Positions 1 through 64,000 of a DNA stretch of 64,000 nt are shown one piece after another. A model generated the notes under the pieces. That model did not search any database and was not told the DNA's origin. It saw only the letters and a list, made by a program, of their open reading frames with translations. The stretch covers positions 124,001 to 188,000 of the forward strand of contig NZ_FOOC01000001.1 of NCBI RefSeq assembly GCF_900113085.1, given 5' to 3'. Made by a program: the position numbers and the translations under genes. The first letter of the stretch is position 1. Each line of letters opens with the position of its first letter. The DNA comes from Fontimonas thermophila. Its GTDB lineage: Bacteria; Pseudomonadota; Gammaproteobacteria; Nevskiales; Nevskiaceae.

Positions 1-1028
1 TCCGCATCGATCGTGACAAGGCGCGTCTCTATGGGCTATCGAGCCAGCATGTCGCCGACGTCGTCGCCGCCGCGATGCGCGGCGTGCCGCTGCGCCCGTA
101 CCGCACGTCGACCGGGGAGGTGGATCTGCGTCTGGAACTGCGCCGCGCCGACCGGCTGGATCTCGACGCTCTGCGCGCCTTGCCGGTGATCACGCCCGGC
201 GGCGAGCGTGTCGCGCTCGCCGCAGTCGCGCAGCTGTCGGTCAGCGCGGCTCCGGGAACGATCGAGCGCGAAGACCGGCATACCGCGTTGACCATCGAAT
301 TCGGTACCGTCGATGGAGTCACTGCCGAAGAGGCTCAGCAACGCGTCGAAGCGACGCTTTCCGGACTGCAGCTGCCGCCGGGCTACAGTTGGCGCTACGG
401 CAAAGCCTTCGACGAGGAGCAGGAGAGCATGCGGACCATGGTCCAGAACATGCTGCTCGCGGCAGCCTGCATCTACATCGTCATGGCCGCACTGTTCGAA
501 TCGATCCTCGCACCCAGCGCGATCATCACCGGCATCCTGTTCTCGTACGTCGGCGTCTATTGGTTTTTCCTCGTCACCGGCACCGACTTCTCGTTCATGG
601 CCCTGATCGGCATGCTGGTGCTGATGGGCATCGTCGTCAACAACGGCATCGTCCTCGTCGATCACGTGAATCAGTTGCGCGCAGCCGGCCAGGAGCGCCG
701 CCAGGCACTGATCCAAGGCTCGCGCGACCGCCTGCGGCCGATTCTGATGACGGCGGCGACGACGGTGCTGGGCATGGTGCCGCTGGCGCTGGGCGATGCA
801 ACGGTCGGCGGCGAAGGGCCGGCCTATTACCCGATGGCGCGCGCGATCATCGGCGGCCTGGTCTTTGCCACCTTCGTCTCGCTGCTCGTACTGCCGACGA
901 TTTATCTCGCGCTCGAGGATCTCGGACACTGGGGACAGCGCGTGCTGCACCGCGCGCGCCGATGGCCGGGTGTGCGCGCGGTCGCGCAGTCCCGCACCCC
1001 CGGCGCGATGTCGCAGCTGTACGATTGA
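1..1028 (+). CDS. RND-family efflux transporter permease, C-terminal part (5' end outside window)
   Basis: About 341 C-terminal residues are visible in an open frame that runs off the left edge. The first part is periplasmic porter-domain sequence (VDLRLELRRADRLDLDALRALPV). Hydrophobic helices follow, including the diagnostic RND segment GIVVNNGIVLVDHV and the later PILMTAATTVLGMVPLAL. These match the last five or so membrane spans of an AcrB/MdtC-like inner-membrane pump driven by proton-motive force. The tail (RARRWPGVRAVAQSRTP) is basic and cytoplasmic. Family members are about 1,020-1,050 residues, so roughly two thirds of the gene lies outside. The M20 peptidase starts 25 nt downstream, but nothing in the sequence ties the two functions together. 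The substrate cannot be told from this part. Confidence 0.93.
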   Translation, partial: RIDRDKARLYGLSSQHVADVVAAAMRGVPLRPYRTSTGEVDLRLELRRADRLDLDALRALPVITPGGERVALAAVAQLSVSAAPGTIEREDRHTALTIEFGTVDGVTAEEAQQRVEATLSGLQLPPGYSWRYGKAFDEEQESMRTMVQNMLLAAACIYIVMAALFESILAPSAIITGILFSYVGVYWFFLVTGTDFSFMALIGMLVLMGIVVNNGIVLVDHVNQLRAAGQERRQALIQGSRDRLRPILMTAATTVLGMVPLALGDATVGGEGPAYYPMARAIIGGLVFATFVSLLVLPTIYLALEDLGHWGQRVLHRARRWPGVRAVAQSRTPGAMSQLYD

Positions 1029-1053
1029 ACCTCCGGCATCGCAACGTCGCCCC

Positions 1054-2517
1054 ATGATCCAGAAACTGCTGCTTGGCGCCGCAGCTTCACTGCTGCTGCT
1101 GCTCGCCATTCTGATGCTCCGCACCGCGCAGCTCGACGCACAGGATGCGCTGGCGCCGCCAATCTCACGTATCGAACTCGACGACATGGCGCTGGCCGAG
1201 CGGCTGGCGCGCGCGATCCGTATCCCGACGATCACCCGCCCGGAAACCCCAATCGACCCCAGTGCCTTTGCCGAGTTGCACGGGCTGCTTGCGGCGCAGT
1301 TTCCGCGCGTGCATGCGCAGCTGGCGGTCGAGCGCGTCGGGGATTTCAGTCTGCTGTACCGCTGGGACGGCCGTGACCGGACGCTCAAACCGGCGCTGTT
1401 CGCCGCGCACCAGGACGTCGTACCGGTGGAACCGGGGACCGAACCGCGCTGGACCCACCCTCCATTCTCCGGCGCGATCGCCGATGGCCATGTCTGGGGC
1501 CGCGGCACGCTCGACGACAAATCCAGCCTCATCGCCCAGCTCGAGGCGGTCGAATACCTGCTGGCGCAAGGCTTCCGCCCGCAGCGCACACTCTACTTCG
1601 CCTACGGCCACGACGAGGAAACCGGCGGCGCAGCCGGCGCCGCGCAGATTGCGCGCCTGCTCGGCGCACGCGGCGTGCGGTTCGCCTTCACCCTCGATGA
1701 AGGCAGCGCGATCACCCAGGGCATCATCGCTGGCATCGATCGCCCGGTCGCCGCGATCATGGTCGGCGAGAAGGGCTATGTGACCTTCCGCCTGACCGCG
1801 CGCGGGCGCGGCGGCCACGCCTCCACCCCGAGCGCCGAGGCAGCGATTCCGCGCCTGGCGCGCGCCCTGGCACGGCTCGATGCACGCCCGCTGCCGGCGC
1901 GTCTGACGGAGCCGGTCGCCGACATGCTGGCGCGGCTTGCGCCATACATGCCTTATCCGCAGCGCCTGGTGATCGCCAACCGCGATGTATTCGAACCGCT
2001 GCTACTGCGCGCCCTGGCGCGCAATGACATCACCCATGCCTTGATCCGCACGACCCAGGCGATGACGGTGCTGCGCGCCGGCGTCAAGGACAACGTGTTG
2101 CCGACGCAGGCCGAAGCGCTGATCAACTACCGGCTGCTGCCCGGCGAGCGCATCGAGGCATTACGCCAGCACATCATCGCGACGATCGCCGATGCGTCCA
2201 TCGATGTCACGCTGGCCGAGGGCTTCGGCAACGAGGCACCGCCGCCATCGGATGCGGACGCTCCGGAATTCGCACTGATCGCGAAAACCGTCACCGAGGT
2301 ATTCCCGCAAGCATTGGTGACCAGCGGCATCATCCTGGCGACCACCGACAACCGCCACTACGCCGCAATCCGCGACCAGGGGTATTACTTCGTGCCGCTG
2401 CGCTACACCCCGCAGGAGCAGACCCGCATCCACGGCACCGACGAGCGCATCGCCATCACCGACTACGCGGACATGGTGCGCTTTTATGTGCGCCTGTTCG
2501 AGAACGCCGGCGGCTGA
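1054..2517 (+). CDS. M20 family metallopeptidase, membrane-anchored (PM20D1/carboxypeptidase S-like)
   Basis: This 487-residue protein has an N-terminal hydrophobic helix (residues 4-22) that is either an anchor or a signal, so the enzyme probably acts in the periplasm. Zinc-site motifs of the M20 fold are in order: H119-Q-D121 (HQDVVPV), the GTLDDK Asp at 154/155, and GHDEETGG with the catalytic and ligand Glu 188/189. A dimerisation or lid domain follows (GRGGHASTPS, about residues 250-260), and a late His lies in RIHGTDERI. Long M20 enzymes of this subclass hydrolyse N-acyl amino acids or small peptides; the substrate here is unknown. ATG at 1054 is chosen because it gives the hydrophobic N terminus; the frame upstream overlaps the RND gene. 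Confidence 0.88.
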   Translation: MIQKLLLGAAASLLLLLAILMLRTAQLDAQDALAPPISRIELDDMALAERLARAIRIPTITRPETPIDPSAFAELHGLLAAQFPRVHAQLAVERVGDFSLLYRWDGRDRTLKPALFAAHQDVVPVEPGTEPRWTHPPFSGAIADGHVWGRGTLDDKSSLIAQLEAVEYLLAQGFRPQRTLYFAYGHDEETGGAAGAAQIARLLGARGVRFAFTLDEGSAITQGIIAGIDRPVAAIMVGEKGYVTFRLTARGRGGHASTPSAEAAIPRLARALARLDARPLPARLTEPVADMLARLAPYMPYPQRLVIANRDVFEPLLLRALARNDITHALIRTTQAMTVLRAGVKDNVLPTQAEALINYRLLPGERIEALRQHIIATIADASIDVTLAEGFGNEAPPPSDADAPEFALIAKTVTEVFPQALVTSGIILATTDNRHYAAIRDQGYYFVPLRYTPQEQTRIHGTDERIAITDYADMVRFYVRLFENAGG

Positions 2518-2601
2518 AATGGCGGCAAGCGACACGCAGCGCCACAGCTCCCCGGCTGCCGGCGTGCGACAATAGCGCTTCCGCGCAAGCCATCTTCAGC
2601 G

Positions 2602-3504
2602 ATGTCCGTTCCCGCGAGCGAAAGTCGATCCGAAGCCATCGTCCACGATCTGCGGCCGGCGCGGCCGCCGGATACGCGCGCACGTCTGGAAAACAACAAG
2701 CTCGCCAAGCGGCTGCGTCGCCAGGTCGGCCAGGCGATCATGGACTACAACATGATCGTCGACGGTGACCGCGTGATGGTGTGCGTCTCCGGCGGCAAGG
2801 ACAGCTACACGATGCTGGATCTGCTGTTGCAGCTCAAGGCCAAGGCCCCGGTCCGGTTCGAACTGGTCGCGGTCAATCTGGACCAGAAGCAGCCTGGCTT
2901 CCCGGCGCACGTGCTCCCGGACTATCTGCGCGCACGGGGCGTGCCCTTCCACATCCTCGAGCAGGACACCTACTCCGTGGTCAAGCGCGTCGTGCCCGAA
3001 GGCAAGACGATGTGCTCGCTGTGCTCGCGCCTGCGGCGCGGCGCGCTGTATGCGTTTGCCAAACAACAGGGCTTCACCAAGATCGCGCTCGGCCACCACA
3101 AGGACGACATCGTCGCGACGTTCTTCCTCAACCTGTTCCACGGCGGCAAGCTCGCGGCGATGCCGCCCAAGCTGTTGTCCGACGACGGCGCCAACGTCGT
3201 CATCCGCCCGCTCGCCTATTGCCGCGAGCGCGACATCGCCGCCTACGCCCAAGCCCGCGGTTTTCCGATCATTCCGTGCAATCTGTGCGGCTCGCAGGAA
3301 CAGCTGCAACGCAAGCAAGTGCGGCACATGATGGACGCCTGGGAGCGTGAGCATCCCGGGCGCACGGAACAGATCTTCGCGGCGCTCACCAACGTCGCAC
3401 CCTCGCAGCTCGCCGACCGCAGGTTGTTCGATTTCGCGCGCCTGGGTGGCGATGCGCCGGCGACGGCCAATTGGCTGATGGCCACACCCGAAACCGACGT
3501 CTGA
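2602..3504 (+). CDS. ttcA: tRNA 2-thiocytidine(32) synthetase TtcA
   Basis: TtcA is a cytoplasmic PP-loop ATPase that inserts sulfur at cytidine 32 of certain tRNAs, using ATP and a [4Fe-4S] cluster. The 300-residue length is typical. The PP-loop SGGKDS is at residues 63-68, and the two cysteine pairs that distinguish TtcA from TilS are present: CSLC (C138, C141) and CNLC (C226, C229). The ALGHHKDD motif (about 162-169) is also intact. The gene is on the plus strand, 84 nt after the M20 peptidase and 10 nt before tamA, so it may be co-transcribed with tamAB. Function assignment is secure from the motif combination. Confidence 0.96.
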
Positions 3505-3514
3505 TCGGTCGCCG

Positions 3515-5260
3515 ATGCCAACATGCCGGCTGCGCATCCGTCTGCGTGTTCTCGGTACCGCCGCCGTGCTCGCCGGGCTCTCCGCTGTCGCGCAGGCACA
3601 GATCGCCGTGCGCATCGACGGGCTCGATGGCGAACTGCGCGACAACGCCGAGCTGCATCTGACGCGGCTGACCGAGACGCAGGAGGATCTGGACAGCGAT
3701 CTCGCCGAAGCGCTGCTGCACGACGGGTTCCAGGACATTCGCCGCGCGCTCGAACCCTTCGGCTACTACAACCCGGTGATGGACGGCAAGCTCGAAGGGA
3801 CCGCGCCGCGCTGGACCGCGCATTACCGCGTCGATCCCGGCCCGCGCACGCACCTCGACAGGGTCGAGCTGCGCATCGAGGGCGAAGGCGCCGAGCAGCT
3901 CGCCCCGGTGCGCGAGGCCGTACTGCGCCGCCTGCGCGAGGGCGCGCCGCTGCGGCATGCCGACTATGAGGCCGCCAAGGAGCGCCTGGCCAGCGCCGCC
4001 TACGCAGCCGGATTCCTCGATGCCCGCTTCACGCAGGCCGAGCTGCGCGTGATCGCCGACGACAATCTCGCGCAGGTGTACCTGGTCTTCGACACCGGAC
4101 CGCGTTACCGCTTCGGCGCGGTGACGATCGAGCAAGACATCCTCGACCCGGACGTGCTCGCGCGCTACGTGCGCATCCGCAGCGGCGCGATCTACGATCC
4201 ACAGGCGCTGCTCGATACCCAGTTCGCGCTCGGGGATCTCGGTTACTTCGAGACGCTCGACATCCTGCCGCAGCGCGAAGCCGCGACCGACCACGCGGTC
4301 CCGATCGTCATCCGCACGACGCCGCGCAAGCGCGCGCGCTACGACCTCGGGCTCGGTTATGGCACCGACACCGGTGCACGCGTCAGCGCCGGCACGCAGA
4401 TCCGCCGCCTCAACCGCGCCGGACACACCGCCAAGGCCGAGCTACGCCTGTCGCAGATCAAAAACACGGCGCAAGCGGAATACCGCATCCCGCTGGGCCG
4501 GCGCGTCGGCGAGAGCGTCGGCCTCTCCGGCGAGCTGTCCGAGGAGCGCCTCGAAGACGGCGACAGCCGCAAATGGGGCCTGCAACTGAGTCTGTCGCGC
4601 ATTCCCGGCGACTGGCAGCGGCGGCTGTATCTCGCATTCACGCATGAAGAATCGCGCCTGGGCGCAACGCGCCAGACCGCAGACCTGCTGACGCCGGGCC
4701 TTTCCCTCAACCGCGCCGAACTGGACGATCCGATTTATACCCGGCGCGGCTGGTCGATCTTTTTCGATGCGCATGGAGCCGTGCGTGATGTGCTCGCCAA
4801 CACCAGTTTTCTGCGCACGCAGGTGATTGTGCGCGGGGCGCTGCCCGTGGGCGCGCACGCACGCCTGCTCGGCCGCTACGAATACGGCGCCAACCTGGTC
4901 GAGACCTTCGGGGAGCTGCCGGCCTCGCAACGCTTCTTCGCCGGGGGTGACCAGTCCGTGCGCGGCTACGCCTACCAGTCGCTCGGCCCCACGGACGCGC
5001 AGGGCAACGTCATCGGCGGCAAATTCCTCAACACGGCGAGCATCGAGCTGGAGCGGCGGATCTGGCGCGATTGGGGCGCGGCGCTGTTTTACGATGCCGG
5101 TGGCGCCGATGACGATCCCGCACCGCGCCTGTTCCAGGGAATCGGTGCGGGCGTGCGTTACCGGGCACCGGTCGGTTCGGTGCAGGTCGATGTCGCCCAT
5201 CCGCTCGACGGACCCGATGGCGGCGTGCGCCTGCACATCGGCGTGAGGGTCGGCCTGTGA
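3515..5260 (+). CDS. tamA: Translocation and assembly module subunit TamA
   Basis: TamA is an outer-membrane Omp85 protein that with TamB helps insert autotransporters and other outer-membrane proteins and takes part in envelope lipid traffic. The 581-residue product starts with a signal peptide (about residues 1-29, cleavage near AVAQAQ). POTRA domains follow (region with FGYYNPVMDGKL, and GAVTIEQDILDPDVLARYVRI), then a C-terminal 16-strand barrel with the Omp85 lid-type motif RFFAGGDQSVRGYAYQSLGP and a final aromatic strand VQVDVAHPLDG...GVRVGL. Length is normal for TamA (about 570-580). The stop overlaps the tamB start by 4 nt (GTGA), which indicates translational coupling. Confidence 0.96.
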   Translation: MPTCRLRIRLRVLGTAAVLAGLSAVAQAQIAVRIDGLDGELRDNAELHLTRLTETQEDLDSDLAEALLHDGFQDIRRALEPFGYYNPVMDGKLEGTAPRWTAHYRVDPGPRTHLDRVELRIEGEGAEQLAPVREAVLRRLREGAPLRHADYEAAKERLASAAYAAGFLDARFTQAELRVIADDNLAQVYLVFDTGPRYRFGAVTIEQDILDPDVLARYVRIRSGAIYDPQALLDTQFALGDLGYFETLDILPQREAATDHAVPIVIRTTPRKRARYDLGLGYGTDTGARVSAGTQIRRLNRAGHTAKAELRLSQIKNTAQAEYRIPLGRRVGESVGLSGELSEERLEDGDSRKWGLQLSLSRIPGDWQRRLYLAFTHEESRLGATRQTADLLTPGLSLNRAELDDPIYTRRGWSIFFDAHGAVRDVLANTSFLRTQVIVRGALPVGAHARLLGRYEYGANLVETFGELPASQRFFAGGDQSVRGYAYQSLGPTDAQGNVIGGKFLNTASIELERRIWRDWGAALFYDAGGADDDPAPRLFQGIGAGVRYRAPVGSVQVDVAHPLDGPDGGVRLHIGVRVGL

Positions 5261-8200
5261 GCAGGGTGCTGGCCATGCTGCGCGCGCTGCCCGGCGTCAT
5301 CCTCGCCGGTCTGTGCGGCGCCGCGGCCTTCGTGCTGTTCACGCAAGCCGGTGCACAACTGGCGCTGCGCGAGCTCGAAGCCCGCTTCGGCGTCCTCCAC
5401 GCCGAAGGCGCGGCCGGCACGCTGTGGGGACCGCTGCGCTTTGCGCGCCTGCGCTACGAGGACGCGCACGTGCGCATCGTGCTCGACGATGCGTACTTCG
5501 ACTGGTCACCGCTGCACCTGTTGCGTCGCGCCGTCGCCATCTCGCGCCTGCAGGCGGCACGCCTGACGGTGGAAGTCAAACCGGCGGCCGATGCATCTTT
5601 GCCTGCGCCCGCGCGCGACGGCGCCCTCACCCGGCTCGCCGTCGATCTCGACGTGCGCGCGCTGCATCTCGGGCAGCTCGTGCTGGTCCTGCCCGAACGG
5701 GCGCCGCTGGCCTTCGATGACGTCGCGCTGGAGGGTCGCTGGACCGGCGACCGCGTGCAGCTCGGCCGGCTGGAAACGGTGACCCCCTGGGTCGGCCGCC
5801 TGCGCATCGCGGGCCAGGCACAGCTCAAGCCAGAGGGCATCGACCTCGCGCAGCTGCGCAGCAGCGGCTTTGCCGACATCGAACTCGAAGGACACCTCGG
5901 CTACCGCACGCCGTCGGATCTGCGCGCGCGCTGGCATGCGCTGCGCTGGCCGGTCGCGGACACACCGCGGCTCGCGAGCAGCGGCGGCCGTCTGCGCTGG
6001 ATGGGCCATTTCGACGACTGGCGCTTTGCCCTCGACGGCGCGCTCGCCGTCGAGGGTGAGTCGCTGGCGGTCCGCGTCCACGGCCGCGGCACCCTCACCG
6101 ACGCCGTCGCCGAGCAACTCAGCATCGACACCGGACACGGCCATTTCGACGGACACGCGACGATCGACTGGCGCGCACCGGTGACGCTGCGTCTCGGCGG
6201 CCGTCTGCGCGGCATACAGCCGCAGCACTGGCTCGATCAGCTCGACGGCGAACTCAATGGCATGGTCGAGGCGAGCGCCCGATTCGAGGAGGCGGCGCCG
6301 GTGGTGGCGTTTGCCCTGCGTCTGGACGAATCGCGCCTGCGGCAATATCCGCTACGCCTCGATGCTCGCGGCCGCTATGTCGCGCAGAGCCTGCAGCTCG
6401 AGCGCTTCGCCCTGCGCTCGGGCCCGAGCCGGATCGATGCCGCCGGCACGGCCTGGCCCGAGCTCGCGCTGCAGGTTACGGTCGCCGGACCCGATCTCGC
6501 CGCGCTATGGCCGCCGCTCTCCGGCAGCGGCCGCGCCCAGGTGAGGCTGCGCGGCCCGCCGCGGCAGCCGCGCCTCACCGCCGTCGTGCAGGCGCAGGAT
6601 CTGCGCTACGCCGACGTGGCGATCGGCCAGCTCGCGCTGTCCGCCGATCTCGATCCACACGGCGAATCGCGCCTGGACGCCGAAGCGCGCGCGCTCAGGG
6701 CCGGCACCGTGCTGGATCGCGCACAGCTCGAACTGCGCGGCCGCACCACGGCGCACCGCTTGCGCCTCGCCGTCAGCGGCAAGCAGGGCAGCGCCGCGGC
6801 AACCGTCGATGGCGCGGCCGATCTCGCCGCGCGGCGCTGGCACGGCACGCTCACGCAGGCCCAGGTCAAACCCGGGACCCTGCCCGCCTGGACGCTGGAA
6901 GAAGCCACGCCGCTGGCCATCGACGGTACTGCGCTGACGCTCGATCGTGCCTGTTTTGTCGCAACGCAAGCCCGCGCCTGTGTGAGCCTGCGTCCGGTCG
7001 GCCCTGCGCGCCGCCTCGCCGTGGATCTGGACAACGTCGACCTCGCCGCGCTCGATCCCTGGCTGCCCGGCGGTGCTCGCCTCGAAGGCCGCATCGAGGG
7101 CACCGGATCCTTCGATCTCGATGCCTCCGGTCTCGCCGGTCTGGAACTGGAGCTGCGCGGCGGCGTCTCGCGTCTCGTGCGCGGCGATTTGCCACCGCTG
7201 GTGTTCGGTCCGTTCACCTGGCGCGCGCAGGAAACGCAGACCGGTCTGGTGATCGACGGCCGGTTGCCGTTTACACGCGGCGGTCTGCATCTGACCGCAA
7301 ACCTCGCGCCGGGCGCCGCACTGATGCAGCGGCCGCTCACCGGCGAGCTGGCGATCGAGATCCCGGATCTCGCCTGGCTGGAACTGCTGAACTGGGAGCT
7401 CGATCAGGTGCAGGGCCGCATCGAGGGCCGGATCGCGCTCGCCGGAACCCTGGCCGCACCGCAGCTTGCGGGCCGCGTCCAGCTCGTCGACGGCGCATTG
7501 CGCCTGCGCACACCCGGCATCCGCCTCGAGCGCATCACCGCGACGCTGGGCACAACGCAGGATGGCGTGTTCGACCTCAAGGCCGATGCCAGCTCCGGCG
7601 AGGGCATCCTGCACGTGGCCGGAACACTTGCTCCCGGTGCACCGACGCCGCTGCAGCTCGCAATCGAGGGCGAACGCTTCCAGGTCCTGCGCCGAAGCGA
7701 CGCCCGCATCTGGGTCTCGCCGCAACTGACGGTGCGGCTCAGCGGCCGCGAACTGCACGTCAGCGGCGACGTGCTCGTCCCGCGTGCTCGCCTCACGCCG
7801 CGCCGCGTCGAGCAAGGCGTTGCCCCAACGGCCGACCAGGTCATCGTCCGCCGCGGCGAGCCGACAGCGGAGCGGCTCGGCATCTTCGCCGACATCGGCC
7901 TGACGCTCGGCGACGACGTGCACTTCGACGGCCTGGGCCTGAAGACGCAGTTGCGCGGCAGCGTGCGCGTACAGGAGTCTCCCGGCGCACCACCGCGCGC
8001 GCGCGGCGAGCTGGCGCTGCTCGGTGGCCGCTACAAGGCTTACGGCCAGGATCTGAGCCTGGAAACCGGCCGCCTGCTGTTCACCGGCGGCGCGCTGACC
8101 CGTCCGGCGCTGGAGTTGCGCGCAACACGCCAGCCGCGCGAGGACATCACCGTCGGCGTGCTCGTGCGCGGCACTCTGGACAAACCGCAATTCAGCCTGT

Positions 8201-8598
8201 TCTCGATGCCGGCGATGCCGCAGGAGCGGCAACTGTCCTGGCTCGTACTCGGACGGCCGCTCGACCAGGCGGCCGGCAGCGCCGCCGACCGGGCGCTGGT
8301 CGCCGATGCGGCGCTGTCGCTGGGCCTCGCCGGCGGCGAATGGCTGGCCGAGCGGCTCGGCGGACGCCTGGGATTGGACGAGATCAGCATCGGCGCCCGT
8401 CCGGGCGAAAGCAGCGACCAGGCGCGGCTGACCATCGGCAAGTATCTTTCGCCCCGGCTGTTCATCAGCTACGGCGTTGCCCTGTTCCAGCCCGGGCATA
8501 CGTTCCGCCTGCAGTACGACCTCGGCTCCGGCTTCAAGCTGCAGACCGAAACCGGCGTCGAATCGGGCGGCGATCTGCTGTACACGATCGAGCGCTGA
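5257..8598 (+). CDS. tamB: Translocation and assembly module protein TamB
   Basis: TamB is a large AsmA-like protein that spans the periplasm as a hydrophobic beta-groove and partners with TamA. This 1,113-residue copy has an N-terminal signal anchor (MLRALPGVILAGLCGAAAFVLF), long repetitive beta-rich sequence, and a conserved C-terminal DUF490 domain (about residues 770-1113) containing LLGGRYKAYGQDLSLETGRLLFTGG broken by short turns, and QLSWLVLGRPLDQ. E. coli TamB is about 1,260 residues, so this one is slightly short but complete. The GTG start at 5257 overlaps the tamA stop. The alternative downstream ATG at 5275 would remove residues just before the anchor and is less likely. Confidence 0.94.
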   Translation: MSRVLAMLRALPGVILAGLCGAAAFVLFTQAGAQLALRELEARFGVLHAEGAAGTLWGPLRFARLRYEDAHVRIVLDDAYFDWSPLHLLRRAVAISRLQAARLTVEVKPAADASLPAPARDGALTRLAVDLDVRALHLGQLVLVLPERAPLAFDDVALEGRWTGDRVQLGRLETVTPWVGRLRIAGQAQLKPEGIDLAQLRSSGFADIELEGHLGYRTPSDLRARWHALRWPVADTPRLASSGGRLRWMGHFDDWRFALDGALAVEGESLAVRVHGRGTLTDAVAEQLSIDTGHGHFDGHATIDWRAPVTLRLGGRLRGIQPQHWLDQLDGELNGMVEASARFEEAAPVVAFALRLDESRLRQYPLRLDARGRYVAQSLQLERFALRSGPSRIDAAGTAWPELALQVTVAGPDLAALWPPLSGSGRAQVRLRGPPRQPRLTAVVQAQDLRYADVAIGQLALSADLDPHGESRLDAEARALRAGTVLDRAQLELRGRTTAHRLRLAVSGKQGSAAATVDGAADLAARRWHGTLTQAQVKPGTLPAWTLEEATPLAIDGTALTLDRACFVATQARACVSLRPVGPARRLAVDLDNVDLAALDPWLPGGARLEGRIEGTGSFDLDASGLAGLELELRGGVSRLVRGDLPPLVFGPFTWRAQETQTGLVIDGRLPFTRGGLHLTANLAPGAALMQRPLTGELAIEIPDLAWLELLNWELDQVQGRIEGRIALAGTLAAPQLAGRVQLVDGALRLRTPGIRLERITATLGTTQDGVFDLKADASSGEGILHVAGTLAPGAPTPLQLAIEGERFQVLRRSDARIWVSPQLTVRLSGRELHVSGDVLVPRARLTPRRVEQGVAPTADQVIVRRGEPTAERLGIFADIGLTLGDDVHFDGLGLKTQLRGSVRVQESPGAPPRARGELALLGGRYKAYGQDLSLETGRLLFTGGALTRPALELRATRQPREDITVGVLVRGTLDKPQFSLFSMPAMPQERQLSWLVLGRPLDQAAGSAADRALVADAALSLGLAGGEWLAERLGGRLGLDEISIGARPGESSDQARLTIGKYLSPRLFISYGVALFQPGHTFRLQYDLGSGFKLQTETGVESGGDLLYTIER

Positions 8599-8641
8599 CC
8601 GATGCCGTGCCCCGGCATCCGGGTACCGCACCGCCGGCCGC

Positions 8642-8647
8642 TATACT
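8642..8647 (+). promoter_or_regulatory. Candidate -10 element (TATACT) before lptM-lysA
   Basis: TATACT stands out in GC-rich DNA, 31 nt before the lptM start and 44 nt after the tamB stop. No good -35 is visible at the expected distance, so this is a likely but unproven vegetative promoter for lptM-lysA. Confidence 0.4.
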
Positions 8648-8678
8648 GCTCGCCCGACCCCCGCCCGATGCCCTGCCC

Positions 8679-8861
8679 ATGCTCAAACCCTGGCTGCTGA
8701 CCGTCGTTGCGCTCCTGGCCGCCTGCGGTCAGGCCGGCGCGCTGTACCTGCCCGACGAGCCGGCGCCACCGGCGCAGGCGCCGCCGCACGACTCACCACC
8801 GTCACCGCAAGCGCCGCCCGCCGCTGGGCCCGACACACCGGCGCCGCCCGCCACGCCGTGA
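8679..8861 (+). CDS. lptM: Small LptM-type lipoprotein (LPS-translocon maturation factor)
   Basis: This 60-residue ORF has a signal sequence ending in a lipobox LLAAC, with the lipidated Cys at residue 16. The mature N terminus reads CGQAGALYLPDE, matching the short conserved block of LptM/YifL (C-G-x-x-G-x-L-Y-x-P) that in E. coli helps LptD reach its mature disulfide pattern. The rest is a Pro/Ala-rich tail. The position directly before lysA (10 nt gap) is the usual neighbourhood of this gene in Gammaproteobacteria. The gene is too small for most predictions and is called from the lipobox, motif and context together. Function in LptD maturation is inferred from family knowledge. Confidence 0.82.
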   Translation: MLKPWLLTVVALLAACGQAGALYLPDEPAPPAQAPPHDSPPSPQAPPAAGPDTPAPPATP

Positions 8862-8871
8862 GGATCCCGGC

Positions 8872-10119
8872 ATGGACCACTTCGTGTACCGGGACGGCGC
8901 GCTCTGGGCCGAGGACTGTGCGGTGGCCGACATCGCCGCCCGCCACGGCACCCCGTGTTACATCTATTCGCGTGCGACCCTGACCCGCCATTTCCGCGCC
9001 TTCGACGACGCCCTCGCCGGCACCGACCACCTCGTCTGCTATGCGGTCAAGGCGAATTCCAATCTCGCGGTGCTGCAGGTGCTCGCGCGCCTGGGCGCAG
9101 GCTTCGACATCGTCTCCGGCGGCGAGCTGGCGCGCGTGCTGCGCGCCGGCGGCGACCCCGCGCGTGTGGTTTTCTCCGGCGTCGGCAAGACCGAGGAGGA
9201 GATGCGTGCGGCACTGCAGGCCGGCATTTACTGCTTCAACGTCGAATCCGAGTTTGAGCTGCACACCCTCGACGCCATTGCCCGCAGCATGAACCGCCGC
9301 GCGCCGGTTGCGCTGCGCGTCAATCCGGACGTCGATGCCAAAACCCACCCGTACATCGCCACCGGCCTGAAGACCAACAAGTTCGGCGTCGACATCGCCA
9401 CCGCCGAGCAGCTCTACACGCAGGCCGCGCGGCTTGCCGGCATCGAGATCGTCGGCATCGCCAGCCACATCGGCTCGCAACTGCTGGAGATCACACCGTT
9501 TCTCGATGCGCTCGAGCGCGTGCTCGCGCTGGTCGACCGGCTCGATGCGCGCGGCATCGCCTTGCGCCACATCGACGTCGGTGGCGGCCTGGGCGTGCGC
9601 TACAAGGACGAGAATCCGCCGCTGCCGCAGCACTGGGCGCAGGCCATCCGTCCGCGGCTTGCCGGCCGCCGGCTGCGCATCCTCGCCGAGCCGGGGCGCG
9701 CCATCGCCGGCAATGCCGGCATCCTGGTCACCCGCGTCCTCGGCATCAAGAGCACGCAGGCCAAAACCTTCGCCATCGTCGATGCCGCGATGAACGACCT
9801 GCTGCGGCCGACGCTCTACCAGGCGTGGATGGACATCGTGCCCGTGCGCGTGCGCAGCGACGTGCCGGTGAGAACCTACGACGTCGTCGGCCCGGTGTGC
9901 GAAACCGGCGACTGGCTCGGCAAAGACCGGCCGCTCGCCATCGCGCCGGGCGACTGGCTGGCCGTGCGCACGGCCGGCGCCTACGGTTTTGTGATGGCCT
10001 CCAATTACAACACGCGTCCGCGCGCAGCCGAGGTGATGGTCGATGGCGCGCACGCCCACCTCGTGCGCGCGCGCGAGACCTTCGAGGATCTCGTGCGCGG
10101 CGAATCGCTGCTGCCGTGA
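8872..10119 (+). CDS. lysA: Diaminopimelate decarboxylase LysA
   Basis: LysA carries out the last step of lysine synthesis, decarboxylating meso-diaminopimelate with pyridoxal phosphate. The 415-residue protein has the fold-III PLP lysine K60 in CYAVKANSN, the HIGSQ motif (about residue 200), the GGGLGVRY phosphate-binding loop, the EPGRAIAGNAG motif, and the inter-subunit catalytic Cys in VCETGDWLG (about 343-351). The C terminus with YNTRPRAAEVMVDG is intact. ATG at 8872 gives the standard N terminus and follows lptM by 10 nt. polA follows 58 nt later on the same strand. Confidence 0.97.
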   Translation: MDHFVYRDGALWAEDCAVADIAARHGTPCYIYSRATLTRHFRAFDDALAGTDHLVCYAVKANSNLAVLQVLARLGAGFDIVSGGELARVLRAGGDPARVVFSGVGKTEEEMRAALQAGIYCFNVESEFELHTLDAIARSMNRRAPVALRVNPDVDAKTHPYIATGLKTNKFGVDIATAEQLYTQAARLAGIEIVGIASHIGSQLLEITPFLDALERVLALVDRLDARGIALRHIDVGGGLGVRYKDENPPLPQHWAQAIRPRLAGRRLRILAEPGRAIAGNAGILVTRVLGIKSTQAKTFAIVDAAMNDLLRPTLYQAWMDIVPVRVRSDVPVRTYDVVGPVCETGDWLGKDRPLAIAPGDWLAVRTAGAYGFVMASNYNTRPRAAEVMVDGAHAHLVRARETFEDLVRGESLLP

Positions 10120-10177
10120 GTGCGCCCATCCCGCACGGTGCCTCGTCCGGGCCGACGCAGTGTCGGGGGGATGCCCG

Positions 10178-12916
10178 ATGAAACCGCTGATTCTGATCGA
10201 CGGCTCGGGCTGGCTGTTCCGCGCCTATCACGCGCTGCCGCCGCTGACGAACTCGCGCGGCGAGCCGACCGGCGCCGTGTTCGGCATGCACAACATGCTG
10301 CGCAAGCTGCTCAAGGACTATGCGCCGGAGCGCATCTGCGTGGTGTTCGATCCGGCCGGCAAGACGTTCCGCGACACCCTCTATGCGGACTACAAGGCCA
10401 ACCGCACGCAGACGCCGGAGGATCTGGCGGCCCAGTACCCGGCGATCCTCGAACTGATCGACGCGCTCGGCCTGCCGTGCGTGACCGTGGACGGCGTCGA
10501 GGCCGACGATGTCATCGGCACGCTCGCCCAGGCCGCGGCCGCGCGCGGAGAAGACGTGCTCATCGTCACCAGCGACAAAGACATGGCGCAACTGGTCGAT
10601 GGGCGCATCGCGCTGCTCGACACGATGAAGAACCAGCGCCTGGATGCCAAGGGCGTGGTCGAGAAATTCGGCGTGCCGCCGGAGCGCATCGTCGATTATC
10701 TCGCCTTGATGGGCGACAGCAGCGACAACATCCCCGGCATTCCCGGCGTCGGTCCGAAAACCGCGGCGAAATGGCTCGCCGAGTACGGCTCGCTCGACGC
10801 CATCATCGCCCATGCCGCCGACATCAAGGGCAAGGTCGGCGACAATCTGCGCGCGCACCTCGACCGGCTGCCACTGGCGCGTACGCTCGCAACGATCCGC
10901 CGCGACGTGGCACTGCCGCTGACGCTCGACGACCTGCGGCCGCGCCCGCCCGATACCGCACGCCTGGCCGCGCTCTTCCGCCGTCTGGAATTCACCCGTC
11001 TGCTCGGGGAACTGGCGGACGACGCGCCCGCCGTGCCTGCGCGGACGGCAGCCGCAGCCGCGCCGTCGGGTTCGCCACCGACACAGCCGATCGTCGTCCT
11101 CGACGACGCCGGGCTTGAGGCCCTCGCCGAAGCGCTCGACGCCGCGGAATTGATCAGTTTCGACACCGAAACCGACAGCCTCGATGCCCACCGCGCGCGC
11201 CTGGTCGGCCTTGCCTTTGCCGTCGCAAGCGGGCGCGGCTGGTACGTCCCGGTCGGGCACGATGCGCTCGGCGCACCGCCGCAGCTCGCCTGCAGCCGGG
11301 TGCTGGAGCGCCTGCGGCCGATTCTCGAGAATCCGCGCAAACCCAAGCTCGCCCAGCACGCCAAATATGATCTCAACGTGCTCGCCCGGCACGGTGTCAA
11401 CGTACGCGGCCTCGCCCACGACACGATGCTGCAAAGCTACGTGCTCGACGCCGCCGCCAACCGCCACGACCTCGACACGCTGGCGCGCAAGTACCTCAAC
11501 CACACCACGATCAGCTTCGAGGACGTAACCGGCACGGGGCGCCATCAGCTCCGCTTCAACCAGGTGCCGATCGACAAGGCTGCCGCCTACGCAGCCGAGG
11601 ATGCCGACATCACGCTGCGCCTGCACCAGGTGCTGTATCCGCGGATCTGCGCCGAACCCGCGCTGCGCCGGGTTTACGAAACCATCGAAATGCCGCTGGT
11701 GCCGGTGCTGGCGCAAATGGAGCGCACCGGGGTCAAGGTGGACGTCCCGCTCCTGCGCACGATCAGCCAGGAACTGGCGCAGCGCATGGACGAGCTGCAG
11801 GCGCAGTGCTTCGCCGAGGCGGGCGGCGAATTCAATCTCGGCTCACCCAAGCAGCTCGGCGCGATCCTGTTCGAGAGACTCAAGCTGCCGGTGCTCGGCA
11901 AGACACCCAAGGGCGAGCCGTCCACCTCCGAGGACGTGCTCGCCGAGCTCGCCGCCCACCACCCGCTGCCGCGGCTGATCCTCGACTGGCGGGCGCTGCA
12001 GAAGCTGCGCTCGACCTATGCCGAACAGCTACCGCAGGCGGTGAACCCGCACACCGGGCGCATCCACACTTCCTACGGCCAGGCGGTGGCCGCAACCGGC
12101 CGGCTGTCGTCGTCGGACCCCAACCTGCAGAACATCCCAGTGCGCACCGCCGAGGGCCGGCGCATCCGCCAGGCCTTCGTCGCCGAACCGGGGCAGGCCC
12201 TGTTGTCCATCGACTACTCGCAGATCGAGCTGCGGCTGATGGCGCATTTCTCTGGCGACGCGCGGCTGCAGCAGGCCTTCCGCGATGGCCTGGACATCCA
12301 CCAGGCCACGGCCGCCGAAGTCTTCGGCCTGCCCATCGCTGCCGTACCCGCCGAGCGCCGCCGCGCCGCCAAGGCGATCAACTTCGGCCTGATCTATGGC
12401 ATGTCGGCGTTCGGGCTGGCCCGCCAGCTCGGCATCACGCGCGCGGAAGCCCAGGATTACATCGACCGCTTCTTCAGCCGCTACCCGGGCGTGCGCAGCT
12501 TCATGGAAGCGACGCGGGCGGCGGCGCACGAGCGCGGCTATGTCGAAACCCTGTTCGGCCGCCGGCTGTACCTGAAGGACATCCACTCCCGCAACCCGGG
12601 GCTGCGCCAGTACGCCGAGCGCACCGCGATCAATGCTCCACTACAAGGCACGGCAGCCGATCTGATCAAGCTGGCGATGATCGACGTTGCCCGCTTTTTG
12701 GAGCAGAACGCGCCAGAAGTGCGCATGATCATGCAAGTTCACGACGAGTTGGTGTTCGAGGGGCCGTTGCCGCGGCTGTCGGCCCTGGCCCCGGAGATCG
12801 CACAGCGCATGTGCCGTATATCCCCTCTGGCGGTACCGCTCGTCGCCGACTGGGGGCTGGGCCCCGACTGGGACGCCTCCCATACCCCCATCGGGCACGC
12901 AAGTAGCGCTGCATAA
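10178..12916 (+). CDS. polA: DNA polymerase I
   Basis: PolA is used in Okazaki-fragment processing and repair. The 912-residue protein has all three domains. The N-terminal 5'-3' exonuclease (about 1-290) begins MKPLILIDGSGWLFRAYHAL and contains TSDKDMAQL and GDSSDNIPGIPGVGPKTA. The 3'-5' exonuclease (about 325-510) keeps the metal ligands in SFDTETDSL, KYDLNVL and AAEDADITL, so proofreading is probably active. The polymerase has motif A DYSQIELRLMAHFSGD, motif B RRAAKAINFGLIYG and motif C MQVHDELVFE. ATG 10178 follows a G-rich ribosome-binding stretch (10165-10170). In many relatives engB sits next to polA; here it is about 40 kb away. Confidence 0.98.
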   Translation: MKPLILIDGSGWLFRAYHALPPLTNSRGEPTGAVFGMHNMLRKLLKDYAPERICVVFDPAGKTFRDTLYADYKANRTQTPEDLAAQYPAILELIDALGLPCVTVDGVEADDVIGTLAQAAAARGEDVLIVTSDKDMAQLVDGRIALLDTMKNQRLDAKGVVEKFGVPPERIVDYLALMGDSSDNIPGIPGVGPKTAAKWLAEYGSLDAIIAHAADIKGKVGDNLRAHLDRLPLARTLATIRRDVALPLTLDDLRPRPPDTARLAALFRRLEFTRLLGELADDAPAVPARTAAAAAPSGSPPTQPIVVLDDAGLEALAEALDAAELISFDTETDSLDAHRARLVGLAFAVASGRGWYVPVGHDALGAPPQLACSRVLERLRPILENPRKPKLAQHAKYDLNVLARHGVNVRGLAHDTMLQSYVLDAAANRHDLDTLARKYLNHTTISFEDVTGTGRHQLRFNQVPIDKAAAYAAEDADITLRLHQVLYPRICAEPALRRVYETIEMPLVPVLAQMERTGVKVDVPLLRTISQELAQRMDELQAQCFAEAGGEFNLGSPKQLGAILFERLKLPVLGKTPKGEPSTSEDVLAELAAHHPLPRLILDWRALQKLRSTYAEQLPQAVNPHTGRIHTSYGQAVAATGRLSSSDPNLQNIPVRTAEGRRIRQAFVAEPGQALLSIDYSQIELRLMAHFSGDARLQQAFRDGLDIHQATAAEVFGLPIAAVPAERRRAAKAINFGLIYGMSAFGLARQLGITRAEAQDYIDRFFSRYPGVRSFMEATRAAAHERGYVETLFGRRLYLKDIHSRNPGLRQYAERTAINAPLQGTAADLIKLAMIDVARFLEQNAPEVRMIMQVHDELVFEGPLPRLSALAPEIAQRMCRISPLAVPLVADWGLGPDWDASHTPIGHASSAA

Positions 12917-13158
12917 ACGAAATTTTGTCGGAGAACCGGGGGCGGGCGGCGCCCGGCGGTACCGCCGGCCGGCGCAAGCCCTTGATGGGCAAGGTTCAGT
13001 TGGCGTTCAGCCGGCGCGGCGCGGGCACCTCGCCGCCGGCGGGTTTGGAACTTCCTGGCACCGACCCCATCTAAGCCTGCGAGCGGTGATCCTCCCTGTC
13101 CCGCTCTCCGCCTCACTCCCTGGGCGGATCCGGCATCCCCCAACGCCGGAAAAGCGTC
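12917..13158 (+). other. Intergenic region downstream of polA; possible small RNA, no gene assigned
   Basis: This 242-nt stretch between polA and an intrinsic terminator has no convincing protein gene. The only short plus frame, opening at 12986 and closing after about 28 codons, has no good ribosome-binding site. Position is suggestive: in enterics the small RNA Spot 42, and in Pseudomonas ErsA, lie beside polA and end in a terminator like the one here. I could not recognise a clear promoter or the conserved Spot 42 sequence, so a small RNA is a hypothesis from position only. Confidence 0.3.
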
Positions 13159-13195
13159 GCCCGCTGGTCTCCCCCCAAGACCACCGGGCTTTTTT
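13159..13195 (+). terminator. Rho-independent terminator after polA
   Basis: The arms are GCCCGCTGGTCT (13159-13170) and AGACCACCGGGC (13178-13189). They form a 12-bp stem with one mismatch and a C-rich 7-nt loop, followed by six T residues (13190-13195). Orientation is plus, so it ends polA or a small RNA downstream of polA, before the convergent M13 peptidase gene. Confidence 0.88.
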
Positions 13196-13222
13196 ACGCC
13201 GGCGGGGCGGCCTTGTATCTGC

Positions 13223-15277
13223 CTACCAGATTTTCACGCGCTGCTCGGGCGCGAGATAAAGCTTGTCGCCGGGCTTGACGTCGAAGGCGTGGTACCACTC
13301 GGGAATGTTGCGGACGATGCCGTTGCAGCGGAATTCCGACGGCGCATGCGGATCGGACTTGAGCCGCTGCAGCAGGTTTTCGTCCTTGTAGTTGCGCCGC
13401 CAGATCTGCGCCCAGCCGATGAACACGCGCTGCTCGCCGGTGAATCCGTCGATCACCGGGCTGTCCGGATGCGCCATTTTGTAGGCCTTGAGCGCGATCG
13501 ACAGCCCGCCCAGGTCACCGATGTTCTCGCCGATCGTGAACGCGCCATTGACGTGGTGGCCGGGCAAGGCTTCGTAGGCGTCGTACTGCGCGATCAGCGC
13601 CCGGGTGCGCGCCTCGAAGCGCTTGCGGTCTTCTTCGGTCCACCACGAGCGCAGGTTGCCGTCGCCGTCGTACTTGGAACCCTGGTCGTCGAATCCGTGC
13701 CCGATCTCGTGGCCGATCACCGCCCCGATGCCGCCGTAATTCACTGCATCGTCGGCATTCATGTCGAAGAACGGCGGCTGCAGGATCGCGGCCGGGAACA
13801 CGATCTCGTTCATGCCCGGGTTGTAGTAGGCATTGACCGTCTGCGGCGTCATGAACCATTCCTCGCGGTCGATCGGGCCGCCGAGCTTGGCGGTCTGGCG
13901 GTCGTGCTCGACCTGGCGCGAACGCATGACGTTGCCGACCAGATCATCCGCGGCCACGGTGAGCGCGGAATAGTCCTTCCACTTGTTCGGATAGCCGATC
14001 TTGGGCGTGAACTTGGCGAGCTTCTCCAGCGCCTTTTGCTTGGTGGCGTCGCTCATCCAGTCCAGCTCGCGGATGCTCACCTCGTAGGCCTTGACCAGAT
14101 TGCGCACCAGCTCTTCCATGCGCGCCTTGGCCTGCGGCGGGAAATGCCGCGCGACATAAATGCGGCCGAGCACCTCGCCGAGCGCGGCCTCGGTGGCCTC
14201 GACACCGCGCTTCCAGCGCGGCTTGAGCTCGACGATGCCATTGAGCACACGGCCATAGAACGCGAAGTTTTCATCCACGAACGGTTTGGAGAGAAACGGC
14301 GCATACGCCCTGAGCAAATGCCACTTCATCCAGGCTTTGAGCGTGGCGAGGTCGGCTTTCTGCAGAATCGCGTCGAACGCCGCGAAGAAACTGGGCTGGG
14401 CGATGACGATGCCCGGGGACTTGCGGATACCGGTGGTGTCGATGTACGCCGGCCAGTCGAAATTCGGCATCAGCTTGGGCAGATCCTCGAAGGCATATTT
14501 GTTGTAGGTCTTCTCCGCATCGCGTGAATCGACCTTGGTCCACTGCTTCTCGGCGAGCTGCGTCTCCAGCGCGACAATCGCCTTGGCCAGATCCTGCGGG
14601 CGGTCGATGCCGGCGAGCCTAAGCATGTTGCCGATGTGTGCCTCGTACTGGCGGCGGATCTGCGCGAACTTCTCGCCTTTGTCGAGGTAGTAGTCGCGGT
14701 CCGGCAGCCCCGTGCCGCCCTGGAACAGATAGACCATGTACTGCGTGGCGTTCTTGGCGTCGGTGTCGATGTAGCCGGGAATCAGATCCACGCCGATGCG
14801 CGCCAGCTGCGCGAACACGCCGGCGAGCGCCTTTTTGTCCTGGATCGCATCGATGCGCGCGAGCTCGGATTCGAGCGGTTTTATGCCGAGCTCGTCGGCG
14901 CGCGCCTCGTTCATGAACGCGGTATAGAAGTCGCCGACTTTTTGTTCGTCGGAACCCGGCTGTTTGTCGGGCTTGGCGGCGGCTTCCTCGATGATCGCAC
15001 GCAACTGCTGCTCGGCGTCGTCGGCGAGTTTGGTGAACGCGCCATAGTTGGACTTGTCCGCGGGCACCGGATTGTTGCGCAGCCAGGTGCCGTTGACATG
15101 GCGGTAGAAATCATCCTGCGGACGCACCGTGGGATCGAACTGGGTCTTGTCGATGCCGGATGGCCGCACCTGGGGCGCGGGCGCCGGGGCGGGTGCGGTT
15201 TTCTCCGCCTTGCCACAGGCCGACAGCAGCAACGCGCCGAGCGCGCCGATGATCCATGAGCGCATGGGTTTCCTCAT
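13223..15277 (-). CDS. M13 family zinc metalloendopeptidase lipoprotein (neprilysin/PepO-like)
   Basis: The 684-residue protein has a lipoprotein signal (lipobox LLSAC, Cys at residue 21), an Ala/Pro linker, a long helical M13 N-terminal domain, and the catalytic domain with zinc motif VIGHEIGHGFDD, the third ligand region ENIGDLGGLS, and NAYYNPGMNEIVFPA used in substrate backbone binding. It ends VKIW, like the conserved aromatic end of this family. Members cleave oligopeptides on the amino side of hydrophobic residues. The bacterial role is usually peptide turnover in the periplasm or at the outer membrane. An in-frame ATG four codons downstream (15265) is an equal start candidate. It is transcribed alone, convergent with polA. 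Confidence 0.93.
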   Translation of the reverse strand: MRKPMRSWIIGALGALLLSACGKAEKTAPAPAPAPQVRPSGIDKTQFDPTVRPQDDFYRHVNGTWLRNNPVPADKSNYGAFTKLADDAEQQLRAIIEEAAAKPDKQPGSDEQKVGDFYTAFMNEARADELGIKPLESELARIDAIQDKKALAGVFAQLARIGVDLIPGYIDTDAKNATQYMVYLFQGGTGLPDRDYYLDKGEKFAQIRRQYEAHIGNMLRLAGIDRPQDLAKAIVALETQLAEKQWTKVDSRDAEKTYNKYAFEDLPKLMPNFDWPAYIDTTGIRKSPGIVIAQPSFFAAFDAILQKADLATLKAWMKWHLLRAYAPFLSKPFVDENFAFYGRVLNGIVELKPRWKRGVEATEAALGEVLGRIYVARHFPPQAKARMEELVRNLVKAYEVSIRELDWMSDATKQKALEKLAKFTPKIGYPNKWKDYSALTVAADDLVGNVMRSRQVEHDRQTAKLGGPIDREEWFMTPQTVNAYYNPGMNEIVFPAAILQPPFFDMNADDAVNYGGIGAVIGHEIGHGFDDQGSKYDGDGNLRSWWTEEDRKRFEARTRALIAQYDAYEALPGHHVNGAFTIGENIGDLGGLSIALKAYKMAHPDSPVIDGFTGEQRVFIGWAQIWRRNYKDENLLQRLKSDPHAPSEFRCNGIVRNIPEWYHAFDVKPGDKLYLAPEQRVKIW

Positions 15278-15401
15278 AAGGGTCTTGGACTCGATGCCAT
15301 GCAGCTTACGTGGGATGCGCGTCCGTGACTGCCCGGAAATTCCACCAGGCCGCCGCCCGAACGTTACCGCGGATTCGGATCCTACTGCATTGGGTCTCGC
15401 C

Positions 15402-15407
15402 TATACT
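15402..15407 (+). promoter_or_regulatory. Candidate -10 element (TATACT) for msrC
   Basis: TATACT lies 31 nt before the msrC ATG, in the divergent gap with the M13 peptidase. No strong -35 hexamer is seen at 16-18 nt spacing. The hexamer matches the similar element before lptM. Confidence 0.4.
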
Positions 15408-15438
15408 GGCGCGCCTTGTTGCCCACGAGCCGATACGG

Positions 15439-15930
15439 ATGAGTTTCACGCTCGGGCCACTGCCCGTCCATGACAAGCGCGCGCTCTACGACGAACTGGC
15501 CCAGCAGGCGGCATCGCTGCTGCACGGTGAGCGCGACATCGTCGCCAATGCCGCCAACCTCGCCGCGCTGATCTGGCACGGCGTGCCCGACCTCAACTGG
15601 GCCGGCTTTTATTTTTTGCGCGAGAACCGCGAACTCGTGCTCGGCCCGTTCCAGGGCAAGCCTGCCTGCGTGCGCATCCCACTCGGCAAGGGTGTTTGCG
15701 GCACCGCCGCGGCGACACGGCAGACGCAGCGCGTCGATGACGTCCACACCTTCCCCGGGCACATTGCCTGCGACCCCGCGTCGAACTCGGAAATCGTCGT
15801 GCCACTGCTGCGCGGCGATACGCTGCTCGGCGTGCTCGACCTCGACAGCCCGCGCCGGGCGCGTTTCGACGAACAGGATCGCGAGGGGCTCGAACGCCTC
15901 GCCGCGATCTGGGTGGCTTCGCTGGATTGA
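15439..15930 (+). CDS. msrC: Free methionine-(R)-sulfoxide reductase, GAF type
   Basis: MsrC is a cytoplasmic GAF-domain enzyme that reduces free methionine-R-sulfoxide. The 163-residue product has the three cysteines of the family, C77, C87 and C111, at the same 10- and 24-residue spacing as the known enzyme, in PACVRIPLGKGVCG and HIACDPASNSEIVVP. The GAF core includes LNWAGFYFL and GVLDLDS. ATG 15439 is preceded by GATACG rather than a strong ribosome-binding site, but starts the conserved sequence. msrB, 2.3 kb away, handles protein-bound substrate, so two methionine repair activities sit close together. Confidence 0.93.
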   Translation: MSFTLGPLPVHDKRALYDELAQQAASLLHGERDIVANAANLAALIWHGVPDLNWAGFYFLRENRELVLGPFQGKPACVRIPLGKGVCGTAAATRQTQRVDDVHTFPGHIACDPASNSEIVVPLLRGDTLLGVLDLDSPRRARFDEQDREGLERLAAIWVASLD

Positions 15931-15994
15931 GTCAGGCTGCGCCGCTTGCGCCGGATTGCTGGCGCGATCGCGCAACAACCCTCTTCGCTGAAAA

Positions 15995-17470
15995 ATGCTG
16001 TTCTCAAAACCCTTGCTCGCCGTTCTTTGCGCCGGTGCCGTCATCGGCGCTGCCGCGCCCGCTCACGCCGGCTGGGATGCGCTGGCCGCACTCAAGGCCC
16101 GGCGCGGCGCCCATGTGACCGCCGCCGCAGTGGATCTCGACACCGGCCAAACCCTGCAGACGCTCGATGCCCAAACGCGCCTGTCGCCGGCCTCGGTGAG
16201 CAAGCTGGTGCTCGCCGCCGCCGCGCTGGAAACCTGGCCGATCGACAAAACCTTCGTGACCCGCGTCGTCGGCACGGGCAGGCTCGACGAAGGTGATTTG
16301 CAAGGCGATCTGGTCGTCTACAGCGAGGGCGATGCCACGCTCGATCATGCGGCGCTGTGGGTGCTCGCCGCGCAGATCAAGCAGTCCGGGATACGCAGCG
16401 TCGCGGGCGATCTCGTCGTCAGCACTGCGCCATTTGGCCGGCTCGGCTGTGAAACCCGCGACCGCTGCGAGGCGCTGGCGCGCAGCCACACCGCTTACGA
16501 TGCGCCGTTGGCGGCCGTCGGTGTCGATTACGGCACCTGGTGCGTCGATGTAAAGCCAACGCAACCCGGCGCAGCGGCACGAATCCAAAGCTGCGCTGCC
16601 GTCGATGTCCCGATTCCGCTCACGGGCGCGATCCAGACCCGCGAGGTACGCCGCGGCACCTGGCTGTGGCTGGACCGCGTGAAGCGCAGCGATGGCGAGG
16701 CCCTGGTCATGGGCGGCGACATCCGCGCCGATGGCGCGGGCGCGCGCCTGTACCGTTCGATGGCCGATCCGGCCCTCGGCGCCGGCCTGTTGCTGCGCCA
16801 GATGCTCGGCGAGCTCGGCGTCACCTTAACCGGCGGCGTGCGCATCGACGACGACGCCATCCCGCGCGGCGCGCGGCCGCTTGCCGCCATCGAAGGCCGC
16901 CCGCTGCGCGCGCAAATCACCGATCTGCTGCGTTACTCCAACAACTACATCGCCGACGTACTGACACTGGCGATGGCCGCCGAGCGCACACCCGAGCCGG
17001 TGACGACCCTGGCGCGCGCCAGCGAACCACTCGCCGAGCTCGTGCTGCGCGCGCGCCGGCAGGCCGGCTATGCCGACGATGGCACACGCCCCCGGCTGCT
17101 GAGCGGTAGCGGATTGACGCCGGAGAACCGGCTGTCCGCGCAGGATCTGGTCGCGCTGCTCGCGTATGAGTACCGCCAGACGCAGACGTTTCCGGTGTTC
17201 TACGGCGGCCTGGTCGTCCCCGGACAGGCGCCCAATGCCTATCTGCGCGCCGGCAGCGCGGCCTGGAAAACCCGCGTCGCGCTCAAAACCGGCACCCTCA
17301 GCGAGCCGCGCACGGTGTTCGGCATGGCCGGCTATCTGCGCAAGCAAAACGGCGGCTGGATCGCGTTCGCCGCGCTGGTCAACGGCGCCACGCCGCGCCA
17401 GGCGGTACCCCTGCACGAATCGCTCGATGCCATCCGCAAGGACATCGAAGCCCTGCTGGCCCGGCACTAA
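15995..17470 (+). CDS. dacB: D-alanyl-D-alanine carboxypeptidase/endopeptidase (PBP4, S13 family)
   Basis: PBP4 trims and cleaves peptide cross-links in periplasmic peptidoglycan. The 491-residue protein has a signal peptide (about 1-25, AAAPAHA-G). The S13 active-site motifs are in order: SVSK (S67-K70) as nucleophile, YSNN (about residue 308) as SxN, and LKTGTLSEP (about residue 430) as KTG. The large S13 insertion between motifs 1 and 2 is present and contains VVSTAPFGRL and VGVDYGTWC. The length fits DacB. It starts 64 nt after msrC on the same strand; the next gene is convergent. Confidence 0.94.
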   Translation: MLFSKPLLAVLCAGAVIGAAAPAHAGWDALAALKARRGAHVTAAAVDLDTGQTLQTLDAQTRLSPASVSKLVLAAAALETWPIDKTFVTRVVGTGRLDEGDLQGDLVVYSEGDATLDHAALWVLAAQIKQSGIRSVAGDLVVSTAPFGRLGCETRDRCEALARSHTAYDAPLAAVGVDYGTWCVDVKPTQPGAAARIQSCAAVDVPIPLTGAIQTREVRRGTWLWLDRVKRSDGEALVMGGDIRADGAGARLYRSMADPALGAGLLLRQMLGELGVTLTGGVRIDDDAIPRGARPLAAIEGRPLRAQITDLLRYSNNYIADVLTLAMAAERTPEPVTTLARASEPLAELVLRARRQAGYADDGTRPRLLSGSGLTPENRLSAQDLVALLAYEYRQTQTFPVFYGGLVVPGQAPNAYLRAGSAAWKTRVALKTGTLSEPRTVFGMAGYLRKQNGGWIAFAALVNGATPRQAVPLHESLDAIRKDIEALLARH

Positions 17471-17492
17471 CGCGCGTCGTGTCCCGCGTGTC

Positions 17493-18134
17493 CTAAGCAG
17501 CGACGTATAGCGCCGAGGCGGCGATCAAGCCGATCGCCGCCCAGTAGGTGGACAGGATCAACCCCTGCGCCCCGGGATAAGGGGCAATGAACTTGCGCGC
17601 ACCCAGCGCCGAATCCGACAGCACGAACAGCACCGCACCGGCGAGCGCAAGCCGCGCGCCGGTGTCGCCGAGCGTGGCGGCGCGCATCGCAGCGGTGACC
17701 GCCATCGCGGTCAGCACGGCGCCATAGACGAGCACCGGCAGCTTGAGCGCTCCGGCGCGCGGCAGCAGGATCGCCGCGAAGACCACGCCGTAGGCCACGA
17801 AACCCCAAGCCCACGGCGGCAGCACCGGCGCGGAAAGCCCGTGCACGAACGCCCACATGAACACCAAGTGCGCGAGCAAAAAACTCGCCAGTCCGCCGAT
17901 GAAAAACGCGGTCCTGTCGAACATCAGGAAAATATCGCCGAGCAGCGACAGCACCAGCCCGGCGAGCAGCCAATCGCGGTACGCAGAAGCCGGTGCCTGC
18001 GCGGCGATGGCCGCGATCAGAATCGTCGTCAGCGGCTTGAGCAAGTAGAAAACCTTGGGCCTGGACTCATTCCAGTCCGCCACAATCGCCGCGAACGCAC
18101 TCGCCGCGGCCGCACCACCGAGCATGGTCAGCAT
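17493..18134 (-). CDS. YhhN-family lysoplasmalogenase-like membrane protein
   Basis: The 213-residue integral membrane protein has about seven or eight hydrophobic segments. Conserved YhhN features include KPLTTILIA near residues 33-41, LLGDIFLMF (about 64-72) and the late SDSALGARKF. The acidic residues in these motifs match the proposed catalytic aspartates of mammalian TMEM86B, a lysoplasmalogenase. Bacterial members may hydrolyse or bind lysolipids, but substrate is not established. It is monocistronic: convergent with dacB (22 nt gap) and divergent from msrB. Confidence 0.82.
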   Translation of the reverse strand: MLTMLGGAAAASAFAAIVADWNESRPKVFYLLKPLTTILIAAIAAQAPASAYRDWLLAGLVLSLLGDIFLMFDRTAFFIGGLASFLLAHLVFMWAFVHGLSAPVLPPWAWGFVAYGVVFAAILLPRAGALKLPVLVYGAVLTAMAVTAAMRAATLGDTGARLALAGAVLFVLSDSALGARKFIAPYPGAQGLILSTYWAAIGLIAASALYVAA

Positions 18135-18216
18135 GATCGCTCTCCGGGTATCGTCGTTTGGTGCCTAGCCTAACCGCAGATCCGCGAACATGCGCATGCC
18201 CTCACCGGAGAATCGG

Positions 18217-18615
18217 ATGGACAAGATCGTGAAAACCGACGCGCAATGGCGTGCCCAGCTCACCGAGGAGCAGTACCGCGTGACCCGCCAGGGCGCAACC
18301 GAGTGCGCGTTCACCGGCGCGTACTGGAATGACCATCGCGATGGGGTTTACCACTGCGTCTGCTGTGATCTACCCCTGTTCGACGCCCGCACCAAGTTCG
18401 AATCCGGCACCGGCTGGCCCAGCTTCTTCGCGCCGGTACAGCCCGCCCACATCGCCACCCGCGAGGACTTGAGCCACGGCATGCGCCGCATCGAGGTCTT
18501 GTGCGCCCGCTGCGACGCCCATCTGGGGCACGTTTTTCCCGACGGTCCGCCCCCGACCGGGTACCGCTACTGCATCAACTCCGCCGCCCTGCGGTTCACG
18601 CCCCGCAGCGCTTGA
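18217..18615 (+). CDS. msrB: Peptide-methionine (R)-S-oxide reductase MsrB
   Basis: MsrB repairs protein-bound methionine-R-sulfoxide in the cytoplasm. The 132-residue protein has the zinc cysteines C47/C50 (CVCC) and C96/C99 (CARC), the substrate motif GTGWPSF with W67, and the catalytic Cys119 in [10 protein letters not shown]. The start is placed at ATG 18217 because GGAG sits 7 nt upstream (18207-18210) and the protein then begins at the family-typical [11 protein letters not shown]. An in-frame ATG at 18190 would add nine unconserved residues. Confidence 0.96.
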
Positions 18616-18679
18616 CCGCGCCGGACCCGCGGAAGATCGGGCAGACTGACACCCGCATCCATCATGCGTAGGACGCCCG

Positions 18680-19102
18680 ATGCCGACCTTCCTCAAAGCC
18701 TTCGTCGCCGGATTCGGCTCGACCTTGCTCTTTCACCAGGGCTTGCTCGCCGTGCTGCACGGCGCCGGCTGGACGGCGCGCGCACCGTGGAATCTCGCGC
18801 CGGTGCCACCGCTGGGTGTGCCCAGCGTAATATCGCTGGCGTTCTGGGGCGGGCTGTGGGGGATCGCGCTGTGGGCCGTGATCGCCCGCAGCGGCGGAGC
18901 GCGGCAGTGGGTGCTCGCACTCACGATCGGTGCGCTCGCCCCGAGTCTGGTCGCCTGGTTCGTGGTCATGCCACTCAAGGGCATGGGCCCGGCCGGCGGC
19001 TTCGACCCGTCGATCCTCATCGGTGCGCTGCTGCTCAACGGCGCCTGGGGTCTGGGCGTGGCCCTCATCATGCGCCTGTTCAGACGCCACGCATCCGGCT
19101 GA
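18680..19102 (+). CDS. Small four-helix membrane protein of unknown function
   Basis: I do not recognise this 140-residue protein. It has four hydrophobic segments, near residues 5-27, 50-70, 79-100 and 112-131, with short loops. Gly/Pro-rich connections include KGMGPAGGFDP, and the C terminus is basic (RLFRRHASG), suggesting it ends in the cytoplasm. It lies 64 nt after msrB and is convergent with moeA, so it may be co-transcribed with msrB. Codon use resembles its neighbours, which supports it as a real gene. No motif points to a substrate. Confidence 0.7.
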   Translation: MPTFLKAFVAGFGSTLLFHQGLLAVLHGAGWTARAPWNLAPVPPLGVPSVISLAFWGGLWGIALWAVIARSGGARQWVLALTIGALAPSLVAWFVVMPLKGMGPAGGFDPSILIGALLLNGAWGLGVALIMRLFRRHASG

Positions 19103-19126
19103 CGCCGCCGTCGTTCAAGCCATCGT

Positions 19127-20329
19127 TCAACAAGGCGTGAACGCGAGCCAGCGCACGATCTCCACCGGCGCTGCCTCGTGCAGACCCGGCACGCGCACCA
19201 GCGCATCGGCCTGCGCCAGATTGCCGAGCATGTGTGAAGCTTGGCCGTGCAGCGGCTCGACGCGTAGCACGCCATCATCCGCATAGACGATGCGCGCACG
19301 CAGCCAGAAGGTTTTCTGCGCCTCGCGCCTGAGGGTGTGCGGCGCACGCGCCCAGCGCCAGCGCCGTGCCGGATCAAGGCCGCACATGCGGTCGAGCGAT
19401 GCGCGCACATACACGTGCAGGTTCACCAGCACCGAGGCCGGATTGCCGGGCAGGCCGAACAGCAAAGCCTGTCCGCAGCGGGCGACGTAGAGCGGCATGC
19501 CGGGTTTTTGGGCGACCTTCCACAGCAGCGGCGTTGCGCCCAGTTGTTCGGCCACGGCGGGGATGAAATCGTAGTCGCCGACCGAGACGCCGCCAGTGGT
19601 GAGCACGAGATCGGCCGCGGCGAACGCGCGTGCGAGCGCATCGCGCACCGCCTCCTGCCGATCGGGGACATGCTCGATGCGCAGCGGCGGACAGCCCCAG
19701 GCCCCGAGATAGGCGGCGAGCAGCGGCCCGTTGGCATCCGGGATCTGCCCCGGTGCCAGGGGCGCGCCATGGGCGACGACCTCGTCGCCGGTGACCAGCA
19801 CGACGATCCGCGGCCGGGCGTAAACGGTGACCTCGCGCACGCCGGCGAGCGCGAGCGCGCCGACGAGCCCCGGCGTGACGGGCGTCCCCGCCGGCGCGAT
19901 GATCGCACCGGACGGCATTTCCTCGCCGCAGCGGCGAACGTCGGCGCCGGGCGCAACGGCTTCGCGCACGACGATGCATCCGTCCTCGCGGTGGGTCAGC
20001 TCCTGGCGCACGACGGTATCGGCGCCATCCGGCAGCCAGCCGCCGGTGAGAATGCGCACCGCCGTGCCCGGCGCAAGGTGAGGCCGCTGCGTCTGCGCGG
20101 CGGCCGCAACCGTCGTGCCGAGTGGCAGGCGGACCGGCACGGTGGCCAGATCGGCATGGCGCACGGCATAGCCATCGACGCCGCTCTGATCGAATGGCGG
20201 CAGGGGCTGCGCCGTGTACGCCGGCTGCGCCAGCACGCAGCCGAGCGCAGCGTCGAGCGCAACCTGCCGTACCGGCAGCGGCGGGGTCGCCGCGAGCACC
20301 CGCGCCAGCGCCTCATCGACGGAGATCAT
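19127..20329 (-). CDS. moeA: Molybdopterin molybdotransferase MoeA
   Basis: MoeA inserts molybdate into adenylylated molybdopterin, the last step of Mo-cofactor formation. The 400-residue protein shows domain III signatures TTGGVSVGDYDF and GLPGNPAS, with domain I/II motifs PPFDQSGVDGYAVRH and RILTGGWLPDGADTVVRQE. Substitution of the common MDGYA by VDGYA is a small variation. It is the last gene of the mobA-moaA-moaD-moaE-moaCB-moeA operon, 76 nt after moaCB. NasA in the neighbouring operon is an obvious client of the finished cofactor. Confidence 0.96.
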   Translation of the reverse strand: MISVDEALARVLAATPPLPVRQVALDAALGCVLAQPAYTAQPLPPFDQSGVDGYAVRHADLATVPVRLPLGTTVAAAAQTQRPHLAPGTAVRILTGGWLPDGADTVVRQELTHREDGCIVVREAVAPGADVRRCGEEMPSGAIIAPAGTPVTPGLVGALALAGVREVTVYARPRIVVLVTGDEVVAHGAPLAPGQIPDANGPLLAAYLGAWGCPPLRIEHVPDRQEAVRDALARAFAAADLVLTTGGVSVGDYDFIPAVAEQLGATPLLWKVAQKPGMPLYVARCGQALLFGLPGNPASVLVNLHVYVRASLDRMCGLDPARRWRWARAPHTLRREAQKTFWLRARIVYADDGVLRVEPLHGQASHMLGNLAQADALVRVPGLHEAAPVEIVRWLAFTPC

Positions 20330-20405
20330 GCCACCATCACCCCGGCTGACGAGACCCCATCAGGCGCGCCCGCCCAAACGGCGCCGCATCCGCGCACGCC
20401 AGCGC

Positions 20406-21332
20406 TCATGTGTAACCCCCAGGATGCGGCCGCCCGATGCGGCAGACCTCGATCAGGTGCACCAATCCCGGCAGCAGCGCCGCCAGGGTCTCCTCGGCGC
20501 CCTTGCGCGAGCCGGGGAAGGTGCAGATCACGGTGTTGCCGGCCAGACCGGCGATGCCGCGGGAGAGCATCGCATACGGCGTGCGCGCCTGGCCGAAGGC
20601 GCGCGCCGCTTCCATCAGCCCAGGCAACTCCGTGGACAACAGCGGCCGCACCGTCTCGACGGTCTTGTCGCGCGGGCCGACGCCGGTGCCGCCGACGGTG
20701 ACGATCAGCTCCGGCGCTTGTGCGAGCCAGGCGCGCAGGCGCGTATCGAGCTGCGCCGGTTCGTCGGGCAGCACCTCGTATCCGGCAATCGTGAATCCGG
20801 CCTGACCGAGACCCTCGGCCACCGCCTTGCCGGCGGTATCGGGTTTCTTGCCGGCGGCAACGGTGTCGGAGAGCACGATGACGGCGGCGCGGGCATTCGC
20901 GAGCCGGCGTCCGAATTGCGATTTGCCGCCGGTTTTCTCCGTGAGCCGGATGTCCTCGATGCGCAGCACCTCGGTGGCGACGTGTGGCTTCATCATGTCG
21001 TAAACGCACAGCGCCGCCGCACTCACCGCGGTCAGCGCTTCCATTTCCACGCCGGTCGCGGCGATCGTGCGCACGCGCGCTTCGATGGCGAGCGCATCGT
21101 CCGCGAATGCAAAACGCAGCTCGGCGTCGAGTACCGGGATCGGGTGACAGTGCGGCAGCCACGCCGCCGTGTGCTTGACCGCGAGGATGCCGGCGATGCG
21201 CGCGGTTTCCAGAACGTCACCCTTGTCCACCCGGCGTTCGCGCACTAGGGCAACGCCCTCGGCGCCGAGACAGATGCGCCCGCTCGCAGTGGCGCTGCGC
21301 AGCGTCGTCGGCTTGAGCGTGATGTCTTTCAT
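20406..21332 (-). CDS. moaCB: Fused cyclic pyranopterin monophosphate synthase MoaC and MoaB/MogA-like domain
   Basis: The 308-residue protein joins two cofactor enzymes. Residues 1 to about 150 are MoaC, which turns the MoaA product into cyclic pyranopterin monophosphate; motifs include KGDVLETARIAGILAVK, LPHCHPIP and GVEMEALTAVSAAALCVYDM. Residues from about 160 on are MoaB/MogA, the molybdopterin adenylyltransferase family, with VIVLSDTVAAG and LIVTVGGTGVGPRDKT. Fusions of this type occur in Proteobacteria and save a separate mogA or moaB. The start is set at 21332 because MoaC homology begins at once (MKDITLKPTTLRSA); the frame is open further upstream but overlaps moaE. Confidence 0.93.
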   Translation of the reverse strand: MKDITLKPTTLRSATASGRICLGAEGVALVRERRVDKGDVLETARIAGILAVKHTAAWLPHCHPIPVLDAELRFAFADDALAIEARVRTIAATGVEMEALTAVSAAALCVYDMMKPHVATEVLRIEDIRLTEKTGGKSQFGRRLANARAAVIVLSDTVAAGKKPDTAGKAVAEGLGQAGFTIAGYEVLPDEPAQLDTRLRAWLAQAPELIVTVGGTGVGPRDKTVETVRPLLSTELPGLMEAARAFGQARTPYAMLSRGIAGLAGNTVICTFPGSRKGAEETLAALLPGLVHLIEVCRIGRPHPGGYT

Positions 21333-21372
21333 GGATATGTCCGCACCGGCGGGCCAGACGGGCGCGCCGCGT

Positions 21373-21858
21373 TCAGTGTGAATGGGAATGGTGTGCGTCG
21401 CCGTGCGCCGCGGCTTCCGGCTCGGCGATGCAGCAGCCGGTGACGAAGGCACTCGTGCCGTCGGCATAGAACTCTTCTTTCCAGATCGGCACGCGGTGCT
21501 TGACCGCATCGACGGCGGCGCGCAGCGCGGCAAAGGCCTCGGCGCGGTGCGGTGCGCGCACCACCGCATAGATCGCCACCTCGCCGATCGCCAGTCGCCC
21601 GATGCGGTGGACGACGCGGCACAGCGGCACGCCGTGACGCATGCCGATTTCCTGCTCGATGGCCCGGATCATCTTGTCGGCCAGACGCACGTGCGCGGTG
21701 TAGATCAGATGGGTCACCGGCTTGCCGTCGTGATGGTTGCGCACGGTGCCGGCGAAAATCGCCAGCGCTCCGCAGTCGTCGCGCGCGGGCACGAGCAGCT
21801 CATCGAGTACAAGCGGCCGCTCCTGGATGCGCGGCGCATCGAAGGCGAGATCATCCAT
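21373..21858 (-). CDS. moaE: Molybdopterin synthase catalytic subunit MoaE, with His-rich tail
   Basis: MoaE with MoaD converts cyclic pyranopterin monophosphate to molybdopterin by adding two sulfurs. The 161-residue protein has the conserved GALAIFAGTVRNHHDGKPV and HRIGRLAIGEVAIYAVVRAPHR regions, and the catalytic lysine region KHRVPIWKEEFYADG. The end is unusual: the last dozen residues are HGDAHHSHSH-like, a natural histidine-rich tail not needed for catalysis. It could bind metal, which is inference only. The gene lies 2 nt after moaD in the operon. Confidence 0.95.
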   Translation of the reverse strand: MDDLAFDAPRIQERPLVLDELLVPARDDCGALAIFAGTVRNHHDGKPVTHLIYTAHVRLADKMIRAIEQEIGMRHGVPLCRVVHRIGRLAIGEVAIYAVVRAPHRAEAFAALRAAVDAVKHRVPIWKEEFYADGTSAFVTGCCIAEPEAAAHGDAHHSHSH

Positions 21859-21860
21859 CC

Positions 21861-22106
21861 TCAGCCTCCGGCCACCGGCGGCAGCAGCGCCAGCTCGTCG
21901 CCCGGCTTGAGCGGATGCGTGCGCCGCACCAGTTCATCGCCAATAGCCACCGCGCACTGCTTGAGCAGCGCGGCGAAGGCCTCGCTCCGGCTGGCGAGCG
22001 CGGCCAGCGCATCGGCGACCGTCGCCGGTTCGGGTAGCGACAGCATCAGCGTGTCCGATCCGGTGTGCAGGCGAGTTGCGCCATAGCAGTGCACGGCGAT
22101 TTGCAT
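21861..22106 (-). CDS. moaD: Molybdopterin synthase sulfur-carrier subunit MoaD
   Basis: This 81-residue ubiquitin-like protein ends in the required Gly-Gly (LLPPVAGG), which is thiocarboxylated and delivers sulfur inside MoaE. The TVADALAAL segment and the DELALLPPV tail are typical. It sits 5 nt after moaA and 2 nt before moaE, in the common gene order. Confidence 0.95.
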   Translation of the reverse strand: MQIAVHCYGATRLHTGSDTLMLSLPEPATVADALAALASRSEAFAALLKQCAVAIGDELVRRTHPLKPGDELALLPPVAGG

Positions 22107-22111
22107 CGCGT

Positions 22112-23134
22112 TCAGCCTCCCAGCATGTGCATCGTGACCGGCCGCTCGACATAGCCGGGCCGCTCGGCATAGCCGGCCTGCTTGTGCCAGACATGGGCGC
22201 GGATCAGCTGCCGCAACTCATCGACGCCGGCGCCGGCGCGCAGGGGCGTGCGCAGATCGGCGCCAGTTTGCGCGAACAAACAGGCATACAGCATCCCGGT
22301 CGCCGACAGCCGCACGCGGTCGCAGCGCCGGCAAAACGGTTTGGAGATGGTCGAGATCATGCCCAGGCGATAGCGGCCGTCGAGCAGGTAATAATGGGCC
22401 GGATCGTCGGTCGGCGGTTCGGCGTGCACCGTGTAGTGCGCGCGCAGCCGTTCGAGGATGCTGTCCTCGCGCACGACGCGCGCGTCGTTCCAGTAGCCGC
22501 GCCCGTCGAGCGGCATGAATTCGATGAAGCGCAGCGTGATGCCCTCGGCCATCGCCCAGCGCACCAGTGGCAAAACCTCGTCCTCGTTGTGCCCGCGCAG
22601 GATCACGCTGTTGATTTTCACCGGCAGGCCGGCCGCGCGGGCCGCATCGATGCCGCGCAGCACCGGCGCCAGCTCGCCACCGGTGAGCCTGCGGAACGCC
22701 TCCGGCGTGACCGCATCGAGGCTGACGTTGAGATCATCCAGACCCGCGGCGCGCAGCGCGACGGCGTGACGCGCGAGCGGCACGCCGTTACTGGTCATCG
22801 CGATGCGTTCGAGCCCGAGTGCGCGCAGTCGGCCGAGCAGCGCGACGATCTCGACGACATCCGCGCGCAGCAGCGGCTCGCCGCCGGTGAGACGGATCTC
22901 GCGGATGCCGAGCTCGGCAACGAATACCTGCGCAAGCTGCAGCAGCTCTTCGCGGCGCAGGAGTTCATCGCGCGGCAGCCAGCGCGGATGTTCCGGCATG
23001 CAATAGACACAGCGCAGGTTGCAGCGGTCGGTCAGCGACAGCCGCAGTTTGCGTTTGGTGCGGCCATGGGCGTCGCGCAAGCCCGGCTCCGGGACAGCGG
23101 ACGGATTGCGGACATGCGCGTTCATGACCGTCAT
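22112..23134 (-). CDS. moaA: GTP 3',8-cyclase MoaA (radical SAM)
   Basis: MoaA starts Mo-cofactor synthesis by rearranging GTP with S-adenosylmethionine. The 340-residue protein carries the radical-SAM cluster motif CNLRCVYC near residue 34, the C-terminal second cluster cysteines in FCRRCDRVRLSATG and LYACLF, and the conserved terminal GG (HMLGG) that reaches the active site. The start ATG (23134) overlaps the mobA stop by 4 nt (ATGA). A second in-frame ATG three codons later is possible. Confidence 0.96.
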   Translation of the reverse strand: MTVMNAHVRNPSAVPEPGLRDAHGRTKRKLRLSLTDRCNLRCVYCMPEHPRWLPRDELLRREELLQLAQVFVAELGIREIRLTGGEPLLRADVVEIVALLGRLRALGLERIAMTSNGVPLARHAVALRAAGLDDLNVSLDAVTPEAFRRLTGGELAPVLRGIDAARAAGLPVKINSVILRGHNEDEVLPLVRWAMAEGITLRFIEFMPLDGRGYWNDARVVREDSILERLRAHYTVHAEPPTDDPAHYYLLDGRYRLGMISTISKPFCRRCDRVRLSATGMLYACLFAQTGADLRTPLRAGAGVDELRQLIRAHVWHKQAGYAERPGYVERPVTMHMLGG

Positions 23135-23709
23135 GCCAGCGCCTCTGGGCCGTTGGCATTGACCAGGGCATGGTCGCGAAAATCCGCGGCCACCGCGTGC
23201 TGCGAAAACAAAAACGCGCGCACGGCGTAACGTCCGGCCGCGAGCGCGTCCTGCAAGCTGCCTGCGAGATCGGTGCGCAGTGCGCACACGGTGTAATGGG
23301 GGCCGTCGTCGGCGAGCGCATACGCAGCGCTCGCCCCGGCGCGGCATGCCGAGCGGATCAGCCGCGCGACACTGTCGGCCGGCAGTCCGAGCGTGTCGCA
23401 GGCGACGCAGACCAGCCACGGCGTGTCGGCACGGCGCGCCGCCGCGAGCATGCCGGCGAGTGGGCCGAACCAGCCCGGTTGACCGTCGGTGACCACCTCG
23501 ACGCCGAAGCTGCGATAGCGCGCGAGATTGCGGTTGGCGCTGATCAGCACACGCCGTACCTGCGGCGCGAGCAATGCGAGCTGGTGCTCGGCGAGCGTAC
23601 GGCCGCGATACGCCACGAGCCCTTTGTCGGCACCGCCGAACCGCAGGCCGCGCCCACCGGCGAGAACGACCCCGGTCACGTCGTCGTGGATGGCGCAGGC
23701 GGCATACAT
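23131..23709 (-). CDS. mobA: Molybdenum cofactor guanylyltransferase MobA
   Basis: MobA adds GMP to Mo-molybdopterin to make the guanine dinucleotide form used by NasA-type enzymes. The 192-residue protein has the nucleotide-binding LAGGRGLRFGGADKGL, the GPLAGMLAA motif and the VCVACDTLGLP motif, where the usual aspartate-containing C-D-x-P block is slightly altered. ATG 23709 is used because homology starts a few residues later; the frame is open well upstream, but that would run through the operator. mobA is the first gene of the operon, and its presumed -10 lies inside a ModE-type operator. Confidence 0.94.
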   Translation of the reverse strand: MYAACAIHDDVTGVVLAGGRGLRFGGADKGLVAYRGRTLAEHQLALLAPQVRRVLISANRNLARYRSFGVEVVTDGQPGWFGPLAGMLAAARRADTPWLVCVACDTLGLPADSVARLIRSACRAGASAAYALADDGPHYTVCALRTDLAGSLQDALAAGRYAVRAFLFSQHAVAADFRDHALVNANGPEALA

Positions 23710-23711
23710 GG

Positions 23712-23735
23712 CGTTATGCGCGAGTATATATAACG
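23712..23735. promoter_or_regulatory. ModE-type operator overlapping the mobA -10
   Basis: CGTTATGCG (23712-23720), six nt, then TATATAACG (23727-23735) form a dyad whose right half plus AT matches the E. coli ModE half-site TATATAACGAT exactly; the left half matches in CGTTAT. The six-nt spacer is that of known ModE sites. Read on the minus strand, TATACT (23723-23728) is a good -10 for mobA, so binding would block mobA transcription. The neighbouring gene encodes a ModE-like protein. Confidence 0.72.
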
Positions 23736-23808
23736 ATGATCGTGCCGGCAGCCGTTGCTCGCTGGCGTATTCCCGATGGGAGCGCGCTGGGTCTGCCGGC
23801 CAGGCCCG

Positions 23809-23814
23809 TACAAT
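23809..23814 (+). promoter_or_regulatory. Candidate -10 element (TACAAT) for the modE-like gene
   Basis: TACAAT lies 31 nt before the ATG of the ModE-like gene in the divergent gap. The -35 is poorly defined. It is about 75 nt from the centre of the ModE-type operator. Confidence 0.4.
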
Positions 23815-23845
23815 CGGGGCTTGCATCCATACCGCAAAAACCGCG

Positions 23846-24199
23846 ATGCCGGATCGAAAATACAGCGTCCGTTCGCAGTTCTGGCTCATGGCCGGCGACG
23901 AGGCGCTCGCCGGTCCCGGCCGTATCGAGCTGCTGCGCCTGATCCAGGCGACTGGTTCGATCCGCCAGGCCGCGCTCGCCATGGGCATGAGTTACCGCGC
24001 GGCGTGGGACGCCGTCGATGCGATGAACAAGCGCGCCGGCGCCGCCGTCGTCACGCGTCTGACCGGCGGCCGCAGCGGCGGCGGCGCACGGCTCACCGAA
24101 CACGGCCAGCGTCTGATCCGCGCCTATGCGCGGCTCGAGGATGATCATCGTCGGCACCTCGCGCGGATGAATGCGAAACTCGCCCGGCTGTTGCGCTGA
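23846..24199 (+). CDS. ModE-like winged-helix regulator lacking a molybdate-binding domain
   Basis: The 117-residue protein matches the N-terminal DNA-binding part of ModE: GRIELLRLIQATGSIRQAALAMGMSYRAAWDAVDAMN is the winged helix-turn-helix in several blocks, followed by GGRSGGGARLTEHGQRLIRAY. Full ModE (about 260 residues) has two molybdate-binding TOBE/Mop domains after this; here the protein ends with the helix KLARLLR. It is divergent from mobA, with a ModE-type operator between them, so it probably controls the cofactor operon. How it would sense molybdate is not clear. LysR-like annotations of such short proteins are common but the ModE match is better. Confidence 0.85.
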   Translation: MPDRKYSVRSQFWLMAGDEALAGPGRIELLRLIQATGSIRQAALAMGMSYRAAWDAVDAMNKRAGAAVVTRLTGGRSGGGARLTEHGQRLIRAYARLEDDHRRHLARMNAKLARLLR

Positions 24200-24223
24200 A
24201 GCGGGCATACGGCGCGCGTGCGG

Positions 24224-24292
24224 GAACGGTCGGTGGGCGCGCGGCTGCGGCCCGATCGATCCCGCAGCACGGTCCGCGACCCACCGCCGTTC
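24224..24292. repeat. Long inverted repeat between the convergent modE-like and nasA genes
   Basis: GAACGGTCGGTGGG (24224-24237) pairs with CCCACCGCCGTTC (24280-24292): 13 bp with a single bulged T. A second 6-bp stem (CTGCGG/CCGCAG) lies inside. It overlaps the nasA stop codon by 2 nt. No T run follows on either strand, so it may act as a transcript-end stabiliser rather than a classical terminator. Confidence 0.6.
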
Positions 24293-26978
24293 ATGCCGGC
24301 TCGCGCGTCGATGCGATCAGGGCCCTGAGCTCCGGGATACATGAACCGCAATTGGTGCCGCAGCGCAGGCGCTGTCCCAGCGCTTCGACCGTGCGGCAGC
24401 CGCCGTGAATCGCGCCGACGATCGCATGGCGGCCGACGCCAAAGCAGGCGCAGACCGTGGGGCCGGTGTCGGCGTCGCGATCCGGCGGCTCACCGACGAG
24501 CAGGCCGATCCGGTCGCGATCGTCGAGACGCTCCTTGACAAACAGTCCGGACAGCCAGGCGCGTGACGGCAGATCGGGGCGTGGCGAGACGAACAGACAG
24601 GCTGCGATGCGCCCATCGACGATCCAGGCCGCACGGAACACGCCGACGCTGCGGTCCTCGTATTCGATCCAGTCGGCATCGGCATCGCCGACGCCGAGCA
24701 TGTCGCGGGCGCATGCCGCCCAGTCGTCAACCGGCTCGCGCCCGGCCAGTTCATAGCGCACGAACCGTGCGCCGGTCACGCGTGTCCACCAGGTCAGCGT
24801 CTGCATCGGCACCGGCGTGCGGCTGAGCAAAAAGCCGTGCCAGCGCACCGCAAACGGCTCGACACGCACCGGAGTGTGCTTGAACTCCGGCTCGCCGGAG
24901 ACCGGATCGACCACCGGATTGCACAGCGCGCCGACCCGGGCATCCGAGGCGTACTGCGCATTCCAGTGGATGGGCACGAAGACGCTGCGGCGCGGCAGTT
25001 CGCCGCTGCTGCGCACGCGCGCGACCAGACGGCCCCAGCGCGTCGACACCCAGGCGAGCTCGCCCTCGCGCACGCCGCACAGCAATGCATCCTGCGGATG
25101 CAGATCGACATAGGGTTCGGCGATGTGCGTGGCCAGCCGTGGCGACAAACCCGTGCGCGTCATCGTGTGCCAATGGTCGCGCACGCGACCGGTGTTGAGG
25201 ACCAGCGGGTAATCGTCGTCGCAGGCGTGCACCGGCGCGCGCGGCGGCGTCGGCACGAAGCGCGCCTTGCGCTCGGGCGTGTAGAACCGGCCGTCCGCGA
25301 AAGGTCGCAGCGGCCGCGACCCGGCCTGCCCCGCGGCCACTGGCCAGCACACCGGCGCCAGCGCATCGTAGGCGGCGCGGTCCATGCCGACGAGCCCGGC
25401 CAGGTCGAGATAGCGCGGCACCTCGTCGTCGGTGTTGCCGAACGCGGTCAGGCGTGCGTGCTCGTCGAAGATCTGGTGCGGCCCGGTGTAGCGGAACGCC
25501 TCGGCATAGCCCCAGCGCTTGCCCACCTCGGCGAGCATCCACCAGTCTGGCCTGGCTTCGCCGGGTGCGGGCAGGAACGCGCGCTGGCGCGAGATGCGGC
25601 GCTCGGAGTTGGTGACGGTGCCATCCTTCTCGCCCCAGGCCAGCGCCGGCAGCAGCACGTGTGCGTAGGCGGTCGTGTCGGTGTGTTCGATGACGTCGGA
25701 GACGACCACGAGCTCGCACTTTTTCAGCGCGCGCTTGACCTTGTCGGCGTCGGGCAGGCTCACCACCGGGTTGGTCGCCATGATCCATACCGCCTTGACG
25801 CGGCCATCGTCGATGGCATCGAACAGCTCCACGGCCTTGAGCCCCGGCCGGGTCGGGATGCGCGGGCTGTTCCAGAAGCGCTGCACGAGCGCACGGTGGC
25901 GCGCGTCGTCCAGGCCCAGGTGCGCGGCGAGCATGGTGGCGAGCCCGCCGACCTCACGCCCGCCCATCGCATTGGGCTGGCCGGTGAGCGAGAACGGCCC
26001 CATGCCGGGCTTGCCGATGCGGCCGGTCAGCAAATGGCAGTTGATGATGCTGTTGACCTTGTCGGTGCCGGCGGACGATTGGTTCACGCCCATCGAGAAT
26101 GCCGTGACCACACGCTCGGTGCGTGCGAACAGGCGATAGAACTCGGTGAGCGCGGAGGTGTCGATCCGGCAGGCGCTGGCCACCGCGCGCACGCTGCCGG
26201 CAGTGGCGTCGGCGACGGCGAGCGCGCGCGCAACGCCGACGGTGTGGCGCTCGACGAACGCCGGATCGACGACCCCGTGCTGGTGCAGAAACGCCAGCAG
26301 TCCGTTGAACAGCCAGACATCGGTGCCGGGGCGCAGCGGCAGATGCAGATCGGCGATGTCCGTCGTCGCGGTGCGCCGCGGATCGACGACCACGATCTTC
26401 ATCTGCGGCCGCTGTGCCTTGGCCGCGACGATGCGCTGGTAGAGAACCGGATGGCACCAGGCGGTGTTGGAGCCGACCAGCACGACCAGATCCGCCTGTT
26501 CGAGATCCTCATAGGACACCGGCACGATGTCCTCACCGAAGGCGCGCTGGTGTCCGGCCACCGCGGAGGCCATGCACAGCCGCGAATTGGTGTCGATGTT
26601 CGCCGTGCCGACATAGCCCTTCACCAGCTTGTTGGCGACGTAGTAATCCTCGGTCAGCAACTGCCCGGAGACATACCACGCGACGGCGTCGGGACCGTGC
26701 GTGTCGATGATCCGGCGCAGTGCGCCGGCGACGTGATCGAGTGCGGTATCCCAGCTCGTGCGCTGCAGCGTCCCGTCGGCACCGCGCAGCTTGGGATACA
26801 GCAGCCGTCCATCCGGCACCAGCGTCTCCCCGAGCGCGGAACCCTTGACACACAGCCGTCCGGCATTGGCCGGATGCGCCGCATCGCCGGCGATGGCGAT
26901 GCCGTCCGCCGCAACGCGCGCCACCACCCCGCAGCCGGTGCCGCAATACGGGCAGGTGGTTCTCACGGGCGCGCTCAT
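24291..26978 (-). CDS. nasA: Assimilatory nitrate reductase catalytic subunit NasA
   Basis: NasA reduces nitrate to nitrite in the cytoplasm. The 895-residue protein has the N-terminal [4Fe-4S] motif C9, C12, C16, C43, a molybdopterin guanine dinucleotide-binding core with GVNQSSAGTDKVNSI and GQPNAMGGREVG, the C-terminal molydopterin-binding domain (about 660-780), and a C-terminal BFD-like [2Fe-2S] domain with CAC at 843-845 and CGSC at 877-880. No twin-arginine signal is present, which excludes the periplasmic NapA. Its ATG overlaps the stop of the upstream FAD reductase by 1 nt. It is the last gene of the narK operon; Mo-cofactor genes lie next door. Confidence 0.96.
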   Translation of the reverse strand: MSAPVRTTCPYCGTGCGVVARVAADGIAIAGDAAHPANAGRLCVKGSALGETLVPDGRLLYPKLRGADGTLQRTSWDTALDHVAGALRRIIDTHGPDAVAWYVSGQLLTEDYYVANKLVKGYVGTANIDTNSRLCMASAVAGHQRAFGEDIVPVSYEDLEQADLVVLVGSNTAWCHPVLYQRIVAAKAQRPQMKIVVVDPRRTATTDIADLHLPLRPGTDVWLFNGLLAFLHQHGVVDPAFVERHTVGVARALAVADATAGSVRAVASACRIDTSALTEFYRLFARTERVVTAFSMGVNQSSAGTDKVNSIINCHLLTGRIGKPGMGPFSLTGQPNAMGGREVGGLATMLAAHLGLDDARHRALVQRFWNSPRIPTRPGLKAVELFDAIDDGRVKAVWIMATNPVVSLPDADKVKRALKKCELVVVSDVIEHTDTTAYAHVLLPALAWGEKDGTVTNSERRISRQRAFLPAPGEARPDWWMLAEVGKRWGYAEAFRYTGPHQIFDEHARLTAFGNTDDEVPRYLDLAGLVGMDRAAYDALAPVCWPVAAGQAGSRPLRPFADGRFYTPERKARFVPTPPRAPVHACDDDYPLVLNTGRVRDHWHTMTRTGLSPRLATHIAEPYVDLHPQDALLCGVREGELAWVSTRWGRLVARVRSSGELPRRSVFVPIHWNAQYASDARVGALCNPVVDPVSGEPEFKHTPVRVEPFAVRWHGFLLSRTPVPMQTLTWWTRVTGARFVRYELAGREPVDDWAACARDMLGVGDADADWIEYEDRSVGVFRAAWIVDGRIAACLFVSPRPDLPSRAWLSGLFVKERLDDRDRIGLLVGEPPDRDADTGPTVCACFGVGRHAIVGAIHGGCRTVEALGQRLRCGTNCGSCIPELRALIASTREPA

Positions 26979-28291
26979 CACGGTGCATCCGCACAGAACG
27001 CGCGCCCGAACACGAGGCGGCTGCGCAGGCGCGACACATCGGCGCGCCGGCGCATCAGCTCGAAGTACCACGCACCGTCGCCGACATCGCCGTAGAGCAC
27101 GGCGCCGACCAGACACCCGTCCTTGAGCACCAGGCGCTTGTACGTTCCACGGCGCGCGTCGCGGAACACCAGATCCTCGGTGCCGTCGCCGCCGCCGAAC
27201 TCGCCCGCGGAAAACACATCGATTCCGCTCACCTTGAGCTGGGTCGCCGTGGCCGTCTGCACGAAGCGACGATGGCCGTATCCGGCCAGATGTGCGGCGC
27301 AGACGCGCGCCTGCTCCCAGATCGGTGCGACCAATCCGAACGTCGCCTTGCGGTGCTGCACGCACTCGCCGACGGCGTAGATGCGCGGATCGGACAGCGT
27401 CTGCAACGTGTCGTCGACGACGATCGCGCGCTCGCAGTACAGGCCGGCCTGCCGGGCCAGCTCGACGTTCGGACGGATGCCGACCGCCATGACGACGAGA
27501 TCGGCCTCGATCTCGCGGCCGTCCTTGAAGCGCAGCCCGGCGACGCGATCGCGTCCCAGGATCGCGGCAGTGTCGGCCTTGAGCAGGACGCGGATACCGC
27601 GCCGCTCCAGCGCTTCGCGCAGCAGCGCGGCCGCCGGCGCATCGAGCTGGCGCTCCATCAGCCGATCCATGACGTGCACGACGGTCACGTCCATGCCCCG
27701 ACGCTTGAGCCCATGGGCCGCCTCCAGCCCGAGCAGACCCCCGCCGATGACCACGGCCTTGCGCCGCGTGCGCGCCGCCGTGAGCATCGCCTCGACATCC
27801 TCGATGGCACGGAACGCGACGACGCCGGGCAGATCGGCGCCCGGCACCGGAATCACGAACGGCCTGGATCCGGTCGCGAGCAGCAGCCGGTCATAAGCCG
27901 CCTTGCGCCCGCTGCGCGAGATCACGATCCGGCGCGTACGGTCGATGGCGACGATGGGATCGCCGGCGTGCAGCGTGATGCCATTGGCCGCATACCACGC
28001 GTGCGGATGGAGCATGATGTCGTCGAGGCGTTTTTCACCGGCGAGCAGCGGCGACAGCAGGATGCGGTTGTAATTTCCGTGCGGCTCGGCGCCGAACACG
28101 GTGATGTCGTACACGCTGGCGTCGAGCTTGAGCAGCTCCTCGACCGTGCGCATGCCGGCCATGCCATTGCCGACGACGACGAGCCTCTGCCTGGGGCGAG
28201 CGCTGGCGGCCTCGCCCATGCGGCGATCGACGCCGGTGAGGTGCTCGCGCATGGGCCCCGGCAGCGCCCGCGCGGGAATCGCCGTGGTCAT
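26978..28291 (-). CDS. NAD(P)/FAD-dependent reductase, probable electron donor to NasA (NasB-like)
   Basis: The 437-residue flavoprotein has an N-terminal FAD-binding fold (RLVVVGNGMAGMRTVEELL, about residues 33-51), a second NAD-binding GxGxxG (VVIGGGLLGLEAAHGL) and the FAD motif DPRIYAVGECVQH. It closely resembles the N-terminal half of NirB, but has no siroheme or BFD domain. Position between nirD and nasA, with 4-nt and 1-nt overlaps, makes it the likely NAD(P)H donor for NasA. The start is ATG 28291 (MTTAIPARALPG), overlapping the nirD stop; the frame is open upstream inside nirD. Donor preference for NADH or NADPH is not readable here. Confidence 0.88.
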   Translation of the reverse strand: MTTAIPARALPGPMREHLTGVDRRMGEAASARPRQRLVVVGNGMAGMRTVEELLKLDASVYDITVFGAEPHGNYNRILLSPLLAGEKRLDDIMLHPHAWYAANGITLHAGDPIVAIDRTRRIVISRSGRKAAYDRLLLATGSRPFVIPVPGADLPGVVAFRAIEDVEAMLTAARTRRKAVVIGGGLLGLEAAHGLKRRGMDVTVVHVMDRLMERQLDAPAAALLREALERRGIRVLLKADTAAILGRDRVAGLRFKDGREIEADLVVMAVGIRPNVELARQAGLYCERAIVVDDTLQTLSDPRIYAVGECVQHRKATFGLVAPIWEQARVCAAHLAGYGHRRFVQTATATQLKVSGIDVFSAGEFGGGDGTEDLVFRDARRGTYKRLVLKDGCLVGAVLYGDVGDGAWYFELMRRRADVSRLRSRLVFGRAFCADAP

Positions 28292-28629
28292 ACGGCGACC
28301 TGCACGCGGCCATCGACCAAGCGCACGCGGTAGGCGCGCACCGCGAGCGCCGGATCGTCCAGGCACGCGCCGGTGACGAGATCGTAGTGATGCTTGTACA
28401 CCGGCGAGGCCACGACCAGACGCTCGCCGAGATTGCCGACCAGTCCGCGCGACAGCACGTTGGCGTCCGCCGCCGGATCGTAATTGTCGAGGGCGAACAA
28501 CCGGTCATCGCGCAAGCGGAACACCGCGACCTGCCGGCCCGCGATGCGCGCGCAGACACCGGTATCCGGCCAGATGTCGTCGAGCCCGCAGACGTCGTGC
28601 CAACATGCTGGCGCGTTTGATCCATCCAT
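28288..28629 (-). CDS. nirD: Nitrite reductase (NADH) small subunit NirD
   Basis: The 113-residue protein has a Rieske-like fold of the NirD type, lacking cluster ligands: the position of the usual C-x-H is ALDNYDPAADANVLSRGLVG, and the second is SPVYKHHYDLVTG. NirD works with NirB in cytoplasmic nitrite reduction to ammonium. It follows nirB by 18 nt and overlaps the next gene by 4 nt. Confidence 0.94.
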   Translation of the reverse strand: MDGSNAPACWHDVCGLDDIWPDTGVCARIAGRQVAVFRLRDDRLFALDNYDPAADANVLSRGLVGNLGERLVVASPVYKHHYDLVTGACLDDPALAVRAYRVRLVDGRVQVAV

Positions 28630-28647
28630 CGTCAGACCTCCTATGCG

Positions 28648-31218
28648 TCATGCCGGCTCGTTGACCACGGCGATGCCCTTGAAGCGCGCCTGCTTCTCGG
28701 CGGGCGTCGCCGGACGGATCTGCCCGCGTTCCTCGACGAAAACGACGTGCTCATCGACGCCGTCGCCGTTGACGAAGCTGCGGAAGCGCTTGCGGGTCTG
28801 CGGGTCTTCGAGCGCCTTCTTCCATTCGCAGACATAGCTGCCGATCACCTGCGCCATCTCCGCTTCCAGCTCCGCACCGATGCCGAGCTTGTCGTGGACG
28901 ATGACGTCCTTGAGGTAATCGAGCCCGCCTTCGAGGTTGTCGCGCCAGGTGCTGGTGCGCTGCAAACGATCCGCGGTACGGATGTAGAACATCAGGAAAC
29001 GGTCGATGTAGCGGATCAGGGTCTGCTCGTCGAGATCGCCGGCGAGCAGCTCGGCGTGCCGCGGCTTCATGCCGCCGTTGCCGCAGACATAGAGATTCCA
29101 GCCCTTCTCGGTGGCGATCACGCCGACGTCCTTGGACTGCGCCTCGGCGCATTCGCGGGCGCAGCCGGACACCGCGAGCTTGAGCTTGTGCGGCGCGCGC
29201 AGGCCCTTGTAACGATGCTCGATCTTCAACGCCATGCCGACCGAATCCTGCACGCCGTAGCGGCACCAGGTGCTGCCGACGCAGGACTTCACCGTGCGCA
29301 CGGCCTTGCCGTAGGCATGGCCGGACTCGAAACCGGCATCAATCAGCTCCTGCCAGATCAACGGCAACTGATCCACACGCGCGCCGAACAGGTCGATGCG
29401 CTGGCCGCCGGTGATCTTGGTGTACAAGCGGTATTTCTTCGCGACCTCGCCGATCTTGATCAGTTTCTCCGGGGTGATCTCGCCGCCGGCGATGCGCGGC
29501 ACGATGGAGTAGGTCCCGTCCTTCTGCAGGTTGGCGAGGAAATAATCGTTGGTGTCCTGCAGCGCGGCCTTGTCCCGGGCGAGCACGAACTCGTTCCAGC
29601 ACGAGGCGAAGATGCTTGCGGCGACCGGCTTGCACACATCGCAGCCCAGGCCCTTGCCATGCCGGGCGAGCAGTGTGGCGAAGTCGCGGATGCCGCCGAC
29701 GCGCACCAGGTGATACAGCTCCTGGCGCGAATACGCAAAGTGTTCGCACAGGTGGTGGTTGACCGACAGGCCTTGTTTCTTCATCTCGGCCTTCATGATC
29801 TGCGTGATCAGCGGCACGCAACCGCCGCAGCCGGTGCCGGCGCGCGTCGCCGATTTGATCGCACCGATACTGGTCGCGCCCGCGCGCACCGCGGCACAGA
29901 CCGCGCCCTTGGCGACGTTGTTGCACGAGCAGACCGGCGCGGTGTCGGGCCAGGCATCGACGCCCAGTGCGGATTTGTCCGCGCCGTCGCTGGCCGGCAG
30001 GATCAGCAGCTCCGGCCGGTCCGGCAGTGCGCTGCCGCTGCGCATCATCTGCAGCAGCGCGGCGTACTCGCCGGCATCGCCGACGAGCACGGCGCCGAGC
30101 AGGCGCTTGCCGTCGGCGGAGATCACCAGCTTCTTGTAGACCTGCTTGCGCTCATCGCTGTAGAGGCAGACCTGCGCGCCGGGCGTGGTGCCCAGCGCAT
30201 CGCCGATGCTGGCGACCTCCACGCCCATGAGCTTGAGCTTGGTGCTCATGTCGGCACCGTGGAACGCCGGTAGCGGCTGTGTGGCGCGGCGCTCGGCCGC
30301 CAGGCCCGCCGCCAGATGCGCGGCGCAAACCCGCGCCATCTCGTAGCCCGGCGCCACCAGGCCGTAAATCTTTCCGTTCCACAGCGCGCATTCGCCGATC
30401 GCATAGATGTCGTCGTCGGGCGTGCGGCAGTGGTTGTCGATGACGATGCCGCCGCGCGGGCCCACCGCAAGCCCGCAGGCGCGCGCCAGTTCGTCGCGCG
30501 GGCGGATGCCGGCCGAGAACACGATCAGATCGGTTTCGAGCTCGGTGCCATCGGCGAACCTCAGCTTGTGGCGCGCGGTGTCGCCATCGACGATCTCGAC
30601 CGTATTCTTCTGTGTGTGCACGGTCACGCCCAGCGCCTCGATCTTGCTGCGCAGCAGGCGCCCGCCGCCGTCGTCGATCTGCACGGCCATCAGCCGCGGC
30701 GCGAACTCGACGACGTGGGTGACGAGCCCCATGTCCTGGACCGCCTTGGCTGCTTCGAGCCCGAGCAGACCTCCGCCGACGACGACGCCGACCCGGGCGC
30801 GCCTGCCCGCCTCGCGCAAGGCCTCGAGATCTTCGATCGTGCGGTAAACGAAGCAATCCGGCCGGTCGCTGCCCGGCACCGGCGGCACGAAGGGATACGA
30901 GCCGGTGGCGAGCACGAGTTTGTCGTAATGCAGGGTGTCGCCGTTCGCGGTCGTGACCTGCCTGCGCGCGCGGTCGATCGCACTCGCCCGGGTGTTCAGG
31001 CGCAGCGTGATGCCGCTGCGCTCGAAAAAGCCGGGCGCAACCAGCGACAGATCCGCGGCGCTCTTGCCGGAGAAAAACGAGGAGAGTTGCACGCGGTCGT
31101 AGGCCGGCCGCGGCTCTTCGCAGAGCACGGTGATATGAAGATCGGGCAGCGCTGCCGCGCTCAGCTCCTCGAGGAGGCGATGGCCGACCATGCCGTTGCC
31201 GATGACGACGAGTTTCAT
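28648..31218 (-). CDS. nirB: Nitrite reductase (NADH) large subunit NirB
   Basis: NirB is the cytoplasmic siroheme enzyme that reduces nitrite to ammonium with NADH. The 856-residue protein has FAD/NAD-binding domains (about 1-310; VVIGNGMVGHRLLEEL and VVVGGGLLGLEAAKAV), a BFD-like [2Fe-2S] domain with C430, C432, C464 and C467, a sulfite/nitrite reductase ferredoxin-like half domain (about 555-620), and the siroheme/[4Fe-4S] cysteines C646, C652, C686 and C690 (CVGSTWC and CAREC). All ligands are present. It follows narK by 26 nt and precedes nirD by 18 nt. Confidence 0.97.
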   Translation of the reverse strand: MKLVVIGNGMVGHRLLEELSAAALPDLHITVLCEEPRPAYDRVQLSSFFSGKSAADLSLVAPGFFERSGITLRLNTRASAIDRARRQVTTANGDTLHYDKLVLATGSYPFVPPVPGSDRPDCFVYRTIEDLEALREAGRRARVGVVVGGGLLGLEAAKAVQDMGLVTHVVEFAPRLMAVQIDDGGGRLLRSKIEALGVTVHTQKNTVEIVDGDTARHKLRFADGTELETDLIVFSAGIRPRDELARACGLAVGPRGGIVIDNHCRTPDDDIYAIGECALWNGKIYGLVAPGYEMARVCAAHLAAGLAAERRATQPLPAFHGADMSTKLKLMGVEVASIGDALGTTPGAQVCLYSDERKQVYKKLVISADGKRLLGAVLVGDAGEYAALLQMMRSGSALPDRPELLILPASDGADKSALGVDAWPDTAPVCSCNNVAKGAVCAAVRAGATSIGAIKSATRAGTGCGGCVPLITQIMKAEMKKQGLSVNHHLCEHFAYSRQELYHLVRVGGIRDFATLLARHGKGLGCDVCKPVAASIFASCWNEFVLARDKAALQDTNDYFLANLQKDGTYSIVPRIAGGEITPEKLIKIGEVAKKYRLYTKITGGQRIDLFGARVDQLPLIWQELIDAGFESGHAYGKAVRTVKSCVGSTWCRYGVQDSVGMALKIEHRYKGLRAPHKLKLAVSGCARECAEAQSKDVGVIATEKGWNLYVCGNGGMKPRHAELLAGDLDEQTLIRYIDRFLMFYIRTADRLQRTSTWRDNLEGGLDYLKDVIVHDKLGIGAELEAEMAQVIGSYVCEWKKALEDPQTRKRFRSFVNGDGVDEHVVFVEERGQIRPATPAEKQARFKGIAVVNEPA

Positions 31219-31244
31219 GGCTTGAGCTCCGGAGTCAGTGCCGG

Positions 31245-32576
31245 TTACGCGGCGGCCGCGCGCTCGGTGAGCGCCTGCTCGTAGAGCCGCTGTTCACGGG
31301 CCTTGTGTTCAGCAGAAAAGCGCACCGCGATCGCGCACAGCGCGGCCATGCTCACGCAAACGCCGAGCAGCAGCAGGCATTCCTGCGTGCTACCCACACC
31401 TTTCATCAGAAAACCGGCGGCGACCGCGCCGACATTGCCGCCGGCGCCGACAATGCCGGCGACGCCGCCGAGCGCCTGACGATCGACGAAGGGCACCAGC
31501 GCATAGGTCGCGCCGCAGGCCATGTGCGTGAACAGGCCAAAGGTGATCATTGCGACGACGGCGAGCGCGACTGTTTCGGCCTGCGCGAACCACAGCAGCC
31601 CAAGCCCTTCCCCGAGGATCAGCGCGAACAGCAAGAGGCCGCGGCCATCGAGCCCGAAGCGACGCGCGATGCGGTCCGAGACATAACCGCCGAGGGCGCG
31701 CGCGAACAGGGCCAGCAGACCGAAGCTGGCGGCGGCCAGCCCCGCGGTTTTCAGCGACAGGCCAAAGCGTTCGACGTAATGGCTCGCGGCGATGTTGTGG
31801 ATGAAGATCTCGACACCGAAGCAGGCGCCGTAGGTCACGAACAGCAGCCAGACGCGATAGTTGGCGCAGGCGCGCTTGAAGCTCTGCCAGCCGGCTTTCT
31901 TGTCGTTTGCTGGGAGCTGCCCGGCGGCGCGCAGCGTGGCGTAATCACCGGCCGGACAGTCCTGCGTGTAACGCCAGTACAGCCACGCGCAGACCAGCAT
32001 CAGCACCCCCGGGGTGAGCAGCGCGAAGCGCCAGCCCAGCGTCTGCTCGACACCGAGCCAGACCAGGGCCGCCAGCAGCAGCGGCATCAACGCCTGCGCG
32101 GCGCCGCCACCGGCATTGCCCCAGCCCGCCGCCGTCGCGTTGGCCGTGCCGACGACGTTGGGCGCGAACATCACCGAGGTGTGGTACTGGGTGATGACGA
32201 AGCTCGCGCCGATCGCACCGATGGCCAGGCGAAAGAACAAAAAGCTCTCGTAGCTCTGCGCCGCGGCGACGCCGAACACCGGCAGCGCGCCGACGAGCAA
32301 AAGCCCGGTATAGGCCTTGCGTGGGCCAAAGCGGTCGCACAGCGGGCCGATGATCAGGCGCGCGAGAATCGTCACCGCGACCGCGGCGATGTTGATGTTG
32401 GCGATCTGATCCTTGGTCAGGGCGAACTCGCCCTTGATCACCGGCATCAGCGGGGCGCAGGCGAACCACGCGAAAAAGCAGACGAAGAACGCAAGCCAGC
32501 TCAAGTGGAACGCACGCATCTGCGGCGTGGCCAGGCTGAACAGGCGGATCGTCGTGGCCTTGTGCAAGGGCGGCAT
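31245..32576 (-). CDS. narK: Nitrate/nitrite transporter NarK (MFS)
   Basis: The 443-residue, 12-helix major facilitator has the NNP-family signatures: FFVCFFAWFACAPLMPVIKGEF in helix 1, GPLCDRFGPRKAY between helices 2 and 3, and the nitrate signature around GWGNAGGGAAQ and GVAGIVGAGGNVGAVAAGF. It imports nitrate, possibly in exchange for nitrite. A GAGGAG ribosome-binding site stands 7 nt before ATG 32576. It is the first gene of the assimilation operon and lies directly after an attenuator, a double-hairpin element and a sigma-54 promoter. Confidence 0.96.
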   Translation of the reverse strand: MPPLHKATTIRLFSLATPQMRAFHLSWLAFFVCFFAWFACAPLMPVIKGEFALTKDQIANINIAAVAVTILARLIIGPLCDRFGPRKAYTGLLLVGALPVFGVAAAQSYESFLFFRLAIGAIGASFVITQYHTSVMFAPNVVGTANATAAGWGNAGGGAAQALMPLLLAALVWLGVEQTLGWRFALLTPGVLMLVCAWLYWRYTQDCPAGDYATLRAAGQLPANDKKAGWQSFKRACANYRVWLLFVTYGACFGVEIFIHNIAASHYVERFGLSLKTAGLAAASFGLLALFARALGGYVSDRIARRFGLDGRGLLLFALILGEGLGLLWFAQAETVALAVVAMITFGLFTHMACGATYALVPFVDRQALGGVAGIVGAGGNVGAVAAGFLMKGVGSTQECLLLLGVCVSMAALCAIAVRFSAEHKAREQRLYEQALTERAAAA

Positions 32577-32602
32577 GAATGGCTCCTCGTCAGAATCGGC
32601 GC

Positions 32603-32649
32603 AAAAAAAAAGCGCCCACGTCGCGGTCCGCCGACCGCGTCATGGACGC
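32603..32649 (-). terminator. Attenuator (intrinsic terminator) in the narK leader
   Basis: On the minus strand a 17-bp stem (arms 32633-32649 and 32612-32628, one mismatch, two G-U pairs) with a 4-nt loop is followed by nine T residues (32603-32611), 26 nt before the narK start. It lies between promoter and gene, so it is an attenuator. Its 5' arm overlaps the second hairpin of the upstream regulatory element, so the two structures exclude each other. Confidence 0.9.
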
Positions 32650-32700
32650 CGTTGTCCTGGAGTACCCTCATCCGCGGTGCGCAGAACACCGTCGTCCTGC
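32644..32700 (-). promoter_or_regulatory. ANTAR-target double hairpin (antiterminator) in the narK leader
   Basis: Hairpin 1 (32700-32681) has a 7-bp stem GCAGGAC/GTTCTGC and six-nt loop GACGGT. Hairpin 2 (32657-32644) has stem GGAC/GTCC and six-nt loop AACGGC. Known ANTAR proteins bind two stem-loops with hexaloops having A at position 1 and G at position 4: loop 2 fits fully, loop 1 has G at position 1. Hairpin 2 shares six nt with the terminator's 5' arm, the expected antitermination design. nasT, encoding an ANTAR protein, is next upstream. Confidence 0.8.
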
Positions 32701-32722
32701 ACACCGCGGTCACCGCCGTCGA

Positions 32723-32738
32723 AGCAAGCGGCGTGCCA
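32723..32738 (-). promoter_or_regulatory. Sigma-54 promoter of narK-nirB-nirD-reductase-nasA
   Basis: The minus-strand sequence TGGCACG-CCGC-TTGCT has the GG at -24 and GC at -12 exactly 10 nt apart, a full match to the RpoN consensus. Transcription would start near 32712, 12 nt before the first leader hairpin. This implies nitrogen control through an NtrC-type activator. Confidence 0.85.
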
Positions 32739-32769
32739 TGTCGCTGGGTCCATCCAGCCGGGTCTGCAC

Positions 32770-32784
32770 GCACCGTCGTGGCAC
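32770..32784. promoter_or_regulatory. Possible NtrC-type enhancer site
   Basis: GCACC, five nt, GGCAC matches the NtrC dyad GCACC-N5-GGTGC at eight of ten positions, about 45 nt upstream of the sigma-54 promoter. A single imperfect site this close is only suggestive. Confidence 0.3.
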
Positions 32785-32958
32785 GCGCGCACCAGCAGCG
32801 GGCGCGTCTTCAGCTCAGCGCGGTGCGCGCCGAGCTCGCCGGCGGGACATCGCCGACCGCGCCATCCATCGCGGCGTGCACACCGCCGCGGCGATGTCCA
32901 GCGGCATGCCGCCGGGCCGGCGCGTCTTGCCTTGCGGTTCTTGGTGCAGGCTCCGGCC

Positions 32959-33528
32959 CTACAGCAACTCCGCTGCGGCGAGCAGCGCGCGCGCGGCATC
33001 TCCGATCGAGAGCTTGCGGTCCATGGCCATCTTGCGCAGCTGCGCGTACGCCTCGGCTTCCGACAGCCGGCGGCGCTCCATCAGCACTCCCTTGGCGCGT
33101 TCGACATCGCGCCGGTCGGCGAGCCGCAGCTTGGTTTGCGCAAGCTCACGCTGCAGCGCCTGATGCTGCTCGAACCGGGCGATGGCGACATCGATCACCG
33201 CCTTCAGGCGCGCGGGCGCAAGCCCGTCGACGACGTATGCGGACACACCGGCCTGGACTGCGCGGCGCGCCGTCTCGGCGTCACTGTACGCGGCGAACAA
33301 CACGATCGGGCACGGCCGCTCACGCGAGATCTGGGTCAGCGACTCAAAGAGATCGCGGCGCGGGCTATCGACGTCGATGAGAATCACGTCGGGCTGGTGC
33401 CGCGTCACCGCCGCCAGCAGGTCGTCCGCCGTCGCGAGCACGGCGACGACCGCGTGGTCGTCATCGATCAGCGCCTGGCGCAGCAGGGTGCTGCGGGAAG
33501 AGTCGTCATCGACGAGCAGGACGCGCAT
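32959..33528 (-). CDS. nasT: ANTAR-domain response regulator NasT (transcription antiterminator)
   Basis: The 189-residue protein has a receiver-like domain (1 to about 120: RVLLVDDDSS, VILIDVDSP) and a C-terminal ANTAR RNA-binding helix bundle (RDVERAKGVLMERRRLSEAEAYAQLRKMAMD in blocks). The receiver keeps acidic residues but has YVVDGL where a typical receiver has its conserved Lys-Pro, as in other NasT proteins that are not phosphorylated. NasT is normally held inactive by the nitrate sensor NasS; no nasS is in this window. It sits between two transcripts whose leaders share a hairpin element. The start at 33528 gives the conserved N terminus. Confidence 0.93.
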   Translation of the reverse strand: MRVLLVDDDSSRSTLLRQALIDDDHAVVAVLATADDLLAAVTRHQPDVILIDVDSPRRDLFESLTQISRERPCPIVLFAAYSDAETARRAVQAGVSAYVVDGLAPARLKAVIDVAIARFEQHQALQRELAQTKLRLADRRDVERAKGVLMERRRLSEAEAYAQLRKMAMDRKLSIGDAARALLAAAELL

Positions 33529-33597
33529 GACAGGGCAGTGAGTCGGCATCCGGAAACCAGGCACCGCCCCGCAAAAACCATGCCCTCGCGCTGGTGC

Positions 33598-33613
33598 TGG
33601 CACACCCTTTGCT
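33598..33613 (+). promoter_or_regulatory. Sigma-54 promoter of the porin gene
   Basis: TGGCAC-ACCCT-TTGCT has GG and GC ten nt apart, a full RpoN match in the divergent orientation. Transcription would start near 33624, leaving a leader of about 190 nt that contains the shared hairpin element. Confidence 0.8.
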
Positions 33614-33665
33614 TCGGCAGACACGCGGCGATCTGCCCCACCACCGCGCTGTCGCGTACCGGGGC

Positions 33666-33683
33666 CCAGGACAACGGCGTCCA
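33666..33683 (+). promoter_or_regulatory. Second copy of the ANTAR-target hairpin, in the porin leader
   Basis: The 18-nt sequence here is identical to 32643-32660 on the other strand. It folds as GGAC (33669-33672), loop AACGGC, GTCC (33679-33682). The partner hairpin is weak: CGC-GCTGTC-GCG near 33647-33658 has the right loop size but a short stem. No terminator with a T run follows, so the mechanism may differ from narK. Confidence 0.65.
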
Positions 33684-33814
33684 ACCGCGGGCCACCGGAA
33701 AAGACATCGTGCCGCTTCGCGCACGCACGCCTGCCCGATGGCACGCCCACGCGGAGTCTGCAATGCCTGTTCGTTTTGGCGCCGGCATACCGGCGTACGC
33801 GGAGCCTGGACATC

Positions 33815-35008
33815 ATGAATCGATATGACAGAACACACCGCCTGGCGGCGGCATCGCTGCTGGCCGTCTGCGCAGCGGCGAATGGCGCCGACCGCATCGC
33901 GGCCCTCAGCGAGGGCCGGACGAGCCTCGATTTGCGCCTGCGCTACGAGACCGTGACACAGGACGGCGCGCTCGCCGACGCCGCGGCTCTGACCCTGCGC
34001 ACGCGGCTCGGCTATACGACGGCGCCGTGGTCGGCGCTCGAAGGATTCGTCGAGATGGAATCCGTGGCCGCGCCGATCGACGACTACGCACCGGTGACAC
34101 CGGGCCATTCGACGATCGCCGATCCGCCGGGCACCGAGGTCAACCAGTTCGGCCTGCGGTACACCGGCGTGCCCGGACTGAACCTGAGCCTGGGTCGCAG
34201 CCGGCTCGTGCTCGACAACGCGCGCTGGGTCGGGAATGTCGCCTGGCGTCAGAACGAACAGACCTTCGACGGCGCGTTCCTGCGCTGGGGCGACAGCGCC
34301 ACCGGACCGAGCGGGCAGTATGCCTATCTGACGAACGTGCACACCGTCACCGGCGCCGACCTCGACCTCGAAGGCCATTTGTTCAACCTGGGCCTGCGCG
34401 CACGGCCATGGCTCGCGTTGACTGCCTACCTCTACCGGCTCGACTTCGCCGCACCGGGCACGGCGGATACCGTCAGCTTCGGCCTGCGCGGGCACGGCCG
34501 CAGGCCACTGGGTGCGCGCGCCAGCTTAAGCTACGCCGTGGAATACGCGCGGCAACAGGCACAGACGGCGGCCGGCGACTTCCGCGCGGGATACGCGCTC
34601 GCCGAAATCGGCGTTGGCATTGCGCCGGTGGCGCTCACGCTCGGATACGAGGTGCTGGGCAGCGACCACGGCCGCTACGGCCTGCAAACCCCGCTGGCGA
34701 CCAAGCACGCCTTCCAGGGCTGGGCCGATGCCTTTCTGACGACACCGGATACCGGCATCGCGGATCTTTACGCCGCGGCGCAGGGCGCCATCGGTCCGCT
34801 CAGGCTCACCGCCGTCTGGCATCGCTTCGCCACTGCCGCGTCTTGTGCGCAGCCCGGCCGCCATGGCGATGAATTCGACATCTCCGCCGGCATGCCGCTG
34901 GCCGGCGCGCTCACTGGCCTGATCAAGGCCGCGCGTTACCGCGCCGCGCCCGGATCGGGCACCGCGGACACCGACAAACTGTGGGCACAGCTCGAATACG
35001 CCTTCTGA
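33815..35008 (+). CDS. Outer-membrane porin, alginate-export (AlgE-like) family; candidate nitrate porin
   Basis: The 397-residue protein has a signal peptide (about 1-24, AAANGA), then beta-barrel sequence with alternating hydrophobic strands (LDLRLRYETV, TLRTRLGYTT, LEGFVEMESV) and a terminal aromatic residue (AQLEYAF). It resembles alginate-export-family porins; the name does not imply alginate transport. Divergent from nasT, with a sigma-54 promoter and the shared leader hairpin, it probably lets nitrate or another nitrogen source across the outer membrane. ATG 33815 follows GGAG (33801-33804). A 6-bp perfect hairpin (33780-33795) stands just before this ribosome-binding site. Confidence 0.85.
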   Translation: MNRYDRTHRLAAASLLAVCAAANGADRIAALSEGRTSLDLRLRYETVTQDGALADAAALTLRTRLGYTTAPWSALEGFVEMESVAAPIDDYAPVTPGHSTIADPPGTEVNQFGLRYTGVPGLNLSLGRSRLVLDNARWVGNVAWRQNEQTFDGAFLRWGDSATGPSGQYAYLTNVHTVTGADLDLEGHLFNLGLRARPWLALTAYLYRLDFAAPGTADTVSFGLRGHGRRPLGARASLSYAVEYARQQAQTAAGDFRAGYALAEIGVGIAPVALTLGYEVLGSDHGRYGLQTPLATKHAFQGWADAFLTTPDTGIADLYAAAQGAIGPLRLTAVWHRFATAASCAQPGRHGDEFDISAGMPLAGALTGLIKAARYRAAPGSGTADTDKLWAQLEYAF

Positions 35009-35200
35009 TCCGTCGGCGTTACGGCCCGCGCCGGGCGGCCCATCCCGGCGAAACGGCGGCGACCGGCGCGGGCATTGGCGTGCGCGCCAGCCCGACCGGA
35101 TAGGCGCGCCGACGCAGACTGGGTAGGATGCGCGCCCGGAACGGATCGGGCCGACCCAGGTCCATCCCGACCGCACCGGTTTTGCCGGAGAACCCGTCAC

Positions 35201-37792
35201 TTGGACAAGCCGCATCCCACCTCCGAGACCACGGGCGCAGCAGCGTCCGTGCTGGCGCTGCTCGACCGCAGCCGGCACGTGCTGGTGGCCGTGTTCGCGC
35301 TGCTGGTCAGCGCGCTGCTGCTGCATACGCTGCGCGGCCTGCTCGCCGAGCTACGCCTCGCCGACGTCGTGGCCGCCGTGCGCGCGACTCCTCCGGATGC
35401 CCTGGGCTGGGCGGTGCTGGCGACGGCGCTGAGTTTTGCCGCGCTCAGCGGCTACGACCATTCCGCGCTGCGCTATGCCGGTGCTCGGGTGGCCTACCGG
35501 ATCGTCGCGCCGACTTCCTTCATCGCCTATGCGCTCGGCAACGCCATCGGCGTCGGCGTGCTCACCGGCGGCGCGGTACGCATGCGCCTGTATGCCGCCG
35601 CCGGCGTGGAGGCCGGGCTGATCGCCCGCGCGATCGCGTTCAATGCCGTCGCCTTTGGCCTCGGGATCGCGGCGGTCGGCGCCGTCGCGCTGCTGTGGGG
35701 CGCCGATGCGGTCGCGCCGGTGCTACACGTGCCGGCATTGCTGCTGCGCCTGCTGGCGGCGGCGGTGCTCGCCACCGTCGCCGGTCTGCTGTGGCTGTGC
35801 GCGCGCAGCGGCGAATACCGGTTGTTCGGCCGCGTGCGCATCACCCTGCCGGGGTTCGGCCTGGCCGCGCAGCAACTGCTGTTCTCCGCGCTCGACATCG
35901 TCGGCGCGGCGCTGGTGCTATGGGTTCTGCTGCCACCCGGTGCGGTGGCCTTCAGCGTCTTTCTCGGCTTTTTCTCGATCGCCGTGCTGCTCGGCGTGAT
36001 CAGTCACGTGCCGGGCGGCATGGGCGTGTTCGAGGCGGTGATGCTGATCGCGCTCTCCGGGCATGTGCCCGCCGAGCAGCTGGCGGCCGCGCTCGTGCTG
36101 TATCGCCTGATCTACTTCGCGCTGCCGCTGCTGCTCGCGCTGGCGCTGCTGGTCGGTTTCGAACTGCGCCAGGGCACCGGCGCGCCGGTCGTGCGCGCCG
36201 CGGCCTCGCTCGCCCCGCTGGGCCTGGCCGCGTTCACGCTAGTCGTCGGCGTGATGCTGCTGCTGTCGGGCGCGACGCCGGCCACGGACAGCGCCACCGC
36301 GTGGCTTGCGCAGTACGTGCCGCTGAGCCTCGTCGAGGCGTCGCACTTCCTCGGCAGCATCGCCGGGGTGCTCCTGCTGTTCGTCGCGCGCGGCATGCTG
36401 CAGCGCCTGGATGCGGCGTGGTGGGCCGGGCTGCTGCTCGCGCTGTTTGCCCTGGTGCTCGCGATTCCCAAGGGCATCGCCCTGTCCGAGGCGGTGATGC
36501 TGACCCTACTCGCGGCCGCGCTCGCCCTCTCGCGCCGTCAGTTCACGCGCAAGGCTTCGCTGTTCGCACAGCCATTCAGCCCCGGCTGGCTGCTCGCCAT
36601 CGCCGCGATCCTCGCCGCGAGTACCGCGCTGCTGTTCTTCGCCTATCGCGACGTCGAATACACGCACCAGCTGTGGTGGCAGTTCGAATTCGACGGCCAT
36701 GCGCCGCGCTCGCTGCGCGCGCAGGTCGCGGTCGCCCTCGTCGCACTGCTACTGGCGACATGGAGGCTGTTCCGGCCGCATGCAGCCGCGCCGCCGCTGC
36801 CCGATGCCGCGGCGCTGGCACGTGCCGAGGCCATCGTCCGCCAGCAACCGAGCGCCGAGGCAGGGCTGGCGCTGGTCGGCGACAAGGCCTTGCTGTTTTC
36901 GAAATCGCAGCGCGCCTTCGTGATGTTCGGCCGGCGCGCGCGCTCGTGGATCGCGTTGTTCGACCCGGTCGGACCGCCCGAAGAGTGGAGCGAGCTGATC
37001 TGGTCTTTCCTCGAGCAGGCGCGCGCCGCCGGCTGCCGTGCAGCCTTCTACCAGGTGCGCCCGCAACACCTCAGTCTGTATCTCGACGCCGGGCTACAGT
37101 TGTACAAGCTCGGCGAGTACGCCTATGTGCCGCTTCCGGATTTTTCGCTGCAGGGGAAATCGCGTGCCAAGCTGCGCCACGCGCTCAGCCGCGCCGAACG
37201 CGAGGGACTGAGCTGCGAGATCATCCCGCCCGGCGCGGCAGCCGCGGTGCTGCCTGCATTGCGCGCGGTGTCCGACGCCTGGCTTGCCGAGCAGCAGACC
37301 GCGGAGAAGGGGTTTTCCCTGGGCAGCTTCGACCCGGCCTACCTGCGGCGGGTGCCGCTGGCACTGGTGCGCCAGCATGGCGAGATCATCGCTTTTGCCT
37401 CGCTGCTGACGACGAAGATCGGTCTTGAAGCCAGCGTCGATCTGATGCGCCATCGTCCGGGTGTGCCGCCGGGGACGATGGATTTTCTGTTCATCAGCCT
37501 GATCCGGCACTTCCAGGCGCAGGGTGTGCAGCGCTTCGGGCTGGGCATGGCGCCGCTCGCCGGCATGGCCGAACATCCGCTGGCCTCGCATTGGCATCGT
37601 CTCGGCCGTCTGCTGTACACGCGCGGCGAGCGCTTCTACAACTTCCGGGGACTGCGTGCGTTCAAGGAAAAATTCGATCCACAATGGGAACCGCGCTACC
37701 TCGCCGCGCCGGGTGGACTGACCCCGCTGTTCGTGCTTGCCGACGTCGCCGCGCTGATCGGCGGCGGTCTGCGTGGCGTGATCGCCAAATGA
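35201..37792 (+). CDS. mprF: Bifunctional phosphatidylglycerol lysyltransferase/flippase MprF
   Basis: MprF adds an amino acid (usually lysine or alanine) from tRNA to phosphatidylglycerol and flips the product, lowering membrane negative charge. The 863-residue protein has an N-terminal multi-helix flippase domain (about 1-510; includes the conserved VGVLTGGAVRMRLYAAAG and HVPGGMGVFEAVML) and a C-terminal DUF2156 aminoacyl-transferase domain (about 530-863; SQRAFVMFGRRARSWIALFDPVG, FYQVRPQHLSLYLDAGL). TTG 35201 is chosen, with GGAG 10 nt upstream. The gap of 192 nt after the porin holds TAGGAT (35125-35130), a possible -10. acvB overlaps its stop by 4 nt. Confidence 0.93.
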   Translation: MDKPHPTSETTGAAASVLALLDRSRHVLVAVFALLVSALLLHTLRGLLAELRLADVVAAVRATPPDALGWAVLATALSFAALSGYDHSALRYAGARVAYRIVAPTSFIAYALGNAIGVGVLTGGAVRMRLYAAAGVEAGLIARAIAFNAVAFGLGIAAVGAVALLWGADAVAPVLHVPALLLRLLAAAVLATVAGLLWLCARSGEYRLFGRVRITLPGFGLAAQQLLFSALDIVGAALVLWVLLPPGAVAFSVFLGFFSIAVLLGVISHVPGGMGVFEAVMLIALSGHVPAEQLAAALVLYRLIYFALPLLLALALLVGFELRQGTGAPVVRAAASLAPLGLAAFTLVVGVMLLLSGATPATDSATAWLAQYVPLSLVEASHFLGSIAGVLLLFVARGMLQRLDAAWWAGLLLALFALVLAIPKGIALSEAVMLTLLAAALALSRRQFTRKASLFAQPFSPGWLLAIAAILAASTALLFFAYRDVEYTHQLWWQFEFDGHAPRSLRAQVAVALVALLLATWRLFRPHAAAPPLPDAAALARAEAIVRQQPSAEAGLALVGDKALLFSKSQRAFVMFGRRARSWIALFDPVGPPEEWSELIWSFLEQARAAGCRAAFYQVRPQHLSLYLDAGLQLYKLGEYAYVPLPDFSLQGKSRAKLRHALSRAEREGLSCEIIPPGAAAAVLPALRAVSDAWLAEQQTAEKGFSLGSFDPAYLRRVPLALVRQHGEIIAFASLLTTKIGLEASVDLMRHRPGVPPGTMDFLFISLIRHFQAQGVQRFGLGMAPLAGMAEHPLASHWHRLGRLLYTRGERFYNFRGLRAFKEKFDPQWEPRYLAAPGGLTPLFVLADVAALIGGGLRGVIAK

Positions 37793-39144
37793 ATCCGCTG
37801 CTGCGCATATTCGCCTACTTCCTCGCCGCGACCGTGGGCATCGCGCTGGGGATGACACCGGCAAGCGCGCAGGAGCGCATCACGCACGGGCTGTTCCAGC
37901 CCGTGCGGCTGTATCGGCCGCCCGCCGACGTACAGCAGTTCGTGCTGTTGCTGTCCGATGTGAATGGCTGGGACGCAGATGCCGAGCACAGCGCGCAGGC
38001 GCTGGCAGCGCGCGGGGCGTTGGTCGGTGGCATCGACTACGCACAGTTGCGCCGCGCGCTCGACGCCAGCGGCGGCGACTGCGTGTTCCCCGATGGTGAT
38101 CTGGAAAACCTGTCCCACTACCTGCAGGGCTACGCCCGGGTTCCGGGATACTACAAACCGCTCGTGGTCGGCATCGGCGCTGGCGCGGCGCTGGCCTACG
38201 CGATGGCGGCCGCAGCCCCTGCCGAGCTCTTTGGCGGCGCGATCGGCCTGCGCTGGTGTCCGCAACCGATGCCGGGCAAGCCGCTGTGTGCCGACAAGCG
38301 CTCCGGCTATGTGCGCAACACTGCGCAAGGCCAGGTGCTCCAGTTCGTGCCGCAGCTCGCGATACCCTGGCGGCTCGTCGTGGATGACGCTGACGCATGC
38401 CTCGGGGCACGCGGCGCCGATTTCGCTGCGCAGATGCGCAGCGCCGGATACGTGTCCGCTTCGCTGCTCGAGGCCTACACCTGGCTCGCCCAGCAGAAGA
38501 CCGACACCGCACCGCCGCCCGCCGGGGCCCTGGCCGATCTGCCGCTCGTCGAGGTGCCCTCGTCCGTGCCCGGCGACACGTTCGCGGTGCTGCTCTCCGG
38601 CGACGGCGGCTGGGCCGGGCTCGACAAGCGGGTCGCCGCGCACCTCGCCGCGCGCGGCCTGCCGGTGGTCGGGATGGATTCGCTGCGCTATTTCTGGAGC
38701 GCACGCACGCCGGAGGGCCTCGCCGCCGATCTCGACCGCATCCTGCGGCACTACGCCGCGCGCTGGCAGCGGCCGCGCGCCGTCCTCATCGGCTATTCGC
38801 AGGGGGCCAATGTGCTGCCCTTCGCCGTCAACCGCCTGCCGGCGGCCACGCGCCGAACGGTCGTGCACATCGTGCTGATGGGCCTGGAGGCGCGCGCGTC
38901 CTTCGAGTTCCACCTGGGCAACTGGCTCGGGTCCGATTCCGACGGCCTGCCAGTGCAGCCGGAGCTCGCGCGCCTGCGCGCCGAGGACGTGCTGTGCCTG
39001 TACGGCGAGGAGGAGACCGACTCGCTGTGCCGCAGCGCCGGCGCGGCGCACGTACACGCCGAGCAGTTGCCCGGCGGCCATCATTTCGACGGCGCCTACG
39101 ACACCCTGGCCGCCGCAATCCTGCGGCGCATCCCGGCGCGCTGA
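37789..39144 (+). CDS. acvB: AcvB/VirJ-family periplasmic hydrolase (probable aminoacyl-phosphatidylglycerol hydrolase)
   Basis: The 451-residue protein has a signal peptide (1-27, PASAQ) and two alpha/beta-hydrolase-like halves. The C-terminal VirJ domain carries GDGGWAGLDK (271-280), the nucleophile motif GYSQG with Ser337, and a late GGHHFDG holding a candidate catalytic His. The N-terminal half has GIGAG where the nucleophile elbow would be, so it lacks the serine. In Agrobacterium, AcvB hydrolyses lysyl-phosphatidylglycerol made by its MprF partner. The ATGA overlap with mprF supports the same synthesis/turnover pair here. Confidence 0.9.
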   Translation: MNPLLRIFAYFLAATVGIALGMTPASAQERITHGLFQPVRLYRPPADVQQFVLLLSDVNGWDADAEHSAQALAARGALVGGIDYAQLRRALDASGGDCVFPDGDLENLSHYLQGYARVPGYYKPLVVGIGAGAALAYAMAAAAPAELFGGAIGLRWCPQPMPGKPLCADKRSGYVRNTAQGQVLQFVPQLAIPWRLVVDDADACLGARGADFAAQMRSAGYVSASLLEAYTWLAQQKTDTAPPPAGALADLPLVEVPSSVPGDTFAVLLSGDGGWAGLDKRVAAHLAARGLPVVGMDSLRYFWSARTPEGLAADLDRILRHYAARWQRPRAVLIGYSQGANVLPFAVNRLPAATRRTVVHIVLMGLEARASFEFHLGNWLGSDSDGLPVQPELARLRAEDVLCLYGEEETDSLCRSAGAAHVHAEQLPGGHHFDGAYDTLAAAILRRIPAR

Positions 39145-39187
39145 CGCTCTCCGCCGGCGTGCTTGCGGGCCGACTGCAGCGGCGAAG

Positions 39188-39264
39188 TGGCGCGCCCGAG
39201 AGGATTCGAACCTCTGACCCCTTCCTTCGGAGGGAAGTACTCTATCCAGCTGAGCTACGGGCGC
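39188..39264 (-). tRNA. tRNA-Arg (anticodon CCG)
   Basis: The minus strand folds into a full cloverleaf of 77 nt including an encoded CCA. Acceptor arms are GCGCCCG and CGGGCGC, the D arm is GCTC/GAGT, the anticodon stem is CTTCC/GGAAG with loop CTCCGAA (anticodon CCG), and the T arm is AGAGG/CCTCT with loop TTCGAAT. It reads CGG arginine codons. It lies between acvB and clpP on the opposite strand. Confidence 0.97.
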
Positions 39265-39354
39265 GGGGGCGTCGATTCTAATGGACTCAAGGGCGCCTTG
39301 TCCCCGCGCGCGGCTAGAATTGCGCCTCTTTCCATCCACGCATCCGCAGGTGCC

Positions 39355-39954
39355 ATGTTCGACCCCATGCTTTTCGGCGAGGACGCCGCCGACGAAACCC
39401 CGCAGCGCCGCGCACATGCGCTCGAGGAGCGGCTGTTCAAGGCGCGCACGATCCTGATCTACGGCCCGATCAACCAGAAAGTGGCCGAAGTCTTCAGCGC
39501 GCGGCTGCTGGCGCTGTCCGCGGAGTCGGACGATCCGATCACCGTGTACATCAACAGCCAGGGTGGTCACGTCGAGTCCGGCGACACGATGCACGACATG
39601 ATCAAGTTCGTAAAACCGGTGGTGCGCGTGATCGGCACCGGTTGGGTGGCGAGCGCCGGCGCACTGATCTATGCCGCGGCCAGGCGCGAGAACCGCCTGA
39701 GCCTGCCGAACACACGCTTCATGCTGCACCAGCCCTCCGGCGGGGCCGGCGGCACCGCTTCCGAGATCGCGATCATGGCCAAGGAAATCGTGCGCATGCG
39801 CAGCCGGCTCAACGAGATCTTCGCCCGCGAGACCGGACAGCCGCTGGAGCGCATCCAGCAGGACACCGAGCGCGACTACTGGATGAGCGCGGAAGAAGCC
39901 AAGGCCTACGGCCTGGTCGGCCGCATCATCACCAGCGCGACCGAGATCGGCTGA
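39355..39954 (+). CDS. clpP: ClpP-family serine protease subunit
   Basis: The 199-residue protein has the ClpP fold with an intact triad: Ser100 in [11 protein letters not shown], His125 in HQPSGG and Asp174 in DTERDYWM. The 25- and 49-residue spacings equal those of classical ClpP. The sequence around the serine (WVASAGA instead of the usual AASMGA) suggests a divergent paralogue. No clpX, clpA or tig is adjacent, so the unfoldase partner must be elsewhere. ATG 39355 is the first good start; a second lies at 39367. TAGAAT (39315-39320) upstream could be its -10. Confidence 0.92.
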
Positions 39955-40012
39955 TATACCCCTGCGCCGACATCACCCACGCTGTCTCACGCCCATGCCG
40001 AGGAACGACCCG

Positions 40013-41197
40013 ATGATCCAGCCCCACGGTTCCACTGAACTCAAGCCCTTGTTCGTCGAGGACGAGGCGCGCCGCCGCGCGCTGAGCGCAGAGGCCGAAA
40101 CCCTGCCGTCGCTGCTGCTCAATTCCGCGGCCGCGGCCAATGCGGTGATGCTGGGGGCCGGTTATTTCAACCCGCTCACCGGTTACATGAATCTGGCCGA
40201 CGCCCTGTCCGTGGCCGAGCACATGCACACGACCGCGGGGCTGTTCTGGCCGGTGCCGATCGTCAATCTGACCCGCGATGCCTCGATCAAGGCCGGCATG
40301 CGCATCGCGCTGCGCGATCCGAACGTCGACGGCCACCCGGTGCTCGCGGTGATGGACGTTGCGGCCGTCGAGAAAGTCTCGGATGAACAAATCCGGTTCA
40401 TGACCGAGAAGATCTTCGGCACGCTCGATCCCCAGCATCCGGGCGTGGCGGTGTTCACGCAGCTCGGCAACATCCTGCTCTCCGGCCCGATCCAGGTGCT
40501 GAATTTCAGCTATTTCCAGACCGAGTTCCCGGACACGTTCCGCACCGCACCGCAGATCCGCGAGGAGATCCGGGCGCGCAACTGGCGCACCGTGGTCGCC
40601 TTCCAGACGCGCAACCCGATGCACCGCGCGCACGAGGAGCTGTGCCGCATGGCCAAGGAGCGGCTCAACGCCGACGGCATCGTCATCCACATGCTGCTCG
40701 GCAAACTCAAGGAAGGCGACATCCCGGCGCCGGTGCGCGACGCCTGCATCCGCAAGATGGTGGAGCTGTACTTCGAGCCGAACACGGTGATGATCAGCGG
40801 CTATGGCTTCGACATGCTCTACGCCGGTCCGCGCGAGGCGGTGCTGCACGCGGTGTTCCGTCAGAACATGGGTGCCACGCACCTGATCGTCGGCCGTGAC
40901 CACGCCGGCGTCGGCAACTATTACGGACCGTTCGATGCGCAGACGATCTTCGACACGATTCCGCCCGATGCCCTGAAGATCCAGATCTTCCGCGCCGACA
41001 ACACGGCCTGGTCGAAAAAGCTCGGCAAGGTGGTGATGATGCGCGAAGCGCCCGGGCACACGCCGGAAGATTTCATCACGCTGTCGGGGACCAAAGTGCG
41101 CGAGATGCTCGGCCGCGGCATCGCGCCGCCGCCGGAATTCTCGCGCCCGGAAGTGGCGAAGATTCTGATGGAGTACTACCAGTCGATCGGCGGCTAG
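40013..41197 (+). CDS. sat: Sulfate adenylyltransferase (ATP sulfurylase, Sat type)
   Basis: Sat interconverts sulfate plus ATP and adenylyl sulfate plus pyrophosphate. The 394-residue homo-oligomeric type is distinct from CysDN. It has the PUA-like N-terminal domain, the nucleotide motif QTRNPMHRAHE (about residue 198) and GRDHAGVGNYYG (about 290). No APS-kinase domain is attached. This type serves sulfur oxidisers in reverse and some assimilators forwards; with no aprAB or cys genes in the window, direction cannot be told. The start is placed at 40013, with GAGGA (39999-40003) at good spacing; ATG 39995 is the alternative. Confidence 0.95.
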   Translation: MIQPHGSTELKPLFVEDEARRRALSAEAETLPSLLLNSAAAANAVMLGAGYFNPLTGYMNLADALSVAEHMHTTAGLFWPVPIVNLTRDASIKAGMRIALRDPNVDGHPVLAVMDVAAVEKVSDEQIRFMTEKIFGTLDPQHPGVAVFTQLGNILLSGPIQVLNFSYFQTEFPDTFRTAPQIREEIRARNWRTVVAFQTRNPMHRAHEELCRMAKERLNADGIVIHMLLGKLKEGDIPAPVRDACIRKMVELYFEPNTVMISGYGFDMLYAGPREAVLHAVFRQNMGATHLIVGRDHAGVGNYYGPFDAQTIFDTIPPDALKIQIFRADNTAWSKKLGKVVMMREAPGHTPEDFITLSGTKVREMLGRGIAPPPEFSRPEVAKILMEYYQSIGG

Positions 41198-41236
41198 CCC
41201 GGCGGTAAGACACGGCCGCCGAGCGCAACGGGCACT

Positions 41237-41941
41237 TCAGAGCCGGCCGGTCACTGGAATCAGCGCGCCGGTGACCGCCGCTGCGGCGTCCGTCAGCAGA
41301 AAGCCGATCACTTCGGCGATCGCACTTGGCGCGACCCAGCGCGTGGGGTCGGCATCCGGCATGTCCCGGCGGTTCTGCGGCGTATCGATGATACCGGGCA
41401 AAACGGCGTTGACGGTGATGCCGCGGTCCTTGAGTTCTTCGGACAGCGCCTCGGTCAGGCGTGCGACGCCGGATTTCGATGCGGCGTACGCGCCCATGCC
41501 GAGCCCGGCGCGGGCCGCCGCATGGGCACCGACGTTGACGATGCGCCCGGCCGGTCGGCGCAGCAGGTGCGGCAAGGCGGCCTGCGTCGCGCACAGCGCA
41601 CTGCGCAGGTTGATGCGATAGAGCGCGTCCCAGGTTTCCGCGCTGCCGGCTTCGATCGTCTCCCAGCGGAAGGTGCCGGCGACATTGACCAGCGCATCGA
41701 TCGCACCCAGTTGCGCGGCGATGGCGGTCATCACGACACGTGCGGCGTCGGCGTCGGACAGATCGACGCCGCCCTGCGCGAACGCCGCAGCCGGCGGATC
41801 GGGCGGCGGCTGCGGCGCGCGATCGACCATCGCGACGCGGGCGCCGCGCGTAGCGGCGAGATGCGCCACGGCGGCACCGAGATGACCGAACGCACCGGTG
41901 ACGACGACGACCTTCCCGCTCAACGTCTGCATGGTCTGCAT
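41237..41941 (-). CDS. SDR-family NAD(P)-dependent oxidoreductase
   Basis: The 234-residue classical short-chain dehydrogenase has the Rossmann motif VVTGAFGHLGAAVA (13-26), an NVAGTF block, and the catalytic Tyr-x-x-x-Lys in GAYAASKSGVARL. The helix after the active site reads ITVNAVLPGIIDTP, as is usual in this class. The substrate is unknown. The start overlaps nothing; the diguanylate cyclase upstream ends 3 nt earlier, so the two are probably co-transcribed, though a functional link is not evident. Second ATG at 41932 is possible. Confidence 0.88.
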   Translation of the reverse strand: MQTMQTLSGKVVVVTGAFGHLGAAVAHLAATRGARVAMVDRAPQPPPDPPAAAFAQGGVDLSDADAARVVMTAIAAQLGAIDALVNVAGTFRWETIEAGSAETWDALYRINLRSALCATQAALPHLLRRPAGRIVNVGAHAAARAGLGMGAYAASKSGVARLTEALSEELKDRGITVNAVLPGIIDTPQNRRDMPDADPTRWVAPSAIAEVIGFLLTDAAAAVTGALIPVTGRL

Positions 41942-41944
41942 GGC

Positions 41945-42943
41945 CTACTCGAACCAGACTTCGACACGGTTGCGTCCCTCGCGCTTGGCCTTGTAGAGGG
42001 CGGCATCGGCATTGCGCAGCAGCTCGTTGAGATCGCGCGTGGTCGGCCGCAGCGCGGCCACTCCCATGCTCACGGTGAACCCGATCTCGCGGCCGTTGCC
42101 GGCGGGGACGCGCTGCTCGGCGATGAGGCGCCGCAGCCGCTGGGCCATTTCCGTCGCCGGCTCTTTGTTCGCACGCGGCAACAGGATGGCCAGCTCCTCG
42201 CCGCCGAGGCGGCCGACCAGGTCGATTTTGCGCACCTGCGTCGCACAGGTCTTGGCCACGGTCACGATCACGCGGTCGCCGACTTCATGGCCGTAGGTGT
42301 CGTTGACTCTCTTGAAGTGATCGATGTCGAGCAGAATCACCGACAACGGTTCGGCGAACCGGCGCGCGCGTTCGATCTCGAGCGTGGCCATTTCGACGAA
42401 GTGCCCGCGATTGGCCACGCCGGTGAGGGCATCGCGCGTCGCGCGCTGGTAAAGCCGCTCCTCGCGCTGCTTGGCCTCGGTGATGTCCTGGAAGACCTCG
42501 ACGAAACCGCGCAGCTCGCCGCTCTCGGCGCGGATCGCATCGAGTGCGATCTGCGCGAGGAACTCGCCGCCATCGCGCCGGCGCCGGCGCTGCTCGTCCC
42601 GGCAGTGCCCGTTGGCGCGTGCGAATTCGAGCGTGCGCCGGGGCACGCCCTCGCGCTGCGCATCGGGCGGATACAAGACGTCGATCGGCTGGCCGAGCAC
42701 GTCCGTACGCGCAAAACCGGAGATCAGCTGGGCGCCGCGGTTCCAGCTCTGGACCGTCCCGGCGCGGTCGATCAGGAAGACGCCATAGCCGCTGATGCTC
42801 TGCACCATCTCGGAATAGCGCTCGGGCCGCTCGCGCAGCAGCGCCTCGTGCCGCGAAGGCTGCAGATCGGCGAACGGATCCGCGGCCCACGGCCACACCG
42901 TGCGGGACTCGTACGAAAACCGCATGCCGCCGCTACTCTTCAT
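41945..42943 (-). CDS. PAS-GGDEF diguanylate cyclase
   Basis: The 332-residue protein is predicted soluble. A PAS sensor domain (about 45-160, GVFLIDRAGTVQSWNRGAQLI) with a PAC end (RGFVEVFQDITEAK) is followed by a GGDEF domain (about 170-332). The active site is GGEEL (247-251), a functional variant, and the inhibitory site RKID (238-241) lies exactly five residues before it, so the enzyme should make cyclic di-GMP under product feedback. Start choice is uncertain: 42943 or 42925, both with GGCGG upstream. Confidence 0.92.
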   Translation of the reverse strand: MKSSGGMRFSYESRTVWPWAADPFADLQPSRHEALLRERPERYSEMVQSISGYGVFLIDRAGTVQSWNRGAQLISGFARTDVLGQPIDVLYPPDAQREGVPRRTLEFARANGHCRDEQRRRRRDGGEFLAQIALDAIRAESGELRGFVEVFQDITEAKQREERLYQRATRDALTGVANRGHFVEMATLEIERARRFAEPLSVILLDIDHFKRVNDTYGHEVGDRVIVTVAKTCATQVRKIDLVGRLGGEELAILLPRANKEPATEMAQRLRRLIAEQRVPAGNGREIGFTVSMGVAALRPTTRDLNELLRNADAALYKAKREGRNRVEVWFE

Positions 42944-43073
42944 GCCGCCGTATTCTACGGGAGGCGCCCTCCGTTCGGCCGGACGGCCTGCGCCGTCCGG
43001 CGGCTGCCTTGCGATCAGATGCATCGCGCCTGCTATCGATGTTCAGACTCTGAGTGCCCGACATCCGACCGCC

Positions 43074-43466
43074 ATGGACGTTCTTCGCGAGAGTCCCGTC
43101 AGCCCCGAGGTACCGCTATCGATGGCGGCGAACGACGGCTGTGCGCGTATCCCGCTGCGGCGGCCGCAGCCCGGTTACCGGCGCCTGTTCCTGCGCACCG
43201 ACGGGGCGCGGCGCACGGCCGTCGCCTGGCTCATCACGGCTGCGTTCTGCGGCTGGTGGGTGGCACTGCGGCCGGCCTCCGCCACGGAAATCGACGCCGT
43301 GCGCCAGCGCCTGGACGCCGACGCCGGAGCCGCGGCGCTCGCCCGGTTCGACGCGCGCCTCGCCGGCGGTGGACAGCCTTCCCTGCTGCGCCTGCACCTG
43401 CTGCGCAATGCAGCGCTGCGCGATCAGCCCGCGATCGCCGCGAGCGCCGCGGAAAGTTCCGGATAG
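43074..43466 (+). CDS. Hypothetical small exported protein or gene remnant
   Basis: A 130-codon frame fills the 480-nt gap between the diguanylate cyclase and the TIGR01777 gene. It has a basic stretch and hydrophobic segment (TAVAWLITAAFCGWWVAL) ending ASATE, like a signal peptide with an unusually long N region, then a helical stretch (VRQRLDADAGAAALARFDARLAG). Its last 43 nt overlap the end of the convergent gene at 43424. This could be the start of a longer exported helical-repeat protein that lost its 3' part. It may also be noncoding; no family is recognised. Confidence 0.35.
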   Translation: MDVLRESPVSPEVPLSMAANDGCARIPLRRPQPGYRRLFLRTDGARRTAVAWLITAAFCGWWVALRPASATEIDAVRQRLDADAGAAALARFDARLAGGGQPSLLRLHLLRNAALRDQPAIAASAAESSG

Positions 43467-44323
43467 CGGAACACGAAACCCTGCTCGAGCGCGCGTTGCG
43501 GCACCACGCGCTGGCCGGTGAGGACGATATCGGCCATCTCGCCGAGAACGAGCCGCAGCACAAAACCGGGCATGGGCAGCCACGCCGGGCGATGCAATGC
43601 GCGCCCCAGCGCCCGCGTAAACGTGCGATTGGTGACCGGTTCCGGCGCGGTGCCGTTGTAAACCCCGTGCGCGGCCGGATTCTCCAGCAGCCAGATCAGC
43701 AGGGCGACGAGATCGGCGCGGTGGATCCACGACATCCACTGCGCGCCGCTGCCGATCGGCCCGCCCAATCCGAGCCGGAACGGCAGCCACATCCGCGCCA
43801 GCGAACCGCCATCGCGTTCCAGCACGATGCCGATGCGGACGCGGCAGACGCGCAGGCCATGCGCCTCGGCGCGCCGGGCCTCGTCCTCCCAGGCCTGGCA
43901 CAACTGCACGGTGAACTCGTGCTGCGCGCCGGGCGGGGCTTCTTCGGTCAGGGGCTCGTCGCCGCGCGCGCCGTACCAACCGATCGCCGACGCCGAGATC
44001 AACACCCGTGGGCGCGGCGCAAAGCGCGCAAGACCGTCCACCAGATGCCGCGTGGTGTGCACGCGGCTGTCGACGAAGGCGCGCTTGCGCGCCGGCGTCC
44101 AGCGCCCGGCGCCGAGATTCTCGCCGGCCAGATGGATGCAGCCCTCGGGCGGATCCCCGGCCAGCGCGTCAAGCCGCTCGATGCAGCGCACATCCGACCC
44201 CAGGCGCGCCGCGGCGCGCACCGCGGAGCGGGTCAGTACGCTGACCCGGTGTCCGCGCTGGCGCAGCTCGGCGCACAGCGGCCGGCCGATGAATCCGGTG
44301 CCTCCGGTGACGAGCACGTGCAT
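43424..44323 (-). CDS. TIGR01777-family epimerase (YfcH/SulA-like)
   Basis: The 299-residue NAD-binding protein has the extended-SDR motif VLVTGGTGFIGRPLC (3-17), the family signature HLAGENLGAGRW (about 69-80), SASAIGWYG (about 111-119) and a C-terminal DUF1731 region (LPMPGFVLRLVLGEMADIVLTGQRVVP in blocks). The substrate is unknown; related proteins have been described as cell-division inhibitors in cyanobacteria, which need not apply here. It is divergent from rarD. Confidence 0.92.
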   Translation of the reverse strand: MHVLVTGGTGFIGRPLCAELRQRGHRVSVLTRSAVRAAARLGSDVRCIERLDALAGDPPEGCIHLAGENLGAGRWTPARKRAFVDSRVHTTRHLVDGLARFAPRPRVLISASAIGWYGARGDEPLTEEAPPGAQHEFTVQLCQAWEDEARRAEAHGLRVCRVRIGIVLERDGGSLARMWLPFRLGLGGPIGSGAQWMSWIHRADLVALLIWLLENPAAHGVYNGTAPEPVTNRTFTRALGRALHRPAWLPMPGFVLRLVLGEMADIVLTGQRVVPQRALEQGFVFRYPELSAALAAIAG

Positions 44324-44424
44324 GTTCCACCCCCGATCGACATCCGCCGCACTTTAGCGCGACGCCGATCCGCGTGCGGACGAAGGCGTACACTGCGCAC
44401 CTTTTTCCGCCGCCGGTACCGCAC

Positions 44425-45300
44425 ATGCGCCAGGGTTTGATCGCTGCTGCCTGCGCTTACCTGATCTGGGGCCTGTTCCCGATTTACTGGAAACAACTCG
44501 CGATGGTGCCGGCGACGCAGGTCATGGCGCACCGCATCGTCTGGTGCCTGCTGTTCGTCGCCGCCTGGCTGATCCTGCGCGAAGGCCTCGGCTGGCTGCG
44601 CCGCCTGCCCGCCAGACTGCTGGCCATGCTCGCCGGCAGTGCGGTGCTGATCGCGGTCAACTGGTGGCTGTACATCTGGGCGGTCAACGCCGGTCACATC
44701 GTCGAGACCAGTCTCGGCTATTTCATCAACCCGCTGGTCAGCGTGCTGCTCGGCGTGCTGGTGCTGCGCGAACGGCTCCATCCGATGCAGTGGCTGGCGG
44801 TGGGCATCGCCGCGCTGGGCGTGCTCTGGCTTACCTGGCAGGCAGGGCGGATGCCGTGGATCGCGCTGTGCCTGGCGTTCTCCTTTGGCGGCTACGGTCT
44901 GATCCGCAAGCTCGCGGTGGTGCCTTCGGTCCAGGGGCTGGCGGTGGAGAGCGGGTTACTGTTCCTGCCGGCGCTCGCATTCCTGGCGTGGAGCGAACAG
45001 CGCGGCAGCGGCGTTTTCGGTCACGCCGGCGGTCGCGTCGATCTGCTGCTGGCGATGAGCGGTCTGGTCACCGCGCTGCCGCTGGTGCTGTTTGCGATCG
45101 GCGCGCGCCGGATCCCGCTGTCGACGATCGGCATCCTGCAGTATCTGGCGCCGAGCCTGCAGCTCATCTGCGGCGTGCTGCTCTACGGCGAGCCGTTCAC
45201 ACGCGTGCAGGCGGTCGGCTTCGCCTGCATCTGGATGGCCCTCGTGCTCTACGCCGCCGATAGCCTGTGGCGCACACGCCGCTCGGCCGCGCGCGTGTAA
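44425..45300 (+). CDS. rarD: EamA-family transporter RarD
   Basis: The 291-residue protein with ten predicted helices has RarD features: GLIAAACAYLIWGLFPIYWKQL at the N terminus, MAHRIVWCLLF, VNWWLYIWAVN and GYFINPLVSVLLG, and a final ICGVLLYGEPF. RarD proteins are inner-membrane drug/metabolite transporters; E. coli RarD was named for chloramphenicol sensitivity, but the physiological substrate is unclear. TACACT (44389-44394) could be the -10. It is convergent with waaA. Confidence 0.93.
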   Translation: MRQGLIAAACAYLIWGLFPIYWKQLAMVPATQVMAHRIVWCLLFVAAWLILREGLGWLRRLPARLLAMLAGSAVLIAVNWWLYIWAVNAGHIVETSLGYFINPLVSVLLGVLVLRERLHPMQWLAVGIAALGVLWLTWQAGRMPWIALCLAFSFGGYGLIRKLAVVPSVQGLAVESGLLFLPALAFLAWSEQRGSGVFGHAGGRVDLLLAMSGLVTALPLVLFAIGARRIPLSTIGILQYLAPSLQLICGVLLYGEPFTRVQAVGFACIWMALVLYAADSLWRTRRSAARV

Positions 45301-45329
45301 AGCGCCTTGCCGGCGTCCGCCGGTGGCGT

Positions 45330-46613
45330 TCAGTCCGCAACCGGCCTCTCCGGCAAGGCATCGATCAGGGCGAGCAGGCGCTCGCGCGCACCGCGGTTGG
45401 CGGCGACGGCGGCATACCCCGCATCGCCCATGCGCTGGCAGCGCTTTGCGTCGCCGAGTAGGGCAATGAGGGTATCGGCGAGCGTGTGTGCCTCTACCTC
45501 GAGCGCGGCACCGGCATCCAGCAATAGCGTGCGCGCCTCGGCGAAATTGTGCATGTGCGGTCCGAACAGCACCGGCTTGCCGAGCATCGCCGGTTCGAGC
45601 ACGTTGTGACCGCCGACCGGAACCAGCGAACCGCCGACGAAAGCGACATCGGCGGCCGCGTAATACATGAACATCTCGCCCATGCTGTCGCCGAGCAGCA
45701 CGGCGGTCGATGGCGCCACCGGCGCATGCGCCGGCAGCGCGCTGCGGCGCACGGCGGTAAACCCGGCTCGTTCGACCAGGCTAGCGACCGTGTCGAAGCG
45801 CTGCGGATGGCGCGGCACCAGAATCAGCAGCGCCTGCGGCAGTGCCTGCCGCAACAGGCGGTGCGCGGCGAGGGCACGCTCTTCCTCGCCCTCGTGCGTA
45901 CTCGCGGCGATCCACACCGGCCGTCGTGAACCCAGGGCCTGGCGCAGCGCATGGCCCGATGCACGTTGCGCTGGCGGCACCATCTGGTCGAATTTGAGAT
46001 TGCCGATCACGCTGACACGCGAAGGCGGCGCCCCGAGCGCGCGAAAGCGCGCCGCATCGGCTTCGCTCTGCGCCGCGATGTGCGTGCAATCGGCCAGGGT
46101 CGCGGCGGCCAAGCCGCGGACGCGGGCGTAGCCCCTGAACGAACGGACCGACAGCCGGGCATTGGCGATGACCAGCGGAATCCCGCGCCGGCGCAAGGCG
46201 CGGAACAGATTGGGCCACAGCTCGGTTTCCATGACGACGACGCAGCGCGGACGCATGCGGGATACGAAACGGTCGACCGCCTGCGGCAAATCGTAAGGGG
46301 CATAGACGTGCAAAACGGCCGCACCCAGCGCCTCGCGCACGCGTGCCGAGCCGGTTGGCGTCGTCGTCGTCACCAGCACGCGCTGCGACCCGTGGCGTTC
46401 GACCAGTGCACGCACGAGCGGCAATGCCGCCAGCGCCTCGCCGACCGAAACGGCGTGGACCCAGACCGCGACCGGCTGCGCCGGCGTCGGCACGAAACCG
46501 AAACGCTCGCCGATGCGGCGGCGGTAGTCGGCAAGCCGGCGCGAGCGCCAGAGCAGGCGCAGCAGCACGAAGGGCGTGAGTAGATACAGCAGGAACGTAT
46601 AGACGAGGCGCAT
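45330..46613 (-). CDS. waaA: 3-deoxy-D-manno-octulosonic acid transferase WaaA (KdtA)
   Basis: WaaA adds Kdo to lipid IV-A at the inner membrane. The 427-residue protein has an N-terminal membrane helix (LVYTFLLYLLTPFVLLRLL), the Kdo transferase motif VWVHAVSVGEALAALPLV with its catalytic Glu, VVMETELWPNL, and the C-terminal GT30 block GGSLVPVGGHNVLEPAMLGKP. ATG 46613 gives the conserved MRLVYTF start. It is divergent from lpxL, which uses its product, across a 132-nt gap. Confidence 0.96.
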   Translation of the reverse strand: MRLVYTFLLYLLTPFVLLRLLWRSRRLADYRRRIGERFGFVPTPAQPVAVWVHAVSVGEALAALPLVRALVERHGSQRVLVTTTTPTGSARVREALGAAVLHVYAPYDLPQAVDRFVSRMRPRCVVVMETELWPNLFRALRRRGIPLVIANARLSVRSFRGYARVRGLAAATLADCTHIAAQSEADAARFRALGAPPSRVSVIGNLKFDQMVPPAQRASGHALRQALGSRRPVWIAASTHEGEEERALAAHRLLRQALPQALLILVPRHPQRFDTVASLVERAGFTAVRRSALPAHAPVAPSTAVLLGDSMGEMFMYYAAADVAFVGGSLVPVGGHNVLEPAMLGKPVLFGPHMHNFAEARTLLLDAGAALEVEAHTLADTLIALLGDAKRCQRMGDAGYAAVAANRGARERLLALIDALPERPVAD

Positions 46614-46733
46614 CGGCGAGCCTGGGAAATCTCCGCTGCATTCCAGCATGTCCCGCAGCGCGGCTCAAAATCGCGTGCACTCGGCGCGCGCCCTGCACCT
46701 GCGTGAATCGATCGGGAACCCGCAGCGCGTCGC

Positions 46734-46739
46734 TACAAT
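46734..46739 (+). promoter_or_regulatory. Candidate -10 (TACAAT) directly before lpxL
   Basis: TACAAT ends 6 nt before the lpxL ATG, so transcription would begin at or beside the start codon and the mRNA would be nearly leaderless. The -35 region is weak. No ribosome-binding site precedes the ATG, which fits a leaderless start. Confidence 0.45.
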
Positions 46740-46745
46740 CGATGC

Positions 46746-47678
46746 ATGGCCGTACCCGTATTCCAAGTCCGCCTGCTGCACCCCCGTCTCTGGCCGACCT
46801 GGGTCGGCATCGGACTCGTCTGGCTGCTGAGCTGGCTGCCGATCCCGGTGCAGATGATGCTCGGCGCCGGGCTCGGCCGCGTAGCCGGGCGGCTCCTGCG
46901 CCGGCGCCGCGCCGTCGTGCGCGCCAACCTCGCCATCGCCTATCCGCAGCTTGGCGAGCACGACCGCGAACGTCTCGTCGACGCCCATTTCGCCGAACTC
47001 GGCCGCGGCATCTTCGAAACCGCCCTGGCCTGGTTCGCGCCGGACTGGCGGCTGCGCCGGCGCGGCGAGGTGGTCGGGCTCGAGCACCTGCGCGCGGCAA
47101 TGGCCGATGGCTCCGGCGTGCTGCTGCTCACCGGGCATTTCACGACGCTGGAGATCGGCGCGCGTTTCCTGTGCCTGGCCGGCGTCAAGTTCCACGCGAT
47201 GTACCGCCCCTACAACAATGCGGTCATGGATCATCTGATGCATCACTGGCGTGAGGGCCGTTCCGGGCTGCCCGCGCTGCCGCGCGACGAGCTGCGCCCC
47301 TTGGTGCGCGCGCTGCGCAGCGGGCATGCCATCTGGTATGCCCCGGATCAGACGCTGGACGCGCGCTTGAGCGTGTACGCCCCGTTCTTCGGCATGCCGG
47401 TGCGCACGATCACGGCCACCGCACGCCTGGCCGCACTCGGCCGCGCACGGGTCGTGCCGTATTTCCCGCAGCGCATCGGCGCACGCTACCGCATCACCAT
47501 CCTGCCGCCGCTCGCCGATTTTCCGAGTGCCGACGAATGCGCCGATGCGGCGCGCATCAACCGCATCATCGAGGAGGCCATCGCGCCGGTGCCGACGCAG
47601 TATTTCTGGGTGCACAAGCGCTTCAAGGGCGTGCCGCCGGGCACGCCGCCCGTTTACGGCGGGAGTCCTCCGCGCTGA
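46746..47678 (+). CDS. lpxL: Lipid A biosynthesis lauroyl/acyl transferase LpxL
   Basis: LpxL-type enzymes add a secondary acyl chain to Kdo2-lipid IV-A. The 310-residue protein has an N-terminal anchor (WVGIGLVWLLSWLPIPVQMML), the catalytic HFTTLEIG (His and Glu of the HX4E motif, about residues 134-139) and the PDQTLDARLSVYAPFFG acceptor motif. Whether it is LpxL, LpxP or LpxM cannot be settled by sight, but the order waaA/lpxL favours LpxL. The ATG lacks a ribosome-binding site (see the -10 entry). Confidence 0.93.
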   Translation: MAVPVFQVRLLHPRLWPTWVGIGLVWLLSWLPIPVQMMLGAGLGRVAGRLLRRRRAVVRANLAIAYPQLGEHDRERLVDAHFAELGRGIFETALAWFAPDWRLRRRGEVVGLEHLRAAMADGSGVLLLTGHFTTLEIGARFLCLAGVKFHAMYRPYNNAVMDHLMHHWREGRSGLPALPRDELRPLVRALRSGHAIWYAPDQTLDARLSVYAPFFGMPVRTITATARLAALGRARVVPYFPQRIGARYRITILPPLADFPSADECADAARINRIIEEAIAPVPTQYFWVHKRFKGVPPGTPPVYGGSPPR

Positions 47679-47745
47679 GAGGACGGCGCGGCGTCCGGCG
47701 CCCCGCCTACGGTATAGTTGCCGCTAGGATCATCGGGGGTTTCGT

Positions 47746-48729
47746 ATGTCCGTGTTCTGCCGCATCGCCGCCATCGCCGCGGCGCTCATTCTCTCGCCCG
47801 TCGCCTTCGCATCGAGCGTCTCCGCCCAGGCCCAGACCCTGATCGAGCAGGGGCGCGCGGACGAAGCCTTGAGGCTGCTCGACGAGCATTTGAAGAACAA
47901 TCCGCAGGATGCGGAAGCGCGCTTCGCCAAGGGGCTTGCGCTGGTGCGGCTGGAACGCAACAAGGATGCGATCCGCGTCTTTGCCGACCTCACCCGCGAC
48001 TACCCGCAGCTCCCCGAGCCATACAACAACCTGGCCGTGCTCTACGCCGCACAAGGCGATTACGAAAAAGCGCGCGACGCCCTTGAAGCGGCTTTGGCCA
48101 CGCATCCCAGCTATGCGACCGCACATGAGAATCTCGGCGACATCTATGCCGCCCTCGCCGGCGCTGCCTACAACCGGGCGCTGATGCTCGACGAGTCGAA
48201 CCAGGTCGTACGCCGCAAGCTGGCCCTGATCAACCAGCTCGATGCCAGCGCGCCGGCCGAGCCGCCGCCGGCAGCAACAGCGACGGCAGCAAGCACGTCG
48301 ACGCCGGCCGCGCCGGCCGCTGCGCCGGTCGCAAGCGCGGGCCCGGTGCCGCAGGTCGCCGAACCCGCCGAACCGACTCTCGACGCCGACACCCGCGCGG
48401 CGCTGCAGCGCGCCCTCGACGCCTGGGCGCAAGCCTGGTCGCAGCAGGATCTCGATGCCTATTTCGCTGCCTATTCCGAGCAGTTCGTCCCGGAAGGCGG
48501 CCTGTCGCGCAGCACCTGGCAGGCGCAGCGGCGCGAACGCATCTCCCAGCCCAAGCAAATCCGGGTGACCGTCACCGATCCGCAGTTCAAGGCTACCGGC
48601 CCGGGGCGCGCGAGCGTGGTGTTCCGCCAGTCCTACGCTTCCGACACGTTCTCCGATACCGTCACCAAAACCCTCGACTTCGAGCGCACTGCCGATGGCT
48701 GGAAGATCGTGCGCGAATACACCCGCTGA
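47746..48729 (+). CDS. TPR protein with C-terminal NTF2-like (Csd6-type) domain
   Basis: The 327-residue exported protein has a signal peptide (1 to about 27), three or four TPR repeats (about 28-150; for example AEARFAKGLALVRLERNKDA and PYNNLAVLYAAQGDYEKARD), a low-complexity Ala/Pro linker (about 167-210), and a C-terminal NTF2-like domain (about 215-327, starting ALDAWAQAWSQQDLDAYFAAY, ending DGWKIVREYTR). The same C-terminal domain is found in the next gene. TATAGT (47713-47718) may be the -10. The role is unknown; context suggests a peptidoglycan-related scaffold. Confidence 0.88.
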   Translation: MSVFCRIAAIAAALILSPVAFASSVSAQAQTLIEQGRADEALRLLDEHLKNNPQDAEARFAKGLALVRLERNKDAIRVFADLTRDYPQLPEPYNNLAVLYAAQGDYEKARDALEAALATHPSYATAHENLGDIYAALAGAAYNRALMLDESNQVVRRKLALINQLDASAPAEPPPAATATAASTSTPAAPAAAPVASAGPVPQVAEPAEPTLDADTRAALQRALDAWAQAWSQQDLDAYFAAYSEQFVPEGGLSRSTWQAQRRERISQPKQIRVTVTDPQFKATGPGRASVVFRQSYASDTFSDTVTKTLDFERTADGWKIVREYTR

Positions 48730-48750
48730 CGCTTGCCTGCTGCGATTCCC

Positions 48751-49927
48751 ATGAGCTGTCGTGCACGGATGCGCATCTTGCCCTGCGTGCTCGCCGCCTT
48801 GTTCAGCGCTGGCGCTCTTTCGGAACCCGGGCCCGAGCAGCAGTTCACCGCGGCGATCGAACAATTGCGTGCCGGCCGCTCCAACGATGCGCTGTCGACG
48901 CTGGAGGCGCTGACCCGGCGCGAGCCCCATTTCCCTCGCCCAGCTGTTCTACGGCGAGCTCCTCGCCGCGCTGTCCGGAAAAGGGGCCAAGCTGACGGCA
49001 GCCAGCCTGTCCACCGATCCGCGCCTGCGCGAACTCGCCGAGGAGGCACGCCTGCGCCTGGCGAGCGAGCGCGCCATCCCGGCGCCGGGTACGGTGCCGA
49101 ACGCGCTGCTGCACCTGTCCGCCGACATCCCACACGCGGTCGTGGTCGATCTGCAGCGCGCGCGCCTGTACGTCCTCCAGAACCAGGGCGGAAGGCTCGC
49201 CCTCGAACGCCACCATTACGCGGCGATGGGCCGCAACGGCGCGCGTAAACAGTCCGCCGGCGATCTGCGCACGCCGGTGGGCCTCTACCACATCACCCAC
49301 TGGATCGACGATGCCGCCTTGCCCGAGCTCTATGGCGCCGGCGCGCTACCGCTCGACTATCCCAACGTCTGGGACCGCTTGCAGCAACGCACCGGCTCGG
49401 GCATCTGGCTGCACGGCGTGCCGCGCGACACGTACAGCCGCCCGCCGCGCTCCAGCGAGGGCTGCGTGACCATGGCCAATGCCGACCTCGAGGCGCTGCG
49501 CCAGTACGTGCGCTTCGGCCAAACCCCGGTCGTGCTCAGCGACGAACTGGAATGGGTGCCGGACGCGGCGATCGCGCCACTGCGCGAGAGCCTGCTGCGC
49601 CGCATCGAGGACTGGCGGCAGAAATGGTCGAATCGCGACACCGAGGCATATCTGGCCTACTACGCCGACGACTTCGGCACCGACGGCATGGATCGCAAGG
49701 CTTTCGCCGCGCACAAACGCCGCGTCAATGCGAGCAAAAAGTTCATCGACGTGCAGCTGCGCGACCTCAGCCTGTTCCGGTATCCCGGCGTCGAGGACGG
49801 CCTGGTCCTCGCCGAGTTCACGATGGACTACCGTTCCGACAACTTCAGCGTGACCACGCGCAAGCAGCAGTACTGGCGCCGGCAGGCCGACGGCTCGTGG
49901 AAGATCGTGCGCGAGGAAAACCGCTGA
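48751..49927 (+). pseudogene. L,D-transpeptidase (YkuD) with NTF2-like domain, interrupted by a frameshift
   Basis: Two frames are needed to read the whole protein. Frame 1 from ATG 48751 gives a signal peptide and helical start to RREPHF at about 48933. Frame 2 then continues as LAQLFYGELLAALSG to 49927. Loss of two nt in the TTCCCTCGCC tract (48931-48940) would explain it, since TTCCGCCTCGCC restores HFRLAQLFYG. The YkuD domain keeps the catalytic motif (HGVP...SSEGCVTM, near 49410-49475), and the last 110 residues are an NTF2-like domain like that of the previous gene, as in Csd6 of Helicobacter. A downstream ATG at 49094 could still express a 277-residue protein without export signal. A sequencing error is equally possible. 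Confidence 0.82.
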
Positions 49928-49964
49928 TCGCACCGGCCGGCATATGCCGCCGATCGCAAGACCG

Positions 49965-50912
49965 CTATGGCGATGCGCCGGTCTGCCCGTTCCAGGGGTG
50001 ATCGCCGAGGCGGAAATACAAAGGCGCCTCGGCCGGCAGATTTTTCTCCAGCCAGGTCAGCATGTCGGCCCAGATGCGTTGCTGCTGCGGCAGGCTCGGC
50101 ATGATGCCGGCGTGCGGCAGCTCCAGCGTGATCACCGGCAAGCCGATGTTGATTCCGGCGAAATTGCCGAGCGAACCCGGATAGGTGCCGAGCTGGTGCA
50201 GGTGCAGATAACCAAAGCGCTGCGGCGGCTCGCGCGGCCCGTCGAAATCGAGCACGCCGTAGGGCGCATGCACGGACACGATCGCATCGGGCCGAAACGT
50301 CTCCAGCTCTTGGACCAGCCAGCGCGTCTCCGGCTCGGACAGCGCGGCCGGCCCCGGATAGCGGCGCGGATCGCGCCCCGTGCGCTTCTCCCAGTAGGCC
50401 ATCGCCTCGGCCTGCCAGTCGCGGGTTGGAAAATTGCGGTTGAGATCGACCCCGCGCGCATTGGTGCGCGTCGGCGGGTCGCGCAACAATCCGTCCGGAT
50501 TGGCGCAGGGCAAGACGCGCCAGTGGAAGGGCTGGTAGCGTGCCTCGGCAAGGTGTTGCATCCATTGGAACACGATGCTCACCGACGACAGCTCGTCGCC
50601 GTGAATACCGCCGATCAAGAGCACGCGCTGCGGCGGCGCGCGGCGCGAGGTCGGCGGATAATCGCGATAGAGCAGCGGCATGCCGTGCACGCTGGCGCCC
50701 TCGGCCGCCTGAAGACCGGCGGCGAGACAGCGCTCGACCCCGACGCTCTGCAAGCGGCTGCCGATCAGCGCGCAGGCGCGCTCGACCGTGGTCAGCGGCA
50801 ACGCCGGCGCCGCAGCGGCAGCGATGCCCGCGACCAGACCCGAGGCCAGAACAAAAAGCCCGGCGAGATGCCGGGCCCGGGCCGATCCTGCCCCCCGATC
50901 AACGACCGGCAC
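49965..50912 (-). CDS. M14 zinc carboxypeptidase, MpaA-like (murein peptide amidase)
   Basis: The 315-residue protein has a hydrophobic signal (about 15-35) and an M14 domain. Zinc motif GGIHGDELSS supplies His and Glu, RGVDLNRNFP binds substrate, VSVHAPYGVLDFDG gives the third zinc His, and ITLELPHAG the catalytic Glu. This pattern is that of MpaA, which cleaves the gamma-D-glutamyl-diaminopimelate bond of murein peptides, here apparently exported. It overlaps the end of dsbA by 14 nt on the same strand. Neighbouring L,D-transpeptidase supports a wall role. Confidence 0.87.
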   Translation of the reverse strand: MPVVDRGAGSARARHLAGLFVLASGLVAGIAAAAAPALPLTTVERACALIGSRLQSVGVERCLAAGLQAAEGASVHGMPLLYRDYPPTSRRAPPQRVLLIGGIHGDELSSVSIVFQWMQHLAEARYQPFHWRVLPCANPDGLLRDPPTRTNARGVDLNRNFPTRDWQAEAMAYWEKRTGRDPRRYPGPAALSEPETRWLVQELETFRPDAIVSVHAPYGVLDFDGPREPPQRFGYLHLHQLGTYPGSLGNFAGINIGLPVITLELPHAGIMPSLPQQQRIWADMLTWLEKNLPAEAPLYFRLGDHPWNGQTGASP

Positions 50913-51555
50913 GTTCCTTGCGCACCTTGTCGATGAGGAAATCGAGCACGCGCGTGGCTTCCGTGAAGCCGTGGGCCATCGCCGGGCTGGTGACGTAGGT
51001 GCCGCCGACGACCAGCGTCGGCACGCTGGTGATCCCGTAGCTCATCGCCAGCTGTTCGGCCTTGCGTACGCGCGCATCCACGGCAAAACCATTGAACGTT
51101 GCGCTGAACACATCGGGCAGCACACCGGTCGTGCGGTTGAACAGCGCCTGGATCTGCGCCTCGCCGTTGAGCGGTTGATGCTGTTTGTGGAGGGTGTCGA
51201 ACAAGGCCGGATGCATCGCATCGAGGGCGTTCAAGATCTCGGCGGTATAGAACGCCTTGGCGTGCAGCCGGCCCTCCGGCCGGCCGAGCGTGGTCGGCAC
51301 GCGCACGAAATCGACGTCGCCCGGCCGGGTCTTGGCCCAGGCCTCGATGGCCGGATCGAAGGCATAGCAGTGCGGACAACCGTACCAGAAGAACTCGTTG
51401 ACCTCGATGCGCTTGGGATCGGCCGGCGCCTGCACTTCGCGGACCCGTTTGTAGTCCTTGCCTTCCGTGAACGTGCCCTGGGAATCCCCCGCCGAGCAGG
51501 CGAAGGCCAGCAACGAGAACGCCGTGGCGAACAGACCGCGAAGCACGCAACGCAT
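50899..51555 (-). CDS. dsbA: Thiol:disulfide interchange protein DsbA
   Basis: DsbA oxidises cysteine pairs in periplasmic proteins. The 218-residue protein has an N-terminal signal, the active site C60-P-H-C63 in FFWYGCPHC, and the cis-Pro loop GITSVPTLVV. The signal contains FAC at residue 20, which is a poor lipobox, so lipidation is uncertain. It follows cytochrome c4 by 9 nt, the common order in Pseudomonas-like genomes. Confidence 0.96.
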   Translation of the reverse strand: MRCVLRGLFATAFSLLAFACSAGDSQGTFTEGKDYKRVREVQAPADPKRIEVNEFFWYGCPHCYAFDPAIEAWAKTRPGDVDFVRVPTTLGRPEGRLHAKAFYTAEILNALDAMHPALFDTLHKQHQPLNGEAQIQALFNRTTGVLPDVFSATFNGFAVDARVRKAEQLAMSYGITSVPTLVVGGTYVTSPAMAHGFTEATRVLDFLIDKVRKERAGR

Positions 51556-51564
51556 GTCGATTCC

Positions 51565-52206
51565 TTATTGCAAGCCGTTGATGTACGAGGCGAGCGCCTC
51601 GATCTCCGCATCGGAGAGCTTGGCTGCGACCGCGGCCATGATGCCCGGGTTCCCCTCGAGTGCGCCCTGTGCGGCCAGATCGCGGTACTCGCGCAGCATC
51701 TTGGCGGCGTAGGTTGCGTGCTGGCCACCCAGCCGCGGATAGCCCGATGCCGCCACGCCGGCGCCGTCCGGCAGGTGGCAGGCGGCGCAGGCAGGCAGGC
51801 CGCGCGCGGCGTCACCGGCGCGATACAGCTTCTGCGCGACCGGCACGGCCGATGCGCTCGCCACGCCCGGCGCAAACGGCTGGGCGGCGAAATAGGCGGC
51901 CAGATCACGCATGTCCTGGTCCGACAGCGCCGCGGCCTGCGCCGCCATCAGCGGATTCTTGCGCTCGCCTGCCTTGAAGCGCTTGAGCTGCTCGTAGAGA
52001 TAGCGCGACCCCTGGCCGGCGAGCTTGGGCCATTCCGGATTGCTGCTGCTGCCGGCCGGGCCGTGGCAGGCGACACAGGTCGCGGCCTTGGCGGCGCCGG
52101 CTTCGGCACTGCCCTGGGTGAAGGGATCGCGGCCGCTTTCGGCCCAGGCTGCGAACGGCAAGGTGGCCGGGGCACACACGACCACAGCCAGCAAAAGGCG
52201 CTTCAT
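51565..52206 (-). CDS. Di-haem cytochrome c4
   Basis: The 213-residue protein has a signal peptide (1-22, AAWA-E) and two c-type haem sites, CVACH (44-48) and CAACH (about 138-142), in two homologous halves each with a distal Met region (NPLMAAQAA, NPGIMAAV). Cytochromes c4 donate electrons to terminal oxidases in the periplasm or at the membrane. It is divergent from engB and upstream of dsbA. Confidence 0.95.
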   Translation of the reverse strand: MKRLLLAVVVCAPATLPFAAWAESGRDPFTQGSAEAGAAKAATCVACHGPAGSSSNPEWPKLAGQGSRYLYEQLKRFKAGERKNPLMAAQAAALSDQDMRDLAAYFAAQPFAPGVASASAVPVAQKLYRAGDAARGLPACAACHLPDGAGVAASGYPRLGGQHATYAAKMLREYRDLAAQGALEGNPGIMAAVAAKLSDAEIEALASYINGLQ

Positions 52207-52314
52207 TTCGTATCGACTCCCAAAACTTGGCCGATGCCGGAAACGAGGAACCGGACAAATCCGGCATGGCCTGGACGAAGTTCAGCGCGCGATTCTACAT
52301 GCCCGGCAGCGGTG

Positions 52315-52345
52315 TTGGCACGCGCAAAGCCGCGGTCGCTATGCT
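52315..52345 (+). promoter_or_regulatory. Candidate promoter of engB
   Basis: TTGGCA (52315-52320) and TATGCT (52340-52345) are separated by 19 nt, slightly longer than ideal, 34 nt before the chosen engB start. Confidence 0.45.
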
Positions 52346-52379
52346 TGAGGACCCCTGTTGCCCGCAACCCGCGACCCCG

Positions 52380-53015
52380 ATGCCGCCGCCTTCAGCCAAC
52401 CCGTTCGCCGGTGCACGTTTCCTGCGCTCCTGCGCCCGGCTCGACCAGCTCCCGCGCGATCCGCTGCCCGAGATCGCGTTCGCCGGACGGTCCAATGCCG
52501 GTAAGTCCAGCGCGCTCAACGCGCTGTGCGGACAGCACGCACTGGCGCGCGTGAGCAAGACACCGGGGCGTACGCAATGGATCAATCTGTTCGAGATTCC
52601 CGGCGGCCGCTTCGCCGATCTCCCCGGCTACGGCTACGCCAAGGTGTCCCGCGAGCTGCAGCGCGACTGGAGCGATCTGATCGGCCGCTACCTGGAAACG
52701 CGATCCAATCTGCGCGGCGTCGTCCTGATCATGGACATCCGCCATCCGCTCGCTGCGTCGGATCGGCAGATGCTGGACTGGCTCCTGCACCGCGGGCTAC
52801 CCTGCCATCTGCTGCTGACCAAGGCCGACAAACTCGGCTTTGGTGCGGCCAAGAACACCCTGCTGGCCATGCGCCGGGCGCTGCCGCAACACGGCGCGGT
52901 GAGCATGCAGCTGTTTTCGGCACACACCGGATTGGGGCTCGATGAGTTAAGGTCACACATCGAGGCGTTATTGACCGCCGCACCGCCAGCGCATGGACGC
53001 ACCGAGGGGAGCTAG
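52380..53015 (+). CDS. engB: Ribosome biogenesis GTPase EngB (YihA/YsxC)
   Basis: EngB is an essential GTPase in large-subunit assembly. The 211-residue protein has G1 GRSNAGKSS (36-44), G3 DLPGYGYA, G4 TKADKLG and G5 FSAHTG. ATG 52380 gives the usual length; the in-frame ATG at 52341 falls within the predicted -10. In many Gammaproteobacteria engB lies between polA and cytochrome c4; here it keeps the divergent cytochrome c4 neighbour but not polA. The next gene starts 3 nt after its stop. Confidence 0.96.
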   Translation: MPPPSANPFAGARFLRSCARLDQLPRDPLPEIAFAGRSNAGKSSALNALCGQHALARVSKTPGRTQWINLFEIPGGRFADLPGYGYAKVSRELQRDWSDLIGRYLETRSNLRGVVLIMDIRHPLAASDRQMLDWLLHRGLPCHLLLTKADKLGFGAAKNTLLAMRRALPQHGAVSMQLFSAHTGLGLDELRSHIEALLTAAPPAHGRTEGS

Positions 53016-53018
53016 AGC

Positions 53019-55136
53019 ATGTCCGTTTCGCGGCCGCTGATCCGGATATTGGGACGCCAGCGCGCGCGTGCCCTGCAGGGCTGGCTGCTGCTGATCGCCC
53101 TCGCCCTGCTCGCCGCCGGGCTGCTGCTGCAGCTCGGGCTGGGCCCGCTGCTCGCGAAATATGGCAGCGCCGCCTGGCCGCTGATCCAACTGCACGCTGC
53201 GCTCCAGGTGCTGCTGGTGCTGCTGGTCGCCTACGGCGTATGGCGGCGCAGCGTACGCCAGCCACTCGTCGAATTGCGGCGCAAGCTGCGGGCGCGCAGG
53301 TTGCGCCAGCGGACCGCTCACCGTCACGCACGGCACGAGCAACTGGCGCAGGAAAACGACAAGCGCGGCGAGCAGCTCAATGCCCTGCTGCAGATCAACC
53401 GCAGCATGCGCGACCGCCTGACGCGGCTCGCCGCGGAGCAGCAAGCCGCGCTGGGCCTGCGCGATGCCGTGCTCAACACGGTCCAGGACGCCGTGTTGGT
53501 CACCGACGCGACCGGCACCGTCGTCGGCGTGAGCCCGGCGACGGCAACGCTGCTGCGCGCTCCGCGCGAAAGCCTGATCGGCAAGCGCTTCGACGACGTC
53601 GCGCCGCTGTTCCAGGACGGCCCCGAACAGTTCCGCGACTTTCCGCTGCGCAACTTCCTGCCTCGCGTGCTCGGTTCCGGCTCCGGCATCCCGCAGATCC
53701 AGCAGGCGGTGCTCGTCAACCACGAGAACGAGCCGGTCCCGGTGTTCGTCACCGCCGGTGCGATCCTCGATGGCACCGGGCGCACGCTCGGCTGCACCGT
53801 GCGCTTCAGCCGGGCCGACGACCCGAACGCCGTCGCGCACACCGAGAAGCCGACGCTGTCGCTCAGCGACGCCGACATGCAGGGCTGGGGCTCCAAACTG
53901 CTGTCGCGGGAGCCTTTCGAACGCCGCCTCGACGAGCTCATCGCCGAGGCCAAATCCACCGGCGTGCAGCACATGCTGCTGTACCTGCGCGTCGACGACC
54001 TCGACCGCATCAACGAGCAGCACGGTTACTGGGCCGGCGAGCAGGCGCTGTGGCATGCGGCCAAGAATTTCGCGATGTCGCTGGTCGACGCCGGCAGCGG
54101 TTACCGCTACTCCAACGCGCGCATGGCGGCGCTGCTGATCGGCCACGACGAGAGACGCGCGGCTGAAGTGGCCGAGCGCGTGCGCAAGCACGCCGAGGAC
54201 CATCCGCTGGTCTGGCAGGGCCAGCGCATACCCTGCACGTTCAGCATCGCCCTCGTGCCGATCACCCGCGAGACCGTGGACCGCTCCGCCGTCCTTGGCG
54301 TCGCCGAGAATCTGCTGCTGCTCGCCAAGCAGCACGGCGGCAACCGCGTGCAACGCGATGTCCCCGATGCCGTGGTGGCATCGCGCCGCCGGGACGACCA
54401 GGCCTGGCTCGCGTGGCTGCTGCCCCGCCTGGAGGACGGTCGCGCGCACCTGATCTCTCAGGAGCTGCGCTCGCTGACAACCCCGCCCGAGCGACCGCTG
54501 GTCGAGTTCTTCATCCGCGTCGAGGACGACGACGGCGTCTGGCTCGAGCCGGGCTACTATCTGCCGGCGATCGAACGCCTGCAGCAGTCGCGGCGGGTCG
54601 ATCTATGGGCATTGCAACACCTGCTCGATGCACTCGCCGCCAATCCGCACCTGCTCGAAACGCACGCAGTGGCGAGTCTCAATCTTGCATCACAGAGCCT
54701 GATCGACCCCTCGTTCGCGCCGGCTGCCTTCGAAATCATCGGCAACTCATCGGTGGCGGCCGACCGGCTGTGCCTCGAGATCGACGAGTCCTTCGCCGTG
54801 AGCCAAAGCTCGGTGGTGCAGCGCTTCATGGAGCAGCTGCGGCCGCTCGGTGTGCGCTTTGCGCTCGACCGCTGCCATACGACGACCGGCCTCACCCAAC
54901 TGCGCCACCTGCCGGTCGATTACATGAAGATCCATCCGCACGTGACCCGCAACATCGAGTTCGATGCGCTCGATCGTTCACATCTCGAATGGCTGTGCGA
55001 GGCCGCTCACCTGCTTCGGCGCAAAACCGCCGCAATCAACATCGAATCCGAATCCGCGCTCGCGCTGCTGCGCGCCGCCGGCGTCGATTACGTCCAGGGC
55101 AGCGCGGTGAACAAAATCGGCCCGCTGATGACCTGA
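53019..55136 (+). CDS. Membrane protein with PAS and degenerate GGDEF and EAL domains
   Basis: The 705-residue protein has two membrane helices (about 20-42 and 55-75), a charged coiled-coil (about 85-150), a PAS domain (about 148-265), a GGDEF-like domain (about 290-430) and an EAL-like domain (about 445-700). In the GGDEF-like domain the signature is replaced by YSNARMAALLI. In the EAL-like domain the EAL triplet is ISQELRSL, the DDFG motif is ALDRCHTTTG, and the late Glu motif reads NIESESALAL. Catalysis of either kind is unlikely; binding of cyclic di-GMP or partner control, as in FimX-type proteins, is possible. It is tightly linked to engB. Confidence 0.88.
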   Translation: MSVSRPLIRILGRQRARALQGWLLLIALALLAAGLLLQLGLGPLLAKYGSAAWPLIQLHAALQVLLVLLVAYGVWRRSVRQPLVELRRKLRARRLRQRTAHRHARHEQLAQENDKRGEQLNALLQINRSMRDRLTRLAAEQQAALGLRDAVLNTVQDAVLVTDATGTVVGVSPATATLLRAPRESLIGKRFDDVAPLFQDGPEQFRDFPLRNFLPRVLGSGSGIPQIQQAVLVNHENEPVPVFVTAGAILDGTGRTLGCTVRFSRADDPNAVAHTEKPTLSLSDADMQGWGSKLLSREPFERRLDELIAEAKSTGVQHMLLYLRVDDLDRINEQHGYWAGEQALWHAAKNFAMSLVDAGSGYRYSNARMAALLIGHDERRAAEVAERVRKHAEDHPLVWQGQRIPCTFSIALVPITRETVDRSAVLGVAENLLLLAKQHGGNRVQRDVPDAVVASRRRDDQAWLAWLLPRLEDGRAHLISQELRSLTTPPERPLVEFFIRVEDDDGVWLEPGYYLPAIERLQQSRRVDLWALQHLLDALAANPHLLETHAVASLNLASQSLIDPSFAPAAFEIIGNSSVAADRLCLEIDESFAVSQSSVVQRFMEQLRPLGVRFALDRCHTTTGLTQLRHLPVDYMKIHPHVTRNIEFDALDRSHLEWLCEAAHLLRRKTAAINIESESALALLRAAGVDYVQGSAVNKIGPLMT

Positions 55137-55204
55137 TGCGGCAGGGCCACGGCGTCACCCCGCCACAAAATCGCAGGCCGTACGAGCCAAGACGACAAGA
55201 CAAG

Positions 55205-55229
55205 AAAAAGCCCGGTGGGGAACCGGGCT
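55205..55229 (-). terminator. Terminator-like hairpin oriented to the minus strand
   Basis: AGCCCGGT (55209-55216) and ACCGGGCT (55222-55229) form a perfect 8-bp stem with a 5-nt loop, and the minus strand continues with five T residues. No minus-strand gene is known upstream of it, so it either ends an unannotated minus RNA or is a leader hairpin of the plus strand. Confidence 0.6.
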
Positions 55230-55391
55230 CGAAGGGAGGAGGAAAAACCATGTTGCCCCGCCGTGCCAGTAAGGGGGCGGCCCGACGGAGCACGCTTAGT
55301 TTGCGCAACCCCAGGGAGTACCGCTGTCCGCCGAACGGAACCGATCGTGTAGGAAAATTCTCAATCGCACCAAAAGCCGGATGGGGGGTGG
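55230..55391 (+). other. Structured leader region before dtd with a strong but orphan ribosome-binding site
   Basis: GGAGGAGG (55235-55242) stands 7 nt before an ATG (55250), an ideal initiation site, yet the frame (MLPRRASKGAARRSTLSLRN) runs into dtd in another phase and does not look like a conserved gene. Downstream GC-rich arms (GCCCC near 55255 and GGGGC near 55273) can pair. The stretch may be an upstream peptide, a regulatory leader or an RNA gene on either strand. Confidence 0.35.
55301..55322 (+). repeat. Copy 1 of a short motif repeated before dtd and hisB
   Basis: This 22-nt copy reads TTGCGCAACCC, CA, GGGAGTACC. The second copy, at 55864-55883, lacks the CA and has TC for TT. Both sit in gaps before plus-strand genes. 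Confidence 0.5.
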
Positions 55392-55832
55392 ATGATTGGC
55401 CTGTTACAGCGGGTGTCCGAAGCCTCGGTGAGCGTTGGCGGCCATCGCATCGCCGCGATCGGCCCCGGCTTGCTGGTACTGGTCGGTATTCAGCGCAGCG
55501 ACGGCGAGGCGCAGGCCGAGCGGCTGCTCGACCGCGTGCTCGGCTATCGCGTCTTCGCCGACGATCGCGGCCGCATGAACCGCTCGCTGCGCGACCACGG
55601 CGGCGGCCTGCTGCTGGTACCGCAGTTCACGCTCGCGGCGGATACCCACTCGGGCACGCGGGCGGGGTTTTCCACGGCGGCGCCGCCAGAGCAGGCGCGC
55701 AGGCTTTTCGAATGGCTGGTGACGCGCGCCCAGCACCTGTGGCCGACCGTCGGCAGCGGCATCTTCGGCGCCGACATGCAGGTCGGCCTAGTCAACGACG
55801 GCCCGGTGACGTTCTGGCTGGAGGCGCATTGA
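55392..55832 (+). CDS. dtd: D-aminoacyl-tRNA deacylase Dtd
   Basis: Dtd removes D-amino acids wrongly loaded on tRNA. The 146-residue protein shows the two active-site motifs: LLVPQFTLAAD, where the usual Ser-Gln is Pro-Gln, and the Gly-cisPro loop NDGPVTFWLEA. It lies between the GGDEF-EAL gene and hisB on the same strand. A G-rich stretch (55383-55388) precedes ATG 55392. Confidence 0.94.
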   Translation: MIGLLQRVSEASVSVGGHRIAAIGPGLLVLVGIQRSDGEAQAERLLDRVLGYRVFADDRGRMNRSLRDHGGGLLLVPQFTLAADTHSGTRAGFSTAAPPEQARRLFEWLVTRAQHLWPTVGSGIFGADMQVGLVNDGPVTFWLEAH

Positions 55833-55856
55833 GCAAACCGCGCAGCCCCGGGCAAG

Positions 55857-55885
55857 TTCAAATTCGCGCAACCCGGGAGTACCAT
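55857..55885 (+). promoter_or_regulatory. Candidate promoter of the hisB operon
   Basis: TTCAAA (55857-55862) and TACCAT (55880-55885) are separated by exactly 17 nt, 32 nt before the hisB ATG. Each hexamer matches the sigma-70 consensus at four of six positions. The spacer and -10 contain the second copy of the short repeat. Confidence 0.45.
55864..55883 (+). repeat. Copy 2 of the short motif, before hisB
   Basis: This 20-nt copy reads TCGCGCAACCC then GGGAGTACC, matching copy 1 except for one base and a 2-nt gap. It overlaps the candidate hisB promoter. Confidence 0.5.
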
Positions 55886-55917
55886 AGCCGCCCCTTTGTG
55901 CCAGCCTCTTAGGGCCC

Positions 55918-56511
55918 ATGGCCGCCCGCACCGCTAGCGTCGAACGCAATACGCGCGAGACCCAGATCCGGGTCAGTCTGAACCTCGATGGTTCGGGTCA
56001 GTCGCGCCTGGACACCGGCATCCCCTTCCTCGAGCACATGCTCGACCAGGTCGCCCGCCATGGCCTGATCGATCTCGACATCCAGGCGCGCGGCGACCGG
56101 CACATCGACGACCATCACACCGTCGAGGACATCGGCATCACTCTGGGCCAGGCCTTCGACCAGGCGCTCGGCGACAAGAAGGGGCTTGTGCGCTACGGCC
56201 ACAGCTACGTGCCGCTCGACGAGGCGCTCTCGCGCGTCGTCGTCGATTTGTCCGGCCGGCCGGGGCTCGAATATTTCGTCGAGTTTCCGCGCGGGCGCAT
56301 CGGCACCTTCGACGTCGATCTGTTCCGCGAGTTCTTCCAGGGTTTCGTCAATCACGCCAAGGTGACGCTGCACATCGACTGCCTGCGCGGCCGCAACGCG
56401 CACCACATCGTCGAAACCGTGTTCAAGGCGTTCGGCCGCGCGCTGCGCATGGCCTGCGGCCGCGATGCGCGTCTCGGCGATACGGTGCCATCGACCAAGG
56501 GCAGCCTGTAG
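55918..56511 (+). CDS. hisB: Imidazoleglycerol-phosphate dehydratase HisB (monofunctional)
   Basis: HisB carries out the sixth reaction step of histidine synthesis. The 197-residue product is the dehydratase only, without the phosphatase domain found in enteric HisB. Metal-binding motifs are present: the [14 protein letters not shown] histidines, [11 protein letters not shown], and the second [15 protein letters not shown]. It heads hisB-hisH-hisA-hisF-hisE. hisG, hisD, hisC and hisI are not in this window. Confidence 0.96.
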
Positions 56512-56586
56512 GCATCCTCCCCAGATGAACGCGTTTTCCCCCCATTGCGACGTCCGCGCGGCGGGCCCGTGGAGTGACCGTCCGGC

Positions 56587-57225
56587 ATGAGCGCGATCGG
56601 CATCATCGATTACGGCATGGGCAATCTGCACTCGCTCGGCAAGGCGCTGGAGCGGGTCTCATCATCGGGCCGCGTGCTCATCAGCTACGACCCCGAGGAA
56701 CTGCTGTCCTGCGACCGCCTGGTATTGCCGGGCGTCGGCGGTGTGCGCGAATGCATGAAAGAGCTGTGCCGCCTGGAATTGAACGAGATGATCGTCGAGG
56801 CCGCGCGCAGCAAGCCGATGCTGGGCATCTGCCTGGGCATGCAGGTGATGCTCGAGTGGAGCGACGAAAACGGCGGGGTGGCAGCGCTGGGGCTGTTCCC
56901 TGGCAAGGTCGTGCGCTTTCCCGATCCTTCGCCGGGCACGCCGGGCGCGCGCCTGAAGGTGCCGCACATGGGCTGGAACCGCGTCCGCCAGGCGCAGGCC
57001 CATCCGTTGTGGGCCGGCGTGCCGGACGAATCCTGGTTCTATTTCGTCCACAGCTATCACGCGCAGCCGGCCGATCCCGCGCATGTGCTCGGCACGGCCG
57101 AGTATGGGCATCCGTTTGCCGCTGCGATCGCGCGCGACAACATCGCCGCGTTCCAGTTCCACCCGGAAAAATCGCAGAACGTCGGCATGACCCTGCTCGC
57201 CAACTTCACCCAGTGGAGTCCTTAA
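56587..57225 (+). CDS. hisH: Imidazole glycerol phosphate synthase, glutaminase subunit HisH
   Basis: HisH supplies ammonia from glutamine to HisF. The 212-residue class-I amidotransferase has the nucleophile Cys82 in GICLGMQVML and the His-Glu pair in FQFHPEKSQ near the C terminus; VLPGVGGVRECM forms the oxyanion region. GGAG (56571-56574) precedes ATG 56587. It follows hisB by 75 nt. Confidence 0.96.
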   Translation: MSAIGIIDYGMGNLHSLGKALERVSSSGRVLISYDPEELLSCDRLVLPGVGGVRECMKELCRLELNEMIVEAARSKPMLGICLGMQVMLEWSDENGGVAALGLFPGKVVRFPDPSPGTPGARLKVPHMGWNRVRQAQAHPLWAGVPDESWFYFVHSYHAQPADPAHVLGTAEYGHPFAAAIARDNIAAFQFHPEKSQNVGMTLLANFTQWSP

Positions 57226-57367
57226 AGGCCACGGCTTGCCAGCACCCCGGGGTTTGCGGCACAGTGGCTACCGACGTCAGGATTCCAGCCGAAATCCCAA
57301 GCAAACCCCGGCCCGCATCACGCCGAGCACCGACAGACGTTATTCCACCCACGCTTTCGTACAGCCG

Positions 57368-58093
57368 ATGCTGTTGATACCCGCGATCGATCTCAAGGGC
57401 GGCCAGTGCGTCCGCCTGCGCCAGGGCCGGATGGATGACGTCACGGTGTTCTCCGACGATCCCGTGGCCGTGGCCCGACGCTGGGCCGATGAAGGGGCTG
57501 AGCGCATCCACATCGTCGACCTCGACGGCGCGGTCAAGGGCCAGCCGATCAACATCGACAGCGTCGAGCGCATCGCCGCGGCGGTGAACGTGCCGATCCA
57601 GGTCGGCGGCGGCATTCGCGACGAGGAAACCGTGCAGCGGTATCTCAACGCCGGTGTGCAGTACGTGATCATCGGCACCAAAGCGATCAATGCGCCGCAT
57701 TTCCTGCACGATCTGTGCCTGGAATTTCCCCGTCATATCATCGTCAGCCTCGACGCCAAGGACGGGCGCGTTGCGCTCAACGGCTGGTCCAAGCTGACCG
57801 GGCACGACGTGATCGAAACCGCGCTGCACTGCGAGCGCGACGGCGTCGAAGCCATCATCTACACCGACATCACCCGCGACGGCATGATGCAGGGGTTCAA
57901 CGTCGAATCCACGCGTGCGCTGGCGCGGGCCCTGCGCACGCCGGTGCTCGCTTCCGGCGGCGTCAGCTCGCTGGACGATATCCACCGCCTCAAGGAGCTG
58001 GAAGGCGACGGCGTTGCCGGCGCCATCATCGGCCGTGCGCTCTACCAGGGTAGCCTCAGCCTCAAGGAGGCGTTGAAGATCGCCCGCGCGTAA
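57368..58093 (+). CDS. hisA: ProFAR isomerase HisA
   Basis: HisA isomerises the ProFAR intermediate to PRFAR. The 241-residue beta/alpha barrel has the catalytic Asp8 in IPAIDLKGG, the second in YTDITRDGM, and phosphate loops VGGGIR and ASGGVSS. ATG 57368 is used; the frame extends upstream through the 142-nt gap after hisH, but without homology. Confidence 0.96.
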   Translation: MLLIPAIDLKGGQCVRLRQGRMDDVTVFSDDPVAVARRWADEGAERIHIVDLDGAVKGQPINIDSVERIAAAVNVPIQVGGGIRDEETVQRYLNAGVQYVIIGTKAINAPHFLHDLCLEFPRHIIVSLDAKDGRVALNGWSKLTGHDVIETALHCERDGVEAIIYTDITRDGMMQGFNVESTRALARALRTPVLASGGVSSLDDIHRLKELEGDGVAGAIIGRALYQGSLSLKEALKIARA

Positions 58094-58162
58094 AGAGAGA
58101 GCGGGCCGATGACCGCCCGCGCGCCAGCCCTGCGCTAGTTCCCCAACCCCGCCCACGCTCCC

Positions 58163-58957
58163 GTGCTCGCCAAACGCATCATTCCTTGTCTCGACATCGA
58201 CCGCGGTCGTGTCGTCAAAGGCGTCAAGTTCGAGGACATACGCGACGCCGGCGATCCGGTCGAGGTCGCGCGCAAATACGATTATCAGGGCGCCGACGAA
58301 CTGGTATTTCTCGACATCACCGCGAGCGCCGAAGACCGGCCGACGCTGTTCCAGACCGTGGAGCAGGTCGCGCGCGAGATTTACATCCCGCTCACCGTCG
58401 GTGGTGGCGTGCGCAGCTGCGCCGACGTGCGTGCGCTGCTCTCGGCCGGGGCCGACAAGGTCAGCATCAACACGGCGGCGGTCGAAAACCCCCGCTTCGT
58501 CACCGAAGCCGGCGAGCGCTACGGGGTGCAGTGCATCGTCGTTGCCATCGACTGCAAGCGCGTCGTGAAGAAGTCGCCGCTGGGCCGCAAGCCCAAGACC
58601 GAGCCGCCACGCTGGGAGGTGTTCACGCACGGCGGCCGCCGCGCCACCGGACTCGACGCCGTCGAATGGGCCGTCACCATGGTCGAGCACGGCGCCGGCG
58701 AACTGCTGATCACCAGCATGGATCGCGATGGCACCAAGTCCGGCTATGACCTCGAGCTGCTGCAGGCGATCAGCGCCACCGTACCCGTGCCGGTGATCGC
58801 GTCCGGCGGGGTCGGCACCCTGGACCATCTCTACGACGGCCTGACCGCCGGCGGTGCCGATGCGGTCCTCGCCGCCAGCATTTTTCACCAGGGCACCCAT
58901 ACCATCGGCGAGGCCAAGCGCTACCTCGCCGACAAAGGGGTGCCTGTGCGCATCTGA
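58163..58957 (+). CDS. hisF: Imidazole glycerol phosphate synthase, cyclase subunit HisF
   Basis: HisF closes the imidazole ring with ammonia from HisH. The 264-residue barrel has Asp11 in [15 protein letters not shown], the second catalytic Asp in [14 protein letters not shown], and phosphate-binding VGGGVRS and ASGGVG. The start is GTG 58163, which gives the conserved N terminus. A family insertion, [23 protein letters not shown], is present as in other Gammaproteobacteria. Confidence 0.96.
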
Positions 58958-59029
58958 ACCGCGGCGATCCGCATCGCGCCCCCGCGTCAGCCATCCAGGC
59001 GTAAACTGTCGCCGGAGTGCAACCTGACG

Positions 59030-59377
59030 GTGACATCCTTGACTTCCGCCGGCGACATTCTTGGCGAGCTGTACCGCGTGCTGCAGGCCCGCAAGTCCGC
59101 GGACCCCGATCGTTCGTACGTCGCCAGCCTCTATGCCAAGGGGATGGACGCGATTCTGAAGAAAATCGGCGAGGAGGCGGCAGAAACCCTGATCGCCGCG
59201 AAAAACGGGGACGACGGTGCGCTCGTGCACGAGCTCGCCGATCTGTGGTTCCACACGCTGGTGCTGCTGGCCCAGCGCGATCTGCCGCTGACGCGGCTCA
59301 CCGACGAGCTGGCGCGTCGGTTCGGTACGTCGGGTCATGCCGAGAAGGCGGCCCGTTTGCAAGACAAGACGAGGTAA
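59030..59377 (+). CDS. hisE: Phosphoribosyl-ATP pyrophosphatase HisE (without HisI)
   Basis: HisE hydrolyses phosphoribosyl-ATP. The 115-residue all-helical protein has the MazG-like motif [21 protein letters not shown] and [13 protein letters not shown]. The partner enzyme HisI (phosphoribosyl-AMP cyclohydrolase) is normally fused to HisE or encoded just before it; here only 72 nt separate hisF and hisE, so it is missing from the cluster. GTG 59030 is the proposed start, with GGAG 13 nt upstream. tatA follows after 5 nt. Confidence 0.93.
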
Positions 59378-59382
59378 GGCAC

Positions 59383-59613
59383 ATGGGATCTCTGAGCATT
59401 GGTCACTGGCTGATCGTCCTGCTGATCGTCCTGCTGATCTTCGGCACCAAGAAGCTGCGCAACCTCGGCGGCGATCTCGGCAGCGCGATCAAGAATTTCA
59501 AACAGGCGATGAAAGAGGGTGAAACCGAGGGCAAGGACGCCGCCGGCCAGATCACCGCCGCCGACAGCAAGCCCACCGGCAGCGACGCAACGCGGCAGAA
59601 CGAGAAGATCTAG
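59383..59613 (+). CDS. tatA: Sec-independent protein translocase TatA
   Basis: TatA forms the size-fitting pore for folded proteins. The 76-residue protein has an N-terminal helix ([15 protein letters not shown]), the hinge [14 protein letters not shown], an amphipathic helix ([11 protein letters not shown]) and an acidic tail. It lies 5 nt after hisE and is followed by tatB and tatC. Confidence 0.96.
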
Positions 59614-59655
59614 CCACAGCACCACCGCGCATCGTCGCGCCGGCTGGGGTCCGCC

Positions 59656-59973
59656 ATGTTCGACATCGGCTTCTCCGAACTGCTGCTGTGCTTCGTCATC
59701 GCGCTGATCGTGCTCGGCCCGGAAAAACTGCCGGGTGTGGCGCGCACACTCGGCCGCTGGACCGGCCAGGCGCGTGGTTATCTGCGCCATCTGACCGCGG
59801 AGCTGGACCGCGAGGCCAGGCTGGCCGAACTCAAACGGCAGCTCGAAGACGCCAACCGGCTGCTCCGCGACCAGGGCCAGGCCGTCCAGGACGCCGTCCA
59901 GCGCACGATCGCCGATGTCGGCACCCAGCCGCCCCGACCCGGTACGGGTGATCCGCGCAGCGACGACCGCTGA
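59656..59973 (+). CDS. tatB: Sec-independent protein translocase TatB
   Basis: TatB binds twin-arginine signals with TatC. The 105-residue protein starts MFDIGFSELLLCFVIALIVLGPEKLP in blocks, with the E and GPEKLP typical of TatB, followed by an amphipathic helix and a charged tail. It lies 3 nt before tatC. Confidence 0.95.
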   Translation: MFDIGFSELLLCFVIALIVLGPEKLPGVARTLGRWTGQARGYLRHLTAELDREARLAELKRQLEDANRLLRDQGQAVQDAVQRTIADVGTQPPRPGTGDPRSDDR

Positions 59974-59976
59974 CCC

Positions 59977-60738
59977 ATGACCGAATCCGAACAACCCGAG
60001 CAGCCGCTGGTCGCGCATCTTCTGGAACTGCGCGACCGCTTGCTCAAGATCGTCTGGGGCGTGGCGCTGGTCTTCCTGCCGCTGGTGATCTACGCCAAGG
60101 AGCTCTACGCCTGGCTGGCGCAGCCCTTGCTGCGCATGCTGCCCGAAGGCGCGTCGATGATCGCAACGGAAGTCGCCTCGCCGTTCTTCACGCCGATCAA
60201 GCTCGCCGCGCTGGTCGCCTGCTTCGTCGCGATGCCGTGGGTGCTCTACCAGGTCTGGGCGTTCGTCGCACCCGGTCTGTACAAGAGCGAAAGGCGCCTG
60301 GTCGTGCCCCTGATGGTGTCGAGCACGCTGTTGTTCTACCTGGGCATCGCGTTTGCCTATTTCCTGGTGCTGCCGACGGTGTTCAAGTTCATCGTCGGCA
60401 TCGCACCCGAAGGCGTCGCGGTGATGACCGACATCAGCAAATACCTGGATTTCGTGCTCGGCCTGTTCCTGGCGTTCGGCCTGGCGTTCGAAACCCCGGT
60501 CGCGCTGGTGCTGCTGGTCAAGACCGGCTTCGTCACACCGGCGAAGCTCGCGTCGATCCGCGAGTATGTGTTCGTCGGCGCCTTCGTCGTCGGCGCGATC
60601 TTCACGCCACCGGACGTGGTCTCGCAGATCATGCTCGCCATCCCGGTGTATCTGCTCTACGAGCTCGGCATCGTCGCCGCGCGCATTCTCGTGCCGGACA
60701 GCCGCGAGGTCGAGCAGCAACAGCAAGGCGGCGGCTGA
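59977..60738 (+). CDS. tatC: Sec-independent protein translocase TatC
   Basis: TatC is the receptor core of the twin-arginine system. The 253-residue, six-helix protein has HLLELRDRLLKI at the N terminus, the FFTPIKLA segment, YQVWAFVAPGLYKSERR in the first cytoplasmic loop and GLAFETPV with PPDVVSQIMLA. The Gln-rich C terminus is short. It ends the his-tat transcript; a strong stem follows at once. Confidence 0.97.
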   Translation: MTESEQPEQPLVAHLLELRDRLLKIVWGVALVFLPLVIYAKELYAWLAQPLLRMLPEGASMIATEVASPFFTPIKLAALVACFVAMPWVLYQVWAFVAPGLYKSERRLVVPLMVSSTLLFYLGIAFAYFLVLPTVFKFIVGIAPEGVAVMTDISKYLDFVLGLFLAFGLAFETPVALVLLVKTGFVTPAKLASIREYVFVGAFVVGAIFTPPDVVSQIMLAIPVYLLYELGIVAARILVPDSREVEQQQQGGG

Positions 60739-60754
60739 TCCGTGCGCACATCAG

Positions 60755-60796
60755 AGCGGGTGCCGGCAAGGGCCTGCGCCCGCTGCCGGCCCCGCT
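60755..60796. repeat. Inverted repeat between convergent tatC and yceI
   Basis: AGCGGGTGCCGGCA (60755-60768) pairs with TGCCGGCCCCGCT (60784-60796): 13 bp with one bulged T. No T run follows on either strand. It probably marks the end of both transcripts. The design, with a 6-bp part, bulged T and 7-bp part, resembles the one at 24224-24292. Confidence 0.65.
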
Positions 60797-60808
60797 GGGG
60801 TAAACCGC

Positions 60809-61378
60809 TTACGGCTGCTTCGACGCCTCGACCTGGATCTTGAGCTTGACCTCCTCGCCGATTGCGGGCGAGTACGCGCTAATGCCCCAGTCGCTGCGCC
60901 GGATCGTCGCTTCTGCATCCGCGCCGCAGTGCGGCACTTTCTTCATCGGATGCTCCTTGCAGACGAAGTGGGTGATCTCCAGCGTCACCGGGCGGGTGAC
61001 GCCGTGCATCGTCAGCTCGCCGGTGACCGCTTCCAGTTCATCCCCGTCGAACTCCAGCTGGTTGGACTTGAAGGTGATCGTCGGGTATTTGGCCACGTCG
61101 AAGAAATCCGGGTTCTTCAGATGCTCGGTGAGCTTGGGTACCGCGGTGTGCAGGGAGTTCGCATCGATCGTGACCTCGATACGTCCGGTTTTGGCGGCGC
61201 GGTCGAGCACGATCGTCCCCTGGGTGCGGGTGAAGCTGCCGCGCGTCGTCGAAAAGCCGAGGTGGCTGACTTCGAACGTCGGCAGCGTGTGGGTGTCGTC
61301 GATGACGTAGGTCTCGGGCGCGGCAACGGCCACGCCGCCTGTGGTCAACAGCATCAGCGCCAGCAATCGTCTCTTCAT
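60809..61378 (-). CDS. YceI-family periplasmic protein (first copy)
   Basis: The 189-residue exported lipocalin-like protein has a signal peptide (1-20, GVAVA-A) and YceI signatures: YVIDDTHTLPTFEVSHLGFSTTRG in blocks, FDVAKYPTITFKS, GELTMHGVTRPVTLEI and RSDWGISAYSPAIGEEVKL. Members bind a long isoprenoid or similar lipid. It has two cysteines (FVCKEHP, PHCGAD) unlike the next copy. It is last in the b561-YceI-YceI set. Confidence 0.93.
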   Translation of the reverse strand: MKRRLLALMLLTTGGVAVAAPETYVIDDTHTLPTFEVSHLGFSTTRGSFTRTQGTIVLDRAAKTGRIEVTIDANSLHTAVPKLTEHLKNPDFFDVAKYPTITFKSNQLEFDGDELEAVTGELTMHGVTRPVTLEITHFVCKEHPMKKVPHCGADAEATIRRSDWGISAYSPAIGEEVKLKIQVEASKQP

Positions 61379-61427
61379 CTTGCGTCTCCTTGTGCGGTAC
61401 TGCTCCTGAAAAACCGGGTCGGGGGCT

Positions 61428-61994
61428 TCAGCGCGCAGGCGGCGCCAGCCACAGGTAAAAGCGCACCAGCACCTCGTCGGCGACGAGCTCATCCTCGTTC
61501 CATTCGCCGCCGCCGATCGCGAAATCGGTGCGGCGGATGCGCAGCTCGCCGTTGGCGAGCAGCGCGCCCTCGGCCTGCGGCTGCAGCGAAACCGGCACGC
61601 TGACCGGGCGCGAAATGCCGCGGATCGTGAGCGTGCCCTCGGCCAACCAGCGCGTACCGTCCACGGCGCGTACTGCCGTGCTGATGAACGTGGCCTTCGG
61701 GAAGCCCGCGGCATCGAGCCACGGCCGGTCGAGGGCGACCGTGTCGGCTTCCTCGCTGCCGGTGGTCAGGCTCGCGACATCGACCTGGATCTGGGCCGCC
61801 GCCGTCTGTGGATGGGCCGGATCGAGCGTGATGTGTGCATCGAAGCGGGTGAACCGGCCGCTCACCGGCACCCCCATTTGCCGCACGGTGAACTCGATGT
61901 AGCTCTTCTCCCGGATCAGCGTGCGCGGCGCAGCAATGGCCGGTAACAGTACACCGGCGAGCAGCAGCGCCGCGATCCCCGCAGTGAATTTCAT
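61428..61994 (-). CDS. YceI-family periplasmic protein (second copy)
   Basis: The 188-residue paralogue has a signal peptide (1-21, AIA-A) and the family blocks SYIEFTVRQMGVPVSGRF, AAGFPKATFIS, GTLTIRGISRPVSVPV and IRRTDFAIGGGEWNEDELV. It differs markedly from the first copy, so the duplication is old. Its ATG overlaps the cytochrome b561 stop by 4 nt (ATGA), which indicates coupling; a membrane b-type cytochrome paired with YceI is a common arrangement. Confidence 0.92.
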   Translation of the reverse strand: MKFTAGIAALLLAGVLLPAIAAPRTLIREKSYIEFTVRQMGVPVSGRFTRFDAHITLDPAHPQTAAAQIQVDVASLTTGSEEADTVALDRPWLDAAGFPKATFISTAVRAVDGTRWLAEGTLTIRGISRPVSVPVSLQPQAEGALLANGELRIRRTDFAIGGGEWNEDELVADEVLVRFYLWLAPPAR

Positions 61995-62596
61995 GCCTTG
62001 CCCCTGTGCCGGGTTTGGATCATCGCCCGCGGCAGCATCCGCAGCAACACGGTATCGCGGTCGATGAAATGGTGCTTGAGTGCCGCGCCCACATGCAGTA
62101 CGACCACTGCGAGCAGCAGCTTGTTCAATGCGAAGTGCACGCGCTGGAGCGCCGCGCCGAGGGCGGGATTTTTGTCGAGCAGGTCCGGGATCGGCAGCAC
62201 GCCCAGCCATACGGTCTGAAACCCCTTGGCCGAACTCATCAACCAGCCGGATAGGGGCACGGCGAGCACGAGCAGATACAGCAGCCGGTGTGTGAGCGCG
62301 GCGAGCTGCCGCTCCCAGGGGCGCAGCGTGTCCGGCAGTGGCGGCGGCGGTGACACCGCCCGCCAGATCAGCCGCAGCACGGCCACGGCGAACACGGTCA
62401 CGCCGATCCACTTGTGATAGGCAAACAGCTTGACCCGCGCCGGCGACAGCGGCAGATCGACCATGTAAAAGCCCAAACCGAACACGCCGACGAGCAACAG
62501 CACCGTCAGCCAGTGCCCCAGTTGTGCCAGTGCGCCGTAGCGGGCAAGCTCGGGTCTTCGGTCCATCAGCGCCATCCGCAGCCGGTCCGTGTGCAA
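61991..62596 (-). CDS. Cytochrome b561 (CybB-type)
   Basis: The 201-residue protein has four membrane helices with haem-ligand histidines in LGHWLTVLLLVGVFGLGFY, FAYHKWIGVTVF, ALTHRLLYLLVLAVPLSGWLM and HVGAALKHHFIDRD. Such proteins are quinol-linked di-haem cytochromes of the inner membrane, and the neighbouring YceI proteins may receive or carry lipid redox partners. Starts at 62596, 62575 or 62566 are possible. Confidence 0.92.
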   Translation of the reverse strand: MHTDRLRMALMDRRPELARYGALAQLGHWLTVLLLVGVFGLGFYMVDLPLSPARVKLFAYHKWIGVTVFAVAVLRLIWRAVSPPPPLPDTLRPWERQLAALTHRLLYLLVLAVPLSGWLMSSAKGFQTVWLGVLPIPDLLDKNPALGAALQRVHFALNKLLLAVVVLHVGAALKHHFIDRDTVLLRMLPRAMIQTRHRGKA

Positions 62597-62647
62597 ACTA
62601 AAGCTTTTCCGATGCCGGCCTCAATCCGTTCCGCACGCTCCATCGCC

Positions 62648-63958
62648 ATGTCGAAACACTACCTGCTCATGTTCGCCGCCGTCCTGTGCGCATGCAGCAC
62701 TCCGGCGCCGCGCCCGGACGACGCCGCGCCGATGAACCGCATCGCCGAAACCTATGTGCGCCTCGTGCTGGCGGTGGGGCAGCACGATCCACTCTACGTC
62801 GATGCCTATTACGGCCCCGCGGCATGGCGCACAGAGGCGGCCGCGGCGCCGCTGGCGCTGGCGCGCATCGCCGAGCAGGCGCAGGCCACGCGCGCAGCGC
62901 TGGCCGCGATGCCGGTGTCGCCGGATCCACTCGTCGTCCTGCGCCAGCGTTATCTGCTGCGCCAGCTCGATGCGCTGCTCGTCCATACCCGCGCGCTGCA
63001 AGGCGAACGCCTGGGCTTCGATGCGCAGGCGCGTGCGCTCTACGATGTCGTCCCGCCGCCGGTCACCGACACCGAGCTGCGCGCGCGCCTGGCGCCGCTC
63101 GCCGCCCTGCTGCCGGGCGATGGCACGTTGGCGCAGCGTTACAACGCCTATCTCGAACGCTTTGCGATCCCGCCCAAGCGCCTCGAGACGGTGATGCGCG
63201 CGGCGATCGAGGAGGCCCGGCGGCGCACGGCCCGCTTCATCGATCTGCCGCCCGGAGAAAACTTCGAGCTCGTGCTGGTCCGCGGCCAACCCTGGAGTGC
63301 ATACAACTGGTACCAGGGCGGCTATCGCAGCCGCATCGAGATCAACACCGACCTGCCGGTCACCGTGGCGCGCGCGCTCGAACTCGCCGTGCACGAAGGC
63401 TATCCCGGTCATCACGTTTACAACTGCCTGCTCGAAAAAGCCCTCGTGCGCGACCGCGGCTGGATCGAATACAGCGTTTATCCGCTGTTTTCGCCGCAAT
63501 CGCTGATCGCCGAAGGCAGCGCCGACTATGCGCTCGAGCTGACCTTCCCACGCGCCGAGCGCATCGCTTTCCTGAGGGATGTGTTGTTCCCGCTCGCCGG
63601 CTTCGATCCGGCCGAGGCACAGCGCTACGTCGAGGTCACCGCCGCTGCAGACGTGATTGGCCTGGCGACGATCGCCGCCGCGCGCGAGTTCCTCGACGGC
63701 CGCGCCGACGCCGCACAAACCCGGCAGCGTCTGCAGGATCTGGCGCTGGCCTCGCCGGCGCGCGCGGCGCAGCGCGTGGATTTTTTCCGCCGCTATGGCA
63801 GCTACATCGTCAACTACGCCCTGGGAGAAGCGCTGGTCGCGCGCTACGTCGAAGCGCGCGCCGGGAGCGATCCGGCGGCACGCTGGCGCGTGTTCGCCGA
63901 GCTTTTGGCCTCGCCGCGGCTGCCATCCGATCTGCGCGCCGCCGCGCCAGATCGCTGA
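62648..63958 (+). CDS. DUF885-family lipoprotein, probable zinc peptidase
   Basis: The 436-residue protein has a short lipoprotein-like signal (MSKHYLLMFAAVLCACS; Cys16, lipobox LCAC, not ideal). The body is helical and contains HEGYPGHHVYN (near residue 250), the DUF885 metal motif related to HExxH, and a downstream Glu in LIAEGSADYALEL. DUF885 proteins are often longer (about 550-600), so this is a short member. The substrate is unknown. ATG 62648 is used because the signal starts there; it is divergent from cytochrome b561. Confidence 0.87.
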   Translation: MSKHYLLMFAAVLCACSTPAPRPDDAAPMNRIAETYVRLVLAVGQHDPLYVDAYYGPAAWRTEAAAAPLALARIAEQAQATRAALAAMPVSPDPLVVLRQRYLLRQLDALLVHTRALQGERLGFDAQARALYDVVPPPVTDTELRARLAPLAALLPGDGTLAQRYNAYLERFAIPPKRLETVMRAAIEEARRRTARFIDLPPGENFELVLVRGQPWSAYNWYQGGYRSRIEINTDLPVTVARALELAVHEGYPGHHVYNCLLEKALVRDRGWIEYSVYPLFSPQSLIAEGSADYALELTFPRAERIAFLRDVLFPLAGFDPAEAQRYVEVTAAADVIGLATIAAAREFLDGRADAAQTRQRLQDLALASPARAAQRVDFFRRYGSYIVNYALGEALVARYVEARAGSDPAARWRVFAELLASPRLPSDLRAAAPDR

Positions 63959-64000
63959 GAACGGCGCTTCAAGCCGGATCCGGGGAATAGGTGTACGCCG

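Follow-up and report, generated by a model that had tools for sequence, protein, structure and literature searches.

In the ANTAR attenuation scheme, described for EutV (PMC3369931) and NasR (PMC7496416), a protein holds the second of two leader hairpins (P2) against a terminator. In Paracoccus denitrificans the ANTAR protein NasT is kept inactive by NasS as long as NasS has bound neither nitrate nor nitrite, and Nas activity is constitutive when nasS is mutated (PMC3795266). General nitrogen control of nasABGHC by Ntr proteins has also been reported in this organism (PMC3795266, PMC5424462). The effect of nitrate there is not all-or-none, because even with NasS present, cells on glutamate produce the nas transcript when nitrate is lacking (PMC5424462). 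In Pseudomonas putida, a nasT deletion mutant did not grow on nitrate (PMC7261876).

We analyzed a 64-kb stretch of Fontimonas thermophila DNA (the whole of which is called the window below) that carries narK, nirB, nirD and nasA downstream of nasT; no other ANTAR gene was found in the genome. The features are listed in Table 1. The NarK protein scored 301.5 bits against TIGR00886, slightly below the cut-off of 311.7, and NasA, assigned by its domains and its place in the operon, reached no equivalog cut-off in NCBIfam. The flavoprotein encoded between nirD and nasA is likely the electron-transfer subunit of the nitrate reductase. Molybdenum-cofactor genes lie beyond nasA; adjoining these and nasA is a short ORF (23528-24199, plus strand) with a LysR-type HTH_1 (PF00126) match near its end, possibly a ModE-like N-terminal domain. 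Further along the window, a lysylphosphatidylglycerol synthase-like gene (35075-37792, plus strand) is followed by a VirJ-family (PF06057) gene (37591-39144, plus strand).

Table 1. Features of the nitrate assimilation locus, in window coordinates.
Feature	Positions	Strand	Remarks
nasA, assimilatory nitrate reductase	24291..27365	-	ORF as listed; start probably nearer 26970
Pyridine-nucleotide-disulphide oxidoreductase (flavoprotein)	26978..28366	-	ORF as listed; true start likely near 28280
nirD, nitrite reductase small subunit	28288..28629	-	
nirB, nitrite reductase large subunit	28648..31218	-	
narK-type nitrate/nitrite MFS transporter	31245..32576	-	First gene past the attenuator; its ATG lies 26 nt beyond the T tract
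Intrinsic terminator	32603..32650	-	Stem 32650-32611, -31.8 kcal/mol; nine-T tract 32611-32603
P2 hairpin	32644..32657	-	GGAC-AACGGC-GUCC, 4 bp, closing C:G, loop with A1 and G4, -4.0 kcal/mol
P1 hairpin	32672..32709	-	16 bp, hexaloop GACGGU (32693-32688), closing C:G, -31.7 kcal/mol
Sigma-54 -24/-12 promoter	32723..32738	-	TGGCACGCCGCTTGCT; predicted +1 near 32712
nasT-to-promoter gap	32739..32958	-	220 nt, no N; position of nasS in the closest relatives
nasT, receiver and ANTAR RNA-binding protein	32959..33528	-	189 aa, ATG 33528
Second, divergent leader-like site	33598..33717	+	Sigma-54 box with one mismatch; P2 33669-33682; degenerate
Outer-membrane protein gene	33815..35008	+	Alginate_exp-like, below cut-off

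All leader elements lay on the minus strand within 32738-32603, in the order that an earlier note on this DNA had described: a promoter, two hairpins with six-nucleotide loops and an overlapping terminator with nine T residues, all within 136 nt. The overlap of P2 with the 5' arm of the terminator was also as claimed, except that it measured 7 nt (32650-32644) instead of 6. Because these 7 nt are common to both structures, P2 and the terminator are mutually exclusive. The fold of 32603-32700 had a z-score of -2.88 against shuffles, and forcing P2 in the leader changed the folding energy from -67.3 to -57.1. Since the terminator is more stable than P2 alone and forcing P2 is costly, the transcript is predicted to terminate by default, and P2 would have to be held by a protein. 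The leader has the marks of an ANTAR target, namely tandem hairpins with six-nucleotide loops, C:G closure, G at position 4 of both loops (G4) and the overlap of P2 with the terminator. With nasT encoded just upstream, the reading of a sigma-54 start followed by an ANTAR attenuator is well supported by sequence, and it is an already known kind of control.

The sigma-54 consensus has a GG-N11-GC core and reads TGGCACG-N4-TTGCW. The narK box (TGGCACG-CCGC-TTGCT) agreed with it at every position, in keeping with the full-consensus promoter first proposed, and it was the sole perfect match in the 64 kb; none of 20 first-order random sequences generated from the window contained such a box. Orthologues of rpoN and ntrC are encoded in the genome. 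A scan upstream of the promoter with an NtrC consensus gave no site above chance, the best match (9 of 14) being reached in 120 of 200 shuffles. In 8 of 29 other upstream regions scanned likewise, the top score was attained by at most 5 of 200 shuffles.

The leader was also recognized by a covariance model (R2) for which 15 leaders had been chosen, with both the window leader and the narK leader of Sinimarinibacterium flocculans left out. The narK leader site scored 55.1 bits (E 9.1e-12 for the window, 3.9e-10 for the whole genome) and was the best of three genome-wide matches at E<=10, the others being the divergent 33598 site (E 0.012) and a chance-level match (E 9.8). The initial selection of sites required A or G as the first loop nucleotide and G as the fourth, and one of the two alignments (A8, as opposed to A2) was made without the two narK leaders named above. 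In 17 aligned leaders the P1 and P2 stems covaried, with 96.7% of cells paired and two-sided changes in 27 cells; shuffles gave 4.7 ± 1.8 such cells, none of the 500 reaching 27, and slid controls were far exceeded; counts from A2 and A8 are biased toward the motif because their leaders were chosen as well-formed.

Leaders of equal layout were present around the nasT genes of relatives. Family-wide, 139 leader matches were found in 48 of 58 genomes; for parsing, 130 of these (9 left out) and 3 further matches were taken, giving 133 parsed and 126 distinct leaders. Leader and ANTAR gene were both present in 47 of the 58 genomes and both missing from 9, while one genome had the ANTAR gene only (G020) and one the leader only (G012). 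The gene and the leader thus co-occur in the family, and the protein is predicted to bind the leader. The set of leaders suggests a regulon wider than narK, extending to an outer-membrane protein and, in S. flocculans, a globin. The gene order in the latter species is nasT, nasS, a globin gene with its own leader, then a further leader and narK; the globin (133 aa, PF00042 at 53.6 bits; L054:3460-4009, plus strand) is preceded by a sigma-54/ANTAR leader and lies between nasS and narK.

The Rfam check that the earlier note had put forward yielded no useful match: at gathering score the whole window gave a tRNA only, and at 20 relatives' loci no non-tRNA family reached E 0.1. RF03032 (narK RNA) was rejected as the identity of the leader, with 16.7 bits against a cut-off of 43.2 and no match at E<=0.1 in the relatives' loci. 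Nevertheless, its consensus resembles the window leader in opening with a sigma-54-like box and in containing an ANTAR-like hexaloop stretch (GAC-AAAGAC-GUC), for which reason the family may itself comprise a promoter and an ANTAR element.

The divergent site upstream of the outer-membrane protein gene carried a P2 identical to that of the narK leader, with 18 nt common to both leaders; neither a P1 candidate nor a terminator was seen in 33598-33717. Homologues of the outer-membrane protein in relatives passed the Alginate_exp cut-off and were located in or beside nas clusters. The gene adjoining nasT had a complete leader in G042 and, in G044, a leader with P2, a terminator and a P1 stem carrying one mismatch. 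In both genomes, a second nasT copy was seen just downstream of the outer-membrane protein gene (L213:341-2484 and L214:6344-8536), with no nasS alongside; the contig ends there in G042.

The two loops of the narK leader differed at position 1, which was A in P2 and G in P1. In the 17-leader alignment, the other 16 leaders had A at this position of P1. A simple scan of the 126 distinct leaders for P1 candidates found 65 with a C:G-closed A1/G4 loop, 12 with only a G1/G4 loop (the window leader included) and 49 with neither. The P1 stem was also long, at 16 bp compared with 4-10 bp in the 65 A1/G4 leaders. SELEX indicated a preference for A at loop position 1 of ANTAR targets (PMC7496416), and in an EutV target a change of A1 to U in the first loop lowered induction (PMC3369931). 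Because the preferred A1 is absent and the EutV substitution had this effect, binding of NasT to the window P1 could be weak.

G1 and the strong stem might even abolish NasT binding, leaving the operon mostly terminated or expressed by basal readthrough from a decaying leader. The degenerate state of the divergent leader agrees with such decay, as does the reduced genome (2.73 Mb versus 4.1-4.7 Mb in 9 of 10 other genus members compared). However, P2, the C:G pairs that close the loops, the G4 of each loop and the terminator are all intact, and the ANTAR part of NasT is 76% identical to that of its sister. G1 as a mark of decay unique to this leader was weakened by the 11 other G1/G4 leaders, whose P1 stems measured 9-10 bp in 5, 6 bp in 1 and 4 bp in 5. 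We therefore regard decay of the leader as improbable; judged by sequence and predicted fold, the narK leader behaves like, and shares descent with, ANTAR targets while lying outside the strict consensus.

NasS was searched for in the whole genome in three ways. Pfam NMT1_2 gave no candidate (the same search was positive in 12 of 14 control genomes), the S. flocculans NasS protein as a query gave a best E of 0.27, and an 8-row NasS alignment gave no match at E<=1e-10. No nasS remnant was found in the gap between nasT and the leader. Of the 48 genomes of the family that carry an ANTAR gene, only that of the window lacked an NMT1_2 match at E<=1e-3; G028 had a single match, which fell under the curated cut-off. 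Across the order, NasT was matched in 45 of the 56 genomes that are at least 95% complete; a NasS/NrtA-type match accompanied it in 42 of them, the three without being G000, G028 and G058. As the assembly is in 28 contigs, some sequence may be lost, and the circuit could be fully standard with nasS simply missing from the assembly. We consider this highly improbable: the genome is 99.59% complete, the window sits inside a 374-kb contig, the position that nasS would occupy is sequenced, and the searches found no NasS elsewhere.

Of the two components of NasS-NasT control, NasT was found beside the operon, and the NasS sensor was not found. The prediction that nitrogen limitation starts transcription and nitrate lets it pass the attenuator is partly supported. 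The promoter, rpoN and ntrC speak for a sigma-54 start, whereas passage in response to nitrate requires a nitrate sensor and is unsupported in the form proposed; because NasS was not found in the genome, the switch probably no longer answers nitrate in the usual way. The absence of NasS does not by itself demonstrate loss of the nitrate response.

The closest NasT found was that of S. flocculans (73% identical), and the nearest NasT relatives with a name were from Sinimarinibacterium and Hydrocarboniphaga. In the tree, the window NasT stood beside S. flocculans NasT (support 0.80) in a clade of 7 (0.95), in which nasS lay directly downstream of nasT in all six other members. Because the window NasT nests among these nasS-bearing relatives, the absence looks derived, and loss of nasS in the F. 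thermophila lineage is the simplest history. The 30 ANTAR loci with the highest scores in the family supplied 26 NasT-subfamily genes (>200 bits), of which 25 had nasS directly downstream, the exception being G052. A faster NasT branch is expected with the partner NasS gone. Unique changes on the own and the sister branch were 28:8, 26:8 and 22:14 for NasT with three outgroups, against 58:42, 61:39 and 64:43 for nirB (Fisher p 0.04, 0.14 and 1.0), and two more outgroups gave 24:9 and 14:14 for NasT.

NasT may still respond to nitrate or nitrite by way of another partner or sensor, one not homologous to NasS/NrtA; the prediction of the earlier note would then be right after all. Retention of nasT and of a complete terminator would fit such a sensor, and NasT without an adjacent nasS has parallels: at >200 bits the order had 41 NasT matches, with nasS within 75 bp in 30, and the remaining 11, several with a leader just downstream, included the window copy and six from genomes that also encode a NasT accompanied by nasS (one of the six, in G042, sits at a contig end). 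The G052 operon (L198, G052:C22) likewise runs nasT-leader-OMP-nrtABC-nirBD-nasB-nasA, with no NasS-type gene beside nasT; the sole NMT1_2 protein found in G052 was transporter-like. As relatives too have such copies, an unrecognised partner of NasT is possible. Against this, no recognised nitrate sensor was present among the subset of ORFs scanned around the cluster. A genome search found no NIT-domain sensor, which is weak evidence because no control genome gave a match. On balance, control of NasT by another sensor seems unlikely.

The reading that we favor, with a probability of roughly 60%, is that the sigma-54 promoter and the NasT attenuator drive narK-nirBD-nasA, that NasT is nitrate-blind and the operon gated mainly by nitrogen status, and that the circuit has been partly dismantled. 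Sigma-54 polymerase, activated by NtrC under nitrogen limitation, would begin the transcript near 32712, and this RNA should adopt the terminator fold unless a protein intervenes. By binding both P1 and P2, NasT would keep P2 formed, and the 7 nt common to P2 and the terminator would prevent the latter from forming. With NasS absent, free NasT would antiterminate whenever it is produced, and the operon would thus track nitrogen status and the NasT level, not nitrate by the known route. The lineage would have lost nasS and the terminator of the outer-membrane protein leader and kept nasT and the narK leader. In a further version, which we hold as tentative and doubtful, NasT was rewired after NasS loss to another input, either its nitrogen-controlled concentration or some unknown partner, giving an attenuator that works with neither NasS nor a fused NIT domain, and a terminator-free promoter for the outer-membrane protein gene.

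Taken alone, the leader adds one more example of a known control; natural loss of the sensor with nasT and the attenuator retained is the interesting part. Among the open-licence papers listed, none reported a natural NasT without NasS. The arrangement would be a natural counterpart of the laboratory nasS mutant, and it poses directly the question of which input NasT obeys. Readthrough of the leader in the absence of nitrate would mean that attenuators can persist as dosage gates after their signal has gone, and a leader that is still nitrate-responsive would mean that an unknown sensor exists.

Azotobacter vinelandii has NasS, which was not found in the window genome. Its nasAB genes (Wang et al. 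2012, via PMC12316311) resemble the locus studied here in pairing NasT antitermination with a nitrate assimilation operon. P. denitrificans nasABGHC (PMC3795266, PMC5424462) shares with it a NasT-type ANTAR gene just upstream, leader hairpins and a proposed termination before the nitrate genes, whereas NasS is present there and needed for the nitrate response and was not found here. The Klebsiella nasF leader (PMC7496416) similarly has a two-hairpin hexaloop RNA upstream of an intrinsic terminator, although NasR carries its own nitrate-sensing NIT domain and the window NasT a receiver domain instead. In the Enterococcus EutV leaders (PMC3369931), by contrast, the signal is ethanolamine via EutW and the loops carry A1, yet the P1/P2 architecture, the hexaloops and the P2-terminator overlap are those of the narK leader.
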